This document shows positions 1 through 64,000 of a DNA stretch of 64,000 nucleotides, piece after piece; within the stretch, counting starts at the first letter, position 1; the number at the start of each line of letters is the position of its first letter. The stretch lies in the NCBI RefSeq assembly GCF_027359575.1, contig NZ_CP114784.1:434001-498000 (forward strand), written 5' to 3'. The position numbers and the translations under genes are program-made. The notes under the pieces are model-generated. The model saw nothing but the letters and a program-made list of their open reading frames with translations. It had not been told where the DNA came from and made no database searches. This stretch comes from Prochlorococcus marinus str. MIT 0917 (GTDB taxonomy: Bacteria > Cyanobacteriota > Cyanobacteriia > PCC-6307 > Cyanobiaceae).

Positions 1-1
1 A

Positions 2-706
2 GAAATTAATAAACCAGAAAAAATCCTAGAAGAACAAAATATTTTATCAACAATCATCGTCTTTGGAGGAGCGAGCCTTACCGATAAAAGCTCTGTAGAG
101 AACAGACTTGAACTAGCGAAGAACTCTCTCACCAAAGATCCGAGCTCATCTGATTTACAGAGAGAACTAACACGTCTAAAGAATTTACAATCGATATCTC
201 ATTACTACGATTCGGCCAGAGAATTCGCAAAGATTGTCTCCAGACAAAACCAAAAAGAACACTGCAATTCACATGTAATTGTCACTGGTGGCGGCCCAGG
301 GATTATGGAGGCTGCTAACAGAGGCGCTTTTGATGCCGACTGTAAATCCATAGGTTTAAATATAAGTCTCCCAAACGAACAACATCCCAATGCTTATATC
401 ACTCCTGGGCTTTGCTTCAAATTTAATTATTTCGCCTTACGTAAATTTCATTTTGTGATGCGATCAGTTGCAGCTGTCTTTTTCCCTGGGGGATTTGGAA
501 CATTTGATGAACTCTTCGAATTACTAACTCTTCGTCAAACAGGAATGAAAACACAAATTCCAATTATTCTATTTGGTCGAGATTATTGGTCGAAAGTGAT
601 CAACTTTCAATTCCTTTCAGACCACGGACTTATCTCAGATGAGCACATGAATCTCTTTCAATACGCCGATAGTGCTTCAGAAGCATGGGACATTATCAAA
701 CAATAA
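2..706 (+). CDS. LOG-family phosphoribohydrolase-like protein (5' partial)
   Basis: The reading frame is open from base 2, so the start lies outside the window; 234 residues plus stop are visible. Rossmann-like start IIVFGGAS, then TGGGPGIMEAANRG, RKFHFVMRS and the signature PGGFGTFDELFE are those of the LOG / 'lysine decarboxylase-like' family. Established members release cytokinin bases or act as nucleotide 5'-monophosphate phosphoribohydrolases; the real substrate here is unknown. The conserved Arg and the PGGxGTxxE motif are intact, so the enzyme is probably active. An N-terminal insert between the first strand and the GGGPG motif is long, as in the larger LOG subfamily. The next gene starts 15 bases downstream on the same strand. 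Confidence 0.9.
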   Translation, partial: EINKPEKILEEQNILSTIIVFGGASLTDKSSVENRLELAKNSLTKDPSSSDLQRELTRLKNLQSISHYYDSAREFAKIVSRQNQKEHCNSHVIVTGGGPGIMEAANRGAFDADCKSIGLNISLPNEQHPNAYITPGLCFKFNYFALRKFHFVMRSVAAVFFPGGFGTFDELFELLTLRQTGMKTQIPIILFGRDYWSKVINFQFLSDHGLISDEHMNLFQYADSASEAWDIIKQ

Positions 707-721
707 ACGTATCATCTGATA

Positions 722-1003
722 ATGGATTGGAAAACATCACTAGATTGGTATTGTTCAGGCAACATTCTCGAGAAAGAGGATCTTGAGCTTTTAGAAAAAC
801 ATTATCAACAGGTAATCAAAGAAATCGATACGAATCTCTCCCTTGAACTAGCTCCAAAACATATTTGTAATCAAACCAATATTCCAGAGGGAAGTTCTTG
901 GTTTACAGCAGTAGCAGTTGTACTTGATCGATTAAATCCTGTTAAGACTGGCAAGCCAAGAAGTTTAATCGTTGATCAATTAAGCAGAAATCAAAGCAGT
1001 TAA
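722..1003 (+). CDS. Small helical protein, GSSW-motif paralog family (copy 1)
   Basis: A 93-residue soluble protein with no signal or membrane segment. It shares the pattern L-x-LE ... APKHIC ... EGSSW ... VVLDRLNP with three other genes in this window (4067, 12926, 36056). Function unknown. The start ATG gives the same N-terminal length as the relatives. It follows the LOG gene closely and may be cotranscribed. Its last 24 bases overlap, tail to tail, with the MAPEG gene on the other strand. I do not recognise a named domain. Confidence 0.75.
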   Translation: MDWKTSLDWYCSGNILEKEDLELLEKHYQQVIKEIDTNLSLELAPKHICNQTNIPEGSSWFTAVAVVLDRLNPVKTGKPRSLIVDQLSRNQSS

Positions 1004-1390
1004 GCCCTCTTTATACAAAAGAGTTGAACATAAAAGACCCGATGCCCAACAAAGTCCTCTAGCAGGAGGAATATCGCCAACATAAGCACCGATATAGATA
1101 AACCTCACAATTGGGTGAACCCACGCAGCTATTACGGCCACAGGAGAGACAACACCAGCAATAAGACATAGCAGACATGCAGGAGCGTGAAGAGTTATGC
1201 TCTCCCAGCAATTTTGATGACACCAAACAGCTCTTTTACCAAAATCGGGGAGCTCGTCAAACAAAGCCCTTGGAGCACTCATATTCTCAGCAGAATATCC
1301 AGCTTTGACTCGGCCATAAGTTAGTGGCCCAATTGAAAGCAAAACAACAACGACAGACAGGCAAAGGCTCCAAGCAAAAGCTGTTTCCAT
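980..1390 (-). CDS. MAPEG-family membrane protein
   Basis: 136 residues with about four hydrophobic segments. The segment around residues 58-64, CHQNCWESI, followed by helices and a final TM run, resembles MAPEG proteins (membrane-associated eicosanoid/glutathione metabolism family). Family members are small inner-membrane proteins, some with glutathione-dependent activity; bacterial members are mostly uncharacterised. It is convergent with the preceding gene and overlaps its end by 24 bases. Substrate cannot be inferred. Confidence 0.75.
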   Translation of the reverse strand: METAFAWSLCLSVVVVLLSIGPLTYGRVKAGYSAENMSAPRALFDELPDFGKRAVWCHQNCWESITLHAPACLLCLIAGVVSPVAVIAAWVHPIVRFIYIGAYVGDIPPARGLCWASGLLCSTLLYKEGLTALISA

Positions 1391-1600
1391 GGAATAAAAA
1401 ATGATATCTCGACCCTAAGCGAGGCAGAGTCAAAGTGAGGATCAAAGGTTGGGTTTCAACTGATAAGCCTAAAAGTTCATTCAAATAAAATTTTCAAAAA
1501 GAAGATAAAAACACAATAATTAGTTAATAAGCTTGTTATTCTCTAGGAGTCATAAAGAGTTCTGCTCGACTAAATCATCCATTATCAAAGTAATCCAACC

Positions 1601-1765
1601 ATGGACTGGGATTCTGCAAAACAACATTGCAATGAGCGAAACTGGCAATGGTCATTGGAATTAATCAATCAGGCACAAAAGGAGATGGAAGAATTAGAGA
1701 CGAAACTAAAAAAATGTGAGGATCAGCAGAAAGCTAATCGTTTATATAACGCCTGTAATTACTAA
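1601..1765 (+). CDS. Small hypothetical protein, helical
   Basis: A 54-residue gene starting MDWDSAKQHCNERNWQWS, with a charged coiled-coil-like middle (KEMEELETKLKKCE). Its stop TAA overlaps the ATG of the next gene (TAATG), the usual sign of translational coupling. Function unknown. Confidence 0.6.
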   Translation: MDWDSAKQHCNERNWQWSLELINQAQKEMEELETKLKKCEDQQKANRLYNACNY

Positions 1766-1971
1766 TGGAAGAAATGAGCGCAACAATAGTTCCATTGGGT
1801 TCACTTGCACTTTTATTTGCTGTGATATCAATCCTTGTGTTCCTTAGGAAGGCAAGTATCGCAAGACAAGCTGATGAGTCAATAAAAAATAGAATGGAGG
1901 CAAAAAGAAATGAAAAGACCGAATCTCTTGAAGAACAAAAAAAACGTTTAGAACTTTTGCTTAGAAAATAA
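1765..1971 (+). CDS. Small membrane-anchored coiled-coil protein
   Basis: 68 residues: one N-terminal membrane helix (about residues 8-27) followed by a strongly charged tail ending EEQKKRLELLLRK, likely a cytoplasmic coiled coil. The start overlaps the stop of the upstream gene by one base, so the two are probably translated together. Function unknown. Confidence 0.65.
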   Translation: MEEMSATIVPLGSLALLFAVISILVFLRKASIARQADESIKNRMEAKRNEKTESLEEQKKRLELLLRK

Positions 1972-1983
1972 AGAGATACTTAC

Positions 1984-2244
1984 TTACAAATTATCATCGC
2001 TTATTTTACCAATTCTTTTAATCGGATTAGACCCGTCTCTATGATTTGCTGGATCAAATGGAAAATTTGTATCTGGGCCTAAAAGATCATCAATACTTTT
2101 TGAATCCATTGAGCCTTGATCATTTTCAATATCAACATCCGATGTCATTAACACCTGCTGTGCTTCAACCGACTGGAAGCAAAAACTAACTACTAAAAAT
2201 AGGGACAGTAATAATCCAAACCAAGTTTTTATAACACTTTTCAT
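1984..2244 (-). CDS. Small secreted protein with signal peptide
   Basis: 86 residues. A clear Sec signal peptide (MKSVIKTWFGLLLSLFLVV, cleavage likely after VEA) precedes an acidic mature part containing DVDIENDQGSMDS and DDLLGPDTNFPFDP. The acidic, Pro/Asn-rich mature region suggests a periplasmic or surface protein. It shares this plan with the secreted gene at 60625, but similarity is limited. Function unknown. Confidence 0.65.
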   Translation of the reverse strand: MKSVIKTWFGLLLSLFLVVSFCFQSVEAQQVLMTSDVDIENDQGSMDSKSIDDLLGPDTNFPFDPANHRDGSNPIKRIGKISDDNL

Positions 2245-2306
2245 TGAGAAGTAAAAGATTAACTATTTGCTAAAGGAAAGTATATTTCCTTATGTCCTAT
2301 CAACTA

Positions 2307-2468
2307 CTAGTCCTCAAAAATAAGACATGCAGGTGAGGAAGGATTTAAATCACACTCTCTCTCCCAGTATGAAGCTATCGCTGTCATTCCTCTTTTGACT
2401 AACTCGTGCTTTCTACCTATGTCACCCATATTCTCGCTGGGGACGCTAAATGAAGTTTGAAGTTTCAT
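2307..2468 (-). CDS. Mini CP12-like protein (copy 1)
   Basis: 53 residues. The C-terminus ECDLNPSSPACLIFED has the C-x8-C spacing with N-P inside that defines the C-terminal GAPDH-binding loop of CP12 (CDxNPxxxECRxY). The N-terminal part of classic CP12 with its PRK-binding motif is absent. Two further genes (20713, 49532) share this end. CP12 is a redox-switch protein that inhibits phosphoribulokinase and GAPDH in the dark; whether this short form binds GAPDH is inference. Confidence 0.65.
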   Translation of the reverse strand: MKLQTSFSVPSENMGDIGRKHELVKRGMTAIASYWERECDLNPSSPACLIFED

Positions 2469-2662
2469 AGATTTCCTCTTCAATTAATATCGGTCTAAAC
2501 CATCAAGAAGGCCTATGGCAAGTGAATTTATCCTCATCTTTCTCTTAAATTATTTTAGAGTCATCAATTAAAATATCTTTAATCTGGGAAAATCAATTTT
2601 TGACATCTAATGAGCTGCTTAAAAAAGCAAAGTCAACCCCAAGCAATTAAGGGTTATAACAA

Positions 2663-2797
2663 GTGACTCCAAGAATAATTTCAATAATGACATTAGGCAT
2701 CGCCATTTCAGGACTTTCAGTTTGGTGGGTCAGAATAACCCTCAAAGAGGGTAACAAGGCACTTCAAGAAAGCAAAAAAAAGAATCTAGACAATTAA
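2663..2797 (+). CDS. Small single-pass membrane protein
   Basis: 44 residues from a GTG start. A membrane helix ends in the string WWVRITLKEG, which is matched by WWIRMTIKNG in the gene at 12705, so these are probably paralogs. A short basic tail follows. Function unknown. Confidence 0.5.
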   Translation: MTPRIISIMTLGIAISGLSVWWVRITLKEGNKALQESKKKNLDN

Positions 2798-2854
2798 CAC
2801 TTTCATCGATTTAGGCACAAACAATGCTTTGAGAAAAATCATTTGAACATTTAC

Positions 2855-2892
2855 TAAAAAAAAGCACCTCCACTTAAATAGTAGAGGTGCTA
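2855..2892 (-). terminator. Rho-independent terminator for the 2922-3188 gene
   Basis: Arms agcacctccac and gtagaggtgct (2863-2891) form a strong stem. Read on the minus strand it is followed by a run of T at 2855-2862. It lies just past the stop of the minus-strand gene. Confidence 0.75.
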
Positions 2893-2921
2893 AGAAACAC
2901 ATTCTTCAGACCAACTAACAG

Positions 2922-3188
2922 CTACTTCTTATTAAGGGCAGCCTTAACCTTTGTGGGAGACAAAGCCTTAAGTTCCTCTTTTATCTCATTTTGACGTTCA
3001 TCAAGAACTTTAATACGAGCTTTATAGCTCTCTTCTAGTCTTTTTCTGGAGTCCTCAATGTTGTCGAGTTCCTCTTGACGTTGATTACGCTTAAGCTCTT
3101 GAAGCTGACTATCAGAAACCACATAAACAGTTCTGGTAGGTGCAATTAAAGAATCAGAGAAAAAAGTATCGAAGAGTGAAGTGTACAT
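2922..3188 (-). CDS. Coiled-coil hypothetical protein
   Basis: About 88 residues from ATG at 3188; a GTG at 3209 would add seven residues. The N-terminus SLFDTFFSDS is followed by a long charged helix (residues 35-80, ELKRNQRQEELDNIEDSRK) that should form a coiled coil, and a lysine-rich end. No signal or membrane segment. It has its own terminator. Function unknown. Confidence 0.65.
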   Translation of the reverse strand: MYTSLFDTFFSDSLIAPTRTVYVVSDSQLQELKRNQRQEELDNIEDSRKRLEESYKARIKVLDERQNEIKEELKALSPTKVKAALNKK

Positions 3189-3365
3189 AACTTTTCTTTC
3201 GGAGTACACAACTACTCTGTCCTAAATTAATTTAGTTAGGGATGAGGCATACCGTAGAAAATGATTCGGTAAATACAACTCACTTCGGTTGCTACTACTG
3301 AAAAGTTAGGTATACCGACCTCTAAACTTTTTCACAAAGCGTCTCTTGAAAGAGATAACAAAATA

Positions 3366-3524
3366 ATGGCTACATATTCACTCTTACTTGGATTACTCGT
3401 GATAATCATTTCATGGAAATTATTCAATGACTGGGCTTCTGGCCTGGCAGGATTTATTTATGGTGGCATCTTATTTTGGAGTATCAAATTATTTGTTCAA
3501 CTCATTAAAACTTTATTTGGATAA
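3366..3524 (+). CDS. Small two-helix membrane protein
   Basis: 52 residues with two hydrophobic stretches, LLLGLLVIIISWKLF and GFIYGGILFWSIKLFV, separated by a short turn (NDWASGLA). Convergent with the small gene at 3546. Function unknown. Confidence 0.55.
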   Translation: MATYSLLLGLLVIIISWKLFNDWASGLAGFIYGGILFWSIKLFVQLIKTLFG

Positions 3525-3545
3525 AAAATGATGTCTCCATTGAAA

Positions 3546-3701
3546 TCAAATGAAACTACTGAAACCATGTTTTAAGCCCCAAAAGATAGTCACCAAAATT
3601 GCTGACAAAGGAAGTGCGATAGCAAGTGTGATATTGATTGTTCTAAAAATCTTCCCAACTCCATTACTCGTATCTTTAGAAGGATCTACGATAAGTGGCA
3701 T
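3546..3701 (-). CDS. Small single-pass membrane protein
   Basis: 51 residues: a hydrophilic start MPLIVDPSKDTSNGVGK then one membrane helix (TLAIALPLSAILVTIFWGL). The layout is like the N-terminal-out photosynthetic small subunits, but I do not recognise it. It is convergent with the preceding plus-strand gene. Confidence 0.55.
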   Translation of the reverse strand: MPLIVDPSKDTSNGVGKIFRTINITLAIALPLSAILVTIFWGLKHGFSSFI

Positions 3702-3780
3702 AGCGAATACGTATTTTTTTTATTTATAGGCGCAATTTCCATTCAATTGGTTAGATTGTCGTAATTATCGAGACAGTCTC

Positions 3781-3996
3781 ATGTATTTATTAGGTCTTGG
3801 ACTATTAGTTTTAAGCACTTGGTATCTGATGAAGCTATACACAAATTTCAATAACGATCCGATAGCAAAGAAAGAAATCGACAATGCATGGCAAGAAGCA
3901 AAGAAAGAAGCAAAAGGTAAAAATCCTTTTGCACCAGGAAGAATTAAAGAGGCTCTCAATGCATATAAAGCCGATATGAATAAAAAAGACAATTAA
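3781..3996 (+). CDS. Small membrane-anchored protein
   Basis: 71 residues: an N-terminal membrane helix (YLLGLGLLVLSTWYLMKLY) and a charged Lys/Ala-rich tail with NPFAPGRIKEALNAYKAD. Function unknown. The opposite-strand frame over the same bases is poorer in coding character. Confidence 0.6.
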   Translation: MYLLGLGLLVLSTWYLMKLYTNFNNDPIAKKEIDNAWQEAKKEAKGKNPFAPGRIKEALNAYKADMNKKDN

Positions 3997-4066
3997 AAGA
4001 TAGAAAATCCAAAGAGATCAAAATATTTCTAAAAAGTAGTTAAATTAGTTGTTTGTAGATTTAGTA

Positions 4067-4363
4067 GTGACGCCCTCATTAGTTCTAATGGATTATGTAG
4101 ACAGAAAGACATTGAATAACGAACAACTAGAATATCTCGAGCAAGTTTTAAAAGCATCAATTCAGAAATTGAAATTCACTGGTATCGAACCTGTAATTGC
4201 TAATAATAAAATATGTGATGCAGCACTAATTTCCCAGGGTTCCTATGAAATAAGTTGTATTGCGTCCATACTTGATATGCTTCAGCCAACAGAAAAAACA
4301 ATGGAGCGCAAAAAAAAGGTATTCAACGCTCTATGCAATGCAGGTTTAATAGTTACTGATTAA
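4067..4363 (+). CDS. GSSW-motif paralog family, divergent (copy 2)
   Basis: 98 residues from GTG at 4067, chosen because it gives the N-terminal length of the relatives; a TTG at 4049 and an ATG at 4088 are also possible. It keeps the LEYLEQVL helix, the Cys-containing NKICDAA and the IASILDMLQPT segment, but the GSSW core has become GSYEISC. It is therefore a drifted copy of the family at 722, 12926 and 36056. Function unknown. Confidence 0.6.
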   Translation: MTPSLVLMDYVDRKTLNNEQLEYLEQVLKASIQKLKFTGIEPVIANNKICDAALISQGSYEISCIASILDMLQPTEKTMERKKKVFNALCNAGLIVTD

Positions 4364-4477
4364 AAAAAGAGGCCTACCTGAACAAACAGATCCAAACAAA
4401 TATAAACAAGATATCTACCAAAAATACCAGTGAGAGGCATTGAACCTCTCATGCCGCCTGACGGTCTGGGTAAGCTT

Positions 4478-4996
4478 TTATTTAGCAGCTTCAGGTGCTT
4501 TTCTGGCTTTGCGTGCACGTCTAGCAGGTCTACCAGCACTTGGCTTAACAACTGCAGAAACCTCTGCTTTAGCTTTGGCTGCAGCCTTTTTAGCTACTGG
4601 CTTTTTAGCTACTGCTTTCTTTGCTGTTGCCTTTTTAGCTACAGGCTTTTTAGCTACTGCTTTTTTAGCTGTGGTTTTTTTTGCTGCAGACCCTTTTGGA
4701 GCAGAGCCTTTACGTGTGCGATGAGAAAGAATTAAAGCCCATTCATCAGCGCTAATATTTGCTGGCTTATTTCCATGAACCTCAGAAACTTTAGCTGCTT
4801 TTTCGATATCTTTAATTAGGTTTTTCCAAGAAGCTGCGTAACGTTTATCAGACTGAGATTTAGCACCACTTTCAACAAGGGTTTCAACGACTTGAGAAGC
4901 AGAAACCTTCTTACGACGTCTGTTAAAGATCTCCTTTTGCAAGGTAGCAATCAAGGCATCACCTTTAGCACTAACTTTGATGGATAGCTGAGACAT
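4478..4996 (-). CDS. Histone-H1-like DNA-binding protein (copy 1)
   Basis: 172 residues. The first ~95 residues form a compact basic domain (starts MSQLSIKVSAKGDALI, with IFNRRRKKVSASQVVETLV and SADEWALILSHRTRK). The rest is an H1-like tail of repeated AKKAVAKKPVAKK units, ending in an AT-hook-like GRPARRARKARK. The paralog at 15406 is nearly identical in the globular part and diverges in the tail. Such proteins are expected to bind or compact DNA; this is inferred from composition. Its promoter region is also conserved with the paralog. The tail is encoded by near-repeats, a likely source of length variation. Confidence 0.75.
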   Translation of the reverse strand: MSQLSIKVSAKGDALIATLQKEIFNRRRKKVSASQVVETLVESGAKSQSDKRYAASWKNLIKDIEKAAKVSEVHGNKPANISADEWALILSHRTRKGSAPKGSAAKKTTAKKAVAKKPVAKKATAKKAVAKKPVAKKAAAKAKAEVSAVVKPSAGRPARRARKARKAPEAAK

Positions 4997-5018
4997 AACT
5001 CAATAATTACTTTCTTAA

Positions 5019-5042
5019 TACATCTATCACATATAGGGTATT
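5019..5042 (-). promoter_or_regulatory. Promoter segment shared by the two H1-like genes (copy 1)
   Basis: Read on the minus strand this segment has ATACCC, then ATGTG-A-TAGATGT, matching the segment at 16018-16040 upstream of the paralog. Both lie 22-25 bases before the start codon. TAGATG could act as a -10 box. Confidence 0.45.
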
Positions 5043-5094
5043 TAATTCAATAGTCAATGGTTAACCGACAACTAAATATTTATATATCTATCAA

Positions 5095-5111
5095 TATCAC
5101 TTAAAGTGATA
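5095..5111. promoter_or_regulatory. Perfect palindrome upstream of H1-like gene
   Basis: tatcactt-a-aagtgata: 8-base arms with one central base, about 100 bases upstream of the start of the minus-strand gene. It could be an operator, or chance in AT-rich DNA. Confidence 0.3.
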
Positions 5112-5272
5112 GCTTCAAATAATTCGATCTTAACTATAAAGGCATATCTAGTGGGCGAGAGAAAAGCCAAAAACTAATACAAAAACAATGCTAGTCAATA
5201 AAGCTAATAGACCTCATATGCTGATCAAAGATGGCATTAGAACACTAATAACAAATTGATCTATTCAAAGTG

Positions 5273-5554
5273 TCAGACTACCTCTGGACACCAACCAATC
5301 TCTTTCTCTCGTTGCCGCATCCAAAGAAGACAATGTGAAATCAAATGGTCTCCATGAGGAATAAGACGACGATGGACAAGACAAGAAAGAATGGTTCAGC
5401 AATGCTTGTCGCTGGAATAATGAAAATGTTGACATGTCATGCAAACGCAAGCTGAACATGTTTTTTTGCGAATCCCTTTCTCAAGGAATTGCCACTCTTC
5501 TTCTTGACCGAAGATCTGAACGGTGAAAGTTTCTTTGGGGTGAGTCGTAGACAT
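5273..5554 (-). pseudogene. Small Cys/His-rich protein interrupted by TGA
   Basis: From ATG at 5554 (MSTTHPKETFTVQIFGQEEE) the frame encodes a Cys-rich section (CSACVCMTCQHF), meets TGA at 5396-5398, then continues open with SCLVHRRLIPHGDHLISHC and GWCPEVV to a stop at 5273. The Cys/His pattern and HRRLIPHGDH continue across the stop as one domain, so a nonsense change in a ~93-residue gene is the simplest reading. Base composition here is less AT-rich than the flanks. Function of the family unknown to me. Confidence 0.55.
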
Positions 5555-5842
5555 TGACCAATTCCAATAGGTTGGGCTACGGCAGATACCCATTCTTCAG
5601 CATTAAAGACAGTATACGGGGAAGCAGATGGAGTCATTTACCTATAGCAGTACACTTGTACTAGCAAGAACCAATAGGTAATGTCAAGTCATATATTTCA
5701 AAACACCTAAAATATGTCGCCTGCAATACCAACAATCAAGCAAACAAGATGCTCAAACACGATGAATATTTCAAGGATATAAAGACTAATTAAAAATAAT
5801 TAAACGGATAGGTCCACCACAAAACAAAAAAGAAATAAAAAA
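5555..5842. other. Intergenic, no gene supported
   Basis: Short frames overlap here but none has convincing coding character. No repeat or hairpin of note was seen. Confidence 0.4.
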
Positions 5843-5861
5843 GCCCTCATCTCATGAGGGC
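5835..5861 (-). terminator. Terminator hairpin reading leftward
   Basis: gccctcat-ctc-atgagggc (5843-5861). On the minus strand it is followed by a T-rich run. No protein gene precedes it on that strand between 5870 and 6340, so it may end an unannotated minus-strand RNA. Confidence 0.5.
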
Positions 5862-5879
5862 AAAATAAACTGCTGAAGG

Positions 5880-6072
5880 ATCCCCATCACCCAGCTTTTC
5901 AAAAATAATAATCAAATCGATCAGATTAGGCAACATTAAAGCACCATATATTTTACCTCAGACTTAAATGGACACCATCTGTAGGGGGGGGGTTGATTTA
6001 TATGGAAAATAGGGTTAGAAATAGTATCCCCATCACCCAGACCCGTAGGACACCATACCTAGGGTCTTTTTT
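5880..6072 (+). ncRNA. Candidate small RNA region with repeated motifs and terminator
   Basis: The 15-base string atccccatcacccag occurs at 5880-5894 and again at 6026-6040, each followed within about 90 bases by ggacaccat (near 5970 and 6049). The second copy runs into gacccgtagg...cctagggtc followed by TTTTTT (6040-6072), a good intrinsic terminator on the plus strand. No protein frame fits. A small RNA, or a duplicated RNA element, is inferred. Confidence 0.4.
6040..6072 (+). terminator. Rho-independent terminator of candidate RNA
   Basis: Stem gaccc-g-tagg with ccta-gggtc, loop acaccata, then a T run at 6066-6072. Confidence 0.6.
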
Positions 6073-6350
6073 ATTGGAAAACCTTTTATAGAGGGATTTC
6101 GCAAATATTAAGCACATATGATCTGTGGAAAACTTTTGTTATTTGAATGAATTTGCGAGCTATAAAATATGTCCTTACCTAAATCTTCGAAAAAGTAACT
6201 TATAAAGGTTTAAAAACGATTAATTGAAAAATCCTTTTCAATTAAGTAAAAAGGTTCTAAATCTGTTAATTGGTAGGAAAAAGACAATTACGCTAAAGAA
6301 ATTAAATCTATCGAATAAAACCAGTTGAAATCTTTAAGTGATTACACAAA

Positions 6351-7211
6351 ATGATTGATCTCAAAAGAAATAGCAAAAAAGAACCAATCGAAGCCACAGG
6401 CCTTCGAAGTCGTAAGTCATCTCTATATAAGCCAAATCAACAAGAAGATTTCAAAATTAGTAGAGGTCGTTTCTCAAATTTTCTGACGTGTCAAAGGTGC
6501 TTTTATCTCGATAGGGTAAGAGGTCTTGATCCTCCTGGGACACCAGGTTGGACTCTCAATGAAACCACTGACCTATTACTAAAAAAAGAATTTGACGATT
6601 GCAGACAAAAACAGGTTCCACACAGAATATTTGCATCTAATGGACTATCTCATGTTGTTCCATTTGATCATCCTGAAATAGATAACTGGAGAAACTCACT
6701 TCATCGGGGACTAGTGCATCGTTACAAGGATACCGGAATAATTTTGACTGGAGGTGTAGACGATATTTGGCAAGACACTATTACAAGACAACTAATAATT
6801 GTGGATTACAAATCACAAGCAAAAAACGGACGAGTTGATAAGAAAGATTATTTAGAGGATCCTTTTCACGAGGCCTATAAAATTCAAATGGACTTTTATG
6901 CTTACTTACTCTCGGGGATGGGTTTTAGTGTTCATCCAATATCTTATTTTCTAGTTTGCAATGCAAAAAGGGATGAAGATGAATTTAATAAGACCATGCG
7001 TTTTGATGAATATCTTGTTCCCTACAAATGGAGGAATGATTGGATAGAGAGTCGACTAGATGAAATGGTCACACTAATGAATCAATCAAAGATTCCAGAA
7101 TCAAATCCTTCATGCAAGAACTGCGCCTATGCAGATCAATATTCGAAAATACTATTTTCAAGAAATTCAAGTAAAAAAGAAATTACACAAGGAACTTTGC
7201 CATTATTTTAA
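6351..7211 (+). CDS. PD-(D/E)XK nuclease, RecB/Cas4-like
   Basis: 286 residues. The nuclease core is visible as GVDDIW (about residue 143) and IIVDYKSQ (about 157-164), the D...(D/E)xK triad. A Cys pair near the N-terminus (CQRCFY) and CKNCAY near the C-terminus are placed as in Cas4/AddB-type iron-sulfur nucleases. QMDFYAYLL matches the family's QxxxY helix. There is no CRISPR array or cas1 nearby, so a DNA repair or housekeeping exonuclease role is more likely. It is followed 56 bases later by the SRAP gene on the same strand. The C-terminus TLPLF resembles a beta-clamp-binding peptide (Qx2LxLF-like: QGTLPLF), which would fit replication-associated repair. Confidence 0.8.
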   Translation: MIDLKRNSKKEPIEATGLRSRKSSLYKPNQQEDFKISRGRFSNFLTCQRCFYLDRVRGLDPPGTPGWTLNETTDLLLKKEFDDCRQKQVPHRIFASNGLSHVVPFDHPEIDNWRNSLHRGLVHRYKDTGIILTGGVDDIWQDTITRQLIIVDYKSQAKNGRVDKKDYLEDPFHEAYKIQMDFYAYLLSGMGFSVHPISYFLVCNAKRDEDEFNKTMRFDEYLVPYKWRNDWIESRLDEMVTLMNQSKIPESNPSCKNCAYADQYSKILFSRNSSKKEITQGTLPLF

Positions 7212-7267
7212 GAACGCTAATAGTTTTAAAATGATTCTGATCAAAAAGCGTCTAAAGGATTAATGGA

Positions 7268-7906
7268 ATGTGCGGAAGATATCAGCTATTAACAAAATTT
7301 ATAAATTTACCTGACCTTTTAAAAAAAGATGTGCCAAGGGGATTGAGTCAAAATTATGAACCGCAAATGTTAATCAAACCAGGTTCTCCAATTCTTGTTC
7401 TTAAGAATGAAGGCAAGACACAAACATCAATAATGCTATGGGGGTTTATATCTGAGTGGAGTAAAGACCCTTTTGAGAACACAAGGCCAAAGCCATTTAA
7501 CGCGAGATCAGAAAGTGTTGAAGAGAAGAAACTTTTTCGTGCAAGCTGGAGGCATAAGAGATGTTTGATACCAGCCAGTGGTTTTCTAGAGAAAGGTCAC
7601 CTAATAGGTAGAAAAGATTCTCAAACTTTCTGGTTAGGAGGACTTTGGAATCGATGGATGTCTAAAGAAGGATGTGAACTAGAGAGCTGTTGTGTGCTTA
7701 CGACCGAACCAAATGATTTAGTCAAACAATTTCATAACCGTATGCCCGTTATTATTCCAAGTGGGCTAGAAGAAGAATGGATCTCTTCAGTTAAAAATGC
7801 TCAAGAGCTTAAAGCTTTAAAACCGCTAATGACTAAATGGGACCCAGAAGAATGGACAGCCGAGCCAATAAACAAACCTAATGCCGACCAATTATCATTC
7901 CTATAA
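7268..7906 (+). CDS. SRAP/HMCES (YedK-like) abasic-site sensor
   Basis: 212 residues, full length for the SRAP family. MCGRYQL supplies the catalytic Cys2, and the start is fixed because Met removal must expose this Cys. NARSES, ASGFLE (Glu) and HNRMPVII (His) are the other conserved active-site strings. Family members crosslink covalently to abasic sites in single-stranded DNA and shield them. Its position after the PD-(D/E)XK nuclease suggests a shared repair role. A terminator follows at 7921. Confidence 0.92.
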   Translation: MCGRYQLLTKFINLPDLLKKDVPRGLSQNYEPQMLIKPGSPILVLKNEGKTQTSIMLWGFISEWSKDPFENTRPKPFNARSESVEEKKLFRASWRHKRCLIPASGFLEKGHLIGRKDSQTFWLGGLWNRWMSKEGCELESCCVLTTEPNDLVKQFHNRMPVIIPSGLEEEWISSVKNAQELKALKPLMTKWDPEEWTAEPINKPNADQLSFL

Positions 7907-7920
7907 AATCAAGATAAAAA

Positions 7921-7943
7921 AAGGGCATATACTAGCCCTTTTA
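7921..7943 (+). terminator. Rho-independent terminator
   Basis: aagggc-atatacta-gcccttt followed by T-rich sequence, directly after the SRAP gene. It could also serve the convergent gene at 7966 because the left flank is A-rich. Confidence 0.6.
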
Positions 7944-7965
7944 TACATTTTATAAGATCAAGACT

Positions 7966-8139
7966 TCAATGATCGTGATGCACTTCTGCCGAGTTAGGCA
8001 TTTCATGGGCAGAAGACAATTTCTTCAATGATTGAGATCCACAAATAGCAGACAGAGCGATCACAACCAAGGATGCAGTGCTTAACAATTGAAGCACTAT
8101 CGGGAGATGTGAATTAATTCTTTCTCTAAAGGTAGTCAT
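7966..8139 (-). CDS. Small single-pass membrane protein with His-rich tail
   Basis: 57 residues: one membrane helix (IVLQLLSTASLVVIALSAI), then a hydrophilic tail ending AEVHHDH. The plan, and the short His-containing tail, resembles the gene at 28542. Function unknown. Confidence 0.55.
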   Translation of the reverse strand: MTTFRERINSHLPIVLQLLSTASLVVIALSAICGSQSLKKLSSAHEMPNSAEVHHDH

Positions 8140-8536
8140 TTGGGAAGTTAATTAACACTCCATTCAAACAAAAAGAATAAGCACCGTCCATAGCTTGAAT
8201 ATTATGAACTAAATAGCTAAAAGCAAAAAAATAAGCATAAATAAATTTAGTCCTACTGTTAAGAGTGATGTACTTGGTTTAAATTCATTAGCCAAAACTA
8301 GGGACTCACGCTCTTATTGATTTCTAATTATGACCTAAATATTTAAAAGTCTCATAAGATACATAATGAAAATTAGATATTGAAAGAAAGCATATGAATA
8401 AATAAATGTACAATTAAACAATAATCAACTCAAAACTACTCATGGCTGAGAAATTAATAAAGCCTAAAACCACTCGTCGTCAGATATCTGATTAAAATTA
8501 CACAAACAAAAATTAATTGTAATGAAAGGAAATAGA
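8140..8536. other. Intergenic, nothing recognised
   Basis: AT-rich. A 17-codon frame at about 8442 (MAEKLIKPKTTRRQISD) is present but cannot be supported as a gene. Confidence 0.4.
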
Positions 8537-9025
8537 ATGGATCTTCCTTCTCTAGACAAACTTAAAGAATTAGAAAAAAGCGCAAGAGTAGATGGGAGTG
8601 GCATTGAATTTGACTCTCTATTAGGACTATGGAAATTTAATTCAGTTTGGAAGCAGGGCTCAGATACAGAAGACACGATTTCAAGCACTTTGCTACAGGT
8701 TCTTTCAGCCAGTCTAGAGTTGAAGAAGAATACACAGAATCCAAAAGAAGAGAAATTTACTATCGCCAACGCAATTAAATTTGGATTATTAACTCTGAGA
8801 TTCAGTGGTTACGCAAATTTAGAAAGGAAGCAACCATTATTACCTTTTTCTTTTGATTGCATTCAAATAAAACTAGCTTCATTAACTATTCTAAAGAGAT
8901 CTCTACCGTCACCTGATCAAAAGAAGAGGCCGTTTTTTGCACTAATAGCTATTGATCAAAATGGTAAATGGTTGTCAGCAAGAGGAAAGGGTGGGGGACT
9001 TGCTCTATGGGTAAAAGATAAATAA
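8537..9025 (+). CDS. Conserved cyanobacterial hypothetical, PAP/fibrillin-like barrel
   Basis: About 162 residues from ATG 8537, preceded by AAGGAAAT; ATG at 8522 is an alternative. LLGLWKFNSVW near the start and GKWLSARGKGGGLALWVK at the end flank a beta-rich middle. A 'G-x-W' strand opening and a closing strand are typical of lipocalin-like folds such as PAP/fibrillin, but the match is only structural. Function unknown. Confidence 0.65.
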   Translation: MDLPSLDKLKELEKSARVDGSGIEFDSLLGLWKFNSVWKQGSDTEDTISSTLLQVLSASLELKKNTQNPKEEKFTIANAIKFGLLTLRFSGYANLERKQPLLPFSFDCIQIKLASLTILKRSLPSPDQKKRPFFALIAIDQNGKWLSARGKGGGLALWVKDK

Positions 9026-9144
9026 GCTACCAGGATTAAAATACCCTTAGATATTTTGTTCAGTAAACTCTTCTAATAATATTTGTAATAAGCAATATCT
9101 CCGTACATAAATTAATAAGCAAATGTTACATTTACGTAGTGACA

Positions 9145-9357
9145 TCAAGCGATAACTTTATTTCTCAGAGAAATCCTATCAATAGAATTTGGATGCTCTC
9201 GAACAAATTTATTGAACTCAATAGCTAACTGTCTAGCTTCAAAAGCATCAATGGCATAAAACCCTAACTCATGTCTTTTGTTATCTAAATCTCGGTAGCT
9301 AACAGCGTATCTTTTGCAGGATGTAATCGGTCTTGAAGACAATTTTTTTAATATCAA
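9145..9357 (-). CDS. Small soluble hypothetical protein
   Basis: 70 residues: KRYAVSYRDLDNKRHELGFYAIDAFEARQLAIEFNKF suggests a small alpha/beta fold (two strands and a helix), with a basic end. No signal peptide. Function unknown. Confidence 0.6.
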   Translation of the reverse strand: MILKKLSSRPITSCKRYAVSYRDLDNKRHELGFYAIDAFEARQLAIEFNKFVREHPNSIDRISLRNKVIA

Positions 9358-9705
9358 CTAACCATATCTTAAAAATAACAAAATAGTTCTGAAAGAAATC
9401 TACCGAACAATTTGGGATAGGAAACCGAATATAAAAAGACATAATGCTTTTGACCAATTAGATGTCAAATAATATCTGAACTAAATTCTTGATGACGATC
9501 GACGCGACCAAATTGTAGCTAAATTGCATCTTTAAAATTGTATAAAGTTTTAAAAGACTTAAAAATAACAAAGCGCCTAAATATTCAATTATTAGAAAAA
9601 CTAATTACATTAATAATTTTTACTTTATAAATTTGGTATTTCTCCCTACATACAGACATTAAGTAAAAAGGTAACTTTAAAAAAATTATTCAATTAATCA
9701 AAGTT
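9358..9705. other. Intergenic, nothing recognised
   Basis: Very AT-rich; no frame, hairpin or repeat stood out. Confidence 0.4.
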
Positions 9706-9786
9706 ATGACTTTAGATATTTACAAAGCGATTGTTAAAGCATCCGAGCAAGGAAATTTATGGGGACTAAAACGAACTGATTACTAA
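9706..9786 (+). CDS. 26-residue peptide, LWG family (copy 1)
   Basis: MTLDIYKAIVKASEQGNLWGLKR aligns with the first part of the 44-residue gene at 58880 (FYETIVEASDRGELWGIDR). Conservation of the Y-x2-IV-x-AS-x2-G-x-LWG-x2-R pattern supports translation. Two bases after its stop a second tiny gene starts. Function unknown. Confidence 0.5.
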   Translation: MTLDIYKAIVKASEQGNLWGLKRTDY

Positions 9787-9788
9787 CT

Positions 9789-9914
9789 ATGTTTAAATTC
9801 ACCAAATTTAAGTTTATTCAACTCATTATATTATGGAATCTACCAATCGTAATTTTATTTATAGCAATAATCTCAATACCCATAGAATTATCTGATTCAA
9901 TTTCAATTTTTTAA
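9789..9914 (+). CDS. Small membrane peptide
   Basis: 41 residues, almost all one hydrophobic helix (IILWNLPIVILFIAIISI) after a basic start. It begins two bases after the stop of the LWG peptide, so the two probably form an operon. Function unknown. Confidence 0.45.
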   Translation: MFKFTKFKFIQLIILWNLPIVILFIAIISIPIELSDSISIF

Positions 9915-10086
9915 CAACTCAGATTTCTAAACAAAAAAATTTCTTTTTAGTAGAGAAATAATTAATCAATAAGTGTAACCATAAAAATCTAGATATTCAC
10001 TACTTTTAAACAGCTTGAATAGCTAGAAATAGTAAAAATCTGGTATTTGATCTATGCCATTCAATAAGTACACAGCGCGTGTTTGA

Positions 10087-10398
10087 TTAAGCAGCTTTAA
10101 ACTGAACACTACTGTTGTCGGTCCATGTCCAAGCAGACTTCTCCATTGTAGATAGATCGACTCTGTGGCTCGCCATCCAGTCTCCATTGGCTTCTATAAA
10201 TTTCTCAATATTCCCCTCTGGGTGCTGATGTATAACAATGATTTTTTGAGGGTCATCATCACTACAACCTCTGTACAAGGGCTGAATATTAAACTCTCTA
10301 TGCCTTCTGGTAGCTTCTTTGCTGTCGAAGATTGCAGCCCACTCATCAAAGGTGCTTTCAACCTTAAAAGTAAAAACTGAGGTGACAGTAGAAGACAT
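10087..10398 (-). CDS. DUF3764-like small protein (copy 1)
   Basis: 103 residues. It starts MSSTVTSVFTFKVESTFDEWAAIFD and shares FTFKV/FSFKI...F-EWAAI(Y)D, a central Y-R/E-G, and HQHPEG/EQAEEG with genes at 26257 and 56109. The fold looks like a small ferredoxin-like (dimeric barrel) protein. I believe this is the picocyanobacterial family called DUF3764, but I am not certain of the number. Function unknown. Confidence 0.6.
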   Translation of the reverse strand: MSSTVTSVFTFKVESTFDEWAAIFDSKEATRRHREFNIQPLYRGCSDDDPQKIIVIHQHPEGNIEKFIEANGDWMASHRVDLSTMEKSAWTWTDNSSVQFKAA

Positions 10399-10502
10399 CT
10401 AAAATTTTTAATATGGTCAAACGATACCCAAACAAAACAAAACTGACTAACAGTTGTTGTAAAAACTAGATAAATAAGAAAACTTTCTGCTAGAAATAGC
10501 TA

Positions 10503-10724
10503 ATGCAAATACCAAGAAAAACCCTAAAACGAATCATTAACTTAATTGTTGTTCTAATCGTTGCCATTGTTGGTTTCATAAAAGTAAAGCACCCATTTAG
10601 TTATTTAATTGGAGTCCCTGTAACCAGTTGGGTCGTTTATCTTTTATGTAATGCCATGTGCACAGATATTCTTTTTGGAGAAACATTAGGTTGTTCAGAA
10701 AAAAGTATTTACAAGGAGAAATAA
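10503..10724 (+). CDS. Small membrane protein, two helices
   Basis: 73 residues: basic N-terminus, helix LIVVLIVAIVGFIKV, helix VPVTSWVVYLLCNAMC, and a tail with three Cys in total. Function unknown. Confidence 0.55.
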   Translation: MQIPRKTLKRIINLIVVLIVAIVGFIKVKHPFSYLIGVPVTSWVVYLLCNAMCTDILFGETLGCSEKSIYKEK

Positions 10725-10881
10725 GCTAACTACGAATTAAAACTTTATCAATAACGGGAGAGAACCATATGTCCCTAACCTGAAAAGTACTTGCAAAGAT
10801 AAACTCAAGTCAAGATATCGAATTAATCATAAAATTACTCTTGACCACTCAACATAACAAAATGATATTCGCTTTACTCAG

Positions 10882-11799
10882 TTGGAAATAATCTTTCTTT
10901 TAGCTGAATTAATACCATGTCTTTTAATAGGTTTTTTACTAGGACGATTTAAAAAAGATTTATCCCTAACGATATCTCGTCCTTTAATGAGCTATGGAAT
11001 TCCTGTCAGCTTGATGGGGATATTACTTAAGTCTGGCCTTGAATTCCCTTTAATACAATCTGCGGCTTTAGCACTGGTAGCTATTGGCTTTTTAATGACT
11101 CTATTAAATTGCCTACCTGGTATAAAAAACTTAATACCAAACAGATCTCTTCAATTAGGTAGTGCATTCGGAAATACTGGGTATTTCGGAATACCAGTTT
11201 CACTAGCACTGCTTCCAAATCATGCTTTGATTTACAGCATAGGTTTTGACCTTGGTGCGACATTAGTAATTTGGAGTATCGGTCCAATACTGCTAACAGA
11301 TCCTTCAAAAGTTTTAAGTTCTAATAGGTATTGGCAAAATTTCATAAAAGCAATCTTTAGAAGCCCTGCTGTAAAAGGACTGATTGGCGCATTAATAGTT
11401 CATTCATCACCATGGAATGAACAAATAACAGCCTTACTATGGATACCTTCAAGGGTTGTAATTGTTTTAGCACTTGTAATCGTTGGAATGCGTCTAAGTT
11501 GGCTGAGGAAAGAAAATCTCTCAAGAATAAAAATCCAAATAATATCCATAAAAAATGCTTTAATCATGAAACTGGTTGGATTGCCAGTCATTATGTTGAT
11601 CATTTCCTCAGTGATCAGATTACCCAACGTCATGCGAGAAGCTTTAGTACTTCAATCAGCTGCGCCAACAGCAATATCTGTCTTACTAATATCCCAAGCA
11701 GCGTCAAGAGATGAAGATGAAGCCACATCGCTTGTTGTCTTAAGTACGATCATCGCCCTCATATCAATTCCTGCTTGGTTGATGATTTTAAGATTGTAA
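10882..11799 (+). CDS. AEC-family permease
   Basis: 305 residues with about ten hydrophobic helices. Conserved features of the auxin-efflux-carrier family are visible: GNTGYFGIPVSLAL in helix 4 region, FDLGATLVIWSIGP, and near the end LVLQSAAPTAISVLLISQ. Family members transport small organic acids or amino acids; the substrate here cannot be told. The start is TTG (MEIIFLLAELIPC) because no upstream ATG is in frame and a later start would lose the first helix. Confidence 0.82.
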   Translation: MEIIFLLAELIPCLLIGFLLGRFKKDLSLTISRPLMSYGIPVSLMGILLKSGLEFPLIQSAALALVAIGFLMTLLNCLPGIKNLIPNRSLQLGSAFGNTGYFGIPVSLALLPNHALIYSIGFDLGATLVIWSIGPILLTDPSKVLSSNRYWQNFIKAIFRSPAVKGLIGALIVHSSPWNEQITALLWIPSRVVIVLALVIVGMRLSWLRKENLSRIKIQIISIKNALIMKLVGLPVIMLIISSVIRLPNVMREALVLQSAAPTAISVLLISQAASRDEDEATSLVVLSTIIALISIPAWLMILRL

Positions 11800-11862
11800 A
11801 AAGTTAACAACTATCGCCTTTTAACTCAACTTGTCTAAGTTGTAAGAAATACAATTTTTTTA

Positions 11863-12063
11863 ATGACCTCAGCTACAGCAACAAAAGCGACAGCAAAGAG
11901 AACAGCGGCAGTAAAATCATCAGCAGTAAAATCTCAATCAATTTATTCATCAACCCAATCAAGATTTGCCAGTTCAAAGTTAATTCAAAACCTAGGTTCA
12001 TCTAATGATGGGGTTCAATTCGAATTTTCAAGTTCGTTAAGAACTGCATTTGGAAGGGACTAA
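11863..12063 (+). CDS. Basic Ala/Thr/Lys-rich small protein
   Basis: 66 residues. The first third is low-complexity and basic (TSATATKATAKRTAAVKSSAVKS), like the tails of the H1-like proteins in this window. The second half has SRFASSKLIQNLGSSNDGVQ. It could bind nucleic acid; that is inference from composition. Confidence 0.5.
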   Translation: MTSATATKATAKRTAAVKSSAVKSQSIYSSTQSRFASSKLIQNLGSSNDGVQFEFSSSLRTAFGRD

Positions 12064-12069
12064 AATGAT

Positions 12070-12165
12070 ATGGACCTTTTAAAAACACTTTTTACAGTTG
12101 CTATATGTCTAGGTATTGGATGGGCAATCTCAAAAGGGATTATGTTTGGTTTGACTCATATTTAA
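12070..12165 (+). CDS. 31-residue membrane peptide
   Basis: MDLLKTLFTVAICLGIGWAI continuing to KGIMFGLTHI. A single hydrophobic helix, starting seven bases after the previous stop. Function unknown. Confidence 0.45.
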   Translation: MDLLKTLFTVAICLGIGWAISKGIMFGLTHI

Positions 12166-12332
12166 TATTCCTGAAGAATGGCATCCTACAAATGAAGAAC
12201 TTGAAGTGATAGAAAGAGCATGTATGAAAGTCAAGATCTCATGCCAAAAAAATAAAAGCGCAAACAAATGCAAATAAAAAATATATTTCAAATATGCTTA
12301 ACGCAATAGCAGCTCATTATCAAGAAAATTAA
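12161..12332 (+). pseudogene. Frameshifted copy of the W-x-P / CP-x2-FI family
   Basis: Two frames join at an A7 run (12246-12252). Frame 1 gives EEWHPTNEELEVIERACMKV; frame 2 gives YISNMLNAIAAHYQEN and ends at a stop that overlaps the next ATG. Joined, they align with the protein at 51303 (W-S-PT-x-EV..., FIALMLRDIADTFEEN). No ATG, GTG or TTG precedes frame 1 after its last stop; only ATA/ATT are available. It is most simply a broken upstream duplicate of the gene at 12332. Confidence 0.5.
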
Positions 12333-12523
12333 TGGCTAAAGAATGGGAACCAAAAGAAGAACATCAAGCAGTTATTGCAAGGAGTATAGAGTTTATTTCT
12401 GATGAATTAGCTGAGTTACAAGAGGCTTTACGGTGTCCAAATTCATTTATTGTTGAAATAGCTAATAGGGTAGTATCTGAATATAAAACAAACCAAATCA
12501 TCATTAGAAGAGATGAAGAATAA
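12332..12523 (+). CDS. Small acidic protein, W-x-P / CP-x2-FI family (copy A)
   Basis: 63 residues. EWEPKEEHQAVIARSIEFISDELAELQEAL then RCPNSFIVEIANRVV matches genes at 50488 and 51303 on the other strand: W-x-P, a long acidic helix, then C-P-x2-FI. Its start overlaps the stop of the frameshifted copy upstream. Function unknown; the layout suggests a small helical protein. Confidence 0.65.
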   Translation: MAKEWEPKEEHQAVIARSIEFISDELAELQEALRCPNSFIVEIANRVVSEYKTNQIIIRRDEE

Positions 12524-12643
12524 ATGGAATTTCTGCAATCACATGATTTAAACCAATTGGGGCTTTGGACGCCTCTTATTGGAGGTATTCTTCTTTACGT
12601 TGGCTTAAATCTAAAAATCACTGAAGTTGATCCTAATGAGTAA
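12524..12643 (+). CDS. 39-residue membrane peptide
   Basis: MEFLQSHDLNQLGLWTPLIG then a hydrophobic helix (GGILLYVGLNL) and an acidic tail. It begins immediately after the preceding stop, so it is in the same operon. Function unknown. Confidence 0.45.
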   Translation: MEFLQSHDLNQLGLWTPLIGGILLYVGLNLKITEVDPNE

Positions 12644-12704
12644 TCAATACATGAAAAATGGGTACAACGATAAGAAAAGGTTCAATTTATTAGAATAGTT
12701 TTGG

Positions 12705-12896
12705 ATGAAACAAGGAACTCTTGAACTAATTTTTTTTGCTCTGATTTTCTTGAGTCTTCAATTTTGGTGGATAAGGATGACAATTAAAAATGGTCGAACT
12801 GGAGAAGTAGATAAATGGGGGCAAAAAACAAACCCAAAAAAACTAAATGAATTGGAGAAAGTGAAGCAAGATTTAGAAAAACTTTTTCGATCTTAG
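12705..12896 (+). CDS. Small single-pass membrane protein
   Basis: 63 residues: helix LELIFFALIFLSLQFWWIRM, then a charged tail ending KVKQDLEKLF. WWIRMTIKNG matches WWVRITLKEG of the gene at 2663. Function unknown. Confidence 0.6.
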   Translation: MKQGTLELIFFALIFLSLQFWWIRMTIKNGRTGEVDKWGQKTNPKKLNELEKVKQDLEKLFRS

Positions 12897-12925
12897 TGCT
12901 CAATACTACTAAAACTCTTTAAATA

Positions 12926-13228
12926 ATGAACTATCAAATTTTGCTTGAAAGCTACGCTGCTGGTGAATGGATTAATAAAGACGAAATATCATTACTAGAA
13001 TTAGAACTTGATTCTCAACTAGAATCTATTAAATTTTCTCGCACTCAAGGTTGCACAGAGAAAGCACCAAAGCACATTTGCGAGGCAGCTCAAGTTTGCG
13101 AAGGTAGTAGTTGGCTCACTTGCTTTGCTTCAATACTAGATAAGGCCAATCCCCTTTCCCTTGGGAATAAATCAAGAGGAGCAAAAGTTATTGATGCACT
13201 TATAGATAACAATTATTTAATGAATTAA
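12926..13228 (+). CDS. GSSW-motif paralog family (copy 3)
   Basis: 100 residues. APKHICEAAQVCEGSSWLTC and FASILDKANP match copy 1 at 722 closely. Preceded by a small membrane protein 30 bases upstream on the same strand. A two- to three-Cys pattern (CTEKAPKHIC, VCEGSSW, LTC) is stronger here than in the others. Function unknown. Confidence 0.75.
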   Translation: MNYQILLESYAAGEWINKDEISLLELELDSQLESIKFSRTQGCTEKAPKHICEAAQVCEGSSWLTCFASILDKANPLSLGNKSRGAKVIDALIDNNYLMN

Positions 13229-13287
13229 AATAGTAGAAACATTTATCAATTCATTATTAATAGACAAATTATTATTAAACAAATCCA

Positions 13288-13500
13288 ATGAGCAATAGTG
13301 AAAGTCGTGAAGAAAGGAAAAAACGTTTTAAAAATCTCTCAAGTGCAGAAAGAAAAATGTTGATTAGAAAGAAACTAGAATTACAAGGTTTAACAGAGGG
13401 AAGCGGTGTGAGGGGAAAGGATCAATCGTCTTACGACAAAGAAGAAATTATAGATTTAATTCTATTAACAAGATGTTTTCAAAAGAATAAATTTCAATAA
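13288..13500 (+). CDS. Small basic hypothetical protein
   Basis: 70 residues, highly charged: REERKKRFKNLSSAERKML, then GLTEGSGVRGKDQSSYDKEE, and a hydrophobic end. Function unknown. Confidence 0.55.
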   Translation: MSNSESREERKKRFKNLSSAERKMLIRKKLELQGLTEGSGVRGKDQSSYDKEEIIDLILLTRCFQKNKFQ

Positions 13501-13551
13501 CTCATCCAACCAAAATTTGTTTTACGAAGTTAATCGCTGCAAAATGGGTAT

Positions 13552-13755
13552 ATGAATAAACCTATTAAAAAAAAGAAAATTACCTTTGCAAGGTTTGCTG
13601 TTCGTACTCTTGCTATTTCTGCAAGCACCCTCGCTCTATTTGATTTTCTAAAAGGAGACTATCAAGCAGGAGGGCTTCTAGCACTTGGATGGTTAACCAT
13701 CGTGATCGGGGAGAAAAGGATGTTTAATGGGGAAAAGACAAATGAAGAAACCTAA
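13552..13755 (+). CDS. Small two-helix membrane protein
   Basis: 67 residues: basic start NKPIKKKKITFARF, two hydrophobic helices (TLAISASTLALFDFL and GGLLALGWLTIVIG), acidic tail. Function unknown. Confidence 0.6.
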   Translation: MNKPIKKKKITFARFAVRTLAISASTLALFDFLKGDYQAGGLLALGWLTIVIGEKRMFNGEKTNEET

Positions 13756-13892
13756 GAAAATTTCCAACTGTTAACTATCAATAAATAGATCTATAAAATT
13801 CATTCAGCTTTTATTCTCTATGCCAACATAAAAGAGGTAAGAGTATATAAGACTTTAAATATTGAGGCATTTTATTCCACCCCATTAGTTCT

Positions 13893-14153
13893 ATGAGTGA
13901 GACAAAGACAAATAAGAACTTCAATCTGACAGAAATGAAGTTCAAGTTTAATGATCTATTTACTGGAATTGCATTGCTTTTGTGTGCATTTTTATGTGCG
14001 TTTAGCCTTGCACTAATTGCAATAAGGCTAGGGCCAATAGCTAAATGGGCTAATTATCAGACTATTTGTGTAGAACAAGAAAGTTTAAAATCCCCAATCG
14101 AATGGGCGGTGCGTAAGTGCAATGGGAGGTCAAAAGTTTATCAAGTGAAGTGA
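13893..14153 (+). CDS. Small membrane protein with C-terminal ICVEQ / KCNGR motif
   Basis: 86 residues: one membrane helix (LFTGIALLLCAFLCAFSLALI) then a periplasmic-type tail with TICVEQES ... EWAVRKCNGRS. The protein at 44247 has VVCIGQTS ... LAVQRCNGRN with the same spacing, so these are paralogs. The two tail Cys could form a disulfide. A terminator follows directly. Confidence 0.65.
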   Translation: MSETKTNKNFNLTEMKFKFNDLFTGIALLLCAFLCAFSLALIAIRLGPIAKWANYQTICVEQESLKSPIEWAVRKCNGRSKVYQVK

Positions 14154-14154
14154 A

Positions 14155-14187
14155 GGCAACTCAATTAAAGTTGAGTTGAGGCTTTTT
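14155..14187 (+). terminator. Rho-independent terminator
   Basis: caactcaa and ttgagttg arms (14157-14178) followed by gctttttact, right after the small membrane gene. Confidence 0.7.
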
Positions 14188-14244
14188 ACTATTCAGAAGA
14201 TAACGTCTTTCGTAAGGACCCATAACATCAAATCAATAGTTTGT

Positions 14245-14832
14245 TTAGAGCCAAAACAATAGAAATCCTGCCAAAAGTCCAGACATATGACCTAACAAAC
14301 TAATTCCAGGTAAGAATGACCAAATAATTCCAATACCGGTAAGCAAAGAAATAGATTTAAGTAATCTTGGATCTTTCTTTAGGTGACATCCAATGAACAA
14401 AAATCTTTTCTTTCCATAAATTGTAGTCATTAGAATAAACGCGTCGATACCAAATAAAACACCACTAAAGCCAATGGCTAGAGACATAGCATTTCTATAA
14501 ATTAAAATATCTACGCACCAACAAATGAACGCTTGGAGAGGCATTATCAATAAAATAAAAGCCAGAAAGAAATAGTCACTTTGAAGGCTTAAAGATTTAA
14601 GAAAATATCTAGCTACGATGATTCCAGAGATATTTGCCAATAAATGATTAACATCACCATGAAAAAAATGGGATGTAATAATCCTGTATGGCTCATAAAA
14701 CAAACGTCCAGACCAATAAGCAATGGAAGCCTTATCAATTATTCCAAAGAAATCTGTTGCAAAGAAGCAAATAGTGCAAGCCAAAAAGGGGACAAAATAT
14801 TGCCAATCATCTTTTGAAATCTTCTCAAGCAT
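14245..14832 (-). CDS. Rhomboid-family intramembrane serine protease
   Basis: 195 residues, six or so membrane helices. HLLAN in helix 2 region, the catalytic-Ser motif GFSGVLFG (about residue 120) and GHMSGLLAG with the catalytic His (about residue 180) are the rhomboid signature. It lacks extra domains, as in compact bacterial rhomboids. Substrates are unknown. Its start at 14832 is the only ATG before the first helix. Confidence 0.88.
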   Translation of the reverse strand: MLEKISKDDWQYFVPFLACTICFFATDFFGIIDKASIAYWSGRLFYEPYRIITSHFFHGDVNHLLANISGIIVARYFLKSLSLQSDYFFLAFILLIMPLQAFICWCVDILIYRNAMSLAIGFSGVLFGIDAFILMTTIYGKKRFLFIGCHLKKDPRLLKSISLLTGIGIIWSFLPGISLLGHMSGLLAGFLLFWL

Positions 14833-15005
14833 TCGTAAATAGATTTACTAATAATCCAATCGTACTTCGTGAATATGATCTATCGAAAAACAAATAGGGT
14901 TAATTCTTTAACTATGTGAATAAGCTAAAATATTTACCTATCAAGAACATCACCCATAAAGAAAAGGACTAAGGCCTAAGGTGAACAAATCTATTATTGA
15001 TATAA

Positions 15006-15332
15006 ATGAAAATTGATGTAAAAAAGAGACTAAATCTCAATAGTTATGAATGGTGGAGAAACCACCGAAGGTTTGTAACCCTTGGATTATTTCTTGCAAT
15101 TTTTGCAGGCTATGTCAGAGGTCCTTCAGCGAAAGACTTCAAAGTGAATGATATTTGCGGACGTCTAAGCGCTGATTTAATTACAGGGGAAAAGGCTGCA
15201 AGAGAATTGAAATTAGGAAAGAAAAGAATCGATGGACTAAAAGGAGAGAAAGCTGATATTACTAATCACTACTACCATGCCAAGTACTACTGCCAAGGCT
15301 ACACAAAAGGCAATGTAGGATTGGGATACTAA
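15006..15332 (+). CDS. Membrane-anchored two-Cys small protein (2-Cys family)
   Basis: 108 residues. N-terminal anchor FVTLGLFLAIFAGYV, then DICGRLSADLITGEKAARELKLG ... YYCQGYTKG. The C ... K-x-A-x2-L-x-L ... C pattern recurs in exported proteins at 20315, 34653, 37222 and 56401. A periplasmic disulfide is inferred. Followed by a terminator-like stem at 15350. Confidence 0.6.
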   Translation: MKIDVKKRLNLNSYEWWRNHRRFVTLGLFLAIFAGYVRGPSAKDFKVNDICGRLSADLITGEKAARELKLGKKRIDGLKGEKADITNHYYHAKYYCQGYTKGNVGLGY

Positions 15333-15349
15333 TGACATCTTTACTAAAA

Positions 15350-15403
15350 TAGCCAGAGAAAAGCATTGCACTTTTCAGGCCGCTTTAACGGATCTGGCTT
15401 TTT
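15350..15403 (+). terminator. Terminator between convergent genes
   Basis: agccaga ... tctggct with an inner gaaaag/cttttc pairing, then TTTTT. It lies between the 15006 gene and the convergent H1-like gene. Confidence 0.5.
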
Positions 15404-15405
15404 GA

Positions 15406-15993
15406 CTAAGCTTTTACAGCTTTAAGACTAACTTTTCTTGCGCGTTTCGCAGGTCTTCCTGCTACAGCCTTAGATGCTCTCTTTGAAACTGAGTTTGCGC
15501 TTGAAGTTGCTTTTTTAGCTTGAGCAGAAGCTACTTTCTTAACTGCTGTTTTAACTTTAGAAGTCTTAACTTTTGATTTTGCAGCGCTCTTGGCTGGAGC
15601 AGCTTTAGTTACTGCTTTCTTTGCAATTACTTTTTTAGCAGCAGTTTTTTTGATAGCAGCCTTTTTAGCTGAGGGTTTTGCTGAAACTTTTTTAGCACTC
15701 GTAGTCTTACGAGTACGGTGAGAGAGAATCAAAGCCCACTCATCAGCACTAACATTTGCAGGCTTATTTCCATGGATCTCAGAAACTTTTGCAGCTTTCT
15801 CAATATCCTTTATTAAGTTTTTCCAAGAAGCAGCATAACGCTTGTCAGATTGTGACTTAGCACCGCTCTCTACAAGAGTTTCAACAACTTGTGATGCTGT
15901 AACTTTTTTTCTTCTTCGGTTAAAAATTTCCTTTTGAAGAGTAGCGATCATTGCTTCGCCTTTAGCGCTAACTTTGATACTTAATTGAGACAT
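15406..15993 (-). CDS. Histone-H1-like DNA-binding protein (copy 2)
   Basis: 195 residues. The first ~95 are nearly identical to the protein at 4478 (few substitutions such as GEAM for GDAL). The tail is longer and more irregular: Ala/Lys/Ser-rich with KKAAIKKTAAKK and KSKVKTSKVKT, ending GRPAKRARKVSLKAVKA. DNA binding is inferred from the H1-like tail and AT-hook-like GRPAKR. Keeping two copies with distinct tails suggests differentiated roles rather than a recent duplication. Confidence 0.75.
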   Translation of the reverse strand: MSQLSIKVSAKGEAMIATLQKEIFNRRRKKVTASQVVETLVESGAKSQSDKRYAASWKNLIKDIEKAAKVSEIHGNKPANVSADEWALILSHRTRKTTSAKKVSAKPSAKKAAIKKTAAKKVIAKKAVTKAAPAKSAAKSKVKTSKVKTAVKKVASAQAKKATSSANSVSKRASKAVAGRPAKRARKVSLKAVKA

Positions 15994-16017
15994 TGAATTA
16001 AAAATTACCTATATACA

Positions 16018-16040
16018 ACATCTAGCACATTGTGGGTATA
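16018..16040 (-). promoter_or_regulatory. Promoter segment shared by the two H1-like genes (copy 2)
   Basis: On the minus strand ATACCC-ACA-ATGTG-C-TAGATGT, 16 or more of about 22 positions equal to the segment at 5019-5042, at the same distance from the start codon. Confidence 0.45.
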
Positions 16041-16053
16041 CAAACCGAACAAT

Positions 16054-16077
16054 CTATTTACATGTAGATGTAAATAG
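16054..16077. promoter_or_regulatory. Perfect 10-base inverted repeat upstream of H1-like gene
   Basis: ctatttacat-gtag-atgtaaatag, arms of 10 with a 4-base spacer, 60-85 bases before the start codon. It could be an operator for a dimeric regulator or a hairpin. Confidence 0.45.
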
Positions 16078-16286
16078 AATTTGCATCTTATAAATTTACA
16101 AAAAAAACTATTCATAAAAAAGTGTAAGGAGTACCAGGCAAAGGTCATAGCAACGTTTTGGTATAGATAGGAAAAGTTTCTCTTATGGCGAGAATGACTA
16201 TCAAGAAGGAATTAAAGGTTTAAAGCTTCTCAAAAAAGCAAGCAATAATCACCATAAACACAAAACACAAAAATTTGACCAATCAC

Positions 16287-16457
16287 CTAGCTATCTATTG
16301 CAAATGTTCTTTCTAATTTTGCTTTTATTTGCTTTAAAGACGGTTCTGAGACCTTGAGTATTTTTTTATAGAAGCCAAAAAATTTAAGACACGCCAAGGG
16401 AACAAAAATTGTCAGTAGTAAGGTTTTAGTTGTAATCATAAGGATGTTATAAGCCAT
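16287..16457 (-). CDS. Small membrane-anchored protein
   Basis: 56 residues: a membrane helix (TLLLTIFVPLACLKFFGFY) then a basic amphipathic tail (KKILKVSEPSLKQIKAKLER). Function unknown. Confidence 0.5.
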   Translation of the reverse strand: MAYNILMITTKTLLLTIFVPLACLKFFGFYKKILKVSEPSLKQIKAKLERTFAIDS

Positions 16458-16569
16458 ATCAGTGAGAGCCGCTCAAATATTACTTGTTAAACCTATATAT
16501 AAACTCAAGGTCTTTAGGAAATTTTAGTTAAGGTCAAGGTGATAAGAACGAATTAACCAATTCAATAAA

Positions 16570-17331
16570 ATGCAAGATAGGAATGATCTCAAAGCCCTTA
16601 TTTACCAGGTAGCTGCAGCAACAGATAGAGGTCAAAGAATGAACGCGATGATTGCTCCCATGTATCAAAATAAATTAGTAGAGATGAATAAATTAGTTGA
16701 AAATATACTGCCCCTATCAGATGAAATAACTCAGAGCTCTATTGAAGGTGAATGGGAGCTTATTTACTCATCAGTTGAATTATTTAGAAGCTCTCCATTT
16801 TTTTTAGCCATTGAAAAGGCTTTAAACGACAAATCAAAAAGCGATTTATTTTTCAAGCTTCATCTTTTACAAGTTGGTTCATTTGGTTTATCAACAGTTG
16901 GAAGAGTCGGTCAATATCTCAATTTTAATAAAGGCGAAATGATCTCCACCTTTGATACCACTATCTTTGGACTTACAACCATCCCAATCCTTGGGTTTTT
17001 CAAGCTACTTCCTACCTTTGGTGGTCGCGTCATAACTCTGGCAAAGGGACTTCAACTAAAAGACAACATACTTTCTATGGAGTTAGAGAAGACTAAGGTG
17101 TCAGAGGTAGATGGTCTAGGGAAAATTCCATTTGTAAATTCAATTCTCATGGAAAGATGGTATCCAGTAAAGACCGTATGGAAACTTTTGCCATGGAACA
17201 AAGAAAATCCAAATTGTGAGATTAAAGTGATCTATGTTGACGAAAATTTAAGAATCATTAGAGATATGTACGGAGCATTATTTGTTTACATACGTCCATC
17301 AATTCCTCTTCTTGACCAAACAAAAAATTAA
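16570..17331 (+). CDS. PAP/fibrillin-family protein
   Basis: 253 residues. The N-terminal helix region is followed by IEGEWELIYSSVELFRSSPFF and, at the end, DENLRIIRDMYGALFVYIRP, both characteristic of PAP/fibrillin (plastid lipid-associated) domains. These lipocalin-like proteins associate with thylakoid lipids and help in photoprotection or quinone/lipid handling. The next gene downstream is a carotenoid-isomerase-like oxidoreductase on the same strand, about 95 bases on, which fits a lipid or pigment context; shared function is inference. Confidence 0.85.
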   Translation: MQDRNDLKALIYQVAAATDRGQRMNAMIAPMYQNKLVEMNKLVENILPLSDEITQSSIEGEWELIYSSVELFRSSPFFLAIEKALNDKSKSDLFFKLHLLQVGSFGLSTVGRVGQYLNFNKGEMISTFDTTIFGLTTIPILGFFKLLPTFGGRVITLAKGLQLKDNILSMELEKTKVSEVDGLGKIPFVNSILMERWYPVKTVWKLLPWNKENPNCEIKVIYVDENLRIIRDMYGALFVYIRPSIPLLDQTKN

Positions 17332-17426
17332 GTAAACTCCCTTCTTAAAACTTACTTCATTGCAGCAGTTCAGAAGAATTTGTAGTAGAAACTCTAAAGA
17401 AGAAAAATTTCTTTAAAGGAAAATAA

Positions 17427-18956
17427 ATGAAAAATCCAGAAGTAATAGTAATTGGAAGTGGTATTGGAGGATTATGTTGCGGAGGATTGCTAGCAAAAGC
17501 TGGCAAAAAAGTCCTAATTCTTGAGGCTCACTCAAAACCAGGAGGAGCCGCTCATGGCTTTCAGAAAAATGGATATACATTTGAATCTGGACCGTCTCTT
17601 TGGAGTGGAATAGGTACTTGGCCCACGACAAATCCTTTAGGTCAAATCCTAAAAGCTCTTAACCAAAAAGTTGAATTAATTAAATATCAGGATTGGAATG
17701 TTCAAATTCCTGAAGGTGACTACACGATTGGAGTTGGAGATAGAAGATTCCTTGATCAGATCAGTTCAATTAGCGGAAATGATGCCATTAAAGAATGGGA
17801 AAATTTTATTCAAGTGATTAAACCAATTGGTGCAGCAGCTAATGCAATTCCCCTAATAGCGCTAAATCAAAACAAGGAAACTATTTTTCAGCTCTTAAGA
17901 CGTAGTAAAACACTTCTCACTCACTTGAAATCTTTTAAATACCTAGGAGGAGCTTTTGGAAATTTAGTTGATGAACATCTTAAAGATCCATTTTTACGAA
18001 ATTGGGTTGATTTATTATGCTTTCTAATAAGCGGTTTATCTAAAGACGAAACGAATGCAGCTGCGATGGCAACCCTTTTTGATGATTGGTTTAAACAAGA
18101 TGCCTACCTCGAATATCCAAAGGGAGGAAGTGAATCTATCGTTAAAGCTCTATTAAATGGAATTTACTCATTTGAAGGAAAGCTCCAACTTAATTCAAAA
18201 GTTAGTCAGATAATCATCAAAAGGAATAAAGCAATTGGAGTTGAGTTAAAAAATGGTGAGAAAATACTTGCAGATCATATTGTTAGCAATGCAGATATTT
18301 GGAACACCCTTGATTTAATACCAAAAGAAATATCTCAAAAATGGAGAGAAGAAAAGTCCATGACTCCAAAATGCAAGTCATTTCTTCATCTACATCTTGG
18401 GTTTAATGCAGAAGGACTAGAAAATATTCCACTCCATTCAATATGGGTTGATGATTGGGCTAAAGGTATTACTGCCGAAAGAAATGTAGTAGTTCTCTCT
18501 ATTCCATCTGTCTTGGATCCAACAATGTCTCCCCACAACAAACACATTCTTCACGGATATACACCTGCTAATGAGCCTTGGGGAATATGGGAAAATCTAA
18601 AAATAGGTACTAACGAATATGAAAAACAAAAAGAGGAGCGATGCTCAATCTTCTGGGAACCGGTAAAAAAACTAATCCCTGATATTCACGAAAGAATCGA
18701 AATAAAAATGCTAGGGACACCACTTACTCATCAAAGATTTTTAAATACAAAGAATGGAAGTTATGGTCCAGCCTTGTCAGCAGCTGAAGGGCTTTTCCCA
18801 GGGAATAAAACTCCAATTAAAAATCTTTTAATGTGCGGTTCGAGTACATTCCCAGGGATCGGGATTCCACCTGTAGCAGCAAGTGGTGCTCTGGCCGCTA
18901 ATACAATTCTGGGTTCCAAATTCCAAAAGAATTTAATTGAAGAGCTAGGAATATAA
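17427..18956 (+). CDS. CrtISO/phytoene-dehydrogenase-like FAD oxidoreductase
   Basis: 509 residues. N-terminal dinucleotide-binding motif VIVIGSGIGGLCCGGLLAKAG with ILEAHSKPGGAAHGF is that of the phytoene desaturase / carotenoid isomerase superfamily. The C-terminal LLMCGSSTFPGIGIPPVAASG is the matching FAD-contact motif. Length agrees with CrtISO-type proteins. The real substrate is uncertain: cyanobacteria carry several CrtH-like paralogs, so I do not give a symbol. It follows the PAP/fibrillin gene. Confidence 0.85.
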   Translation: MKNPEVIVIGSGIGGLCCGGLLAKAGKKVLILEAHSKPGGAAHGFQKNGYTFESGPSLWSGIGTWPTTNPLGQILKALNQKVELIKYQDWNVQIPEGDYTIGVGDRRFLDQISSISGNDAIKEWENFIQVIKPIGAAANAIPLIALNQNKETIFQLLRRSKTLLTHLKSFKYLGGAFGNLVDEHLKDPFLRNWVDLLCFLISGLSKDETNAAAMATLFDDWFKQDAYLEYPKGGSESIVKALLNGIYSFEGKLQLNSKVSQIIIKRNKAIGVELKNGEKILADHIVSNADIWNTLDLIPKEISQKWREEKSMTPKCKSFLHLHLGFNAEGLENIPLHSIWVDDWAKGITAERNVVVLSIPSVLDPTMSPHNKHILHGYTPANEPWGIWENLKIGTNEYEKQKEERCSIFWEPVKKLIPDIHERIEIKMLGTPLTHQRFLNTKNGSYGPALSAAEGLFPGNKTPIKNLLMCGSSTFPGIGIPPVAASGALAANTILGSKFQKNLIEELGI

Positions 18957-18979
18957 GAGCGCTTATCTTTGATTGACAA

Positions 18980-19210
18980 TTATTTAAGATCAATAGTCCA
19001 ACGTCTTTGCCCCATTCGATCTGATTCTGAATAACAATGTGCAATCAAATCTCCATTTCTTCTCCTAACTGAACATTCTAGGCCGTCCTCCGTTTTGAAG
19101 AAAGCAGAAGTAGCCGGTGAGACGTCTTTTGAAATAGGAGAACCCAGATTATTTAAAATCAAAGACCAAATCAAATCTTCATCAGCATCTTTGCTAGCTG
19201 TGAATTGCAT
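18980..19210 (-). CDS. Small soluble hypothetical protein
   Basis: 76 residues: acidic helix (DADEDLIWSLILNNL), then a beta-rich end DGLECSVRRRNGDLIAHCYSE and RRWTIDL. The plan weakly resembles the protein at 24985 (DDEIWIKILELL ... ADGDEWAIYREL). Its start overlaps the end of the upstream membrane gene by 17 bases. Function unknown. Confidence 0.55.
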   Translation of the reverse strand: MQFTASKDADEDLIWSLILNNLGSPISKDVSPATSAFFKTEDGLECSVRRRNGDLIAHCYSESDRMGQRRWTIDLK

Positions 19211-19418
19211 TTTCTGTCGACTCCTTTGTATTGGAGACTGAATCTGAGTTTAAAATATCAGAACCAGGAATACCCTTAGCAACGGAACCAATCAAGGTTG
19301 TATGAGATTCAGGATCTTTCTTTAAAGAAGTTACTCCAAGATCATTTTTTGATATCAAAATAAAAATAATTATCCCAACAAATGTCAAAATAATTGCTAA
19401 TGCCAAGGAAGGATCCAT
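19194..19418 (-). CDS. Small membrane-anchored protein
   Basis: 74 residues: N-terminal helix (LALAIILTFVGIIIFILIS), then a Ser/Asp-rich polar tail. It overlaps the following gene on the same strand by 17 bases, so the two are probably coexpressed. Function unknown. Confidence 0.55.
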   Translation of the reverse strand: MDPSLALAIILTFVGIIIFILISKNDLGVTSLKKDPESHTTLIGSVAKGIPGSDILNSDSVSNTKESTENAIHS

Positions 19419-19633
19419 ATGGGATATTTATTAAGAGAACTAAAAATAAGACATACTTCAAAATCAATTTAACTCTGAGAAATAATTCTTATCCGTATTA
19501 TTTATATGTGACTATCAACAAGTAAAAAACATTACACAACAATGTAATTAATAAAAAGAACTTAAATTTTAGTAAATTTAAAAGGCACTTAATACAAAGA
19601 TTATTGGATAATCTTAAAAGCCTAATCAAGTAA

Positions 19634-19951
19634 ATGAGCGAAAATAATCTTAATAGAAGTAATCCTGAAACAGCAAACCATCATTGGTTCCCATTTCTAA
19701 GATATAAAAAAGAATGTGAAGCAGCTGGGAAGGAAACAAGTATTAATGAATGGATGAGGGCAACTGGTCAACTCGATGCAAAAATAGCTCATGAAGAATC
19801 AGTAGCATTAGCAGCAAAATTAGCCGAAGAAAAAGAAGCTGACGCAAAAAAAGCAATAGAAAAAGAAACTGAAGAAAGAAAGACCGCCTTAAAGAAGGAT
19901 ATGCAACAGTCAACAAAATCTATAAGCGAAAATGAATCAGCGAAAAATTGA
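19634..19951 (+). CDS. Charged helical hypothetical protein
   Basis: 105 residues. N-terminal part HHWFPFLRYKKECEAAGKE-TSINEWMRATGQ, then a long Ala/Glu/Lys helix (LAAKLAEEKEADAKKAIEKE) likely to form a coiled coil. No membrane segment. Function unknown. Confidence 0.6.
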   Translation: MSENNLNRSNPETANHHWFPFLRYKKECEAAGKETSINEWMRATGQLDAKIAHEESVALAAKLAEEKEADAKKAIEKETEERKTALKKDMQQSTKSISENESAKN

Positions 19952-20075
19952 GTCAAATTCAAACTCAGTCAAATCTGAAATTCTATGAATAAAGTAAAAA
20001 CAATTCTTACAAGCTTTTAAGAGCTTGAGCTTTTTAGAAAATATACTTAAAAATAATAAATAATTCAATTTCAAT

Positions 20076-20216
20076 ATAATAACTTTTGCTTTAGCGTCTT
20101 CAGAACTAGATGTTAGTTCATTCACTATAAATCTTATACTAATTACCTCTGTAGGCGTTTTACTAGGATTGGCAACATTTTTCCTCCTAAAATCTGCCCA
20201 AGGGTCTGCACTATAA
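20076..20216 (+). CDS. Small single-pass membrane protein lacking a canonical start
   Basis: The frame TFALASSELDVSS, then INLILITSVGVLLGLATFF and LLKSAQGSAL is a convincing small thylakoid-type membrane subunit (about 46 residues). After the upstream stop at 20061 no ATG, GTG or TTG occurs; ATA at 20076 or 20079 is the only plausible initiator. It is either an unusual start, a gene with a mutated start, or a remnant. I could not match it to a named photosystem or cytochrome subunit. Confidence 0.4.
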   Translation: MITFALASSELDVSSFTINLILITSVGVLLGLATFFLLKSAQGSAL

Positions 20217-20314
20217 AAACAGTAGATAAAATTCGATAAAGTTGAAGTCTTTACCTTATAAACCGAGGATTTTCACTTCAGACGGCATACTAGACAATAT
20301 AAAAAATCATAACT

Positions 20315-20578
20315 ATGACTAACTCACTCAACAAAGCTTTTACAGGTGTAATAGCTCTAGCTCTGATAGTGATAGCTGTAGGCCGTATCCCCTTTTCCAG
20401 AGAAAAAGAGCTCTCAAATTTATGCAGAGAATACTACACAATGTACCTTAATCAGAATGACTACTCACTAAAAGAAAAAAGCACAAAAATCAAATTGATT
20501 GCAAAGAAAACAGGTCTTAAAGCTGAGACAAATAATGTTGGTAATTTTTGTAATTCGTTCTATTTCAACCAAAGATAG
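20315..20578 (+). CDS. Exported two-Cys small protein (2-Cys family)
   Basis: 87 residues: anchor or signal (GVIALALIVIAVG), then NLCREYYTMYLNQNDYS ... IAKKTGLKAET ... NFCNSFYF. Two Cys bracket a helical segment as in the genes at 15006, 34653, 37222 and 56401. Function unknown. Confidence 0.6.
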   Translation: MTNSLNKAFTGVIALALIVIAVGRIPFSREKELSNLCREYYTMYLNQNDYSLKEKSTKIKLIAKKTGLKAETNNVGNFCNSFYFNQR

Positions 20579-20712
20579 ATTTTAAATAAGAAAATAGAAA
20601 AGTATTCTGAAAAGATTTATCAATTCCTAATAGGAACAAATACATCCGTAATTATATCGATAGATTTAATATCAATTTAGTAGTAAAATAAGAATACTAA
20701 CGAGGAACAATC

Positions 20713-20886
20713 ATGAAGAAACAAACTTCATCAAATCTCCTTGAAAAAATTGATGTAGCTAAAGAAAGAATTAAGGAATTAGAAACAATGATTAATCATT
20801 GGGAAGATATCCAAGTTGAAGGCTTTTGGGATGCTGAATGCTCTATGTATCCATCATCTCCGGCTTGCCTTCTCTTTAATAATTGA
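20713..20886 (+). CDS. Mini CP12-like protein (copy 2)
   Basis: 57 residues, preceded by GAGGAAC. A helical N-terminal half (KIDVAKERIKELETMINHWE) leads to EGFWDAECSMYPSSPACLLF. C-x8-C spacing with a central Pro matches the CP12 C-terminal loop, and PSSPACL is identical to copy 1 at 2307. The helix plus FWD/YWE before the first Cys is shared by all three copies. GAPDH binding is inferred only. Confidence 0.65.
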   Translation: MKKQTSSNLLEKIDVAKERIKELETMINHWEDIQVEGFWDAECSMYPSSPACLLFNN

Positions 20887-21100
20887 CCTTCAATCGGTAT
20901 AACTTTAAGACAACTCAAGCAAATCATCTCAGATTAAAAGCTATTCTAGTAGCCTTATTAGTGTTAAAAATTAACTCATAGACCATAAGAATCACTTAAT
21001 GAGAAGCAATGGGTATTTTTCTTTAACTGGTGAAATCTACATTCTTAAACTCATGATTCACAAAAAAATTTTATAGAGTTAAAAAAATTGTCGATAAAAA

Positions 21101-21661
21101 ATGACGGAGCTATCAAAAGTCGTGTCGTCCAGTGACTTTGATGATTGGTTTTCTTTGAACGACACTGTTATGGGAGGCTCAAGTAAGGCAGTTTGTAGAT
21201 CTTCCTCAAAAGGCCTCTCCCTGGAAGGTGTTGTAGTTGAGGAAAAAGGAGGTTTTGTTAGTTGCAAATCTCCAAAATTTTCACCTGCTCTAAATTTATC
21301 CAATTATCAAGGTTTTGAATTAAAAATAGAAGGTAAAGGTCGAACTTTAAAATTTGGAGTGTCATCTAAATATGGAATTTTTGGATTAAGAGAATTTTTC
21401 TTAGACAAATCACCTGGTGGGCTCAGATGGGTAGCAGAAATAGAAACAAAAAGATTTGGGACAACAACTACCAAAGTACCTTTTGAAAACCTTGAACCAA
21501 CTGTTCTAGCAAAAAAAATTTCTTTACCAATTATATTTAAATCAGAATCTATAACCCAATTTCAATTACTACATTCCAAATTTGGCAAACCAGGTGAATT
21601 GAATCCTGGCTTTAAGCCTGGCAAAATAAATTTTGTATTACAATCTATTAGTGTCTATTAG
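21101..21661 (+). CDS. CIA30-family protein
   Basis: 186 residues. FDDWFSLNDTVMGGSSKAV is the hallmark W-x2-NDxVMGGxS motif of CIA30 (complex I intermediate-associated protein 30 family). The C-terminal LLHSKFGKPGELNPGFKPG also fits. In cyanobacteria such proteins are uncharacterised carbohydrate-binding-like beta-sandwich proteins. It precedes the GH57 gene by 200 bases on the same strand. Confidence 0.85.
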   Translation: MTELSKVVSSSDFDDWFSLNDTVMGGSSKAVCRSSSKGLSLEGVVVEEKGGFVSCKSPKFSPALNLSNYQGFELKIEGKGRTLKFGVSSKYGIFGLREFFLDKSPGGLRWVAEIETKRFGTTTTKVPFENLEPTVLAKKISLPIIFKSESITQFQLLHSKFGKPGELNPGFKPGKINFVLQSISVY

Positions 21662-21861
21662 CACAATTAGAAAAATAAATGTATTTATATTTTTCTGATT
21701 TCATAGGTAATAAAAATACAATGAATATTAAAAGTATTTCTCAAAGGAATGAACCACATAACAAATTAAATCTATGAAAAACACTTTTTATTGTATATAC
21801 TCCAATTAATTCCGAAAACGTCCTTTAAATGGGACTGGTTTAAATATATAACCTCAATAAA

Positions 21862-23337
21862 ATGAAGAACAAAGACTTACCACCGATATGTGGTTTTGAA
21901 TTTGAAATTAATAAGTTAGTAAATAAGGAAAGAGAAAGTAGACAATTCGAGAAAAAGTCAAGGTTAGAGAATGTTAATTCAGGATTTGCATGTGCCCTCC
22001 ATATGCATCAACCAACAATTCCAGCAGGTAAGAATGGAGAGCTTATTTCACATTTGCAATATATGTTTGAACACACTTCAGAAGGAGATAATCACAATGC
22101 CGAACCATTCGCTCAATGCTATAAACGTCTAGCTGAAATCATTCCAAGCCTGATAGATGAAGGATATGATCCCAAAATAATGCTTGATTACTCCGGTAAT
22201 CTTCTTTGGGGAATCGAACAAATGGGTCGCGAGGATATTCTCGCTTCGTTAAAGCTCCTAACGTGTGATTGCACAGTTCAACCACATGTTGAGTGGCTAG
22301 GAACCTTTTGGAGTCATGCAGTAGCCTCTTCAACTCCACCTTCTGACTTTAAATTACAGATAACAGCCTGGCAGCACCACTTTTCGTCATTATTTGGAGA
22401 AGATGCATTGAGTCGAGTAAATGGGTTCTCTCTTCCTGAGATGCATCTTCCAAATCATCCGGATGTTCTATTTCAATTAATCAAAGCACTTAAGGAATGT
22501 GGATATCGTTGGGTAATGGTTCAAGAACATAGTGTTCAAAATATAGATGGCTCTAATCTAAGAGACGAGCAAAAATATATTCCCAATATGCTCAAAGCTC
22601 AAAGTAGTAATGGAGAGACCATCTCTATTCTTTCACTAATAAAAACTCAAGGATCAGATACAAAGCTTGTTGGGCAAATGCAACCTTATTACGAGGCAGT
22701 GGGGTTATCTAAACAGAATTTAGGGCAACAGATTATTCCCACTCTTGTTTCCCAAATAGCTGACGGAGAAAATGGCGGAGTAATGATGAACGAATTTCCT
22801 CAAGCATTTATTCAAGCATATAAAAAAATTGGTCCAAAAACGAATACAAGTCCCACAATTGCTATGAACGGATCTGAATACCTCGACTTCATAGAGACAT
22901 TAAATATAGATGAAGATAGTTACCCATTGATACAAGCAATCAATCAACACAAAATATGGGAAAAAATATCAGGCCCAATAACACCAATTTCGTTTAAAAA
23001 AGCAATCGATGAATTAGAAGAAGAAGACCAATCTTTTTCTTTGAGTGGAGCCAGCTGGACTAACGATTTGAGTTGGGAAGATGGATATAAAAATGTTTTA
23101 GAACCAATTTCAAAACTTAGTTCCCATTTTCACCAAACATTTGACCATTTGATAGATCAAAATCCATCGTTAACAAAAAACGATAGATATCAAGAAGCGC
23201 TCCTATACCTTTTGCTATTAGAAACTAGCTGCTTCCGTTATTGGGGACAGGGGACTTGGACTGAATACGCTAAAACGATCTTCAAAAAAGGTGAAGAAGT
23301 TCTTAGAGACATAGAAATGTCAGCACAGAAAATTTAA
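21862..23337 (+). CDS. Glycoside hydrolase family 57-type protein
   Basis: 491 residues. ALHMHQPTIPAG contains the GH57 motif 1 (H-x-HQP); EWLGTFWSHA, GFSLPEMHLPN and GYRWVMVQEHSV mark later family blocks. GH57 members are alpha-amylases, 4-alpha-glucanotransferases or branching enzymes; the exact activity cannot be told. SLPEM takes the place of the LPE block in family motif 3. Likely a cytosolic glycogen-related enzyme, since there is no signal peptide. Confidence 0.85.
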   Translation: MKNKDLPPICGFEFEINKLVNKERESRQFEKKSRLENVNSGFACALHMHQPTIPAGKNGELISHLQYMFEHTSEGDNHNAEPFAQCYKRLAEIIPSLIDEGYDPKIMLDYSGNLLWGIEQMGREDILASLKLLTCDCTVQPHVEWLGTFWSHAVASSTPPSDFKLQITAWQHHFSSLFGEDALSRVNGFSLPEMHLPNHPDVLFQLIKALKECGYRWVMVQEHSVQNIDGSNLRDEQKYIPNMLKAQSSNGETISILSLIKTQGSDTKLVGQMQPYYEAVGLSKQNLGQQIIPTLVSQIADGENGGVMMNEFPQAFIQAYKKIGPKTNTSPTIAMNGSEYLDFIETLNIDEDSYPLIQAINQHKIWEKISGPITPISFKKAIDELEEEDQSFSLSGASWTNDLSWEDGYKNVLEPISKLSSHFHQTFDHLIDQNPSLTKNDRYQEALLYLLLLETSCFRYWGQGTWTEYAKTIFKKGEEVLRDIEMSAQKI

Positions 23338-23427
23338 TCAATTTTGTAAAGGCATCAAACAAGAAAAAGAATTAACTAGCAAAAAACAAATTTTTGCGTT
23401 AAGGTCACCGACCAAAGCTTTAATAAA

Positions 23428-23619
23428 ATGACTAGTACAAGTTTTGACAAAAATGGACTTGATAAAGCAGGTATTCATTGGATGCAATATCTTTCAATGA
23501 CATCAATGTCATTGCTTATATTTCTTATAGCATTAGACAAAGCAGTTCCTAGCTTTCATCATTTTGTCTTACTTTCAATGGCCAAAGCAGGAATTATTTG
23601 TAATGGGATTGCTGGATAA
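23428..23619 (+). CDS. Small membrane protein
   Basis: 63 residues: WMQYLSMTSMSLLIFLIALDKAV is one helix, then a short hydrophobic end (HHFVLLSMAKAGIICNG). Function unknown. Confidence 0.5.
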   Translation: MTSTSFDKNGLDKAGIHWMQYLSMTSMSLLIFLIALDKAVPSFHHFVLLSMAKAGIICNGIAG

Positions 23620-23667
23620 AGCACTTTTTACAGATCCACTGATCTTGCTAAAGAAAAATATTAATAT

Positions 23668-23802
23668 ATGAAAGAGAAAATCAATCCAGGCAACGATGGG
23701 TACGATCCATCAGAGGAATACTTCAAAAAGAAAGATGACACATATGAAAATGAAACTGAAGAATATTTCCCTCAAGAAACTTCTAAGCCCCCCCATTATT
23801 AA
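23668..23802 (+). CDS. 44-residue acidic peptide
   Basis: MKEKINPGNDGYDPSEEYFK continuing DTYENETEEYFPQE and ending PPHY. Strongly acidic with repeated E-E-Y-F; about 49 bases after the preceding stop. Function unknown. Confidence 0.4.
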   Translation: MKEKINPGNDGYDPSEEYFKKKDDTYENETEEYFPQETSKPPHY

Positions 23803-23848
23803 AGCAACTAAAAAGGGCTGAAGATAATTTGAAATCAACTAATGATTA

Positions 23849-24019
23849 TTATCTATGTGAAATGTATGTACCTTCTGGATAGAGCTTTGAAATTGCATTA
23901 AATCGCTTTGAGATTTGTCGTTCTTTGTCAATGTTGACTTTACGATTAAGAACCAAAACGTTGTGAACCATCCATAGAAAAAAGCCAACAAGCCAATACC
24001 AAGATATGGGATGAGCCAA
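23849..24019 (-). CDS. Small membrane-anchored protein (TTG start)
   Basis: 56 residues: helix WYWLVGFFLWMVHNVLVL, then a basic tail ISKRFNAISKLYPEGTYISH. TTG is the only start after the upstream stop that keeps the full helix. Function unknown. Confidence 0.5.
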   Translation of the reverse strand: MAHPISWYWLVGFFLWMVHNVLVLNRKVNIDKERQISKRFNAISKLYPEGTYISHR

Positions 24020-24219
24020 AATTTTTATATATCATTGATTTTAAAGATGACAATATTGAAAGTTTTTTTCATCAGTATTTAAACCTTTTGTTATTACCTC
24101 AACATCAAAATTAATTTTTTAAAACCATCATTCAAGATTTTTGCTCTTTTCACTAGATCAACAACTTTGTTGGATTAGCGAGAAATACGTAGTCATTAAA
24201 TAAATTTGTAAACATTTGG

Positions 24220-24356
24220 TGTAAATCAAGCGACACTGTTCGCAAGTATACTTATTCCTCCTGGGTTATTCATAGGCTGTTCTACCATTAATCTCCTCAG
24301 GATAAGGCAATTTATTTAGGCCTCTAATTTGAGATTAAGATTAGAGGATTTTTGAA
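24220..24356 (+). ncRNA. Candidate small RNA ending in a terminator
   Basis: No protein frame fits this non-coding stretch. It holds two related strings, ttattcctcctgggttatt and ttaatctcctcaggataa, and ends in cctctaat ... attagagg followed by ATTTTT (24321-24356), a good plus-strand terminator. A short regulatory RNA is inferred; its 5' end is a guess. Confidence 0.4.
24320..24356 (+). terminator. Rho-independent terminator of candidate RNA
   Basis: Eight-base stem cctctaat/attagagg, loop of about 11, then ATTTTTG. Confidence 0.6.
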
Positions 24357-24404
24357 TTATTGAGAGAGCCGTAACCTATCTGGTTTGGTTTTATGATAAA
24401 TATT

Positions 24405-24563
24405 CTAAAAATATGAGCTTTTCAAATGCCTTTCCATGCATATAGTTTGGCAATCGTTCTCCTCCGCACTGCTAGATATTGAACAATATGTAACACACTC
24501 AAGATAATCTTCAATTGGATCAACTTGTCCTTGGGACATTTTCTTAGTATCTATTGTATTCAT
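24405..24563 (-). CDS. Small twin-CX3C protein
   Basis: 52 residues, soluble. ECVTYCSISSSAEENDCQTIC has two C-x3-C motifs ten residues apart, the arrangement of helical-hairpin proteins held by paired disulfides or binding a metal. No signal peptide is visible, which is odd for disulfides. Function unknown. Confidence 0.55.
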   Translation of the reverse strand: MNTIDTKKMSQGQVDPIEDYLECVTYCSISSSAEENDCQTICMERHLKSSYF

Positions 24564-24714
24564 AAAAGTCTCCAATAATTAAGTTTAATTTATCCTTTCT
24601 TTTTATTTTTTTCTATCGGTATTACTTACTAACTTAATAGCATAAGAAATACTGATGCATAAATCAAATTTACATTAAAAAGCAATGGCGAAAAAGAGAT
24701 GAATCTTCGAATTA

Positions 24715-24795
24715 ATGGCTAAAAATAATAGTTATATAAAACAAATACATGAAGCAAGGAAACGTCAGGATGGAATTAAATCAAAACTAAAATGA
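24715..24795 (+). CDS. 26-residue basic peptide
   Basis: MAKNNSYIKQIHEARKRQDG then IKSKLK. A short basic peptide that stops nine bases from the end of the convergent gene. Weak evidence for translation. Confidence 0.25.
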   Translation: MAKNNSYIKQIHEARKRQDGIKSKLK

Positions 24796-24803
24796 TTTTT
24801 TTG

Positions 24804-24983
24804 CTATTTTCTCAATTTTATTCTGATTCCAATTCTTTCTCTAATAGCTTTTATCGGAATCATATCTTTCATTTGATCATCAATTTGCTTTCTAATTAAA
24901 TTCCTAAATAATTGGGAAAGCAAAACCAAAATCAAAAGGGATACTACAAGGGTTAACAATGCGATTAATGAATAAGTATCCAT
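24804..24983 (-). CDS. Small membrane protein
   Basis: 59 residues from ATG 24983 (MDTYSLIALLTLVVSLLILV), one helix, then a basic tail ERIGIRIKLRK. The start is one base after the stop of the gene upstream, so the two form an operon. An upstream in-frame ATG exists but would overlap that gene. Confidence 0.55.
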   Translation of the reverse strand: MDTYSLIALLTLVVSLLILVLLSQLFRNLIRKQIDDQMKDMIPIKAIRERIGIRIKLRK

Positions 24984-24984
24984 C

Positions 24985-25245
24985 TTAAAGCTCTCTATAT
25001 ATTGCCCATTCATCACCATCAGCCGTAACTTCAGATAGTAAAGCAACAGCTATATCGGACTGATCAGAACGTTTAACAATAATCTCTTTACCACCAATAT
25101 ACGGATCATTGAACTCTGATTTTGAACGACTAGCCTCCAACTGTTCAGATGGTGTCAAAAGTTCAAGAATTTTAATCCATATCTCATCATCTGAAGCGAA
25201 AGGAGGAACAGAAAACTTACTCGGACTATTTCTTTTTTTATCCAT
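24985..25245 (-). CDS. Small soluble hypothetical protein
   Basis: 86 residues: basic start MDKKRNSPSKFSVPPF, helix DDEIWIKILELLTPSEQLEAS, and a beta-rich end IAVALLSEVTADGDEWAIY. Directly upstream of a membrane peptide and five bases after the gene at 25251. Function unknown. Confidence 0.6.
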   Translation of the reverse strand: MDKKRNSPSKFSVPPFASDDEIWIKILELLTPSEQLEASRSKSEFNDPYIGGKEIIVKRSDQSDIAVALLSEVTADGDEWAIYREL

Positions 25246-25250
25246 ATTAT

Positions 25251-25454
25251 TTAATTTCCAGCATTAAGCTCTTTTACTTCATTAACTAATCGTTCTTGTC
25301 GTTCAGGCGTAATAAATCCAAGAGATGCACACTCATTAATGTCTTGAATTGGATCTGATAGTCCATCGTGTTTTTCTAGCCATCCCTCAGTGCACCCTTT
25401 ACATGCTAATTCATTCAATTCATTAGCCAAAGACTCTGCTTTCAAGCTATCCAT
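25251..25454 (-). CDS. Small helical protein
   Basis: 67 residues from MDSLKAESLANELNELACKG. Contains CKGCTEGWLEKHDGLSDPIQ and ECASLGFITPERQERLV. Three Cys, no signal. It heads a three-gene operon with 24985 and 24804. Function unknown. Confidence 0.55.
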   Translation of the reverse strand: MDSLKAESLANELNELACKGCTEGWLEKHDGLSDPIQDINECASLGFITPERQERLVNEVKELNAGN

Positions 25455-25621
25455 CAACAAAAATTTAAATACTTCTTTATTTATACTTTACTGTCGTTCA
25501 ATAACTCAAGGAAAAATCAATAAGCCTTATTCAACAAAATTGCAAAGTTATAAAATTTGAACCCTATCAATAGATTAATGGAATCAAAGAAACTAAGAAC
25601 TAGAAAAATTAGGTTAGGAGC

Positions 25622-25732
25622 TCATGCAGCTTCCTTTTTGAATTCACGGTAAATAGAAATGTCTATAGGTCTATTCACATCAGATTGAAAATCAACTATG
25701 TCTTGATAAATCTCATTAGGTAAAGGTTCCAT
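25622..25732 (-). CDS. 36-residue peptide
   Basis: MEPLPNEIYQDIVDFQSDVN, then RPIDISIYREFKKEAA. A longer reading from ATG 25867 is possible but its extra residues look non-coding. Function unknown. Confidence 0.35.
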   Translation of the reverse strand: MEPLPNEIYQDIVDFQSDVNRPIDISIYREFKKEAA

Positions 25733-26066
25733 TTCACATCTTGAATAACATTTGCTGTTGTCGATCTTTTTCGATGAAAACCTGTTGCTTAAGCGCTTAA
25801 AGATAAACAATGTCACAGTGCAACTTGTGTTAGTTATATCGTTTGAAGCTGTAGATGCAATATGCAAAACTACCAGGCTTCTCTATCAATTGAGTGAGTA
25901 GTTATTACTAATAATATTTTTTTGTAGAAGTTGCCACTTCATATCAATTTGAATAAAGAGCAATATTAAAAGAGAATATAAAAAAAAATAACCTTATCAC
26001 CAAATGAGCTGACTCCGTACATAAGAAAAAATACAACAAAAGTTTGATGAAGCTCAAATATTTTTA

Positions 26067-26213
26067 ATGAAAAATGCTTTTCATCAAGCCAAAAAAGGTC
26101 TTTTACAAGACATCGAAAATGCTAACGGTATAAATAAAAAAAACCAACTAACATCCTCCCAGACAACGGAAGCGAAAACAACAAAGTCTGTAGGGACAAA
26201 AGTAAAGTGGTAA
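26067..26213 (+). CDS. 48-residue basic peptide
   Basis: MKNAFHQAKKGLLQDIENAN then a Thr/Ser/Lys-rich end (QTTEAKTTKSVGTKVKW). Function unknown; lies 43 bases before a DUF3764-like gene on the same strand. Confidence 0.4.
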   Translation: MKNAFHQAKKGLLQDIENANGINKKNQLTSSQTTEAKTTKSVGTKVKW

Positions 26214-26256
26214 ACATATAAATCTATACATCCTCTAATATTCACTTACCCTTTCA

Positions 26257-26526
26257 ATGGCAACTGAAATCACTGTTTTAGACTTCAAGATTAGTAATAC
26301 TTTTTCAGAGTATTGCACTCATATGAATGCTCCAGAGCAGCAAACGATGTTTAAAGAAATGGGTGTTAAAACTTTTTATATCGGTGAATGCATAGGAGAC
26401 TCTAAAAGAGAAACTGTTATGCCTGAAGGATCAGAGAATGTTTTATATAACATTTTCATTAGTCCTGAAACAAAGCCTATTGTTGAAGCCTCTGGTCATA
26501 TTTATGAAGAAACAAAAATCACATGA
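26257..26526 (+). CDS. DUF3764-like small protein (copy 2)
   Basis: 89 residues. VLDFKISNTFSEYCTHM aligns with the openings of 10087 and 56109; the end KPIVEASGHIYEETKIT aligns with RTLIEDAGDIYDSTVIT of 56109. Copy 2 has lost the WAA in the first motif. Function unknown. Confidence 0.6.
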   Translation: MATEITVLDFKISNTFSEYCTHMNAPEQQTMFKEMGVKTFYIGECIGDSKRETVMPEGSENVLYNIFISPETKPIVEASGHIYEETKIT

Positions 26527-26549
26527 TGAGAAAACAATTGTCTTAATTG

Positions 26550-26723
26550 CTAATTTTCACGTTTTGAACATGCTAAAGAAATCGTATTAGGAATCATAGG
26601 TATTGAATGTTTTTTGCCGTCTGGGCTTACATATATATTCTCTTTCCCATATTCTGTATCAATGATTTTTTCAAAATGAGTCCCCTTTGGAAGATGTAAA
26701 AAATATTTTTGTGCTCTGTTCAT
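26550..26723 (-). CDS. Small protein, RAQ-LPKG-PDG family (copy 1)
   Basis: 57 residues. MNRAQKYFLHLPKGTHFEKIID and YVSPDGKKHSIPMI align with the gene at 41913 (MTRAQ, LPKGS, KIIE, YVTPDGEKV). Likely a small beta-rich protein. Function unknown. Confidence 0.55.
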   Translation of the reverse strand: MNRAQKYFLHLPKGTHFEKIIDTEYGKENIYVSPDGKKHSIPMIPNTISLACSKREN

Positions 26724-26803
26724 CTTTTTTATACAGCTATTTAAAAATAACTAGAATATTTCCCAACGACAACAAATTGATTGTTTTATGAAAGTTTTGG
26801 TAG

Positions 26804-27136
26804 CTAACTATTGAATTTTTCTAAAGCAGTTAATAATCTTCCCACTCTAGTTCCATTAACTCCAAGATCGCCACCACCATATCTTGATGCCGATTTGATT
26901 TGAATCTTCTTATCTATTTTTAAAATCTCCAAGTCATCTGGAAATCTCCAAATCAAACTACGACAAACCCCTTTCCAATAATGTTCATTACTAACTAAAA
27001 CCTTGGTTCTAGGGATTTTCTGGGCAATCGTGACAAGTTGATCAAAGGTCTTGTCAACATCTCCAAATTCTTTTTGAAAGAAAACACAATTAAGTGGATT
27101 TAAGCAGGGACTAAGACCTGATTTAAGATCTGGCAT
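26804..27136 (-). CDS. DUF1499-family protein (copy 1)
   Basis: 110 residues. NPLNCVFFQ, then a helical middle, and IQIKSASRYGGGDLGVNGTRVGRLL are the DUF1499 landmarks (C near the start; SASRxGxxDxGxNxxRV near the end). Lacks the signal peptide present in the second copy at 38294. Function of the family unknown. Confidence 0.75.
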   Translation of the reverse strand: MPDLKSGLSPCLNPLNCVFFQKEFGDVDKTFDQLVTIAQKIPRTKVLVSNEHYWKGVCRSLIWRFPDDLEILKIDKKIQIKSASRYGGGDLGVNGTRVGRLLTALEKFNS

Positions 27137-27296
27137 ATATTCTATTAGTTCATATATTGATCATGCAAAAATTTTATGCCCCCCCTGGTCTTTTTTTTCA
27201 TTAACTTATTACTCAGTTATGTCTAGTTCTCCCTACTAAAAATACTCATGGGAAAAAGATTCTTCAATTAGGTTAAACTCTAAAGTCTTTTTGAAC

Positions 27297-27392
27297 ATGA
27301 AACGATTAGATAAGACAGGGATGATACTAATTGTATTCAGTGTGGCCTCAACACTTCCTTATCAGTTTCATTATCTCTCTTCTATGAGTTAA
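27297..27392 (+). CDS. 31-residue membrane peptide
   Basis: MKRLDKTGMILIVFSVASTL then PYQFHYLSSMS. Basic start and one hydrophobic run. Convergent with the nitroreductase gene, six bases away. Weak evidence. Confidence 0.35.
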   Translation: MKRLDKTGMILIVFSVASTLPYQFHYLSSMS

Positions 27393-27398
27393 ATAAAA

Positions 27399-27950
27399 TT
27401 AATCCCTCTCTCGATAGATAGTGCTAATTAAAGGTCTTTTGATTAGAGGCGGCTCAGTCCCATACCCAATCCATATAAAACCAATAATTTCCTCCTCGCT
27501 TGAGTTTATTTGTGCAATTTTATAGGTATTAGGGTCTTTAGTGATTTTTCCTGTTGACCACTTGCAACCAACATCATCACCAACAAGTGAAAGCGACAGG
27601 TTTTGAATCGCGCAAGCACAAGCAGCATAATCTTCGAGTTTTTGAACTTGATTATCAGTACATACTTGAGTGGCAACAAGCAAATGGGAAGGGTTTAGCA
27701 TTTTGTCTCTTATCTTTTTCAAACTAGATTCATCTATTTTCATATCACCAAACTTCAGAGTTAGCTGTAGTTGATATAAAAGTTCCCTTTTTTTTATCCC
27801 AATGCTGGTAAAACGCCATGGGAAAGTCCTTCTATGGCAAGGTGCCTGATTAGCTGCAAATATTGATTTTTCAATTACTTCTCTAGGAACACGTTTTTTA
27901 GAAAAGATATGAAGAGTCCTTCGTTTTTTAATTGCTTCAGCTATTTCCAT
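27399..27950 (-). CDS. Nitroreductase-family protein
   Basis: 183 residues. EAIKKRRTLHIFSKKRVPREVIEKSI is the FMN-binding opening; ANQAPCHRRTFPWRF and the end IIGFIWIGYGTEPP fit the family. These enzymes use NAD(P)H and FMN to reduce nitro, quinone or similar compounds; the substrate is unknown. Length is normal for the short nitroreductase group. Confidence 0.85.
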   Translation of the reverse strand: MEIAEAIKKRRTLHIFSKKRVPREVIEKSIFAANQAPCHRRTFPWRFTSIGIKKRELLYQLQLTLKFGDMKIDESSLKKIRDKMLNPSHLLVATQVCTDNQVQKLEDYAACACAIQNLSLSLVGDDVGCKWSTGKITKDPNTYKIAQINSSEEEIIGFIWIGYGTEPPLIKRPLISTIYRERD

Positions 27951-28101
27951 GATTTTTTCTTGACGTTATTAACTACACTATTAGCCATAGTGAAAATTTT
28001 ACAAAAAGTTAGTTTAGAGACCTGTATAAATAAAAGGCGTTTAAATCATCTCCAGCTTGAATCTCACATCTAATAAACCATGGTTAGTTGAAAATCACTT
28101 A

Positions 28102-28371
28102 TCAAGCAACTTTGTCAAGAATTACATTTGATGGTTTTGAAAATAACGAGACGAGTTGGCCCATGGGTGTCTTGAATACGCGTTCGACAATTTCTCCATC
28201 ATTAATAATTACCTTCGTATTCAAGGATCCAGAAGGTAGATTTACAGATCTTTTTTTCAGAAGAATCTCTAGCTCTGGATAATGATCATTAGGTTTAAGA
28301 ACCTCTTTTAACTCAGGATGCAGATCTAAGATTGCGTCATCAAAGGCCTTAAACTTTTTCGTTAAAACCAT
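28102..28371 (-). CDS. Small protein, LPSGSxNTKVII family (copy 1)
   Basis: 89 residues. VNLPSGSLNTKVIINDGEIVERVFKTPMGQLVSLF aligns with the gene at 31746. The conserved half is beta-rich. Copy 1 has an extra ~18 residues between the helical start and the core. Function unknown. Confidence 0.65.
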   Translation of the reverse strand: MVLTKKFKAFDDAILDLHPELKEVLKPNDHYPELEILLKKRSVNLPSGSLNTKVIINDGEIVERVFKTPMGQLVSLFSKPSNVILDKVA

Positions 28372-28541
28372 ACTTTGAGAAAGCTGTTACTTACTGACTT
28401 GTAACCTACTGATCTGATGACGTAAAGAGTATTTAAACCAAGATCAGGATAAAATTAATAAGACTTTAAATAAAGCTTTAATGAGCAAAGAATAAATTCA
28501 TATAGTAAGTTTTACTGGTAACTAAAAGAGCAAAGTAGTCA

Positions 28542-28718
28542 TTAATAGCTAGTAGCATCAACCACTCGCTGTTCATGATGAGAAATAGACGTTACATTAG
28601 AACTTCTGTCACTTAAAACTGACTGTGTGAAAACAGTAATAGCTGCAATACTTGGTGTAATAGGTACTAAAATAAATAAGGCCAATAAACTACTGTTAGG
28701 TTTAAATAATCTTTGCAT
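28542..28718 (-). CDS. Small single-pass membrane protein
   Basis: 58 residues: helix LLALFILVPITPSIAAITVF, then a polar tail SDRSSNVTSISHHEQRVVDATSY. The plan resembles the gene at 7966 (one helix and a His-containing tail). Function unknown. Confidence 0.5.
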   Translation of the reverse strand: MQRLFKPNSSLLALFILVPITPSIAAITVFTQSVLSDRSSNVTSISHHEQRVVDATSY

Positions 28719-28796
28719 TAATTAATAAAAGGTTCGAATATTATTCTCAACAACTTTTAAGTGATTTGCGTGTGCGGTTTCCCTTGAATAAAGCTA

Positions 28797-28994
28797 TTAG
28801 TTTGACCTGTAATACCATCTAAACACCTTTGGTCTTTTCCAGAGCATTGAATAAATAGCTTCAAGTGCCTTTTGAGTTTTAGGCAACTTGCAACTAGGCC
28901 ATGACTGTTGAGTAATCATTGTGATTATTTCGGAGTCATTCTTATTTCTACATCGGATGCCACCCATAAAACCAGAGTAATAGAACTCAGGCAA
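28797..28994 (-). CDS. Small basic hypothetical protein
   Basis: 65 residues: MPEFYYSGFMGGIRCRNKND, then helical LPKTQKALEAIYSMLWKRPKVFRWYY. The C-terminal part (K-x2-A...LW) is loosely like the DUF1651 helix. Function unknown. Confidence 0.5.
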   Translation of the reverse strand: MPEFYYSGFMGGIRCRNKNDSEIITMITQQSWPSCKLPKTQKALEAIYSMLWKRPKVFRWYYRSN

Positions 28995-29049
28995 AAATAC
29001 ATAGAACTAAACTATGAATCAGCTAGTTTTTTATTTGGAAAATAAGCAT

Positions 29050-29084
29050 AAAAAAAAGGGGGATTTTATCACCCCCCCTTTTGT
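29050..29084 (-). terminator. Terminator of the riboswitch-DUF4278 unit
   Basis: aaaggggg and ccccccttt arms; on the minus strand followed by a T run (29050-29057). It sits 13 bases past the stop of the DUF4278 gene. Confidence 0.7.
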
Positions 29085-29096
29085 AAATCCATTAAA

Positions 29097-29267
29097 TTAC
29101 TTTTGGTAAGTATTACCTCTGTAAGTTAAGGATGCTTGCATCTGCTTTTTAGCTTCTGCTTGCCTAGATGTGTAGACGTTACTTCTGTAACTAAGTTCTA
29201 CAACTTTTTTTGGAGTAGCTTCTTTGTGTTGAAGGTACTCTTGGCCTCTGTAAGTAAGAACAGTCAT
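29097..29267 (-). CDS. DUF4278 small protein (copy 1)
   Basis: 56 residues. It contains three versions of the DUF4278 motif: VLTYRGQEY, VELSYRSNVY and SLTYRGNTY. PirA of Synechocystis, a PII-interacting regulator of arginine synthesis, belongs to DUF4278, so a role in nitrogen control is plausible. The gene is preceded by a pseudoknot leader like the glutamine-II/Downstream-peptide riboswitch and by an NtcA-like site. HKEATPKKVVEL is shared with the copy at 49802. Direct function is not shown by the sequence. Confidence 0.8.
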   Translation of the reverse strand: MTVLTYRGQEYLQHKEATPKKVVELSYRSNVYTSRQAEAKKQMQASLTYRGNTYQK

Positions 29268-29287
29268 TGCTCTTTCTAGTAGTGCCC

Positions 29288-29340
29288 AAGACCCCGTTCC
29301 ATGTCTCGAGTCTTACTGCAGCTTGTTATTTAGCTGAACG
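29288..29340 (-). promoter_or_regulatory. Glutamine-II / Downstream-peptide-like riboswitch (copy 1)
   Basis: Minus-strand order: CGTTC (29340-29336); hairpin CAGCT...AGCTG; AAGAC (29314-29310); GGAACGGGG (29300-29292); GTCTT (29292-29288). CGTTC can pair with GAACG, and AAGAC with GTCTT, giving an H-type pseudoknot with GAACG inside the second loop. The copy at 49995 has the same order with different stem bases. In cyanobacteria this class senses glutamine and precedes short genes. The class call rests on recalled consensus. Confidence 0.65.
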
Positions 29341-29341
29341 T

Positions 29342-29355
29342 GTATCAAATATAAC
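29342..29355 (-). promoter_or_regulatory. NtcA-like site overlapping the promoter
   Basis: Minus strand GTT-N8-TAC, one base off GTA-N8-TAC, immediately before CGTTC of the leader. A TATATT box lies inside it, a position expected to repress rather than activate. Confidence 0.4.
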
Positions 29356-29652
29356 AGAAATTATCTTTAAACGATGTTCTTCGTGATACATAAAACAGTT
29401 AATTATGCAATGTTAAACGAAATAGTTGCATTTCTTACTAAAAAGCACCCTTAAATCACTAAGTAAGTTAATTATTTATCCTCTTTTTTCTTTTTTAAAC
29501 TAAATCAACATTCCTCCTATTCCCTCTTCTTACAAAAGTCATTAAAGCACTAAAAAAAGGATTCTAATATCGAAAATTATCAAATTAACTAACGGCTTAA
29601 ACCCAGATGAAGCAATATTTTGAAAAATTGAATCAAATATTTTCATAGCATT
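29356..29652. other. Intergenic, nothing recognised
   Basis: Very AT-rich with pyrimidine runs; no convincing frame or hairpin. Confidence 0.4.
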
Positions 29653-29784
29653 TCAAGAAGGTAAACCATTAAGTAACCACACAAAAGCCTCGTTATTTAA
29701 TACCCAGTTTCTAAAAACTACTATCACTATTAAATTAATCAAAAGAAACATGAACAAACGAAGTTTTGGATCATCTATCCCCAT
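29653..29784 (-). CDS. Small membrane peptide
   Basis: 43 residues: MGIDDPKLRLFMFLLINLIV and VVFRNWVLNNEAFVWLLNG. One strong helix. Function unknown. Confidence 0.45.
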   Translation of the reverse strand: MGIDDPKLRLFMFLLINLIVIVVFRNWVLNNEAFVWLLNGLPS

Positions 29785-29890
29785 AAATCTGTTGTAATTT
29801 AGTTTTTGTTAGGCAAGGCCAGTTACAAAAATTTTAACAATTATGGGGCTAGAGGAAGTTGGTAAGCAGTTAAAAGAATATGTATGATTT

Positions 29891-30148
29891 TCAATCCGCT
29901 TTAAAAGGCCTACCACCTTTACTTAAATAATCCATATAGTCATCAGACTCTTTGAGGTAATAATTCCTGCTTTGACCAATATATCTAGCTTCAATTAAGA
30001 GATCCGTAACATCAGGCCAAAAAGATTCAGGGACCAACTCAAGAGGATTAATAGCATTTGGATTCCAATTTAACTCAGTCAAAAATAGAAACCAAATCGA
30101 CTTGCACTTGTTGAAATCAGATAAACAATCTGAATTAAAATTATTCAT
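29891..30148 (-). CDS. Small soluble hypothetical protein next to purT
   Basis: 85 residues: FNKCKSIWFLFLTELNWNPNAINPLELV, PESFWPDVTDLLIEARYIG, and SDDYMDYLSKGGRPF. Its start overlaps the end of purT by eight bases, so it is in the same transcript. No known domain. Confidence 0.6.
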   Translation of the reverse strand: MNNFNSDCLSDFNKCKSIWFLFLTELNWNPNAINPLELVPESFWPDVTDLLIEARYIGQSRNYYLKESDDYMDYLSKGGRPFKAD

Positions 30149-31310
30149 TTATAAATTGGACTGATTGAGCTGCTTTATCAGCTTTGATTCTTGCCTCTTC
30201 GAGGGTTTCAGCTTTTGCGACAGCTACTCCCATTCGACGATGTTCAGTAGAGCTCGGCTTGCCAAAAATAAATACAGCTGTATTCGATTGACATAAGGCA
30301 TCTTCAAGTCCCGTAAAAGCTATGTTTGAAGTTTTCAGGGAAGCCAAAATCACTCTGCTCGCAGAAGCTTCATGACAAATTATCTCTGGAATTGGGATAC
30401 CTAAAACAGCTCTAAGGTGTAATTCAAACTCATTTAAATTTTGACTAATCAAAGTTACTAAGCCTGTGTCATGTGGTCTTGGTGACAGCTCTGAAAAAAT
30501 CACATCCTCACCCTTTATAAAAAATTCAACGCCAAACAAACCAACTCCACCAAGATTATCAGTGACACATTTGGCTATCTTTTGAGCCTTATCTAAAACA
30601 CTTTCACTTAATGTAGCTGGTTGCCAACTACATTGATAATCTCCATTCTTTTGCTCGTGTCCTATCGGTGCACAAAATAATGTTTTACCATTAAATTGCC
30701 TAATAGTTAATAAAGTGATTTCTAAATCAAAGTCAATAAATTCCTCTAATATAATTTTATTTGATTTACCTCTTGATTTTTCAATAGCCAAATTCCAAGC
30801 CTGGACTAAATCATTTTTATTATTAACTAAACTTTGTCCTTTACCTGAAGAACTCATAACTGGCTTAATCAATAAAGGATAACCAATCTCCTCTGCACGC
30901 AAATTAAGCTCGGATTGATTCATCGCATAACTAAATTTTGCCGTTCTGATATTTAATTCGTTAGCAGCTAAGTCTCTGATTTTATCTCTATTCATAGTTA
31001 TTGCAGTGGCTCTAGCATTTGGTATTACTGTGATTTTTTGTTCGATTTCCTTTAATACATCTACTGCAAGAGCCTCAATTTCAGGAATAATTATATCAGG
31101 ATTACATTTATATATAACTTCTTTTAATTCACTACCATTATTCATATTTAATACTTCAAATTGATCGGCTATCTGCATGGCTGGCGCATCATTATATCTG
31201 TCACATGCAATAACATAACAACCTAATCTTTGTGCTGCTATTGCCACCTCTTTTCCTAGTTCTCCACTACCTAAAAGCATTATTTTCTTTGGGAAAACGT
31301 TCATAATCAC
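30141..31310 (-). CDS. purT: Formate-dependent GAR transformylase (PurT)
   Basis: 389 residues, full length. N-terminal preATP-grasp motif IMLLGSGELGKEVAIAAQRLG, then the ATP-grasp block YPLLIKPVMSSSGKGQS, and the C-terminal metal/ligand part GVEFFIKGEDVIFSELSPRPHDTG. PurT makes formyl-GAR from GAR, formate and ATP in de novo purine synthesis. MNVFPKK at residue 3 is an alternative start. A small gene overlaps its 3' end. Confidence 0.95.
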   Translation of the reverse strand: MIMNVFPKKIMLLGSGELGKEVAIAAQRLGCYVIACDRYNDAPAMQIADQFEVLNMNNGSELKEVIYKCNPDIIIPEIEALAVDVLKEIEQKITVIPNARATAITMNRDKIRDLAANELNIRTAKFSYAMNQSELNLRAEEIGYPLLIKPVMSSSGKGQSLVNNKNDLVQAWNLAIEKSRGKSNKIILEEFIDFDLEITLLTIRQFNGKTLFCAPIGHEQKNGDYQCSWQPATLSESVLDKAQKIAKCVTDNLGGVGLFGVEFFIKGEDVIFSELSPRPHDTGLVTLISQNLNEFELHLRAVLGIPIPEIICHEASASRVILASLKTSNIAFTGLEDALCQSNTAVFIFGKPSSTEHRRMGVAVAKAETLEEARIKADKAAQSVQFINE

Positions 31311-31496
31311 ATCTATAGGCCAATAAATATATAAATATAATATCCCTCAAACAGAATTAATTATTAGAAAAGGAAGTAGAAATTAACAGAGACACTGAAA
31401 GGGGAAAATTATTCTTAGTACAACAGAGCGCTTGTTGTTGATGGATAAAATCAATTGATCATTCGCGATTGTTTTTCAACTCAATAAGATGGAAGA

Positions 31497-31655
31497 ATGA
31501 TATTGCCACAACAACAAGTAATTTTTGTATACCTACTTTTGAGTACTGCAATGCTATTGATTTTGGACATTAGGTACAACACTTTTGAAAACAATGAAAA
31601 CAAGCTTATAAAAGCAATTACTAATCCAAAAACTATATCTAATTTTTCACATTAG
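31497..31655 (+). CDS. Small membrane-anchored protein
   Basis: 52 residues: helix VIFVYLLLSTAMLLILDI, then polar tail NTFENNENKLIKAITNPK. Divergent from purT. Function unknown. Confidence 0.5.
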   Translation: MILPQQQVIFVYLLLSTAMLLILDIRYNTFENNENKLIKAITNPKTISNFSH

Positions 31656-31745
31656 TCCTATAAAGAGCTGATTGGCTATACAAGCTCTTTACGAGTGGAG
31701 AAAAGTTAGTTAAAAGGAAGGAATAACTTCGACTTATTTATTGGA

Positions 31746-31961
31746 ATGGTTGCTAAGAAGAAAATTAAAGACTTCAAGGACTTGGATCAGTTCCCAGATT
31801 TAAAAGAAGCTCTTGTACCAGCTATTAAGACATTGCCCTCAGGTTCAATGAATACTAAAGTAATCATTACTGAAGGCGAAATTGTAGAGAGAGTTTATAA
31901 AACACCAAAAGGTGAAGTTATATCTCTTTTCCAAAATGATTTGTCGAAAGAAGCTGCCTAA
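31746..31961 (+). CDS. Small protein, LPSGSxNTKVII family (copy 2)
   Basis: 71 residues. KTLPSGSMNTKVIITEGEIVERVYKTPKGEVISLF is the counterpart of 28102. N-terminus MVAKKKIKDFKDLDQFPDLKE also aligns (KAFDDAILDLHPELKE). Function unknown. Confidence 0.65.
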   Translation: MVAKKKIKDFKDLDQFPDLKEALVPAIKTLPSGSMNTKVIITEGEIVERVYKTPKGEVISLFQNDLSKEAA

Positions 31962-32103
31962 AATCTCTACTTAAAATCAATTATTTTAGTATTTCTCTAT
32001 GAAAGGATAGTTTCATATTGTCAGCACACCAAGAAAAGATGGCAAAGAAAACATCCAAATATTGAGCAAATCTGTAATCCTAGTTTATTGTTTTAATTGA
32101 TCA

Positions 32104-32496
32104 ATGTCTTCTAAAGAAGAAATCCTATCCATCCTAGAAGCCTTTGCCTCAACAGAGAGAATGGGATCATTCTTTTTAGACAATGCAACCCCTGACTTTT
32201 TATTTATAAGACCAAGTGGGAATCCCATTGACGCAAAAGGTTTTCAAGAGATGTGGTCCTCAGGAGATCTTGTATTAGAAAGCGCGGAAGTCACAAAGGT
32301 GCACAAATTTGAATTCTTAGGTTCAAATGCTGCAATGTGCGTTTTCACCCTAGGCTCAAAATTTACTTATAAAGGGACTCAAAATGATGACCTCCCTACA
32401 GTAACTTCGATTTTTAAAAAGATTGATGATAAATGGAAAGTAGCGTGGATGCAAAGATCTTCAGGCCAGTCAGATATGACTTTGTGGAACGACTAA
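32104..32496 (+). CDS. NTF2/SnoaL-like protein
   Basis: 130 residues. The pattern of a helix (EEILSILEAFASTER), the phrase PSGNPIDAKGFQEMW, and strands SAAMCVFTLGSKFTYKG and VTSIFKKIDDKWKVAWMQRS is the NTF2-like (SnoaL / DUF4440) fold. Such domains bind small ligands or act as enzymes; function here is unknown. No signal peptide. Confidence 0.75.
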   Translation: MSSKEEILSILEAFASTERMGSFFLDNATPDFLFIRPSGNPIDAKGFQEMWSSGDLVLESAEVTKVHKFEFLGSNAAMCVFTLGSKFTYKGTQNDDLPTVTSIFKKIDDKWKVAWMQRSSGQSDMTLWND

Positions 32497-32613
32497 TTTA
32501 TATTTCCTTCTTAATGGTTAAGTGTTCGTAAATTCTATATATATCCTTACGTCTGAAGTACTCATCATTCAACAAGATAGATAATTTAAAAGAGAAAAAG
32601 TTAATAGTCGTAA

Positions 32614-32790
32614 ATGCAAGAAAAGCCAAATGTTGAAGAGTTGATTGCAGATTCAATGACATTGCTCCTAATTAGAGCCCAAAAGCTACCTAAAAGGGAA
32701 AGACTAGCAATTGCTCAAGAGTTTAGAGAATGGCTTAATGGTAGTTGCAAAGTAGAAGATATATTGATCCTAGACACAAGAATCAAATAG
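32614..32790 (+). CDS. Small helical protein
   Basis: 58 residues: EELIADSMTLLLIRAQKLPK and ERLAIAQEFREWLNGSCKV. Amphipathic helices, no signal. Function unknown. Confidence 0.5.
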   Translation: MQEKPNVEELIADSMTLLLIRAQKLPKRERLAIAQEFREWLNGSCKVEDILILDTRIK

Positions 32791-32866
32791 AAATAACTAC
32801 ATCAAGTTGATAAACATCAATATTACCGAATTAATTTGCATTTCGTTAATCAAACAAAAAATCCAT

Positions 32867-32907
32867 TAAAAAAGCCCCTTCCGTAATCACAGACAAGAGG
32901 CTTTTAA
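32867..32907 (-). terminator. Terminator of the HLI cluster
   Basis: On the minus strand AAGCCTCTT ... AAGGGGCTT followed by TTTT, 20 bases past the last HLI stop. Confidence 0.6.
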
Positions 32908-32927
32908 TTTAGAGTTGGAAGTTCGGA

Positions 32928-33053
32928 CTATACAATTCCTGGGATAATCCAGCCTGTTATTCCGTAATTAATCACTGCAGCAAAGAAACCCATCATCGCG
33001 AGACGGCCATTCATTTGCTCTGCTGTTTTCCAGTAGTTTGTTTCTTTGTTCAT
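32928..33053 (-). CDS. hli: High-light-inducible protein (HLI 4 of 4)
   Basis: 41 residues from ATG 33053. AEQMNGRLAMMGFFAAVINY is the single chlorophyll-binding helix (ExxNGRxAMxGF). HLI/Hlip proteins bind chlorophyll and carotenoid and protect photosystems under stress. Its start overlaps the stop of the preceding HLI gene by one base (TAATG). Confidence 0.9.
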   Translation of the reverse strand: MNKETNYWKTAEQMNGRLAMMGFFAAVINYGITGWIIPGIV

Positions 33054-33199
33054 TACACAACACCTGGAATGATTTGACCGGTTGTTAGATATGCACCGAT
33101 TAGTGCCCAACATCCAACAAATGCTGCGTAGCCATTTAGTCTTTCAGCAATAACTTTGCCTTCTTCAACTCTTGGAGTTTCAGTGATTTGGTTTTTCAT
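33053..33199 (-). CDS. hli: High-light-inducible protein (HLI 3 of 4)
   Basis: 48 residues. EGKVIAERLNGYAAFVGCWA carries E-x-LNG-x-AAF, a variant of the HLI helix with Y for R and A for M. Ends TTGQIIPGVV like its neighbours. Overlaps both flanking HLI genes by one base, so translational coupling is likely. Confidence 0.85.
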   Translation of the reverse strand: MKNQITETPRVEEGKVIAERLNGYAAFVGCWALIGAYLTTGQIIPGVV

Positions 33200-33318
33200 T
33201 AAACGACACCTGGGATAAGTTGACCAGTTGTCAGGTAGATACCTGTTAGTAGAACGAATGCCATCATGGCTGGTCTGCCGATGCTTCTTTCTAGGATTGT
33301 TTTGTTAGATGGTTGCAT
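33199..33318 (-). CDS. hli: High-light-inducible protein, degenerate (HLI 2 of 4)
   Basis: 39 residues. ILERSIGRPAMMAFVLLTGI keeps E, GR and AMM but lacks the Asn of NGR, then TTGQLIPGVV. A shortened HLI that may pair with its neighbours. Stop overlaps the next start. Confidence 0.8.
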   Translation of the reverse strand: MQPSNKTILERSIGRPAMMAFVLLTGIYLTTGQLIPGVV

Positions 33319-33338
33319 TGTTATGAGTAGTTATTGGT

Positions 33339-33545
33339 TTAGAAAATTCCAGGAATGATTTGACCTGTTGCGAAGTATGAAACCAAAAGGCTGAACATTC
33401 CGATCATTGCCCAACGGCCATTTGTCTTTTCTGCTTCCTCTGGATAGCTGGTGTAGTCCTCTACAAGCTGAGGCTGTGTTTCACGGCCAAAGATGTTTTG
33501 CTTGCCGTACTCAGTGATTACTTGAGATGGAGATGAACTTGTCAT
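33339..33545 (-). CDS. hli: High-light-inducible protein (HLI 1 of 4)
   Basis: 68 residues, the longest of the four. An N-terminal extension precedes EEAEKTNGRWAMIGMFSLLV, an intact ExxNGRWAMIG helix; ends TGQIIPGIF. It is the first gene of the operon, with a promoter presumably between 33546 and 33660. Confidence 0.92.
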   Translation of the reverse strand: MTSSSPSQVITEYGKQNIFGRETQPQLVEDYTSYPEEAEKTNGRWAMIGMFSLLVSYFATGQIIPGIF

Positions 33546-33678
33546 TGCTGGAATTGCGTTGATGTGAACAAATGTAAAGTATGAATTTTCTAAGTGGAAG
33601 ATACGGTCGGGTACGGCTTACTCACTTCATGAAGAACTTAAAGTGGATTTTCAACAAAACAATTCCAATGAAGATTAC

Positions 33679-33879
33679 TTAATGGATTAAATATAGAATT
33701 GCTAAATCCTGGTTAGATTCTGCTACTTTTCTTCTTAAAAAAGTTAATGCCTCATCATTCATACTTGACTCCGAAATCATTTTTTCTGCTTCATTGATAC
33801 CATGCTCAAGATTTTTAATTTTTAATTGGAGAACTTCCCTATCTTTTCTGCACTGCGCCAGTGTGAAGTCATCAATCAT
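33679..33879 (-). CDS. Small coiled-coil protein
   Basis: 66 residues: RKDREVLQLKIKNLEHGINEAE and LTFLRRKVAESNQDLAILY, heptad-like and soluble. Function unknown. Confidence 0.55.
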   Translation of the reverse strand: MIDDFTLAQCRKDREVLQLKIKNLEHGINEAEKMISESSMNDEALTFLRRKVAESNQDLAILYLIH

Positions 33880-33913
33880 TTTAGTAAATATTTTAAGCAG
33901 CTAAAAATTTTAC

Positions 33914-34645
33914 TTAGCTTAATAGGTCAAATAAAATGTTTAAAAACTCTAATCTAGAATCTAATGTTTTATGACCAAATTCCTTTTGTTGTTGTTTTAA
34001 AATGGATTGACCCTCTGCCCCTAATGCTGAAGAAATAAATTTCTGATCTTCTGAAATCCACGTATTAACCATCTCATCGTCAATCTCAACGTGAAATTGC
34101 ATCCCATAAGCTAATGGACCAATACTAAATAATTGCTCCTTACATCTACAACTACTAGCGATAAGCTCTGCAGAATGAGGCAATAAAATTCTATCTCCAT
34201 GCCAATGCAAAACAGGGAAAGGATGTCTTAAAAGTCTTGTCAGCTTGAAGTTATCCTCTAGTGATTGAGGAAAGATATAGTCCCACCCTATTTCAGCTAA
34301 TGGTTGATGAGATACCTCCTCCTGAATCATTTCAACATCACCACCAGCTGCATACGCTAAAAGTTGAGCACCCAAGCATACTCCTATTAATCCAACGCCT
34401 TGATTTAAAGCTTCTTTTATTAGACCAATTTCCTCAACAAGCCATGGATAAGTTGAAGCACCAATGTCTCTTATACCCATAGGTCCACCCAACACCAAAA
34501 GTAAATCTCCATTCCTAAGTTCTGGAAGAGAGTCTCCTAGATCCAAACGAAAAATACAAACACTAAATCCTCTTTCCTTAGCAAGATTGACAAACAGTCC
34601 GGGTCGCTCTCGTTCTAAATGCTGGAGAACAAGTAAACGACTCAT
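33914..34645 (-). CDS. Class I glutamine amidotransferase-like protein
   Basis: 243 residues. LVLGGPMGIRD, GVCLGAQLLAYAAGG (nucleophile Cys) and GMQFHVEID (His, Glu) give the full GATase triad. It resembles stand-alone GMP-synthase-like amidotransferases and gamma-glutamyl hydrolase types (YfeJ/PuuD-like). There is no synthetase domain, so the acceptor is unknown. The 2-Cys small gene lies upstream on the same strand, seven bases away. Confidence 0.88.
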   Translation of the reverse strand: MSRLLVLQHLERERPGLFVNLAKERGFSVCIFRLDLGDSLPELRNGDLLLVLGGPMGIRDIGASTYPWLVEEIGLIKEALNQGVGLIGVCLGAQLLAYAAGGDVEMIQEEVSHQPLAEIGWDYIFPQSLEDNFKLTRLLRHPFPVLHWHGDRILLPHSAELIASSCRCKEQLFSIGPLAYGMQFHVEIDDEMVNTWISEDQKFISSALGAEGQSILKQQQKEFGHKTLDSRLEFLNILFDLLS

Positions 34646-34652
34646 AAATAAA

Positions 34653-34892
34653 TTAAAAATCTACATTTTCATTTGGAGTAAAAACCGAGCAATACAACTT
34701 GATGAATAGCTCTGCCTCACTTTCATCATTACCCTCATATTTGAGCTTGAGGTCTTTTATTGCAACTAAAGCAGTTTTCTCTTTCAACCTATATCTTGCA
34801 CAAGTATCTAGAACTTTAAACATTCGGGTAGTAACTGCTTCCGAAGGAATGCTTAGACCTAAAAAGACAGTCAATAATAGTAGATATTTCAT
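34653..34892 (-). CDS. Exported two-Cys small protein (2-Cys family)
   Basis: 79 residues: signal peptide MKYLLLLTVFLGLSIPSEA, then VLDTCARYRLKEKTALVAIK and DLKLKYEG ... FIKLYCSVF. Matches the C ... A-x-K/E-x-L-x-L ... YC pattern of the family. Likely periplasmic with one disulfide. It heads a two-gene unit with the amidotransferase. Confidence 0.65.
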   Translation of the reverse strand: MKYLLLLTVFLGLSIPSEAVTTRMFKVLDTCARYRLKEKTALVAIKDLKLKYEGNDESEAELFIKLYCSVFTPNENVDF

Positions 34893-35058
34893 ATGGATAA
34901 TTCAATCATCTTTTTTAGATAAAGCTCTAGAGTGTTGGAACCATTTATTGCTTTTATACAAAAGGAGAAACATTGTAGACAAAAGAAAAAAAGTAAGCGC
35001 TTCTAAATAAATAAAAAAATGATCATTAAAATGCATATTTTTCTTAATTTACGTTTGA

Positions 35059-35175
35059 TTAAAGTTGCTTGAGTTCTTCATCTGTTAATGAGCAAAAACC
35101 ATCTGAGCATCTCTCAGATTTATTTAAATTTGCAACGGACTCCGATCCACCGATAATTAAATTATGATTTGACAT
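35059..35175 (-). CDS. 38-residue peptide with C-x4-C motif
   Basis: MSNHNLIIGGSESVANLNKS then ERCSDGFCSLTDEELKQL. The ending LTDEELKQL recalls leader-peptide helices of RiPP precursors, but here it lies after the Cys, and no modifying enzyme is adjacent. Overlaps the next gene by 19 bases. Confidence 0.45.
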   Translation of the reverse strand: MSNHNLIIGGSESVANLNKSERCSDGFCSLTDEELKQL

Positions 35176-35303
35176 TTTATAAAATTTCTCGTGAACAGAA
35201 TCACTAAACTTTTTTCCTTCTCATACTCTAATTCGCACGGATCAATGTTGTCGTCAAACAACTCATAGTATTGAATATAATTTGGCTTTCCATAATATGT
35301 CAT
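35157..35303 (-). CDS. 48-residue hypothetical protein
   Basis: MTYYGKPNYIQYYELFDDNI and DPCELEYEKEKSLVILFTRN. Tyr- and acid-rich start. The end overlaps the start of the 35059 peptide. Function unknown. Confidence 0.4.
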   Translation of the reverse strand: MTYYGKPNYIQYYELFDDNIDPCELEYEKEKSLVILFTRNFIKCQIII

Positions 35304-35495
35304 ATACCTAGACTAATACGACATAGGAATAAATACCACTCATTCAAGTCAAAGCTAGTTTTGTTGTTTTTCAACAAGTTTCTTAAGATATTTCTGCTTG
35401 AGTAGCTTTTTTCTTTCTTTCAAGAATTTTTTTAATTGTTGCAACTTCACATTAATCAGTGAAAGTATTTAGTACAGATTCAATGTACATCAAAG

Positions 35496-35870
35496 TTATT
35501 TTGATGGAGTGCATTTTGGAGAACTGTCATTTCCATCAAGCTTTTGAATTTTGGATATGTCCAAATCAGATATCTCCAGCCCATAAAGTTCAGCGATATT
35601 TGTCATAGCCAAACTCTCTGCACCCGTCCATGCTTCAGCTAATACCGACCAAGTTTTTTGACTAAATTCAACTCCCATATTTTCGTTGTTAGCTCTTTTT
35701 TGATCTATCTCAACCACTTTCCTTAGTCCATGCGTCGATAGATGACTTTTAATCCTTAAGAAAACAACCTCCAACATTGAATAATAGAACTTTTCCATCG
35801 CTTTGTTATATGCCCATTCAGCTTCTTTTTGTGCCTTTTTGGCAGATTCAGTTGTAATCTCCATGCTCAT
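35496..35870 (-). CDS. Helical hypothetical protein
   Basis: 124 residues: long helix ITTESAKKAQKEAEWAYNKA through FYYSMLEVVFLRIKSHL, and a second half QKTWSVLAEAWTGAESLAM. No signal peptide. The ATG two codons later is an equal start. Function unknown. Confidence 0.6.
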   Translation of the reverse strand: MSMEITTESAKKAQKEAEWAYNKAMEKFYYSMLEVVFLRIKSHLSTHGLRKVVEIDQKRANNENMGVEFSQKTWSVLAEAWTGAESLAMTNIAELYGLEISDLDISKIQKLDGNDSSPKCTPSK

Positions 35871-36055
35871 TTATTATTTCAGGAAGCAGTTTCTTTTCTT
35901 ATTATAGTTTTCCGAAATAAGTTTTAAGGATTGAATTTGAAAATAAGCTCGTAATTAAATCATTTAGAAAAGTGCTATCCTCAAAATCAAATAAATATTT
36001 ACAAACTGCCTTTTCCATTAAAACTATGGTTTTGTCGATTACATTAAATTGAAAA

Positions 36056-36340
36056 ATGTCTTTAGAGCTTACAGATTTAATCAAAGATTTTATAGCAACT
36101 AAACTCCTCTCAAAAGTTGAACTAGATTTCTTAGAGAGTGAACTTTGGGAGACTCTAGAGCATATCGATGAAATAACTTCCTTAACCTGTGCTCCAGTCA
36201 ATATTTCTAAAGAATTGAAATTAAAAGATGGTTCATCATGGCAATTATGTTGTGCAGCAGTACTTGATGATGCCAGACCACAAAAAAACTCTCGAACAGA
36301 ACAACTAAAAAAATTAATTGAAAAATTTTCTCTCCAATAG
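36056..36340 (+). CDS. GSSW-motif paralog family (copy 4)
   Basis: 94 residues. CAPVNISKELKLKDGSSWQLCCAAVLDDARP aligns with APKHIC...EGSSW...VVLDRLNP of copy 1. The opposite-strand frame over this region is judged a shadow because this copy follows the family. Function unknown. Confidence 0.75.
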   Translation: MSLELTDLIKDFIATKLLSKVELDFLESELWETLEHIDEITSLTCAPVNISKELKLKDGSSWQLCCAAVLDDARPQKNSRTEQLKKLIEKFSLQ

Positions 36341-36399
36341 TTATCCTTCTCTAAGATTAAAATTTTAGAGATTTGAAATGTTTCACCAGAAATTTAAAA

Positions 36400-36876
36400 T
36401 CACTTATTTGATAAAACTATCTTTCTAAAGTTATAAAAAAACATTCCTGTTTTCTCATAAAGATGTTTTGGTTCTTTTTTAAGTTCTAAATTATATGGAT
36501 TGATAAAAATAGCCAACAATATTCTAAAGGCAGTATAAAAATTTTTTCTAGACTTTATATCTTGATATTTTTCATATCTCAATTTATAAATTACATGCTT
36601 ATCTAACAAAGCCTCTAGTGAGTTAAGGACTATATTTTTCTCCCTTGTACTGATTGTAGACAACAAAACCATCAATCCTTTTATTGATGAATCATCTCCA
36701 CTGATAACGTTTCTAAGAACGCTTTGATAGAGATTCTCCCATTTGTAGGGTTCATTCCTAAAAAGGTTAGAAGCAGGTTCCTTAGAGTTAAGCTTTAAAA
36801 GTCTCTTGTTTTCATCACTCTCGACTTGATCAGAATTCCAATATTCATACAAAGGCGATGATTGAGAGATATTCAT
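36400..36876 (-). CDS. Hypothetical protein
   Basis: 158 residues, all helical and basic: YKWENLYQSVLRNVISGDDS, LMVLLSTISTREKNIVLNSL, and LYEKTGMFFYNFRKIVLSNK. No signal or named domain. It is one of the longest unassigned genes here. Confidence 0.65.
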   Translation of the reverse strand: MNISQSSPLYEYWNSDQVESDENKRLLKLNSKEPASNLFRNEPYKWENLYQSVLRNVISGDDSSIKGLMVLLSTISTREKNIVLNSLEALLDKHVIYKLRYEKYQDIKSRKNFYTAFRILLAIFINPYNLELKKEPKHLYEKTGMFFYNFRKIVLSNK

Positions 36877-36998
36877 GTCTGTTTAGTGAGAACGAGAATT
36901 AAAGAAAATTAGAAATTACATTTACTTGGGTATGCATTTTCACATCAGTGTTATGCATGTAGAACTTATACTTCACAAGTGTATAAGTCTGTTTCATT

Positions 36999-37122
36999 AT
37001 GTGCTATCGATTAAAAACCAGATGAAAGTAATGTTCCTAGATCGATATTTGATCCACATCATGTAAATAATATTACTAAAGAAAGAAAAATAACAAACCC
37101 AGAAGTATTTAAGCCATATTAA
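36999..37122 (+). pseudogene. Frameshifted small gene
   Basis: MCYRLK from ATG 36999 runs into a stop, while another frame from the A5 run (37013-37017) reads KPDESNVPRSIFDPHHVNNI and EVFKPY to TAA at 37120. Removing one A joins them into a 40-residue protein. Read as a broken gene or a sequencing slip. Confidence 0.35.
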
Positions 37123-37221
37123 TTGTATAAACATCAAATTATATTTCAAACACAATTTCTGAGTCGAAGATCAAGAATGATCAAAATGTAGTAGGTATAA
37201 TTAACAAAAAGAACTCAAAAG

Positions 37222-37428
37222 CTACGTGCAAAATAATTTTGCAGCATTATTCACGCCTATTGAATAATCATCAATATTTAGATCTAAAGCCTCTATGGTT
37301 TTAAGGGCATCTATTTTACCGGAGGCAAAACTTTCACAAACTGCACTTACTTGATCAGTTATTGTTACATTAGATTTTGTGGGGAATAAAAAGAAAAGGG
37401 ATATTGGTAGCACAAAAAGAAATTTCAT
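37222..37428 (-). CDS. Exported two-Cys small protein (2-Cys family)
   Basis: 68 residues: signal peptide MKFLFVLPISLFFLFPTKS, then VSAVCESFASGKIDALKTIE and ALDLNIDDY ... NAAKLFCT. Fits the family. Preceded by a small gene six bases upstream. Confidence 0.65.
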   Translation of the reverse strand: MKFLFVLPISLFFLFPTKSNVTITDQVSAVCESFASGKIDALKTIEALDLNIDDYSIGVNNAAKLFCT

Positions 37429-37434
37429 TTGGTT

Positions 37435-37638
37435 TTAGCTATTTTCATAAGTTTTCTCCAATGAACTCACTTGAGCTCGATATGTATCACCTTTAGAACC
37501 GCATAATTTTTCATGATCCGTTAACGGAATCCATGACCAATCAAGTCTTACAGTTAAAGACAAGAACATGATGATGTGACCAATAAAAAGAATGGGCCAA
37601 TCAAGACCTATAAATTCAGAATGAAAAACAGGATGCAT
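37435..37638 (-). CDS. Small membrane protein
   Basis: 67 residues: one hydrophobic helix (WPILFIGHIIMFLSLTVRL) and a polar tail WIPLTDHEKLCGSKGDTYRA. In tandem with the exported 2-Cys gene at 37222. Function unknown. Confidence 0.5.
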   Translation of the reverse strand: MHPVFHSEFIGLDWPILFIGHIIMFLSLTVRLDWSWIPLTDHEKLCGSKGDTYRAQVSSLEKTYENS

Positions 37639-37674
37639 TACTAAATCAAACAGGAACTGAAGAACTAGCTTGGT

Positions 37675-37872
37675 GTGAACCCGCCAGGATGGGAAGAAGA
37701 AATGGAACGTTACAAACTATCAGTACTTACAAAGCTAAAACTTCTGAAAGCAAGTTATGTAAGGGAAATAGATAACAATAAAATCGTAACCACATCTACT
37801 CTTGCTAAATGCATGGTAAAGGTAGGGACAACCAGCAAGATTGATGTAACACAAAAAGAAAAAAAACCTTAA
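37675..37872 (+). CDS. Small basic protein (GTG start)
   Basis: 65 residues: MNPPGWEEEMERYKLSVLTK and KASYVREIDNNKIVTTSTLA. Start is GTG; ATG at codon 10 is an alternative. Function unknown. Confidence 0.45.
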   Translation: MNPPGWEEEMERYKLSVLTKLKLLKASYVREIDNNKIVTTSTLAKCMVKVGTTSKIDVTQKEKKP

Positions 37873-37930
37873 AAACCATTGTTTATTCTTGATTTCATAC
37901 TAAAAAACCAATGATTTAAAATTTCATTTA

Positions 37931-38101
37931 ATGAGCGGCGACAATTTGCTTGGAGAACAACCTCTAAAGTTTTACTCAGAAGAGGTAACTGAAACCAAAA
38001 TCGAACTAGTTCATCGCTTACTAATACTTAATGCTCAAAAAAATTCAATAGTAGATTTAGATAGAAAACACAAAGAATGGGGAAATGAATTAGCAAGTTA
38101 A
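37931..38101 (+). CDS. MSGDNLL family small protein (copy 1)
   Basis: 56 residues. MSGDNLLGEQPLKFYSEEVT and ETKIELVHRLLI align with the gene at 61914 (MSGDNLLSHLPVKFYSDEMTETKK). A helix follows. Function unknown. Confidence 0.6.
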   Translation: MSGDNLLGEQPLKFYSEEVTETKIELVHRLLILNAQKNSIVDLDRKHKEWGNELAS

Positions 38102-38293
38102 AAAAATGCTCAGATGGGTTCAGAAAATACTTTCTTATCCATAATTTTTCATAATTCTTTTTACCAGCTTTGACAGATCTAAATTTCAAGCCATAAATCC
38201 CTAAAAGTCGTAGATTTAATCCACATTTAATTTTTACCTGGTATATATTTATTTGTATTGTTTTAAATTAATTTTACTAGATCTTTTGGATCA

Positions 38294-38707
38294 ATGATTA
38301 ATCGATTTTTAACTTTCTTCTTTTCAATTCTTGTTGTTCTTACGATTACCCCCCATAAAGCAAATGCAATAACAACTGATCTGCCAGAGTGTATTGTAAT
38401 AACTCACTGCGTGAGAGAAGACTTTAAAGTAACTGATTTAGAAAATGCTTTTAAAAAAGCAACCAAAATTGTCTCTGACACAGCCAGAACAAAAATAGTT
38501 GAAAAGACTGATTCATTTATTCATGCTGAAGCGAAGACAAAATGGAGAAGATATACAGATGATCTACTGCTGAAAGCAATTCCAGAAAGAGGTATTATTC
38601 AAGTCAGATCAGAATCAAGAGTAGGAGTTGGAGATAATGGAGTGAATCAGAAGAGAGTTGATGATTTTGCTTATCGTCTAATGACAGAAAGAGACATCAC
38701 TAACTGA
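38294..38707 (+). CDS. DUF1499-family exported protein (copy 2)
   Basis: 137 residues: signal peptide (FLTFFFSILVVLTITPHKANA), then LPECIVITHC, and IIQVRSESRVGVGDNGVNQKRVDDF, the DUF1499 end motif. Unlike copy 1 at 26804 it is predicted to be exported. Function unknown. Confidence 0.75.
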   Translation: MINRFLTFFFSILVVLTITPHKANAITTDLPECIVITHCVREDFKVTDLENAFKKATKIVSDTARTKIVEKTDSFIHAEAKTKWRRYTDDLLLKAIPERGIIQVRSESRVGVGDNGVNQKRVDDFAYRLMTERDITN

Positions 38708-38842
38708 CACATAAAATCAATTTAAATACCCATGTAAAGTCATTGATTTTGAACATAATAAATTTTTCGATTAAGTTTGTTTGCGAAGGTATGGCTTAAG
38801 GGTGAAAAGTAAGTGATTTTTTAACAAATTGCTTTTATTTTT

Positions 38843-39223
38843 ATGCTTCTAGCAGCATTTGAACCTGGTAGAGAAATGGCCATCGCCAACTTTTTCCTAG
38901 CCATTTTTTGTCTGTTTACCGTTGCCCTTCCTTTCTTACTCATCACCCGTGGAGACAAAACAGAAGCAAATCGGGACTTCATTGCAGCAACAGTTAACCC
39001 ATGGTCTCAAGTTGTTAAAGAAGCTGAGTTAGCACAAGTGGTTCTATCTGAGATTACCTCGTCAGTAAAAATGGAACCCAATCTGGAAACGGCTTCTGAG
39101 CAAACTGTCGAGCCGAGTCTAGAATCAGGAGACGTTATCTCTCTAGAAATAAAGGGAAGTGATGAATTGGATGAGTCAATAACTCAAGCATTACCAGCAG
39201 AAGAAGAACTATTAGCTGCTTGA
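38843..39223 (+). CDS. Membrane-anchored acidic protein
   Basis: 126 residues: helix (ANFFLAIFCLFTVALPFLLI), then TRGDKTEANRDFIAATVNPWSQ and a long acidic, Ser/Glu-rich tail ending PAEEELLAA. Terminator 48 bases after the stop. Function unknown. Confidence 0.6.
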   Translation: MLLAAFEPGREMAIANFFLAIFCLFTVALPFLLITRGDKTEANRDFIAATVNPWSQVVKEAELAQVVLSEITSSVKMEPNLETASEQTVEPSLESGDVISLEIKGSDELDESITQALPAEEELLAA

Positions 39224-39270
39224 AAGGTCTAAACACTACTATTAAATTCTGATTGTCAGACGATTATCAA

Positions 39271-39294
39271 GGGGCAACTTAAGCCCCTTTTTAA
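39271..39294 (+). terminator. Rho-independent terminator
   Basis: ggggc-aactta-agcccc then TTTTT, downstream of the 38843 gene. Confidence 0.75.
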
Positions 39295-39302
39295 TGATCT
39301 TT

Positions 39303-39497
39303 TTAACTTTTGGGTTGCATCTGATTCATATATAGAACATGAGGGTGTCTATTCCCACCTTCACTATCGTCTATCCATTCTTTGTATTCCTCTCATAATG
39401 CTTGACTGTCTTTCTCACTTAATTCTTTTATCCTTCGGAAAGTGTCCTTCGTCGTCACGTCCAGTGTTCTTTTTAAACTTGTCGAAGGTATCTTCAT
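39303..39497 (-). pseudogene. Small gene interrupted by TGA
   Basis: From ATG 39497: MKIPSTSLKRTLDVTTKDTF then RRIKELSEKDSQAL, TGA at 39393-39395, then EEYKEWIDDSEGGNRHPHV and LYMNQMQPKS. The parts after the stop look coding and stay in frame, giving a 63-residue protein if the TGA were sense. Most simply a nonsense mutation. Confidence 0.4.
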
Positions 39498-39799
39498 ACT
39501 AAATTGCTCACCACAGAATCAGTAATGAAAGTACAAACCAGAAATGCAAATGTCATTGCCAAGGGTTTTTGAAATAGTTCATTTAGTGAGTTCATTTAAA
39601 TATATATCAACTAGCGAAGCATGCTAATGAAGCACAGTAAATAAAAAGAACAAATTCCCAATGTTTACGTGTAAAAACGCAGAGGTAAAATTGATTTGAT
39701 TTCATGTAAACATTTGATACGTGCTGCGTGTTCGGGTTCCACATATAACATTGCATATAAATAGGTTGTGAAGATTAGCAAGATCGCCATTATGAAAAT
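39498..39799. other. Intergenic, nothing recognised
   Basis: AT-rich; possible promoter for the 39800 gene but no clear box. Confidence 0.35.
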
Positions 39800-40129
39800 A
39801 TGAAACGCTTATTTCCTCTATTATTAATATCCTTGGTTCTCTTATTTTTTTCAGTCATATCAGCTAATGCTGAGTCCGAATTTGAGATGTATTTAAGCGA
39901 TTTTTATCAAAAACAAGAGAAAGCAAGCAAAATACTGAAAGAAATTGAGACAGATTTAAAAGATGGATCCAGAGACAAAGTTTGTGCAAGGCAAAGAGAA
40001 GCTGCTAGCTATGGAATCAAAGCTACAGAGTCGTTGATTAAAGCATTTAAAACAAATGGTTCTAAAACTGAAATGGAGAATCTTCAAGCAGGACTAGATA
40101 AATGGAGAGAGTTGAGGGACTATTGCTAA
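39800..40129 (+). CDS. Exported helical protein with one likely disulfide
   Basis: 109 residues: signal peptide (PLLLISLVLLFFSVISANA), then a helical mature protein LSDFYQKQEKASKILKEIET ... DKVCARQREAASYG ... WRELRDYC. Likely periplasmic helical bundle. It starts a run of three small genes on this strand. Confidence 0.65.
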   Translation: MKRLFPLLLISLVLLFFSVISANAESEFEMYLSDFYQKQEKASKILKEIETDLKDGSRDKVCARQREAASYGIKATESLIKAFKTNGSKTEMENLQAGLDKWRELRDYC

Positions 40130-40152
40130 CAACTTTTCTCATACAAAAATAA

Positions 40153-40401
40153 ATGAATGCATTAGTTATTGTTTTTTTTATTGCCTCAATTTGGCTAATA
40201 AGAAAATTCGCATGGAATGCAGAAGAGGGAACCAATGAACAAAGAGAACGGAATCCAGAGTTAAATACAAAAAACTTTGACATGCATGAAAGAAGACTTG
40301 AACAATTTTCAAAGTCAAAATACAAAAACCGTATGTTCTATATCGGGGCTGATGGTACTTGCTACTATTATTCAGCCACTGGAAAGAAAATTTTTTGCTA
40401 A
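40153..40401 (+). CDS. Small membrane-anchored protein
   Basis: 82 residues: N-terminal helix (NALVIVFFIASIWLIRKF), charged middle, and a beta end MFYIGADGTCYYYSATGKKI. Its stop overlaps the ATG of the next gene (TAATG). Confidence 0.6.
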   Translation: MNALVIVFFIASIWLIRKFAWNAEEGTNEQRERNPELNTKNFDMHERRLEQFSKSKYKNRMFYIGADGTCYYYSATGKKIFC

Positions 40402-40541
40402 TGGATGAAATATCTCAATGGGGTATTGCTGCATTAATTGGAACATCTATTGCTGTCTTCTTGGCTTGGTTTAATAAATCCGGTTCTGACTTCAAAGACG
40501 GATTTGAGCCAAAAAGCAAAAGGAAGAAAAAGAAGAAATAA
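40401..40541 (+). CDS. Small membrane peptide with Lys-rich tail
   Basis: 46 residues: MDEISQWGIAALIGTSIAVF and LAWFNKSGS, ending KSKRKKKKK. One-base overlap with the upstream stop shows coupling. Function unknown. Confidence 0.55.
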   Translation: MDEISQWGIAALIGTSIAVFLAWFNKSGSDFKDGFEPKSKRKKKKK

Positions 40542-40735
40542 ATTGCATACTTTGAAAATCAAAAAGCTTTGTGCGTATACCAATTAGAACTCAATGAAAC
40601 CAGAGTTAACAAACATCTGACGAATTAATAAAGCAATCACAATAAAAACAAACAATCTACTTAAAACGTAAAGAGGTAAATTATTCACAGGTATAAGCGC
40701 CTAAATATTATTAATCGCAGATTAATCAGTATTCA

Positions 40736-41020
40736 CTACTTACCCACTCCAGTGAAAACAAATCCATTAAGAATACAGAAATCATAAGCAAAAAGCTTCA
40801 AAACTTCAGGCATCTCAACCCATTTCATTTCCTCAATTTCATTCAATTGCTCCGAACTTAGATTCTCAGCTTTAGCATATTCCTCCATCATCTTTGACCA
40901 AGTATCAGAATAAATATCTACGTAAAATGCCTTTTGATTTTGATCAAAAAAATTAATTTTATCTTGCTTTGTACTAACCTTTTTAGACAGTTGCTTATAG
41001 TATTCAATGTCCGATGTCAT
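40736..41020 (-). CDS. Helical hypothetical protein
   Basis: 94 residues: YYKQLSKKVSTKQDKINFFD, SDTWSKMMEEYAKAENLSS, and KLFAYDFCILNGFVFTGVGK. Soluble. Function unknown. Confidence 0.55.
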   Translation of the reverse strand: MTSDIEYYKQLSKKVSTKQDKINFFDQNQKAFYVDIYSDTWSKMMEEYAKAENLSSEQLNEIEEMKWVEMPEVLKLFAYDFCILNGFVFTGVGK

Positions 41021-41207
41021 GATTATTTGCTATTTGAAAATCCAACCTAATAAATTTACTTTTAAATAGCGAAGAGATGTTCAAAATCTATACATTAAGT
41101 AGTCTTCGAAATCAAACGTTGAACTGATTTTTATCTTTTGAAGAGGAATAGATAAAAAACAAAACTAATCTAATTTGGAGATTATGAGAAATTTATCATT
41201 TTGATTA

Positions 41208-41477
41208 TTAATCCCACTGCGGAGCAACACGTCTCCATCCAGTTGATAATAATTCTCTCCATAGTTTTACTGCCAATCCTCTTCTCATCCTTTTACGATC
41301 TTTTAAAAGTGGGGGTCCATTTGATTCAAGCCTTCCTCTCTCAATCCAAACCTTAGGGTTTTGATCCCAACTCTCCCAATCATAACGAAACCTCAGTACC
41401 CATAGTCCATTCACTTCCATAATCCAACCATCTCTTCTCATACGATCACAGAAATTAATAGTAAAAGAATACTGCAA
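41208..41477 (-). CDS. DUF1651-family protein (copy 1)
   Basis: 89 residues. DGWIMEVNGLWVLRFRYDWESW, GPPLLKDRKRMRRG and LWRELLSTGWRRVAPQW are the DUF1651 landmarks. The family is abundant in picocyanobacteria and has no known function. A divergent copy is at 50222. Confidence 0.8.
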   Translation of the reverse strand: MQYSFTINFCDRMRRDGWIMEVNGLWVLRFRYDWESWDQNPKVWIERGRLESNGPPLLKDRKRMRRGLAVKLWRELLSTGWRRVAPQWD

Positions 41478-41912
41478 AAAGATGTTCGTATTTTTAGTGT
41501 GACTTTTTAGATGTAACTTTATTATTTCGTTTAGGAAGAGATCTCTTGTCAGCTATAGGAATGCTGAAGGGAGTGAACAATTTCATAATGTTGATAATTA
41601 AATACATATGTCTAAGTTTAAGATCAAGTAAAAATTTAACGTATAGGTGTAACGACGCTATAAGTCTTCGCATTGAACTACAAGATAAGATGTATTGGAA
41701 TAGATAGTTTCAGTTAAAAGCAAAACTAGAAAATGTTTACTCCCTACCATGCGATCATTTCTGGAATTCTACTAAAATAAGATTCAGCATCAATATTTCA
41801 GATGTCAAAAAGAGAAAACAGATTAAGAAAGAATCAAATAATGGATTTCAAAATCAAAATTCGATTTGAACAGTTATTAAATTATTTTTGATGTTTTTGA
41901 CTAGAAAACTTT
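41478..41912. other. Intergenic, nothing recognised
   Basis: AT-rich; only very short frames. Confidence 0.4.
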
Positions 41913-42089
41913 TTAAGCAAAGCAAGTCCAATCTAAGTTGCGATGATTTGTTGAAAATGTAGCTGGGGTACAAACCTTCTCACCATCTGGTGTTACATAG
42001 CACCTTTCAATGCCCCAACTTCGTTCAATGATTTTCACTACAGTTGAGCCTTTTGGCAAAGGAGATGCTGCAATTTGAGCTCTAGTCAT
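41913..42089 (-). CDS. Small protein, RAQ-LPKG-PDG family (copy 2)
   Basis: 58 residues. MTRAQIAASPLPKGSTVVKI and ERCYVTPDGEKVCTPATFS match the gene at 26550. Copy 2 has extra Cys residues, all in the beta half. Function unknown. Confidence 0.55.
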   Translation of the reverse strand: MTRAQIAASPLPKGSTVVKIIERSWGIERCYVTPDGEKVCTPATFSTNHRNLDWTCFA

Positions 42090-42314
42090 ATGAATGTGTA
42101 ACTATACATTTTTAGCTACTGAAAAAAGTTTTATCAATCAGTAAATAAATCCATTGACATTGAATCAAGTGCAAAACAAACAAACTTAATAAAAATAAAT
42201 GTAAAAGTTTCAAGTATAATATTTTTTATGATTTTAGAAAGATAATTGAAGTTGGTATAAAGATATTGACCTTATAAAAGCGTGCAGAGTTAGAAAATCA
42301 TCTAAGTACTTCTC

Positions 42315-42490
42315 ATGCATATTTTCACAACAGGTAATTCCACAGTTCAAATGCAAATACTCCCACTTCTATTGAAATTACTGAAATACATCATGACTTG
42401 CTTAGACTTAAAGGAGGAAGAATCAAAGCCGTTTCAAAAGAACACTTCATGTTATTAAGTGAAAGGGAAATGACATCACTCCAGCTATAG
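42315..42490 (+). pseudogene. Frameshifted small gene
   Basis: MHIFTTGNSTVQ from ATG 42315, then the coding signal jumps frame to NANTPTSIEITEIHHDLLRL and KAVSKEHFMLLSEREMTSL, ending at TAG 42488. One missing base in the caaatgc stretch near 42348 would explain it. Predicted intact length about 58. No relatives seen. Confidence 0.35.
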
Positions 42491-42535
42491 CGTTGGTGAA
42501 TGTGGGAATTAGAATTTTTTTTACAAACAAACGAA

Positions 42536-42670
42536 ATGAAAAGAATAAAGCTCAATCAAGAATCTGAGGAGGTTGGAGAAACTTATAAAGTGATCGCAAT
42601 ATCTTTAACAATTGGACTAAATATAATTATCTTTACTTGGTTCTTTCTCTTTTCAGGGTTGACCAAATAA
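42536..42670 (+). CDS. Small single-pass membrane protein
   Basis: 44 residues: polar start MKRIKLNQESEEVGETYKV and helix IAISLTIGLNIIIFTWFFLF. Function unknown. Confidence 0.5.
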   Translation: MKRIKLNQESEEVGETYKVIAISLTIGLNIIIFTWFFLFSGLTK

Positions 42671-42878
42671 ATCATCGAATAAGCAAAAAGTTCAAATATG
42701 AAGTTAATCAGAGTATCCATAAAGCAAAGGAAGCGTGTTGATAAAATTTAAATCACCCAAAGGATTAGCTTTATATACTTATATAAGTATATTTTTTACA
42801 TCAAAATCACAAACAAACGAATCAAAAGAATATACGCAATTTTTTTTTATAAGGTTCAGTAATAATCCACCAAGAAAA

Positions 42879-43103
42879 ATGCAAGTAGATCTAAATGAAC
42901 TAGTAAATTCATACGAGGTCGTGCCCGTATCTCTTAGTGATCCTTTTAAATCTTTAGTTGCAGAACCATCAACGATGGAAGTACTTAGATTCATACCAAT
43001 TATTGCCTTCATTGCTTTAATAATTACAGCTGTATGGAGACAGGGTATGAAGTTCCCAGTAAAAGCTATTGGAGATTTAAACAAAGATATCAAGCAAGAT
43101 TAA
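42879..43103 (+). CDS. Small membrane-anchored protein
   Basis: 74 residues from ATG 42879: MQVDLNELVNSYEVVPVSLS, DPFKSLVAEPS, helix VLRFIPIIAFIALIITAVW, and a basic tail. Upstream bases in the same frame look non-coding, so this start is preferred. Function unknown. Confidence 0.55.
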   Translation: MQVDLNELVNSYEVVPVSLSDPFKSLVAEPSTMEVLRFIPIIAFIALIITAVWRQGMKFPVKAIGDLNKDIKQD

Positions 43104-43195
43104 ATCAATTAAGGGATTTAAAAGATTTTGTTGTAATTTCTAATGTGTGTAGAATTTATTAAATGAAATTCAGATTATATAACAGCTACTTAAGA

Positions 43196-44146
43196 TTAGA
43201 CATTAGATGAGGAATTAACCAACTCATTCGTCAACTCAATTAATTTTTTAGAAATTCCTATCTCTTTCATTGAGTGTCCTGCACTATCGATTACATAAAG
43301 TTTTGAAGAGGGCAATGATTTTTTCAGATCCCATGCACTTCTCATTGGACAAACCACATCATATCTACCCTGTACAATCGAAACAGGAATATCTTTTAGC
43401 TTAGTGATATTTTTTAAAATATAATTTTCCTCTAAAAAAATGTTATTAACAAAATAATGACATTCTATACGCGCAAAAGAATCTGAGAAATTATCATTTG
43501 CCGCTTTTTTAATGGATAATTCCTTTGGCATGAGAAAGCTAGTTGACATTTCCCATCGCGTCCAAGCATGCGCCGCTTTGGCTCTCTCAGACCTATCTTG
43601 ACTGGTTAATCTCTTATGGAAAGCATTAATCAAATCGCCTCTCTCATTATGGGGAATAACAGACTTATAAAGATCAAATTCTTCAGGGAAAATCTCACTT
43701 GCACCTTTTTGATAGAACCAACTTAATTCGGTTTTTCTGCACAAAAATATACCCCTAAGAGTAAGACTTAAAACTTTTTCCGTGTGTTGAATAGCATAAA
43801 TCAAGCTTAATGTTGAGCCCCATGACCCCCCAAAGACGTGCCATGATTCAATTTTCAAGAGCTGTCTTAATTTTTCAATATCTTCAATTAAATGATGTGT
43901 CGAGTTTTCTTTTAACTCAGAATGAGGAGAAGATCTACCACATCCTCTTTGATCAAATTGAACAATATTGAATTTTTTTGGGTCAAAATATCTTCTATAG
44001 GAAGGACTACTCCCACCCCCGGGGCCGCCATGAACAATCAAAACAGAGGATCCATTTGGATTGCCGCTTCTTTCCCAGTAGATTGAGTGTAGAGAGCTCA
44101 CTTTTAAAATCCCTACTTCCTTAGGTTCTATTTCTGGAAATAACAT
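43196..44146 (-). CDS. pip: Proline iminopeptidase (peptidase family S33)
   Basis: 316 residues. SVLIVHGGPGGGSSPSYRRYFDP is the oxyanion-hole motif, DQRGCGRSSPH the next block, FGGSWGSTLSL carries the nucleophile Ser (GGSWG), GRYDVVCP the Asp, and DSAGHSMKE the His. It is full length for prolyl iminopeptidases, which remove N-terminal proline from peptides in the cytosol. No operon partner. Confidence 0.93.
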   Translation of the reverse strand: MLFPEIEPKEVGILKVSSLHSIYWERSGNPNGSSVLIVHGGPGGGSSPSYRRYFDPKKFNIVQFDQRGCGRSSPHSELKENSTHHLIEDIEKLRQLLKIESWHVFGGSWGSTLSLIYAIQHTEKVLSLTLRGIFLCRKTELSWFYQKGASEIFPEEFDLYKSVIPHNERGDLINAFHKRLTSQDRSERAKAAHAWTRWEMSTSFLMPKELSIKKAANDNFSDSFARIECHYFVNNIFLEENYILKNITKLKDIPVSIVQGRYDVVCPMRSAWDLKKSLPSSKLYVIDSAGHSMKEIGISKKLIELTNELVNSSSNV

Positions 44147-44246
44147 TTTTAATTAAATTTTCGTCTTTTGTTTTTGAGACATTTCATTCAACTCAAGCAT
44201 ACATAACAAATTTAGCTATAAAGGATAATTAAAAAGGAATTGATCA

Positions 44247-44468
44247 ATGCCTAAAAAAAATTGGCTCAAAAGCTTTCGGTTTAATATTCATGCACCTGGA
44301 ACAGGTTTTGCCTTAATGATCTTGGCTTTAACTCAAGTACCAGTGGGAATAAAAAATGCAGCTGAAGTTGTTTGTATTGGTCAAACTTCAAATAAGATTT
44401 GGAAATCAGAAAAGAATCATTCGGATGCAAATATGCTTGCCGTTCAAAGATGCAATGGAAGAAATTAA
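44247..44468 (+). CDS. Small protein with VVCIGQ / RCNGR motif
   Basis: 73 residues: basic start, weak hydrophobic helix (GFALMILALTQVPVGI), then VVCIGQTSNK and MLAVQRCNGRN. The Cys-containing tail aligns with the gene at 13893 (TICVEQES, AVRKCNGR). Function unknown. Confidence 0.6.
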   Translation: MPKKNWLKSFRFNIHAPGTGFALMILALTQVPVGIKNAAEVVCIGQTSNKIWKSEKNHSDANMLAVQRCNGRN

Positions 44469-44587
44469 CTGGAATCATGTGTTCGTCTTCAAGCAAAAAT
44501 ATGATAAAAACCAAAAAATGTAACGTTTGCCTAGAACTTAATTTTTAACACGATAAAAAGTGAATATTTGATACTTCTTCATTTTTT

Positions 44588-44905
44588 ATGACTTCAGCGC
44601 TAAAAATAATCGATCAAGAATTAGCTCAGTTTGGGTGGGTTGAGTCAATAGCAACTAATTCAATAAGTGATTTCAAGTCACCCAAGATAGATGTTGAAGA
44701 ACAATCAACTAATCAAAACGAATCTGATCTCATAGACACATTCATATGTCATTTGATCTTCTATGTGGTTTTTTGCTATTCCCTATTTCTATATATTTTT
44801 TTCGATCTAGGTTTTGGATCCTTTTTAAAAAATATAGTAAATAAATTTTTCAAACTCCAAAATAAATTTGAGCCACCTTCCTTTATCAGTGCTAATTCCA
44901 ATTAA
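44588..44905 (+). CDS. Membrane protein of unknown function
   Basis: 105 residues: acidic N-terminal part (FKSPKIDVEEQSTNQNESD), one strong membrane segment (FYVVFCYSLFLYIFFDLGF) and a basic end. Function unknown. Confidence 0.5.
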   Translation: MTSALKIIDQELAQFGWVESIATNSISDFKSPKIDVEEQSTNQNESDLIDTFICHLIFYVVFCYSLFLYIFFDLGFGSFLKNIVNKFFKLQNKFEPPSFISANSN

Positions 44906-45002
44906 TACAGAGTAAGTTTGTCCTTAAAGAAATTTTTTGGGTATTCCTTACTATCGCACTAACTAAAAAAATGTATTTATATAGGAAGGAAGTAATTCAC
45001 TA

Positions 45003-45032
45003 ACGGTCTGAGTCTGCACAGACCGTTTTTTA
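45003..45032 (+). terminator. Rho-independent terminator
   Basis: acggtctg ... cagaccgt then TTTTTT. It lies about 100 bases beyond the 44588 gene; it may end that transcript or a separate short RNA. Confidence 0.65.
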
Positions 45033-45379
45033 TTATAACTGCAAAATTTCTCACAAATATCAAACTATTTATATGGAATTGAAGTTTGTCAATTCAACGA
45101 TAAGCCCGAAGGACTAGCATCATAATATCTTTCTTTTCCTGACTGATAATTTCCACAGATAACGAGTCAAAGAGTTTTATAAAAACAAATTCGTTTCTTA
45201 AGAAATAATTTAAATATATATAATTCTTGATATAGATTAGCCAAAGAGGGTAATGCATCTTTAAACCTCACGCATTACAAGATTTGAGAAATCAAAAATC
45301 AATAATAATAAAATAGAGTTAAAATCTTTTATTATTATTATCTTTTATTTACATCTTCAAAAAGATCTTCTTAAATTGA
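45033..45379. other. Intergenic, one hairpin
   Basis: Holds gtaatgc ... gcattac (about 45249-45280) without a clear T run. No coding frame. Confidence 0.35.
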
Positions 45380-45775
45380 CTAATTATATTGTTTTTCTTC
45401 AACAAGATAAGAATTATACTTTTCGTTTATTTTTCTTTTAATCTCAGCTCTTTTGTCATTTACTTTGTAGACAGATCGAGCCAATTCAATAAACTCTAAG
45501 TCAAATTCTTGATTACGTTCTTTGATCCTAATTTCATCTTCTATTCCCCATAGACGATGATTAATTTCTTTAAGAGACTGAAATAGATTTAAATCAACTT
45601 CTAGATTTTGATCGTTTAAGACCTTTTGGAGAAATTGATGTTCTTTAATTACATTTTCCAGTTTTTGATTGGTCATATGTTCTCTCTTAATCTCCAGAAT
45701 TGTGATTTTATCTAATAGTTCCCCAAGAGATATTGGAGAAAGAATATGAGAAGCGAAGTTACTTTGTTTATTCAT
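45380..45775 (-). CDS. DUF6165-family protein
   Basis: 131 residues. ISLGELLDKITILEIKREHM at the start, RLWGIEDEIRIKE in the middle and FIELARSVYKVNDKRAEIKR at the end are the DUF6165 landmarks. The family is helical and often next to glycosyltransferase and TPR genes, as here. Four bases from the end of the upstream TPR gene, so cotranscribed. Confidence 0.8.
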   Translation of the reverse strand: MNKQSNFASHILSPISLGELLDKITILEIKREHMTNQKLENVIKEHQFLQKVLNDQNLEVDLNLFQSLKEINHRLWGIEDEIRIKERNQEFDLEFIELARSVYKVNDKRAEIKRKINEKYNSYLVEEKQYN

Positions 45776-45779
45776 AACT

Positions 45780-47480
45780 TTATTCTAGTTCTGTAGATAG
45801 CTTACTAGAAACTCTTTTCATCACTTCATCCCAATCATGCCTTTGATTTTGTCGAAATATTCTCATTGACGGATACCAAGGAGTTTTCTCTCCATTAAGG
45901 CCCCAAGTCCAAAAAGGTATATCTCTTAACAACAACCACACTTTTTTTCCAATTCCACCAGCCAAATGAGCAATGGACGTATCACAAGTTATTACCAAAT
46001 CACAATTCTGAATAATTGCTGAATCCTCTAAGAAATCCATTGTTTTATCAATTAAAGGTTGGCAATCAACAAATTTATTTTTAAAAGAGCAAGTCTCGAA
46101 TTGCTGGGAACCATATCCCTTTTGCAGAGATAAGAATTTAAAATCATGATTTCTAACAAGAGTAGAGAAAGTTTCTAGAGGTAATGATCTTCCTATGTAT
46201 GAATAATTTTCAGTAGTTGGATTCCCTTGCCAATTAATACCAATAATTGGTCTTATTTCATTAGATAATTTTTCCCTCCATTTCTTTATCAATTCATCAT
46301 TCGAAAAAATATATGGTTCTGTGATGATTGGATTATTTTCTCTAACTTTTAAATATTTAGGCAATGATAATAGTGAAATCCATTGCCTATCTGAAATTTT
46401 ATTAGATTGTTCTGGAGTTAATGGATTAGAATCAATAGATGATGACTGGATTAATGAATGTAATTTTTCTTGCGCACAAAATGTGACTTCTATACCTGTT
46501 TTTTTAAGGTAAGGGATATACCTCATATATTGAATAGTATCACCTAAACCTTGTTCACAAATAACTAAAAGTTTGTCAATTCCTTTTAAATCTTTATTTT
46601 CAATTCTTTTTACTGCTGGATTACCATGAAGTTCTGGCGGGCTATTTTTTTTAAATCTTAATTCGTAATTATTAAACCCTGATTTATAGTCACCTTTTAA
46701 AAGTTCGATTAATGAAAGATTAAAATAAGCATTGAAATAGTCCGGTTTTAGCGAAATCGCTTTTCGCGCTGAAATTTCAGCTTCATCAATTCTGCCAAGC
46801 TGTTTGAGTATATTGCTTAGATTTAAATGAGGACCGGGGTCATTGGGAACAAGTTCAATAGCTTTTCTAGTTACTGATTCTGCCGCCCGCAAATCATCTA
46901 GACAAAGCAATACTCCGCCTAAATTAATCAGAGCATCTGCATAATCAGGCTGAAGTTTAAGAGCTAAACGTAGTGAAATTTCAGCAGCTTTTAATTGATC
47001 TGAGTCTTTCAATATTAGCCCCAAAATGTTATGAATTTCTTTATTATTTGGTTGTAGCTTAATGGCATTTTTTAGAGATATTTCAGCTTCTTCTAATTTA
47101 GAAAGATCTCTCAGTACTATTCCCAGATTAGAATGAGTTTCAACTAAGTTTGGATTTATTTTAATAGATTTACGAAGAAGATGTTCTGCCTTTGCTAAAT
47201 TACCTAGATCTTTCAATATAATTGCATAATTAGAGAAAACTCTTGGATCAGAAAAACCTTGATCAATAAAGTATTGATAATACTTTATTGCTTCTTTTAT
47301 ATTAGCTTCAGCATGAAACTTAAATGCTTGTGAAATAATCTTCTCTTTTGAGAGCTTAGAAAACGAATTAGTATAAATAGTTATATTACCTGAAATCCTA
47401 TCCAAAGAAAATGGTACAGGATAGGTAGTGATAGTATCGATTTGTTTAGTAGATGAAACCTTTTTAGCAAAACCATCCAT
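45780..47480 (-). CDS. TPR protein with GT9-like glycosyltransferase domain
   Basis: 566 residues. Residues ~45-270 are about six TPR units of the form AEISLKNAIKLQPNN. Residues ~290-560 look like a heptosyltransferase-type (GT9-like) domain: LLVICEQGLGDTIQYMRYIP and VITCDTSIAHLAGGIGKKVW. Probably glycosylates a cell-surface target. The N-terminal ~150 residues are homologous to the next gene upstream (47528), which carries a different catalytic domain. Confidence 0.82.
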   Translation of the reverse strand: MDGFAKKVSSTKQIDTITTYPVPFSLDRISGNITIYTNSFSKLSKEKIISQAFKFHAEANIKEAIKYYQYFIDQGFSDPRVFSNYAIILKDLGNLAKAEHLLRKSIKINPNLVETHSNLGIVLRDLSKLEEAEISLKNAIKLQPNNKEIHNILGLILKDSDQLKAAEISLRLALKLQPDYADALINLGGVLLCLDDLRAAESVTRKAIELVPNDPGPHLNLSNILKQLGRIDEAEISARKAISLKPDYFNAYFNLSLIELLKGDYKSGFNNYELRFKKNSPPELHGNPAVKRIENKDLKGIDKLLVICEQGLGDTIQYMRYIPYLKKTGIEVTFCAQEKLHSLIQSSSIDSNPLTPEQSNKISDRQWISLLSLPKYLKVRENNPIITEPYIFSNDELIKKWREKLSNEIRPIIGINWQGNPTTENYSYIGRSLPLETFSTLVRNHDFKFLSLQKGYGSQQFETCSFKNKFVDCQPLIDKTMDFLEDSAIIQNCDLVITCDTSIAHLAGGIGKKVWLLLRDIPFWTWGLNGEKTPWYPSMRIFRQNQRHDWDEVMKRVSSKLSTELE

Positions 47481-47527
47481 CTTTTAATTATAGAGAAAGC
47501 AAAGATTAAATTCAGTATAATTTAGAT

Positions 47528-48745
47528 TTATTCATCTAAAACATACCAATCATCAACTTTTGAAATCAATTTGAGTTTTCGTTTATATCCATTATTAATC
47601 AAAAGATTATAGATTTTCTCACGGATATTAGTAAAGTTGTGTTCACATGTAATAACCTTAAATTTATATTTACTAAAATCAAAAGACTTTAATATCTCAA
47701 ATTCACTCCCTTCTGTATCTATAGATAAATAATCTATAGATTTAGGAGCATTATATTTATCTAATAAATCTAACAGTGAAATTGTAGGTACTTTATACCT
47801 ATTACCATTAGTTCTATAACATTTAGAGTTGTCTAAATCAGAGAAGGAATTTATTGTTGAGAGTTGTTTATAGTCCTCAGTCTCATTAAACAAAATATGC
47901 TCATCGGAATCTTTCCATAAACATTTCTTTTCTATTATGGCCGAACGCATTTTTATTAATTTATCATGCCAGTATATTGCTGGCTCAGCAAGAATACCAT
48001 CCCAACCAAAAGATTTTTCTAACAAATATGAATTAGAGCTAATCACTCCATCACAAGCTCCAAATTCCACGAAAAACCCTTTTTTCTTAAAATTCAACTC
48101 ACTTAAGACAAATAAATCTTGTCTAAATTGTGATTTTGATAAAGTTAAATATTTTAAACAAAGATTTTTAGATTTATTACTAATATTATTTATAAAATCA
48201 ATATTAATTCCTATATTTTTCTGTAATTCAGACTCTTCTAACATACCAAGATCTTTAAGTATAAGTGCCAAGTTAGTATGTGCACCAGCGAAATCAGGAT
48301 TAATTTTTATAGCTTGTCGAGTAAATTCTTCTGCTTCATTTAATTCACCAAGACTTCTTAGTATTGTTCCCAAATTAGAGTAGGCTTCTACAAAATAAGG
48401 ATTTAATTTAATCGAATTACGTAGAAAATCCTCTGCTTCTTCTAATCGACCTTGATCTTTCAATATCATTCCATAATTAGAGAAAACTATTGCATCAGTG
48501 AAACCCTGGTCCAAGAAATATTTATAGTATTTTACTGCTTCTTTAGTATTGCCTTGCGAATGAAATTTAAAAGCTTGGGAAATAATTTCCTTTTTAGACA
48601 TTCTATTATGTATATTAGTATTAATAGTAAAATTTTGCTTCACTTCCCTAAATGGAACGGGTACTGGATTAACTTCAAATCTATTATATTTTCTCTTGTT
48701 ATCCTCTTCCTTGCCACTATCCATAGTTCCTGAAATTAATTCCAT
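47528..48745 (-). CDS. TPR protein with FkbM methyltransferase domain
   Basis: 405 residues. Residues ~45-180 are three to four TPR units; residues ~215-400 hold the FkbM block: KKGFFVEFGACDGVISSNSY, IDYLSIDTEGSEFEILKSF and a C-terminal VDDWYVL. FkbM enzymes methylate sugars or other acceptors using SAM. It is followed 47 bases later by the TPR-glycosyltransferase gene, suggesting joint decoration of a surface glycan. Confidence 0.85.
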   Translation of the reverse strand: MELISGTMDSGKEEDNKRKYNRFEVNPVPVPFREVKQNFTINTNIHNRMSKKEIISQAFKFHSQGNTKEAVKYYKYFLDQGFTDAIVFSNYGMILKDQGRLEEAEDFLRNSIKLNPYFVEAYSNLGTILRSLGELNEAEEFTRQAIKINPDFAGAHTNLALILKDLGMLEESELQKNIGINIDFINNISNKSKNLCLKYLTLSKSQFRQDLFVLSELNFKKKGFFVEFGACDGVISSNSYLLEKSFGWDGILAEPAIYWHDKLIKMRSAIIEKKCLWKDSDEHILFNETEDYKQLSTINSFSDLDNSKCYRTNGNRYKVPTISLLDLLDKYNAPKSIDYLSIDTEGSEFEILKSFDFSKYKFKVITCEHNFTNIREKIYNLLINNGYKRKLKLISKVDDWYVLDE

Positions 48746-49531
48746 CTAATCATAACTTTATTTGCATAAATAGCAAAACATACTATAAGTATATAGAAGA
48801 CTTTATTATAAATGAATGATCAATTAAGAATTCTACAGCTAGTTAAATATCAAATCGTACTGTAGCTAGAATATAAAAAAGAATATGCTCCAGTAGAAGT
48901 TATTTTTTTAATGAATGTAGACTTCGGAAGATCATTAGGGCTAAATGCAATAATATTTTATGTCACTAGCTTATAATTATTTATGCAATAGCTATAATAG
49001 TTTCTTATGAAATTCTTTAACCATATGAAAAATTATTTTTGAATAAAAAAGATAGCAACTTATTATTATTTATTAAAAAGAAGTGGATATAGTTTGTCTT
49101 TTTTGCAATAAGCATAAAAAAACCTTTAATATTAATTGATGATTTTAGAGTCTCTAACGTGGCACCAAAAGAATCTGAAGTTATATATCAAGTATGTTTG
49201 AAAATCATCTTTTTATGTGATAAGAGGTCATGAATAGAACCTTTTCATCTATTGTGATTAGTAAATAGAACTAAAAGGTTTTATAAGCGCTCATTTCTTC
49301 ATTTTTCATTACAACACAACCATCCACGATAAATAAATCAGCTTATTTTTTGAATAGACAATAACCACATACTATTGATATTTAACATAGTAAATTTATA
49401 AAAAGAGGAACTAGTCATATAATTAATTTTTAATTCGTTAATCAACTCTAGTTAATTTTACTTGAGTAAAAGCCGAGGTGTATAAATAAAGCAAAATCGA
49501 TTAGAACATCTATATACCGACATGGAGGGTT
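48746..49531. other. Long intergenic stretch, nothing recognised
   Basis: About 790 very AT-rich bases with only frames under 25 codons. The last ~100 bases probably contain the promoter of the mini-CP12 gene. Confidence 0.4.
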
Positions 49532-49696
49532 ATGAAACTAAGAGCTCCTTTCAACATGATCAAAAATGCCCTAAGTGATATTCGAACAATGCATGACTTC
49601 TCTTACACCGTTCCCAATGAAACTAGAGATGAGTTTTGGGACAAAGAATGTAGTAATCATCCAACAGCATCTACATGCAAAGATTACGAGGGATAA
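49532..49696 (+). CDS. Mini CP12-like protein (copy 3)
   Basis: 54 residues. TRDEFWDKECSNHPTASTCK ends DYEG. C-x8-C with Pro inside, plus K-D-Y-E after the second Cys, is the closest of the three to classic CP12 (xCRxYED). Preceded by GGAGGGTT, a good ribosome binding site. The N-terminal half differs from copies 1 and 2. Confidence 0.65.
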   Translation: MKLRAPFNMIKNALSDIRTMHDFSYTVPNETRDEFWDKECSNHPTASTCKDYEG

Positions 49697-49754
49697 CGAT
49701 AATAAACTTTTTAAGAGTTAACAACTGTCTAATCCAAGCAAGAATAATCTAAGC

Positions 49755-49780
49755 AAAAAAATATCCCTGGCTAGCAGGGA
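49755..49780 (-). terminator. Terminator of the second riboswitch-DUF4278 unit
   Basis: tccctg-gctag-caggga; on the minus strand followed by a T7 run. It lies 22 bases past the stop of the DUF4278 gene. Confidence 0.7.
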
Positions 49781-49801
49781 CTTATAAAAAGAGTTTTCAA
49801 A

Positions 49802-49978
49802 CTAATGCTGATAGCGATGACCACGATAAGCCATTTGCGTATTTAGCTCAGACTTAGCATCGCTTCTGCATGTGTTGTAGTGATTACGCCTGTAAGTCAG
49901 CTCAACACAATCTTTTGGCGCTTTTTGCTCTTTGTGTTGGACATAGTTATGTCCACGATAAAGAAGAGTTGTCATCAT
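49802..49978 (-). CDS. DUF4278 small protein (copy 2)
   Basis: 58 residues. TLLYRGHNY, VELTYRRNHY and MAYRGHRY are the three DUF4278-type repeats, and VQHKEQKAPKDCVEL matches LQHKEATPKKVVEL in copy 1. Two adjacent ATGs could serve as start. The gene is behind a pseudoknot leader and an NtcA consensus. A PirA-like or glutamine-synthetase-inhibitor-like role in nitrogen control is inferred from context. Confidence 0.8.
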   Translation of the reverse strand: MMTTLLYRGHNYVQHKEQKAPKDCVELTYRRNHYNTCRSDAKSELNTQMAYRGHRYQH

Positions 49979-49994
49979 CCATACTCCGAATGTT

Positions 49995-50056
49995 GATTCA
50001 AGTCCCCGTTCCTTGGCTTGAATCGAAATGCGGCTCGCAATGTAGCGAGTTGAACG
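49995..50056 (-). promoter_or_regulatory. Glutamine-II / Downstream-peptide-like riboswitch (copy 2)
   Basis: Minus-strand order: CGTTC (50056-50052), hairpin CTCGC-TACATT-GCGAG, then GATTCAAG (50024-50017), GGAACGGGG (50012-50004), CTTGAATC (50002-49995). The 8-base stem GATTCAAG/CTTGAATC encloses GAACG, which can pair back to CGTTC, an H-type pseudoknot. Same order as copy 1 with different stem sequences, i.e. covariation. Confidence 0.7.
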
Positions 50057-50061
50057 TTTTG

Positions 50062-50075
50062 GTAGTGGTTGCTAC
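50062..50075 (-). promoter_or_regulatory. NtcA consensus site
   Basis: GTA-GCAACCAC-TAC on the minus strand is an exact GTA-N8-TAC, five bases before CGTTC of the leader. A TAATGT box lies just upstream, so binding would overlap the transcription start, the arrangement of NtcA-repressed genes. Confidence 0.5.
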
Positions 50076-50221
50076 AAAAAACATTATGTAATTAAATACA
50101 GGCACATGTAGTTCATCTCGATACAAAACCATCTGGTGGTATATACTCAAATTTCTAAATCATTTTTTCGTACATATCAAACTGAATAAGAATTCAGCTA
50201 AAAATATTTTGTTAATAAGCA

Positions 50222-50485
50222 TTAATAAGTCACCCATAAAGGTTTCTTAGAAACTTCCCATTCTGCTTCCACCGAGCACAACCATAAGACTCTTGCTGTT
50301 TCATAAGTTAACTTCTCACTTTCACACAACTGAACATTGGGAGTAATGCCGTGAAGGAATCTGTTCCTGCAGCAAGCGTAGTGAATCCTTATATATTTAG
50401 TGCCGTCTTCGTCAGGGTGTTTATCTTTAAAAAACCTCATTGCCCAGACTCGATCTTTTTTTACTAGCCAACTTTCATTTTGCAT
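50222..50485 (-). CDS. DUF1651-like protein (copy 2, divergent)
   Basis: 87 residues. ESWLVKKDRVWAMRFFKDKH corresponds to DGWIMEVNGLWVLRFRYD of 41208; a Cys pair and a helix TYETARVLWLCSVEAEWEV follow. Two bases downstream of the 50488 gene, so an operon. Function unknown. Confidence 0.6.
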   Translation of the reverse strand: MQNESWLVKKDRVWAMRFFKDKHPDEDGTKYIRIHYACCRNRFLHGITPNVQLCESEKLTYETARVLWLCSVEAEWEVSKKPLWVTY

Positions 50486-50487
50486 TT

Positions 50488-50703
50488 TCAGTAGGAGCTT
50501 GGATTATCTCTTTTATGCTGCCGTGCCTTTGAATGACAACTATCTGAAGACCAACGATTTTTAACAACTTCAAGGAAATCACATATGAATTCATCTGGGC
50601 AATCAAGTTCATCCTGCAATTCAGCTAATTCATCAATAAAGAATTCGAATGATCTACTTATTAAACCTGACTTTTGCTTTTGGGACGGAATCCATTTTTC
50701 CAT
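50488..50703 (-). CDS. W-x-P / CP-x2-FI family (copy B)
   Basis: 71 residues. MEKWIPSQKQKSGLISRSFE, FFIDELAELQDELDCPDEFI align with 12332. A basic, Ser/His-rich end is unique to this copy. In operon with the DUF1651-like gene. Function unknown. Confidence 0.65.
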   Translation of the reverse strand: MEKWIPSQKQKSGLISRSFEFFIDELAELQDELDCPDEFICDFLEVVKNRWSSDSCHSKARQHKRDNPSSY

Positions 50704-50733
50704 AACTACTAAAAAAATCAGTAAAAGTAGTAA

Positions 50734-50844
50734 TTAAACTATTACTGCGGTACCTATTTGGTAAATACCTGCTATTAAAAGCAAAACAGGAAGGTTTATT
50801 AGGACTAAAAGCTTAGCGGCAATAATTTTATTAATTGCTGTCAT
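50734..50844 (-). CDS. 36-residue membrane peptide
   Basis: MTAINKIIAAKLLVLINLPV and LLLIAGIYQIGTAVIV: one hydrophobic helix after a basic start. 30 bases upstream of 50488 on the same strand. Function unknown. Confidence 0.4.
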   Translation of the reverse strand: MTAINKIIAAKLLVLINLPVLLLIAGIYQIGTAVIV

Positions 50845-51008
50845 TGCTAAATGTTTTTAAAATTTGAACCAATACCAAGAACATAACCAGTAATTATCTA
50901 TTTCTAAAGGTCGGTTCAGGTAGGGCTAACCAGTTCGGGTAAAAAAGAGGAAATCCCTCCAAAAACTTGAATTAATTCTGGATAGAGTTGGAAATTTGGA
51001 GACGATCT

Positions 51009-51215
51009 ATGAAACGCTATTGATTATTTTTCTCATCGGCTTTATTTTTGACAGCCATGAATGCACAAGCCGAAAGTTTTTGGTTGATCCTTCAAAACAG
51101 TACTTACGGAATAGAAAAAATAGAAATGAAAAACATGTCGCAATGCGAGGACCAAGGCAAGCAGTACACAAAAAGTTCGGGTATTCCTCGTTACATGTGC
51201 TTAATTGGCAAATAA
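51009..51215 (+). pseudogene. Secreted Cys-protein gene with TGA in the signal peptide
   Basis: ATG AAA CGC TAT TGA, then LFFSSALFLTAMNAQA-ESFW, EKIEMKNMSQCEDQGKQYT and YMCLIGK to TAA 51213. With codon 5 as Leu (TTA) this is a standard signal peptide and a small exported two-Cys protein of a kind I recall in picocyanobacteria. The TGA (51021-51023) breaks it after four residues. A restart at ATG 51057 would lack the signal. Confidence 0.55.
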
Positions 51216-51302
51216 GAAAAAGTATTCAAGAAATTTGCCTTAACAGATACAATTGAATAATTAGCTATCTGAAATTTTATTAGTAGACGAGTTGAACGTG
51301 TT

Positions 51303-51515
51303 TTAACAACAATCACAACCTTTTTCGCTTGTAATTGCATTTTCTTCAAAAGTATCGGCAATATCTCGAAGCATTAGTGCAATAAAAGCTGGAGGACATT
51401 GGAGCTCCTTAGCATAATTAGCGTATTGTTGAGCAGTTTCCTGCATTGCTGGAATAATGATGTTATCTATTTGAACTTCAGTGGGTGACCACTTCGTTTC
51501 ATATTTTTCAGTCAT
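51303..51515 (-). CDS. W-x-P / CP-x2-FI family (copy C)
   Basis: 70 residues. KWSPTEVQIDN, IIPAMQETAQQYANYAKELQ, CPPAFIALMLRDIADTFEEN, and a Cys end KGCDCC. Aligns with 12332, 50488 and the frameshifted copy at 12161. Function unknown. Confidence 0.65.
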   Translation of the reverse strand: MTEKYETKWSPTEVQIDNIIIPAMQETAQQYANYAKELQCPPAFIALMLRDIADTFEENAITSEKGCDCC

Positions 51516-51604
51516 AGCTTGCAGTCACCTAACAAATAAACCATAAATGTATTTTGCATGGAGTCAATGTATTAAATCCATTTACCCTTTGCTCATGCAT
51601 TTGA

Positions 51605-51790
51605 TCAAACGACACCTAATTTCATTCCTCTTTTCACCTTGGCAAGAATCTTGTCGTCTAAGTCATTGTCTGTTTGAAGAACTAGCCACTCAATTGCACT
51701 GATAATAAAAGCTTTCATTTGCTTCTTGAAAAATTTTTTCAACATCAAAAAGAGTACTGGCTTAAGTATTAAGAAAAGGAAACCAACCAT
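51605..51790 (-). CDS. Small membrane-associated protein
   Basis: 61 residues: hydrophobic, basic N-terminal half (FLFLILKPVLFLMLKKFFKK) and an amphipathic helix IISAIEWLVLQTDNDLDDK. Function unknown. Confidence 0.5.
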   Translation of the reverse strand: MVGFLFLILKPVLFLMLKKFFKKQMKAFIISAIEWLVLQTDNDLDDKILAKVKRGMKLGVV

Positions 51791-51810
51791 TAAATTCCAA
51801 TTTATTCAAT

Positions 51811-52017
51811 ATGGTTGTACCTCATATTCTCAAATATTGGTGTAACCACCCCAAAAAACTTCGCATTGCACCACAACATCGAAATAGTTCGTTGGTTAAA
51901 TTCTTAATGTCCTTAATTTTTATCATGCTTACTCCATATCACATAATTTTATTCGCAATCTTTTTAGTAGGTAGTTCTGCCTCAATTTTTCAAATTTCCA
52001 CTGCACAGCAAAGCTGA
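51811..52017 (+). CDS. Small membrane protein
   Basis: 68 residues as read from ATG 51811, but the start may be MSLIF at 51907 (36 residues). The C-terminal helix is SLIFIMLTPYHIILFAIFLV. Its stop TGA overlaps the next ATG (TGATG-type). Function unknown. Confidence 0.4.
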   Translation: MVVPHILKYWCNHPKKLRIAPQHRNSSLVKFLMSLIFIMLTPYHIILFAIFLVGSSASIFQISTAQQS

Positions 52018-52106
52018 TGACATCATTTTTCATAATTGCTATGGCTGGTTATTTCTATTTGATGGCCTGCTTATGGAGAGATTTAAGAAGAACCAAAACA
52101 AGTTGA
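52017..52106 (+). CDS. 29-residue membrane peptide
   Basis: MTSFFIIAMAGYFYLMACLW then RDLRRTKTS. One helix and a basic tail; start overlaps the preceding stop by one base. Confidence 0.4.
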   Translation: MTSFFIIAMAGYFYLMACLWRDLRRTKTS

Positions 52107-52193
52107 AATTCACTTAATATTTTAATTTTCAAAATTGCTTGGTAACTTCAAAGAATACTCAAACAAAATCTTCTTCATTATCTAGCAAAACGC

Positions 52194-52346
52194 ATGAATA
52201 GCATTACAAGATTTTCAACTATTGGTATACCCGTGATATTTGGGATGGGAATTGCCTGGATCGGTAATAGAATTATTAAAAATGAAAAAAGTCTCAAAGA
52301 TCGTGAATTAGAACTTAAGCTTCAACTAAATAACAAATTCGATTGA
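52194..52346 (+). CDS. 50-residue membrane-anchored peptide
   Basis: MNSITRFSTIGIPVIFGMGI and AWIGNRIIKNEKS, with a charged helical tail (LKDRELELKLQL). 27 bases before the HAD gene on the same strand. Function unknown. Confidence 0.5.
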   Translation: MNSITRFSTIGIPVIFGMGIAWIGNRIIKNEKSLKDRELELKLQLNNKFD

Positions 52347-52373
52347 ACATTTTTGATTAGAAAAACCTCAATA

Positions 52374-53171
52374 ATGAATAATATTGGCCTAATTTTATTT
52401 GATATCGATGGGGTTATTCGTGACGTAACCAACAGCTATCGATTAGCTATCCAAGAAACTGTACATATTTTTTGTGGGTGGAGACCCTCGATAGAAGATA
52501 TTGATTCTATAAAAAGTGAAGGCTGCTGGAACAATGATTGGGATTTGAGCCTAGAAATGATCAATAGACATGTACAAAAAAACAATCTTTCTTTTTCAGC
52601 TCCGTCTAGAAAAGTATTAATTGAATGCTTTGAAAACTTTTATTTTGGTGGAGATCCAAACCATGACTCTAGTGAATGGTCAGGTTTTATTAAAGATGAA
52701 ACATTATTAGTAAATCAAACACTTTTTGATGAATTAACCCAGCGAAGAATTGGTTGGGGTTTCGTAAGTGGAGCTGAACTACCATCAGCGAAATTCGTCT
52801 TAGAGCAGAGGCTCGGCTTAGCCTCTGCTCCCTTGATTGCAATGGGTGAAGCGCCTGAAAAACCTGATCCAACAGGATTTATTTCACTATCTTCTAAACT
52901 TTCAAAAAAACCTTTAGGCTTCTCAAACCCTCCAATTGCATATATTGGAGATACTGTTGCAGATGTTAAAACAATTATAAATGCTCGAATTAAAATCCCT
53001 GATCAGAAATTTATCAGTCTCGCTATTGCCCCCCCACATTTACATGTAGCTTCAAGTAAGGAGAAACGACTCAGATATGAATCAGAGTTGAGAAAAGCAG
53101 GTGCAGACTTGATTATTAAATCGATGGGCAATTTAAGAAATGAAATTCTAAATTTGTTCATAAACCAATAG
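52374..53171 (+). CDS. HAD-superfamily hydrolase
   Basis: 265 residues from ATG 52374; a TTG at 52353 would add seven. ILFDIDGVIRDVT is HAD motif I (D-x-D); WGFVSGAELPSAKFVL and the end YIGDTVADVKTII (motif IV, GDTxxD) complete it. It resembles the TIGR01548 cyanobacterial/plant HAD group, some of which sit near histidine-pathway enzymes. An 11-base inverted repeat lies inside the coding sequence at 52803-52830. Substrate unknown. Confidence 0.85.
   Translation: MNNIGLILFDIDGVIRDVTNSYRLAIQETVHIFCGWRPSIEDIDSIKSEGCWNNDWDLSLEMINRHVQKNNLSFSAPSRKVLIECFENFYFGGDPNHDSSEWSGFIKDETLLVNQTLFDELTQRRIGWGFVSGAELPSAKFVLEQRLGLASAPLIAMGEAPEKPDPTGFISLSSKLSKKPLGFSNPPIAYIGDTVADVKTIINARIKIPDQKFISLAIAPPHLHVASSKEKRLRYESELRKAGADLIIKSMGNLRNEILNLFINQ
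52803..52830. repeat. 11-base perfect inverted repeat inside the HAD gene
   Basis: gagcagaggct-cggctt-agcctctgctc. It is GC-richer than the surrounding DNA and encodes part of a Leu/Ala segment (LEQRLGLASAPL). Confidence 0.7.
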
Positions 53172-53327
53172 ATAAGTCAATAATGTAATTTTTTATTCCT
53201 CGAATTATTCAGTTTGCCAAAAAAAATCTATATAAGATAATTTCTTAAATTGAATTTGTTAAAAAGGTGCTTAAAACAATTAATTAATTATGCTTTATCA
53301 GTCTTTAGCTCGTAACTGCAAAAGGAA

Positions 53328-53612
53328 TCAAGCTGAAACTGCTTCAGCATTAATCACATCATCGCCAGACATGTTTACGTCATCATCATTTGATTTCTTA
53401 ATTTTAAAAATATAGTAAGCAGCTCCGCCTGCGACTGTTGTGGAGACAATTAATCCAGAAAAAAGTGTAAGTGCAACAAGGCCACCTATCAGGCCACCTT
53501 TCAAACGAAGAAGGTTTGATTTAATTAAAAGAAGTAGAAGTAATGTTGAAGTTGCTTTTAACGAAGCGATTCTTAAAGCTGTTAAAGGCCAAAAAGGATT
53601 AAAGAAAAACAT
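53328..53612 (-). CDS. Membrane protein of unknown function
   Basis: 94 residues: basic/hydrophobic N-terminal part, one strong helix (GGLIGGLVALTLFSGLIVST) with AGGAAYYIFKIKK, and an acidic tail DDDVNMSGDDV. Function unknown. Confidence 0.5.
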   Translation of the reverse strand: MFFFNPFWPLTALRIASLKATSTLLLLLLIKSNLLRLKGGLIGGLVALTLFSGLIVSTTVAGGAAYYIFKIKKSNDDDVNMSGDDVINAEAVSA

Positions 53613-53668
53613 TTTAAAATTTCTTTCTTCAAATGTAGAGGTTTTTTTGACTTATTGAGGGGAAAAAG

Positions 53669-53851
53669 CTAGAAAATGGTGAAATTCCTTGTGGTTACTT
53701 GGGGCGTCACAAAGTCTTGTACAACTTCTTCACTAATACATTCAGTTGGATATGAGATCACATTCTTTGCTGAGAATCCTGCACAAATGGCAATTACCCC
53801 AATCACAAAAATCCATTTTGATCTTTCACTTGAAATAAGTCTTTTAATCAT
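53669..53851 (-). CDS. Small membrane-anchored protein
   Basis: 60 residues: MIKRLISSERSKWIFVIGVI and AICAGFSAKNV, then SYPTECISEEVVQDFVTP. A signal-anchor plus short periplasmic tail. The opposite-strand frame here lacks this organisation. Confidence 0.45.
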   Translation of the reverse strand: MIKRLISSERSKWIFVIGVIAICAGFSAKNVISYPTECISEEVVQDFVTPQVTTRNFTIF

Positions 53852-54054
53852 TTACGAAAAACCCATTTATTTTTTATTCTGTCAAATAGTCTGAGAATTG
53901 GGTCAAAAAGATATTGATCGAGAGTTTTATCAGCATTTTGCGAAGTCATTACCCAATAAATAAAAGACCATACAGAGAAGAGTTAGGTTTTTCGGCCAAA
54001 AGTTTTCTGAAAAATTCGAATCAGAGTTGAGTTCATTTTCTTTTCTCATTTTTT

Positions 54055-54324
54055 TCAACGTATAAGTTCTGGATGATCTTTTTCAATTTTCCTAAGTATC
54101 AAAACCACACCCACAAGACTCAACCGTCCAATAACAAGAGCAACTTGGATAAAGGTTTTTATTAAAGGATCTAAAACCGCAAAACAATTCATTATCTCAA
54201 AAACTGCCGCTGCAATTAAATCAATAATCTTGAAAATGAGACTGGAGAAATCAAGAACATATCTTCTTACTGATTTACTTGTTGCTTTTGTCTTAGTATT
54301 AGCTTGAATATGTATATATTCAAT
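54055..54324 (-). CDS. Membrane protein with ATT as first possible start
   Basis: The frame reads VRRYVLDFSSLIFKIIDLIA, AVFEIMNCFAVLDPLIKTF, IQVALVIGRLSLVGVVLILR, KIEKDHPELIR: about 89 residues, two helices. After the upstream stop there is no ATG, GTG or TTG before the first helix; ATT 54324 is the only plausible initiator. An internal ATG would lose half the protein. Confidence 0.4.
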   Translation of the reverse strand: MEYIHIQANTKTKATSKSVRRYVLDFSSLIFKIIDLIAAAVFEIMNCFAVLDPLIKTFIQVALVIGRLSLVGVVLILRKIEKDHPELIR

Positions 54325-54506
54325 TTAATTATTTTTCGAATGTGCGGTCAGCGTCCAAATATTCGACTAGTCCGTCCTCGGGTGTTCTCTGTTAAACAAC
54401 AAACCCTGTTTCAATCACTGGTAAGTTTCTTTAAAAAATATTAGTTGTTGTATTAGGAAGATTTTAATAATATTGCTAATTTCTTATTAGCTACAAATTA
54501 ATTTAA

Positions 54507-55103
54507 TTGACCTTCAGAGCATTATTGTTATTAGTACATCTACAAGCAGTTCTCATCCCTATACTTATTGGAATTAAGTCCATAAATAGATTCAAGCAAA
54601 TTAGATTTCCTCTGTTACCGCCTCTTGCCTTTATCTCATTAGGTCTTGCCTCAATGTTTGAGATGTTCGATCATACGACTACGGATTGGATATATGTAGA
54701 TCACTCATCAATATATAATTGGCTGTTTTATTCATTTCTTTCTATTGGTTTATCGTTCTTTACTATTTCAGTAGCTAAAAAGAAGTCGATGATAACTAGC
54801 AATATTTTATTAATTATTGCCGCGGTTTTTTCCTATTGGTTTCTAGGCAAGTCAACAACTCTTTTAATTCAAGTATTAATAAGTATTCTACTTATATCGC
54901 AATGGTGGAACCGATTTAAAGATTGGGTCTTCTTTGTTTATCCAATCACCGGAGTAATATTCACAACATTTTTTGGGATTCTTCTTTCAAATTCAGGTGA
55001 ACAAATATGGCATGTATTGATAGGTCCATCTGGAACGATGAGTGTTTTAGCTTTTTACTCAGTTTTAAAGAGATCAAGAAAAAAAGAAATAATTTCTGCT
55101 TAA
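54507..55103 (+). CDS. Six-helix membrane protein, possibly CREST-like
   Basis: 198 residues from TTG. About six hydrophobic helices. Polar residues inside helices, SMFEMFDHTTTDWIYVDHSS and GEQIWHVLIGPSG, recall the metal-binding Asp/His pattern of the CREST superfamily (alkaline ceramidases, PAQR), but this is only a resemblance. Function unknown. Confidence 0.6.
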   Translation: MTFRALLLLVHLQAVLIPILIGIKSINRFKQIRFPLLPPLAFISLGLASMFEMFDHTTTDWIYVDHSSIYNWLFYSFLSIGLSFFTISVAKKKSMITSNILLIIAAVFSYWFLGKSTTLLIQVLISILLISQWWNRFKDWVFFVYPITGVIFTTFFGILLSNSGEQIWHVLIGPSGTMSVLAFYSVLKRSRKKEIISA

Positions 55104-55213
55104 TAAGATATTGATCAACATCAAGATCCCTATGATTTATTAAAATTAGATTTGCAGTTATCTACTTACATAATATGATTTATCCAGTAACTTTAATTAG
55201 TGTTTAAAAGCTA

Positions 55214-55378
55214 ATGAGTCTGAGTTCTCATAGGCAACACAAAATTTATATTGCTGCAACGATGGAGTATGGACTTGGTTCTGAAGATCCAGAAGAATTG
55301 GCCCTTTATGAAAGGATCAAGAAAGAAATAGAAAAAGGCTGCAAAAACAGAAATAGGGGCATTCAAAGAACTGATTAG
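55214..55378 (+). CDS. Small acidic/basic hypothetical protein
   Basis: 54 residues: HRQHKIYIAATMEYGLGSED, EELALYERIKKEIEKGC. It lies just before the tRNA gene. Function unknown. Confidence 0.45.
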   Translation: MSLSSHRQHKIYIAATMEYGLGSEDPEELALYERIKKEIEKGCKNRNRGIQRTD

Positions 55379-55443
55379 ACTCTCATTTCAGAAAGTGTCT
55401 AAAGATAGTGGTAGGCCATTTAACTTCGCTAACTTAAAGATCT

Positions 55444-55515
55444 GCGGGTGTAGTTCAGTGGTAGAACGTCAGCTTCCCAAGCTGAATGTCGCCAGTTCGA
55501 GTCTGGTCATCCGCT
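55444..55515 (+). tRNA. tRNA-Gly (anticodon CCC)
   Basis: 72 bases. Acceptor gcgggtg pairs with catccgc; D arm gttc...gaac; anticodon stem tcagc/gctga with loop ttcccaa (anticodon CCC); T arm gccag-ttcgagt-ctggt. CCA is not encoded. tRNA genes often mark island boundaries, but no repeat of its 3' end was found nearby. Confidence 0.92.
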
Positions 55516-55622
55516 TAAAAGAAAACCGAAACTAAATTCTAATTGTGTGGTGTAACTCACAACAGCAAGTTCAGTCCACAGACAACAATTGATATCGACA
55601 TAATTTGAATTTAGAGATTTTC

Positions 55623-55967
55623 ATGGATAATCCCTCTAAGGAACAAATTCTTGCAGCATCCAGTGGATGGGTAGCTACAACATTAAATTTCCTTCCTGGC
55701 TTAGGTGCTGGATACCTTTACCAACGTCGCTGGATTCCTTACTTTGTAACTGGAGGTGCAGCTACAGCTTGGTTCGTTCTAGGAGCCATATTAAATGGTG
55801 ATACAGAACCAACAAAAGCCGATCAATTTATTGGAATAGGAGGCTTATTTTTGATCTCAATCTCAACAATGGTTGAGGCTAAAATTGCTCATAAGAAAGC
55901 AATGTTAGCCGTAGAAGAACAGCTTCAGGCAAAGACTCCAAAGAAAAAAGGAGGTCTTTTTAGATAA
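55623..55967 (+). CDS. Conserved cyanobacterial membrane protein
   Basis: 114 residues from ATG 55623 (MDNPSKEQILAASSGWVATT); TTG at 55605 is less likely. Two helices with LPGLGAGYLYQRRW and YFVTGGAATAWFVLGAIL, then a coiled tail ending KKKGGLFR. The PGLGxGY(L)YxRR turn is typical of TM2-like small membrane proteins. Function unknown. Confidence 0.7.
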   Translation: MDNPSKEQILAASSGWVATTLNFLPGLGAGYLYQRRWIPYFVTGGAATAWFVLGAILNGDTEPTKADQFIGIGGLFLISISTMVEAKIAHKKAMLAVEEQLQAKTPKKKGGLFR

Positions 55968-56108
55968 TCAGCCATTGAGAAAATCAATAGTGACGACAGT
56001 AAAAAATCATAATTGTGTTAGAAGAGGTTGAAGATATGATTAATGAGACAGAATTTTATATAAAAAGATGCAATGCTCTTCTTGCCTCCTAATCATCTGA
56101 TCAAATAA

Positions 56109-56393
56109 GTGGCTCTTGAAACGACAGTATTCAGCTTTAAGATTTCTGTTCCGTTTGAGCAATGGGCAGCGGTCTATGACATTGAAGAAAACAAACAACT
56201 TATGAAAGAAGAAAAAGTTGTTTGTATTTATAGAGAGAGAAAAAAAGAGGATCCAAGTAGTGCCGTTGTTATAGAGCAAGCTGAAGAAGGTAAATCAATC
56301 GCAATGTTTTCCAATCCTGAAGTAAGAACTCTAATTGAGGACGCTGGAGACATCTATGATTCAACCGTCATCACTAGTTACTTAAAAAGTTAA
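56109..56393 (+). CDS. DUF3764-like small protein (copy 3)
   Basis: 94 residues from GTG. VFSFKISVPFEQWAAVYDIE matches VFTFKVESTFDEWAAIFDSK of 10087. The end DAGDIYDSTVIT matches 26257. It lies eight bases before the lipoprotein gene 56401. Function unknown. Confidence 0.65.
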   Translation: MALETTVFSFKISVPFEQWAAVYDIEENKQLMKEEKVVCIYRERKKEDPSSAVVIEQAEEGKSIAMFSNPEVRTLIEDAGDIYDSTVITSYLKS

Positions 56394-56400
56394 TTAAAAG

Positions 56401-56652
56401 ATGAAACACTTTCTTTCTCTTGTTGTATTTGCTGTATTTATAAGTGGCTGTACCAAGAACACATCTCGAGTCAGCTCCTTAAAACCAAATGTAATCTCTG
56501 AGACTCAAAGACAAAGAGATCTTTGCCTAGATTGGTATGCTTACAGAATTGAAACTGCTAAAGCAATTTCAGACCTAAATCTCAAAACAGAAAAAGAGTC
56601 GGATTTAATGATTTATTGTGAGTTCTTTAAAAATGTAGCTGATACGAATTAA
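56401..56652 (+). CDS. Lipoprotein-type two-Cys protein (2-Cys family)
   Basis: 83 residues. MKHFLSLVVFAVFISGC ends in a lipobox (ISGC), so it is probably a lipoprotein. Mature part DLCLDWYAYRIETAKAISDL-NLKTEKES-DLMIYC fits the 2-Cys family. Function unknown. Confidence 0.7.
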   Translation: MKHFLSLVVFAVFISGCTKNTSRVSSLKPNVISETQRQRDLCLDWYAYRIETAKAISDLNLKTEKESDLMIYCEFFKNVADTN

Positions 56653-56864
56653 CTTTTTACATAGAATTGAATTAGCCCTGTAGTTTTATCTCTCGAAACT
56701 TTCTCAACGATACACAGCTTAATCAAAAATTTTTACTCTCCATTTTTTAGACTTTTCGCCTAGTTCAAAACAAAATTTAAGAACATTACAGCTTCAAATC
56801 TATGCTAGAAATATAAATGAAAGAATCATCAAATTAAAGACTTAACCAACTACAAAAAATCTAA

Positions 56865-58559
56865 ATGAGCAGTACTAAAGCTATTCAGACTACTAGAACT
56901 TTCTCTGAGTTTGCAAAACAAGCTGACTACTCATTCATGGATTCTCTCGCCCCTGATCCACAAGCAACGGATGATGGTGACGACCACCTAACAAGAGAAG
57001 TCTTTTCTGGTCACTATGTACCTGTCACTCCAACAGCAATTCCAAAACCAGAATATGTCGCTCACAGTAAAAAATTATTTAACGAGTTAGGCTTGAGTCA
57101 GGAACTAGCTCTAGATGAACTTTTTCGTCGTCTATTCTCCGGCGACATAAGTGTTGCAACAGAACCGATGCGACCAGTTGGCTGGGCTACCGGTTACGCA
57201 CTATCTATCTATGGAACTGAATATACTCAGCAGTGCCCATTCGGGACAGGTAACGGGTATGGGGATGGGAGAGCTATTTCAGTATTTGAAGGTCTCTTTA
57301 ATGGCAAAAGATGGGAGATGCAACTTAAAGGAGGAGGGCCAACACCATACTGCAGAGGAGCAGATGGACGAGCAGTGCTTCGTTCAAGTGTTCGTGAGTT
57401 TTTAGCGCAGGAATATATGCAGTCACTCGGAGTACCAACATCACGCTCTCTCACACTGTATGTCTCTAAATCTGAAACAGTCCGCAGGCCTTGGTATACA
57501 AAAGACTCCAATTCAATCGATCCAGACATATTGGTAGAAACACCAGCTGCAATCTCAACAAGAGTCGCACCATCATTTTTACGGGTAGGTCAGATAGAAC
57601 TCTTTGCACGTAGAGTACGAAACAATGAGCATCAAGATGCAATGAAAGAGCTCGAGATGATTGTGAAGCACTTAATCGTAAGAAATTACAAGGAAGAAAT
57701 TGACCCGACCCTTAGCTTTAGCAATCAAGTCGTCGAGCTCGCAAGGTCATTCCGAGAACGACTAACATCATTAGTAGCTAATTGGATACGGATTGGCTAC
57801 TGCCAAGGCAATTTCAACAGTGACAACTGTGCTGCAGGAGGTTTCACTCTCGACTACGGTCCATTTGGATTTTGCGAACTCTTCGATCCCAGATTCCAAC
57901 CTTGGACAGGAGGTGGTGAACATTTTGCATTCTTTAACCAACAAGTTGCTGCCGCAGCAAATTATCAAATGTTTTGGGGGGCGATTCGACCTCTGGTTAC
58001 CGGCAACGCAAAGGCACTTGACAGGCTAGATAACATTCGCGATGGATTTACTACAGTAATGAATCAGAAAATGGAGAACATGTGGACAAAGAAACTAGGC
58101 CTAGGCACGTATGACGCACCACTAGTAAATGAAATGCTACAGCTCATGGTTCACACAAAGGTCGACTACACAATCTTTTTCCGAAAACTTTCAAGTATTC
58201 CAAAAACACTTAAAGATTTAAAAGATAGTTTCTATTTACCAATTTCAGAAGAGATTGAGACCAAATGGATTAATTGGCTAAAAAGCTGGCGGAAGCACGT
58301 AATTAAGAGCGGTGATCAAAATGAAATATCAGCAAAAATGAAACGCATTAACCCAAAATACACATGGCGGGAATGGCTGATCACACCTGGATACGAAATA
58401 GCAGAGAAAGGCGACTATGGTCTCATTAAGGAACTACAAGCTGTTTTAGACAAACCATACGAGGAACAATCATTAGAGGTACAGAAAAAATATGACAGAC
58501 TCAAGCCCAAGAAATACTTTGGAGCCGGTGGGGTTTCCCATTACAGCTGTTCCTCATGA
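56865..58559 (+). CDS. selO: SelO-family protein adenylyltransferase (YdiU/UPF0061)
   Basis: 564 residues. [60 protein letters not shown] and [20 protein letters not shown] are the SelO pseudokinase-fold motifs; NSDN and DYG supply the metal-binding residues. SelO proteins transfer AMP to Ser/Thr/Tyr of target proteins, linked to redox stress. The C-terminus [12 protein letters not shown] matches the conserved Cys end that carries Sec in animals. CQGNFNSDN in place of the usual HGVMNTDN marks a divergent branch. Base composition looks less AT-rich than most neighbours. Confidence 0.93.
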
Positions 58560-58746
58560 ATCAACACCAGAATTTAAAATCCACTTCGCTAGGGCTATAT
58601 AATTTAAAAACAAAGTTTAATTATCTTCAATAGGAACAACAAACATAAAAAGATTCTTTGGATGACTTTTTTATATAGGTAACCGAACCAATCATTGTCT
58701 CGTTAAGTAAATAATTGACACATGATTGAAAGGTTGAATTAAAAAC

Positions 58747-58875
58747 ATGCCTGAAGATACAAAATCTAAAATCAGAATATTTCTTCCATTTAGTTGGTTC
58801 ATTCCCGCTCTCATTTCTTTTGGAGTGATTAATTTCCACCAACTTTCTGCGGGCATCCCACCCATATCCATTTAG
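58747..58875 (+). CDS. Small membrane peptide
   Basis: 42 residues: MPEDTKSKIRIFLPFSWFIP and ALISFGVINFHQLSAGIPP. One helix. It precedes the LWG peptide by four bases. A frame on the other strand overlaps it but lacks organisation. Confidence 0.45.
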   Translation: MPEDTKSKIRIFLPFSWFIPALISFGVINFHQLSAGIPPISI

Positions 58876-58879
58876 AACT

Positions 58880-59014
58880 ATGTCATCCCATATTCCTGAA
58901 TTCTACGAAACAATAGTTGAAGCTTCTGATAGAGGAGAGTTGTGGGGGATAGATCGATTTTCAAATAACATTAATAATCTTGAAATCAACTTTGATCCTT
59001 CTCTTAATAAATAA
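58880..59014 (+). CDS. 44-residue protein, LWG family (copy 2)
   Basis: MSSHIPEFYETIVEASDRGE then LWGIDRFSNNINNLEINFDP. The first half aligns with the peptide at 9706; the second half is extra. It follows a membrane peptide by four bases, the mirror of the 9706/9789 pair, where the LWG gene comes first. Function unknown. Confidence 0.5.
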   Translation: MSSHIPEFYETIVEASDRGELWGIDRFSNNINNLEINFDPSLNK

Positions 59015-59288
59015 TTCATAACCTCGTTAAAACAAATCCTCTAAACCATGAAGATAGAGAATTACTTTCTGAATTAATATCTACCTTTGACCTTAGAACT
59101 TAAGCCATCATTGGATAAAATGTAGATGGAATATTTATGTTCTAATGATTTATTGACTGAATATAATGAAGATCTATAAATGAATTAACACTTTCAATAT
59201 AATATTATTGGATCTAGAAATTTTATTTTTTCAATTCGATAGGAATTTAAAAATTTATTGAACACCCGGTAGTTAAGAAAGGAAAAAC

Positions 59289-59534
59289 TCAACTATTAAT
59301 TTTTTGCCAAATAATTTCAGCATCTCTGAAAAGGTAAATAGCTTCTTTCCTGCCAACGGCTCTTTCAGCATCATTCATCAACTTAATATACCTCTCTCTC
59401 AAAGCCTGCTTTTCCATGACAACTTTGGTAAACATATGAAAGTTTTCATGTCGATCTTCAACTTTGCTTTTGGCTACATTCTTTATAAAGCCATGCGGGT
59501 ATCTAGCTTTTACCCGAACGTTGTGCCTACTCAT
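59289..59534 (-). CDS. Basic helical hypothetical protein
   Basis: 81 residues: RVKARYPHGFIKNVAKSKVE, then ALRERYIKLMNDAERAVGRK and IYLFRDAEIIWQK. Soluble; could bind nucleic acid, by charge only. Confidence 0.5.
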   Translation of the reverse strand: MSRHNVRVKARYPHGFIKNVAKSKVEDRHENFHMFTKVVMEKQALRERYIKLMNDAERAVGRKEAIYLFRDAEIIWQKINS

Positions 59535-59613
59535 TCAACAAAATCTTGGTTACTGATTTATCACTCAAACATTCTGAAAAGGGAGATTATCAACCGCGTG
59601 TAGGGTTAACCTC

Positions 59614-59817
59614 CTATTTTTTATTCGATGCGGAAGATTTGCCTACTTCAATTCCATAGTCTTTCGCGAGTTGAATTAACTCTTGGACTGACAAGTCAAC
59701 TAAGTAACTTCGGATACATTGATAAGCATTAAAGCTCTCAATACTTTTTCTCTCATTGAACATTACACGAGAGATTCTTAGAGCTAAGGCTTCTTTAGTG
59801 AAGAGTGTACAAAACAA
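59614..59817 (-). CDS. Small SAP/Rho-N-like helical protein
   Basis: 67 residues as read; the start may be MFNERKS at 59763. LVDLSVQELIQLAKDYGIEVGKS is a two-helix hairpin like SAP or Rho N-terminal motifs (L-x2-L-x2-LAKxxGIxV). Nucleic-acid binding is inferred. Confidence 0.45.
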   Translation of the reverse strand: MFCTLFTKEALALRISRVMFNERKSIESFNAYQCIRSYLVDLSVQELIQLAKDYGIEVGKSSASNKK

Positions 59818-59955
59818 CTAGTAAAAATGATATTCAACTTGTGGATATGTGTGTGTACAAATTATCTTAAAAAAACAAAAAAAAATAAATTTAGTTGCAT
59901 TCAAATTCACACTCTGCAAATTAACCTTTTAATATTTTATTTAAATGAAATAACT

Positions 59956-60177
59956 ATGACAGAAGCAAAGAAAAACAAAAAACTTGGATTCATCCCAAAT
60001 ACGTCAAAGACTTCAGAAAAAAAAGAGGTAATTAAAGAACCCAAAGGAAGACTTATCTCTTGGTCTCCCTGGCCTCCAGCTAATTTCAAAACTCGTTACC
60101 CAGCATTCCCTTTAGTTACGACTGTTTTGATTTTGCTGATTTTACGCTGGCTGACCTTGGCTAATCAGCTTAATTAA
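59956..60177 (+). CDS. Small membrane-anchored protein
   Basis: 73 residues from ATG 59956. Basic N-terminus (TEAKKNKKLGFIPN), PKGRLISWSPWPPANFKTRY, then a C-terminal helix FPLVTTVLILLILRWLTLA. Tail-anchored plan. Upstream frame bases look non-coding. Confidence 0.55.
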   Translation: MTEAKKNKKLGFIPNTSKTSEKKEVIKEPKGRLISWSPWPPANFKTRYPAFPLVTTVLILLILRWLTLANQLN

Positions 60178-60216
60178 GTACTAGTAAACATTAAAAGTTT
60201 CTAAGCAAAGTTATTA

Positions 60217-60399
60217 TCAAAAGTGAAAATAGGGTATTTCTCTTGGGGGGTCTTGACGCGTAGAACAGATACCAAATTGCAAACACTCAATCACATCATC
60301 ATCATATTTTGGCTTGTAATTAGAAAACAAATCAGACATTTCTTTTCCGTGAATGGAGACCCCGGAAAAATTTCGAAATAATTGCTTTGAGAATGGCAT
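60217..60399 (-). CDS. ECLQFGIC peptide family (copy 1)
   Basis: 60 residues from ATG 60399 (MPFSKQLFRNFSG); a later ATG is possible. Ends DDDVIECLQFGICSTRQDPP then REIPYFHF. The ECLQFGIC core is identical in copies 2 and 3 and is preceded by acidic residues. A 55-base upstream element is shared by all three. No modifying enzyme or transporter is next to it. Function unknown. Confidence 0.75.
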   Translation of the reverse strand: MPFSKQLFRNFSGVSIHGKEMSDLFSNYKPKYDDDVIECLQFGICSTRQDPPREIPYFHF

Positions 60400-60425
60400 G
60401 GTTAGACATCTAAACAACCTGCTTA

Positions 60426-60480
60426 ATTTCTACTCATGTTGGCTTAAGAAATCTATGGGGAGGAACACTCAAGTATTTAT
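60426..60480 (-). promoter_or_regulatory. Shared 55-base upstream element (ECLQFGIC copy 1)
   Basis: On the minus strand ATAAATACTT at one end, 35 bases, then GAGTAGAAAT at the other. The 35-base middle contains GTGTT and TAGATT at aligned positions. The spacing is exactly 35 in all three copies. Confidence 0.65.
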
Positions 60481-60624
60481 ACAGTTACGGAAAACCAATT
60501 CAAGGCAACGAGACTACGGTCGAAGAATACAACCAGTGATTTACTTGAAAGACATTGTTTTATTAATACGAGGCAACTTTTTCTCCAAACTTTACTTTGG
60601 CTTTTATCGAAAAAAAAAGTTCCA

Positions 60625-60876
60625 TTATTTTGATTTTTCTCTTTGTCTAAAGCCATCCGGAGACTGAAGATAAGAAGTTTGGCCTAAATAGGGATCTTCA
60701 CCAAAAAGATCATTCATTTGCGTTTCTGTCATTTGTCTAGGAGCTTGACCAGTTTCAGTAGGATCTGATTCTATAAGAGATGAATATATTTCATCTACAT
60801 TAACAACTGCAGGACAAAGAATCAGAAGAAGACCAAGAGAGAAAGAAACAATTCTAATTAGCAATGAGTCATTCAT
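60625..60876 (-). CDS. Small secreted protein
   Basis: 83 residues from ATG 60876. Signal peptide (MNDSLLIRIVSFSLGLLLI, then LCPAVVNV), mature part SDPTETGQAPRQMTETQMND and LFGEDPYLGQTSYLQ. It is the last of three genes (61101, 60887, 60625) for exported proteins. Function unknown. Confidence 0.6.
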   Translation of the reverse strand: MNDSLLIRIVSFSLGLLLILCPAVVNVDEIYSSLIESDPTETGQAPRQMTETQMNDLFGEDPYLGQTSYLQSPDGFRQREKSK

Positions 60877-60886
60877 TTTCTTGAAA

Positions 60887-61042
60887 TTACCTATCGGTAG
60901 AATCGGAACTATCAACTTGCTCAACCGTCTCATCTTGGCTTGCTTTGTTCTTATTAGATAAAGAGCATCCCCCATCACCCCATGCCAAAACAGGAGCTGT
61001 CGTAAAAGAAAGGGCAAATACTAATTGTAAAATCTTATTCAT
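60887..61042 (-). CDS. Small secreted Cys-containing peptide
   Basis: 51 residues: signal peptide MNKILQLVFALSFTTAPVLA, mature WGDGGCSLSNKNKASQDETV, then an acidic Ser/Asp end. One Cys in the mature part. Ten bases from the next gene. Function unknown. Confidence 0.6.
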   Translation of the reverse strand: MNKILQLVFALSFTTAPVLAWGDGGCSLSNKNKASQDETVEQVDSSDSTDR

Positions 61043-61100
61043 AAGAAAAATTGGAATCAACGCAATAATAAAGCCTTTTAAGAAAGTTCGTTTACCTGAC

Positions 61101-61571
61101 TTAATTCATGTCCATTCCTATTTCCATTTCATTCATAGAAACCTCACTCTGATCATTATCTAATGGTCGTTCACTTGTTTCAGGCAAATTTTCTTCGCTT
61201 ACTTCAGGCAAAGATGGTTCAATAACTATCCCTAGAGGATTATCACCATTGTCTTCTAGAATTGTCGGCTCATCAAATAGGGACTTGTCTTCTTGATTTG
61301 TGAGAAAATCTGATTCTAATTCTGTTAAAAGATTATTATCGTCACTAGCTATTCTTTCACTTGTATCCTTTATTAGTAATTTCGAAAGATCAATAACGTC
61401 TATGATTACTGACTTCTGACTTGCATAGATATCTTGTATCACATTAATTATTTCACCAGATTTTGTGGGTTGGGAAATAAAAGAAAAACAAGTCCAGCCA
61501 GCAAGAACAATTGAGATTAAGACAAAAGAAATAAAAGCAGAATACATAGCTCTTATTATTGTTTTGATCAT
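61101..61571 (-). CDS. Membrane-anchored acidic exported protein
   Basis: 156 residues: N-terminal anchor (SAFISFVLISIVLAGWTCF), then a helical part and a long acidic, Glu/Pro/Ser-rich stretch (EPSLPEVSEENLPETSERP), ending MNEMEIGMDMN. First gene of a three-gene exported set. Low-complexity tail. Function unknown. Confidence 0.6.
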   Translation of the reverse strand: MIKTIIRAMYSAFISFVLISIVLAGWTCFSFISQPTKSGEIINVIQDIYASQKSVIIDVIDLSKLLIKDTSERIASDDNNLLTELESDFLTNQEDKSLFDEPTILEDNGDNPLGIVIEPSLPEVSEENLPETSERPLDNDQSEVSMNEMEIGMDMN

Positions 61572-61649
61572 TCGGTAACTTTAGATATTGTTAAATCTAG
61601 GCACATCATTTAATACTTAAAACAGCCTCTTCACACCCTGTAAAGGCGT

Positions 61650-61704
61650 ATAAATACTTTAGGGTTTACTCTCTAGATTTTTGCTACCCGATTAGAGTAG
61701 AAAT
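61650..61704 (+). promoter_or_regulatory. Shared 55-base upstream element (ECLQFGIC copy 2)
   Basis: ATAAATACTT ... TAGATTTTT ... GAGTAGAAAT with 35 bases between. GTAAAGGC precedes it, as before copy 3. Confidence 0.7.
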
Positions 61705-61731
61705 ATTTAAGTGTATTTAGGGAGCTTAATT

Positions 61732-61899
61732 ATGTCTTTTAATCCACTCAAACCTTTAATTCATAAAATCCAAGCATTATTGCCCATTAATATTCAATCG
61801 GAAAAACAACAAAAAGATGAGGAACAGGAATGCTTACAGTTTGGGATTTGTGGTATACAAGGCCAATCACCTAGACCCGAAGAGTTATATTTTGGATAA
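61732..61899 (+). CDS. ECLQFGIC peptide family (copy 2)
   Basis: 55 residues from ATG 61732, with AGGGAG seven bases upstream. MSFNPLKPLIHKIQALLPIN, then KDEEQECLQFGICGIQGQSP and RPEELYFG. N-terminal half is an amphipathic helix. Same core as copies 1 and 3. Confidence 0.78.
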   Translation: MSFNPLKPLIHKIQALLPINIQSEKQQKDEEQECLQFGICGIQGQSPRPEELYFG

Positions 61900-61913
61900 A
61901 AATAAATCCAGCA

Positions 61914-62054
61914 CTATGCCACTTTAGAAATATTTTCAATAAATTCATCTAATTCTTGACATTTTCGTTCTAGATAAATGATCTTTTTGGTTTCCGTCAT
62001 TTCATCAGAATAAAATTTTACCGGCAAATGAGAAAGCAGGTTATCGCCGCTCAT
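61914..62054 (-). CDS. MSGDNLL family small protein (copy 2)
   Basis: 46 residues. MSGDNLLSHLPVKFYSDEMT, ETKKIIYLERKCQELDEFIE. Aligns with 37931 and adds one Cys. Lies between two ECLQFGIC genes but on the other strand. Function unknown. Confidence 0.6.
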   Translation of the reverse strand: MSGDNLLSHLPVKFYSDEMTETKKIIYLERKCQELDEFIENISKVA

Positions 62055-62229
62055 CAATCAAGCTCCAATTAATTTTCAATCTATTAAACCTAATAATCTA
62101 AAAAAACCAATTTCTACAACTATTAAAATGTTTTTTACCTCACTTTAAAATAATCACTGATTTTCCAGAGATATAAGTTTATCAAAATGTACAAATCTTG
62201 AAAGACTAACTATTGTTTATCGTAAAGGC

Positions 62230-62284
62230 ATAAATACTTAAGTGTTTATTCTCTAGGTATCATTCACCGCATAGGAGTAGAAAT
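62230..62284 (+). promoter_or_regulatory. Shared 55-base upstream element (ECLQFGIC copy 3)
   Basis: ATAAATACTT, 35 bases with TAGGTAT, then GAGTAGAAAT, ending five bases before the GTG start. Confidence 0.7.
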
Positions 62285-62289
62285 AAATT

Positions 62290-62496
62290 GTGAACATTCG
62301 ACATCTTATGTCCTACGGAAATAGCTTTGCTCAATTGACTACAGAGGCTGCAGAAAATGCTGCCCGACTTGTTCTTAGTCAACTATCTAAAAGACTGAGT
62401 TTTGCAAAGCATCCATCAAACAACGATGAAGAAATGGAGTGCTTGCAATTTGGTATCTGTTCTTATCAAACTCAACCACAAAGAATAAATTTCTAA
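62290..62496 (+). CDS. ECLQFGIC peptide family (copy 3)
   Basis: 68 residues from GTG 62290; ATG 62308 (MSYGNSFAQLTTEA) is the better match to the N-terminal lengths of copies 1 and 2. Helical Ala-rich middle, then NDEEMECLQFGICSYQTQPQ and RINF. Followed 10 bases later by a tiny membrane peptide. Confidence 0.78.
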   Translation: MNIRHLMSYGNSFAQLTTEAAENAARLVLSQLSKRLSFAKHPSNNDEEMECLQFGICSYQTQPQRINF

Positions 62497-62506
62497 AAAG
62501 GCTCAA

Positions 62507-62584
62507 ATGAAATACACTGAACTAATTTTAATATTTTCTTCATTATCATTGACTTTTTTAGGGTTCTCTTTTCTCGCTATTTAA
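62507..62584 (+). CDS. 25-residue membrane peptide
   Basis: MKYTELILIFSSLSLTFLGF then SFLAI, a single hydrophobic helix 10 bases after the ECLQFGIC gene. Possibly an operon partner. Confidence 0.4.
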   Translation: MKYTELILIFSSLSLTFLGFSFLAI

Positions 62585-62644
62585 GAAAGAATAAACCTTA
62601 AAAAATATTAGATTGCATCTTTATTTTGCTAAATAGCTTAATAG

Positions 62645-62977
62645 TCATTGATTATCAGAGTCCTCCAAAAGATCAGAATATTCTGGTGACTTTGCTATCG
62701 GCAACTCAGAAGCGCTATTGGTTGACCTGACTAACAAAGCAGTTAATTCTGCTGTCCTTTTATTATTAACAACATTGCTACCATGAGCTGAAACCGCTGC
62801 TCCAGCGACAAGGGCAGTGATTGGCTTCCACCACTGCAAAGATTTTAAATCGTTCTTTTCAACTTCCGCCAAGAGAAAACCTATACCAAACAAAATACCA
62901 AAGACAGCTCCTGACCATTGGCATATTTCGGCAAAAATAGATTTACTTTTTTCGGCGGCATTAATTTGGTCTTCCAT
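62645..62977 (-). CDS. Membrane protein with LLEDSD C-terminus
   Basis: 110 residues: two helices (FAEICQWSGAVFGILFGIGF and ITALVAGAAVSAHGSNVV), polar tail ending PEYSDLLEDSDNQ. The final YSxLLEDS recurs in the small gene at 63179. Function unknown. Confidence 0.55.
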   Translation of the reverse strand: MEDQINAAEKSKSIFAEICQWSGAVFGILFGIGFLLAEVEKNDLKSLQWWKPITALVAGAAVSAHGSNVVNNKRTAELTALLVRSTNSASELPIAKSPEYSDLLEDSDNQ

Positions 62978-63094
62978 TTGGTAAAAAGCGAAAACTAAAA
63001 ATGTGATTTCTTAATTAATATAAAAGCACTTTTTGAATCTAATGAACATAAGTAATTAATCCAATATAAATGATGCATAAACAAAGGTTGAATC

Positions 63095-63208
63095 ATGTCT
63101 AATAAAAAACAAGCAAAGATATTCATAAAAAAGAAAATGACAATGAGAAAAATATCAAAAGTAATTCAGCAGTTTTCATTACCACTCAGAATCTTCCAAA
63201 AGATTTGA
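63095..63208 (+). CDS. Very small basic peptide
   Basis: 37 residues, MSNKKQAKIFIKKKMTMRKI and onward, strongly basic. It overlaps the minus-strand gene at 63179 and may be spurious. Confidence 0.2.
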   Translation: MSNKKQAKIFIKKKMTMRKISKVIQQFSLPLRIFQKI

Positions 63209-63286
63209 ATATTGTTCGTAATTGAAGAAAATATCTTCTTCTAAAACTTCTTCTAAAGAAACGCTTTTAAAGTAGGTGATTTTCAT
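63179..63286 (-). CDS. 35-residue peptide with LLEDS end
   Basis: MKITYFKSVSLEEVLEEDIF then NYEQYSNLLEDSEW. The end matches the C-terminus of 62645, and the DNA there is also similar, so it may descend from a partial duplication. Function unknown. Confidence 0.4.
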   Translation of the reverse strand: MKITYFKSVSLEEVLEEDIFFNYEQYSNLLEDSEW

Positions 63287-63552
63287 TTGATGCTTTTTAC
63301 AATCATCTATTGATAGAAACAAAAGCGTGAGTGAGTGATATTCGGTTTACAAGGTTCGGTTTGATTTACTCATGCTTTGCCACTTTCGACCTTAGCGATA
63401 ACCAAGAGATATCTTTGATGAAACTAATTTGCTTATCAACATCATTTTGATCGAATAACATTTTTATTATTAAAAGTGTGTTGTGGTAATTTTTTCTTAT
63501 TAATTGATGCAAACTTATTTAAATCATTAGCAGATTCATGATCAAGATGCCC

Positions 63553-63810
63553 ACATGAGGGGGGCTGAAATTTTTGCTCAATATGTTGAAAGTGGTTCGA
63601 ATCAGACAAGCTTTAAGGTTTCGAGGTCATCAACAGAGTCCTGAATCCTGATGACGCAAGTGGATGGCGATTGTAAAAGAATTCGATCACAAACCAGTTT
63701 GGAATTATGTCAGCCTTTGTGTAAGGGGTTTGATCATGATATTGAGGTTATTCCTGTTCTTACAGATGATGAATATCTTGATGTTCATAAATAGTTGGAT
63801 TAGAGACCAA
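63553..63810 (+). pseudogene. Probable gene remnant
   Basis: MRGAEIFAQYVESGSNQTSF runs to a stop at about 63643; another frame from GTG near 63661 reads VDGDCKRIRSQTSLELCQPL and DHDIEVIPVLTDDEYLDVHK. Both look partly coding but do not join. Possibly a decayed gene. Confidence 0.2.
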
Positions 63811-63920
63811 AGATTTAAGTCAGAGGGTTATTTAAACAAACACTCACCAAAATTCATACTAGATGCAAAAAGTTAAAAGACATTTCTAGAAGAAGTAGTT
63901 TTTAATAGACACTAAAAGTC

Positions 63921-64000
63921 TTAACTCAAATGAAATACCTTATCGCTAAGTACAAAAATCAAAAGTCCGATCGAACTCATTGCAAGTAAAATCCCACCAA
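63921..64000 (-). CDS. Membrane protein fragment (5' end outside the window)
   Basis: The minus-strand frame GGILLAMSSIGLLIFVLSDK then VFHLS ends at TAA 63921-63923. One hydrophobic helix is visible; the start lies beyond base 64000. Confidence 0.4.
   Translation of the reverse strand, partial: GGILLAMSSIGLLIFVLSDKVFHLS

Follow-up and report, generated by a model that had tools for sequence, protein, structure and literature searches.

Three small genes with a common upstream element

The stretch analysed here (the window, 64,000 nucleotides of the Prochlorococcus marinus str. MIT 0917 genome) contains three small genes, P1, P2 and P3, each with a 55-base element upstream, and a hydrophobic mini-ORF that follows P3:

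60217–60399, minus strand: P1 (type B) ORF, 60 aa, MPFSKQLF...KYDDDVIECLQFGICSTRQDPPREIPYFHF; 24 distinct homologous coding sequences, dN/dS ~0.17
60426–60480, minus strand: P1 55-base element (AATACTT box, TAGATT, GAGTAGAAAT leader); element model E = 1.9e-17, the model including a P1-type copy
61650–61704, plus strand: P2 55-base element; element model E = 3.6e-15, the model including the P2 copy itself
61732–61899, plus strand: P2 (type C) ORF, 55 aa, MSFNPLKPL...ECLQFGICGIQGQSPRPEELYFG; 21 distinct homologous coding sequences, dN/dS ~0.33
62230–62284, plus strand: P3 55-base element; element model E = 2e-17, the model including the P3 copy itself
62308–62496, plus strand: P3 (type D) ORF, 62 aa from ATG, MSYGNSFAQLTTEAAENAARLVLSQL...DEEMECLQFGICSYQTQPQRINF; 22 distinct homologous coding sequences, dN/dS ~0.20
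62507–62584, plus strand: 25-aa hydrophobic ORF MKYTELILIFSSLSLTFLGFSFLAI, 10 bases downstream of P3

The sequence ECLQFGIC is present in all three ORFs at the positions given by the initial annotation, which had started P3 at a GTG (62290). We place the start most likely at the ATG at 62308 (MSYGN...), because the frame upstream of MSYGN differs in several relatives, and regard the GTG as possible but unlikely. The tail, described as S/G-x-Q-x-x-PxR, fits loosely but not as a strict pattern, and the N-terminal halves differ among P1, P2 and P3, as had been noted, but are conserved inside each type. By sequence, P1–P3 belong together in a family of small acidic C-x5-C proteins of the Prochlorococcus lineage.

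A multi-copy protein family under purifying selection

Family proteins of ~49–70 aa consist of an amphipathic N-terminal stretch, a linker, the core D-[DE]-x-x-E-C-[LM]-Q-F-G-I-C and a short tail. What had been taken for a three-copy family has five copies in the MIT 0917 genome, two of them elsewhere than in the window, and copy numbers per genome reach up to five or six. Homologs also exist outside this genome: in a sample of 300 genomes of the Prochlorococcus family the core was matched in 47, among them all 24 same-genus genomes, 16 of which hold three clustered matches, and the family was found in only five genera of the sample. Coding sequences show dN/dS of 0.08–0.33 by type, and this purifying selection indicates that the genes are coding. 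Among 85 distinct cores, the residue before the first cysteine is E in 85, Q is kept in 84 and D at −5 in 80, in a set collected by patterns that required the two cysteines and FG and favoured E and Q. The cysteine pair is not absolute, since profile matches include ECLTYGFC, NKCLQFGNC and ECIQFGIS as well as relatives starting with MSCGKPLKH that have no cysteine pair. The membrane association via an N-terminal helix proposed initially is suggested at most: the N-termini are amphipathic and some types adjoin small hydrophobic ORFs, but no transmembrane span was found; predicted structures are of low confidence (mean pLDDT 62 and 70) and thus lend no structural support to membrane docking or a cysteine switch.

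Searches for known relatives returned nothing in NCBIfam at E ≤ 1 for the three window proteins, nothing in Pfam below 0.08 for 22 family members and no relative in the PDB. Against 50,697 phage records, three members gave no match or only matches at E ≥ 0.3, and viral contigs yielded no exact core match and 40 pattern matches, none confirmed as a relative; a phage origin was rejected on these results. One of the 22 members matched phrog_987 (E = 0.0028), and a tblastn match in phages was absent for the three members tried.

The upstream element is close to family-exclusive in the MIT 0917 genome

The arrangement ATAAATACTT-N35-GAGTAGAAAT was recovered at 60480–60426 (minus strand), 61650–61704 and 62230–62284 (both plus strand), as initially reported; its exact form occurs only these three times in the 1,924,674-base genome and not at all in 100 dinucleotide shuffles. 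Genome-wide, a relaxed pattern matched 7 times, with 4 of the matches at family genes and the other 3 away from them, and its reverse matched 3 times. With the element model, 6 of 6 matches at E < 1e-3 fell at a family gene or the linked RNA described below; the scan scored 150 of the 2682 candidates from a first look. Within the MIT 0917 genome the element is nearly exclusive to the family and, with homologs in other genomes, the proposal of a related small-protein family with a common upstream element stands. The exact flanks and 35-base gap hold for the window copies but are not general: exact AATACT followed by exact GAGTAGA occurs in 71 of 124 family records, with 34–37 bases between them in 66 and 24 bases in 5, and many of the records without both exact boxes carry at least one mismatch. 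No or weak element was listed for 31 family records, including most high-light copies, which lack it directly upstream.

The module before each of P1–P3 is promoter- or leader-like, comprising the AATACTT box, a TA-rich hexamer and GGAGTAGAAAT, and GAGTAGAAAT lies 23–27 nt before the ATG. Two −10 candidates can be read in it, AATACT and a TAGATT-like hexamer nearer GAGTAG. The automatically determined position of the best hexamer varies among 76 copies (14 bases in 24, 11 in 21, 18 in 9, others fewer), which counts against a clean TAGATT-like −10 reading. TTCACA-N17-AATACT precedes P2, and the corresponding search gave 9 promoter-like sites against a mean of 10.1 in shuffles. The consensus box of T4-type late promoters is TATAAATA; this strict box is not kept throughout, types E and F and some type B and D copies having GTTAATACT, AAAAATACT or ATTAATACT, and a promoter of this kind was rejected. 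Folding gave 0 pairs across 14 copies of mixed type and 0 pairs for types A, B and D each alone, small consensus folds for types C, E and F, and often weak hairpins in single sequences of types C and D. A common RNA hairpin was rejected, none being found across types, and no terminator hairpin was seen in the P1–P3 leaders.

A structured RNA and hydrophobic mini-ORFs accompany the family

The element's leader also heads a separate structured, terminator-ended RNA, a link absent from the initial annotation. Of 36 chosen genomes, 30 gave a match to this linked RNA at E ≤ 0.01 and 27 still did so at E ≤ 1e-5; two same-genus genomes that carry P1–P3 (G110 and G161) gave no match at E ≤ 0.01. Among the 52 strongest matches to it, 43 come from genomes that have a family gene, and 19 of these 43 lie within 2.5 kb of one, against about 0.3 expected. 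In its structure 93.9% of cells are paired, compared with 88.9% when shuffled and 35–52% when slid. In six genomes (G312, G229, G220, G117, G017 and G288) the RNA shares its strand with an ECMQFGIC gene that follows 69–270 nt downstream; in low-light genomes it is mostly divergent from an ECLQFGNC gene and, by eye in the DNA, is followed by another conserved small ORF that begins MTRKRDKIWTAII or MNRKRDKIWTAII. The high-light copies viewed have, also by eye, a second promoter-like stretch between the RNA's terminator and the gene. The RNA may already have a published name, the 2014 MED4/MIT9313 transcriptome lying outside the literature search.

The 25-aa ORF follows 19 of 22 same-genus type-D loci and is missing after all 7 type-D-like loci from other genera. 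Its 18 distinct sequences show a mean dN of 0.033 and dS of 0.446 (dN/dS ~0.07), and its hydropathy is 2.17 over 19 residues. A 44-aa ORF follows 18 of 20 type-E rows, and a 53–54-aa ORF lies upstream in G152 and G117, both hydrophobic by eye. No hydrophobic mini-ORF was found within 150 nt downstream of P1 or P2, and types B and C have no hydrophobic ORF directly after them.

A proposed module and its alternatives

We tentatively favour, with somewhat less than even confidence, a co-expressed family of intracellular two-cysteine adaptors for which the element would serve as common promoter/leader, the linked RNA being headed by the same leader. Under a single condition, the module would express family proteins and linked RNA together from short transcripts dedicated to them, and the protein would act inside the cell. 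Its amphipathic N-terminus may dock on the membrane or on a small membrane protein, given the hydrophobic mini-ORF that several types have beside them, and the acidic core with its Cys-x5-Cys pair, in a reduced, oxidised or metal-bound state, would switch binding to a partner, with type-specific N-termini addressing different partners. The likely setting would be a streamlined phototroph's response to light, redox state or stress. The proteins are perhaps redox-sensitive adaptors near membranes, the redox link being drawn by analogy from the cysteines. More broadly, and with greater doubt, the parts might form a dispersed module in which one promoter/leader cassette is coupled to an undescribed structured RNA and to lineage-specific two-cysteine proteins, each with a tiny membrane protein as its pair. 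RNA and protein would then make up one response system, multiplied into type-specific versions in a genome that has few regulators otherwise.

Attenuation offers another account, in which the element drives a terminator-ended structured leader, the small ORF is expressed by read-through and low-light copies have lost the hairpin while keeping promoter and leader. The same-strand placement of the linked RNA before the ECMQFGIC gene in six genomes fits it, as does the small ORF that follows the RNA in low-light genomes; we nevertheless consider it unlikely, given the second promoter-like stretch in the high-light copies viewed, the mostly divergent low-light arrangement and the P1–P3 leaders without a terminator hairpin. 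It is also rather improbable that the conserved upstream bases form an RNA-level element (an sRNA target or riboregulator) instead of a promoter: GAGTAGAAAT is too far from the ATG of P1–P3 for a normal ribosome-binding site, and the weak hairpins in types C and D and small folds in C, E and F would suit such an element, but no structure is common to the copies and two promoter-like readings exist.

If the ECLQFGIC end were the active part of a secreted or processed peptide, RiPP-like and serving as signal or bacteriocin, this would account for small, multi-copy proteins with a conserved cysteine-bearing C-terminus. Usual RiPP precursors have a conserved N-terminal leader and a variable C-terminal part. 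The family shows the opposite, and the lack of NCBIfam and Pfam matches, the lack of a signal-like N-terminus by eye and the neighbouring ORFs (none between 56000 and 64000 recognisable by eye as a modifying enzyme or exporter, and four searched against Pfam without significant match) make this reading highly improbable. A toxin–antitoxin or phage-response system, with the hydrophobic mini-protein as toxin controlled by the ECLQFGIC protein or the linked RNA, draws on the small hydrophobic ORFs that neighbour types D and E and on the MED4 copy that lies ~400 nt from Yfr16, an sRNA of a genomic island with phage-induced genes (PMC2518516). We judge it quite unlikely: a two-gene linkage is not seen in all copies, types B and C having no directly following hydrophobic ORF; no phage or viral-contig relatives were found; and the clustering of three matches in 16 of the 24 same-genus genomes points to a stably kept locus and not to a mobile addiction unit.

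Significance

The comparisons made here define an undescribed, multi-copy, two-cysteine family of the Prochlorococcus lineage whose start region is common to a structured RNA family; no description of it was found in the literature searched, supplementary tables aside. Regulatory proteins are few in the very abundant Prochlorococcus (PMC2518516), and a multi-copy family that shares its start region and has a linked structured RNA would locate part of its regulation. The genes are short enough for common annotation limits to miss, and the element, core and RNA model provide short markers for existing dRNA-seq, metatranscriptome and proteome data.

Comparison with known systems

In MED4, Yfr16 and the ECMQFGIC operon are divergent, and PMC2518516 places Yfr16 in genomic island 2 together with phage-induced genes. 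A match to the Yfr11/Yfr16 family of that source (RF02363) lies ~400 nt from one G288 copy, and by eye Yfr16 resembles the element at GGATTAGAAAT near its 5′ end. This resemblance is probably convergent, because it overlaps GGAGG and the ATG of a conserved 13-codon ORF; the matching bases being ribosome-binding site and ATG, Yfr16 was rejected as a homologue that would fix the start site by its mapped 5′ end. Yfr16 of G152 is not among the matches listed for the element or structured-RNA models (RNA model E ≤ 0.01), and RF02363 matched neither the element in the window (gathering score) nor the linked RNA in the 7 scanned loci that hold one (E ≤ 1). As a group of short genes with a common 5′ region, the family is like Yfr6/‘cluster 53’, short Prochlorococcus/Synechococcus mRNAs with ~40 shared nucleotides at their 5′ ends (PMC1242208). 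Identity with Yfr6 was rejected, as the peptide at the MED4 coordinates of Yfr6, MTLIYRGQKYVQNK..., is unrelated and the element was not seen in the Yfr6 leader; the YRG-type peptide with shared leader is not a feature of the family.

Among proteins, CP12 is likewise a small, acidic, cysteine-pair protein of phototrophs, and the family is here proposed to act similarly as a redox-switched adaptor. CP12 forms a complex with GAPDH and PRK that depends on redox state, and its cysteine pairs are spaced otherwise than x5; the family differs in its x5 spacing, its amphipathic N-terminal stretch and its multiple copies with a leader of their own, and the CP12 Pfam profile gave no match at E ≤ 1 for the three window proteins or the 22 family members. 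NsiR6, with two conserved cysteine pairs (one CPVC), is spread through the cyanobacterial phylum, and it and the Norf proteins are short cyanobacterial proteins, several of them stress-responsive (PMC5126843). Unlike phylum-wide NsiR6, the family was found in five genera only, within the Prochlorococcus family sample; like NsiR6 and the Norf proteins it is short and cyanobacterial, and like NsiR6 it has a conserved cysteine pair.

A family of small cysteine-pair proteins under selection

Three short ORFs in the window encode proteins with an ECLQFGIC core, and each is preceded by a 55-base element with an AATACT box and a GAGTAGA leader.

60217–60399, minus strand: P1, type B
61732–61899, plus strand: P2, type C
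62308–62496, plus strand: P3, type D
62507–62584: hydrophobic ORF of 25 amino acids, starting ten bases 3′ of P3

The positions that the initial annotation had given for the three ORFs and for the element, ATAAATACTT-N35-GAGTAGAAAT, agree with the window sequence. This pattern had no match in 100 shuffles of the window, and in the entire genome (a single contig of 1,924,674 bases, with the window at 434001–498000) it matched three times only, always in the window. A relaxed form (AATACTT, 26–38 bases, AGTAGA) yielded seven genome matches, four at family genes and three elsewhere; the reversed pattern yielded three.

Profile search revealed five family copies in this genome (494220, 495732, 496308, 1363530 and 1747469). 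Aligned members share a layout in which the N-terminal part, in many of them M[ST]CGNP[FYI]KH, is followed by a linker and by D-[DE]-x-x-E-C-[LM]-Q-F-G-I-C, with tails specific to the type (EIPYFHF in P1, PRPEELYFG in P2, QPQRVNF in P3 and SMDY in the two copies elsewhere in the genome). Among 85 distinct cores, E occupies position −1 in all 85, Q is kept in 84, and 80 have D at −5. The pattern used to collect them required C, F and G, and that of the 300-genome survey gave preference to E and Q. Profile matches include the core variants ECLTYGFC, NKCLQFGNC and ECIQFGIS, and two relatives with an MSCGKPLKH start that have no Cys pair; one copy ends in ECLQFDNG. The proteins are under selection, with mean dN/dS (ratio of means, 116–120 sampled pairs) of 0.33 for type C, 0.17 for type B, 0.20 for type D and 0.08 for type E. 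Their N-termini are amphipathic, not transmembrane. AlphaFold models were weak for both P1 (mean pLDDT 62) and P3 (mean pLDDT 70; helices 3–34 and 38–48).

When 300 genomes of the same family were surveyed with a degenerate ECLQFGIC pattern at up to one mismatch, 47 matched: all 24 genomes from this genus plus 23 spread over four others. The window-like cluster of three close matches occurs in 16 of the 24, two of them in four and none of the cluster in four, as read from listed places and with some genomes incomplete. Of 120 genomes sampled across the order, 31, from three genera, had a match at E ≤ 0.01. The other 89 had none; the 20 of them that were listed include genomes of g18 (a matching genus, in part) and of g11 (likewise in part), together with genomes of g5, g6, g10, g30, g35, g40 and g46. 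P3 searched against genome contigs returned 18 loci, every record titled Prochlorococcus. The proteins had no convincing match in Pfam, NCBIfam, PHROGs, PDB, phages or viral contigs.

Of the 22 type-D loci in the same genus, 19 are followed by the 25-amino-acid ORF, which is absent after all seven type-D-like loci of other genera; its 18 distinct sequences have mean dN 0.033 and dS 0.446. Two further ORFs, hydrophobic by eye, accompany other members: one of 44 amino acids 3′ of type-E copies (18 of 20 rows) and one of 53–54 amino acids upstream of the ECMQFGIC gene in two genomes (G152 and G117). No such ORF lies directly downstream of P1, P2 or their counterparts. Convergent with P1 is a small ORF, MTEAKKNKK...LVTTVLILLILRWLTLANQLN (59957–60177, plus strand), with a hydrophobic C-terminal half, an end 39 bases from the P1 stop and no Pfam match.

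The element leader also heads a structured RNA

Exact AATACT followed by exact GAGTAGA was found in 71 of 124 family records, with a gap of 34–37 bases in 66 and 24 bases in five; some copies in other genera are about 12 bases shorter between the boxes, and in another 31 records, including most high-light copies, the element is missing or weak. Within 87 aligned copies AATACT is exact in 79 and GAGTAGA in 75, a constancy that is partly by construction because copies were admitted at up to one mismatch in these boxes. One of the 87 (L006) is spurious and sits inside another ORF. We found no element fold common to all types.

R1, a model of the element built on sequence alone, found six matches in this genome at E < 1e-3, five at family genes and one at a linked RNA (150 of 2682 first-look candidates scored, matches listed down to about E 0.6). 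Some R1 matches are followed not by a family ORF but by a short stretch that contains a hairpin and a terminator. A covariance model built from four such sequences (R2) matched 30 of 36 genomes, hand-chosen and weighted to Prochlorococcus, at E ≤ 0.01 and 27 at E ≤ 1e-5; G110, G161, G003, G039, G004 and G009 had no match at E ≤ 0.01. Over 39 matches (36 distinct rows), paired cells reached 93.9% versus 88.9% in shuffles, pairs with changes on both sides 12 versus 4.9 and cells with such changes 35 versus 7.1, in an alignment that was fitted to R2 itself and thus leans towards the model. Among the best 52 of 65 listed R2 matches, 43 lie in genomes with a family gene and nine in genomes without. 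A family gene lies within 2.5 kb of 19 of the 43, where uniform placement expects about 0.27, although these 19 are not independent because the genomes are related. Founders account for three of the 19, and dropping the four founders leaves 16 of 39. The linked RNA matched no Rfam family in the loci scanned.

Two promoter readings can be drawn from the sequence. In the first, AATACT would itself be the −10, with TTCACA-N17-AATACT before P2. Slightly favoured is the second, a −10 at a TAGATT-like hexamer nearer GAGTAG, because by eye it is TATC[AT]T, 13 bases before GGAGTAG, and not AATACT that is retained in the linked RNAs of those high-light genomes that were viewed; the automatically assigned position of the TAGATT-like hexamer is not uniform among copies.

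R2 had no convincing match in the window; its best (E 0.0032, 29048–29160) resembles, by eye, the end of a YRG-type ORF and a terminator. A weak element-model match with GGGAGAACTAGACATAA at 27217–27291 (minus strand; E 0.0037 when the window is searched and 0.108 genome-wide) is probably due to chance. At the low-light loci L097 (8960–9350), L179, L180 and L184, a small ORF starting MTRKRDKIWTAII or MNRKRDKIWTAII follows the linked RNA by eye. The linked RNA of L180 is a diverged copy, and in L097 another copy of the leader, which has a hairpin too, lies between this small-ORF region and the ECLQFGNC gene. At L178 (G270:C1:135048-135126), the first stem of the linked RNA continues into what is by eye an open frame, RYDELFEDEDIAEAHG, not into a terminator; this is perhaps a rearranged copy.

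Other RNAs and tiny ORFs nearby

Four Cyano-1 RNAs (RF01701) each lie roughly 1 kb from one of four ECLQFGNC or ECVQFGNC copies, and Yfr3 coincides with the match to RF01701 in MED4. In the window itself, two matches to the glutamine-II riboswitch exceed the gathering score.

L059, 2635–2699: Cyano-1 RNA
L131, 2077–2141: Cyano-1 RNA
L179, 1260–1324: Cyano-1 RNA
L184, 37–101: Cyano-1 RNA
Window, 29285–29343, minus strand: glutamine-II riboswitch
Window, 49997–50059, minus strand: glutamine-II riboswitch

Yfr16, Yfr11 and a third RF02363 match (L092 9529–9392, minus strand; L185; L100 9909–10087, plus strand) all carry GGAGG, ATG and a 13-codon ORF, by eye MIDSPPE[KN][FL][IM]RLV and a stop, and may be dual-function or leader-peptide RNAs. 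Near ECMQFGIC genes at L092, L093 and L094 are other tiny Cys-bearing proteins, with ends such as WDQECMAHPANSHCKIYCD or HKECELNPSNPHCLVYED that resemble by eye the C-terminus of CP12; the two tested had no Pfam match.

Working model and relation to known systems

The sequences show the family, its element, the selection and the linked RNA; common transcription is inferred. The family proteins would be small intracellular adaptors whose Cys-x5-Cys core may be reactive or metal-binding, and an amphipathic N-terminus or hydrophobic neighbours could place them near the membrane. The cysteines and the nearness of the MED4 copy to Yfr16 (about 400 nt) suggest that the setting may be light, redox or stress. 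In PMC2518516, Yfr16 is included in the genomic island 2 listing alongside phage-induced genes, and its light and DCMU responses are like those of Yfr11, though less strong.

We found no description of the family or of its structured-RNA link in the literature searched; as this covered few subscription papers, the linked RNA may already have been named. The family genes were not found in the consulted passages of PMC7368042, PMC5974335 and PMC6778093. Cyanobacteria are already known to have small proteins that carry Cys pairs, and short transcripts that share a leader are likewise a known kind (PMC5126843 and PMC1242208).
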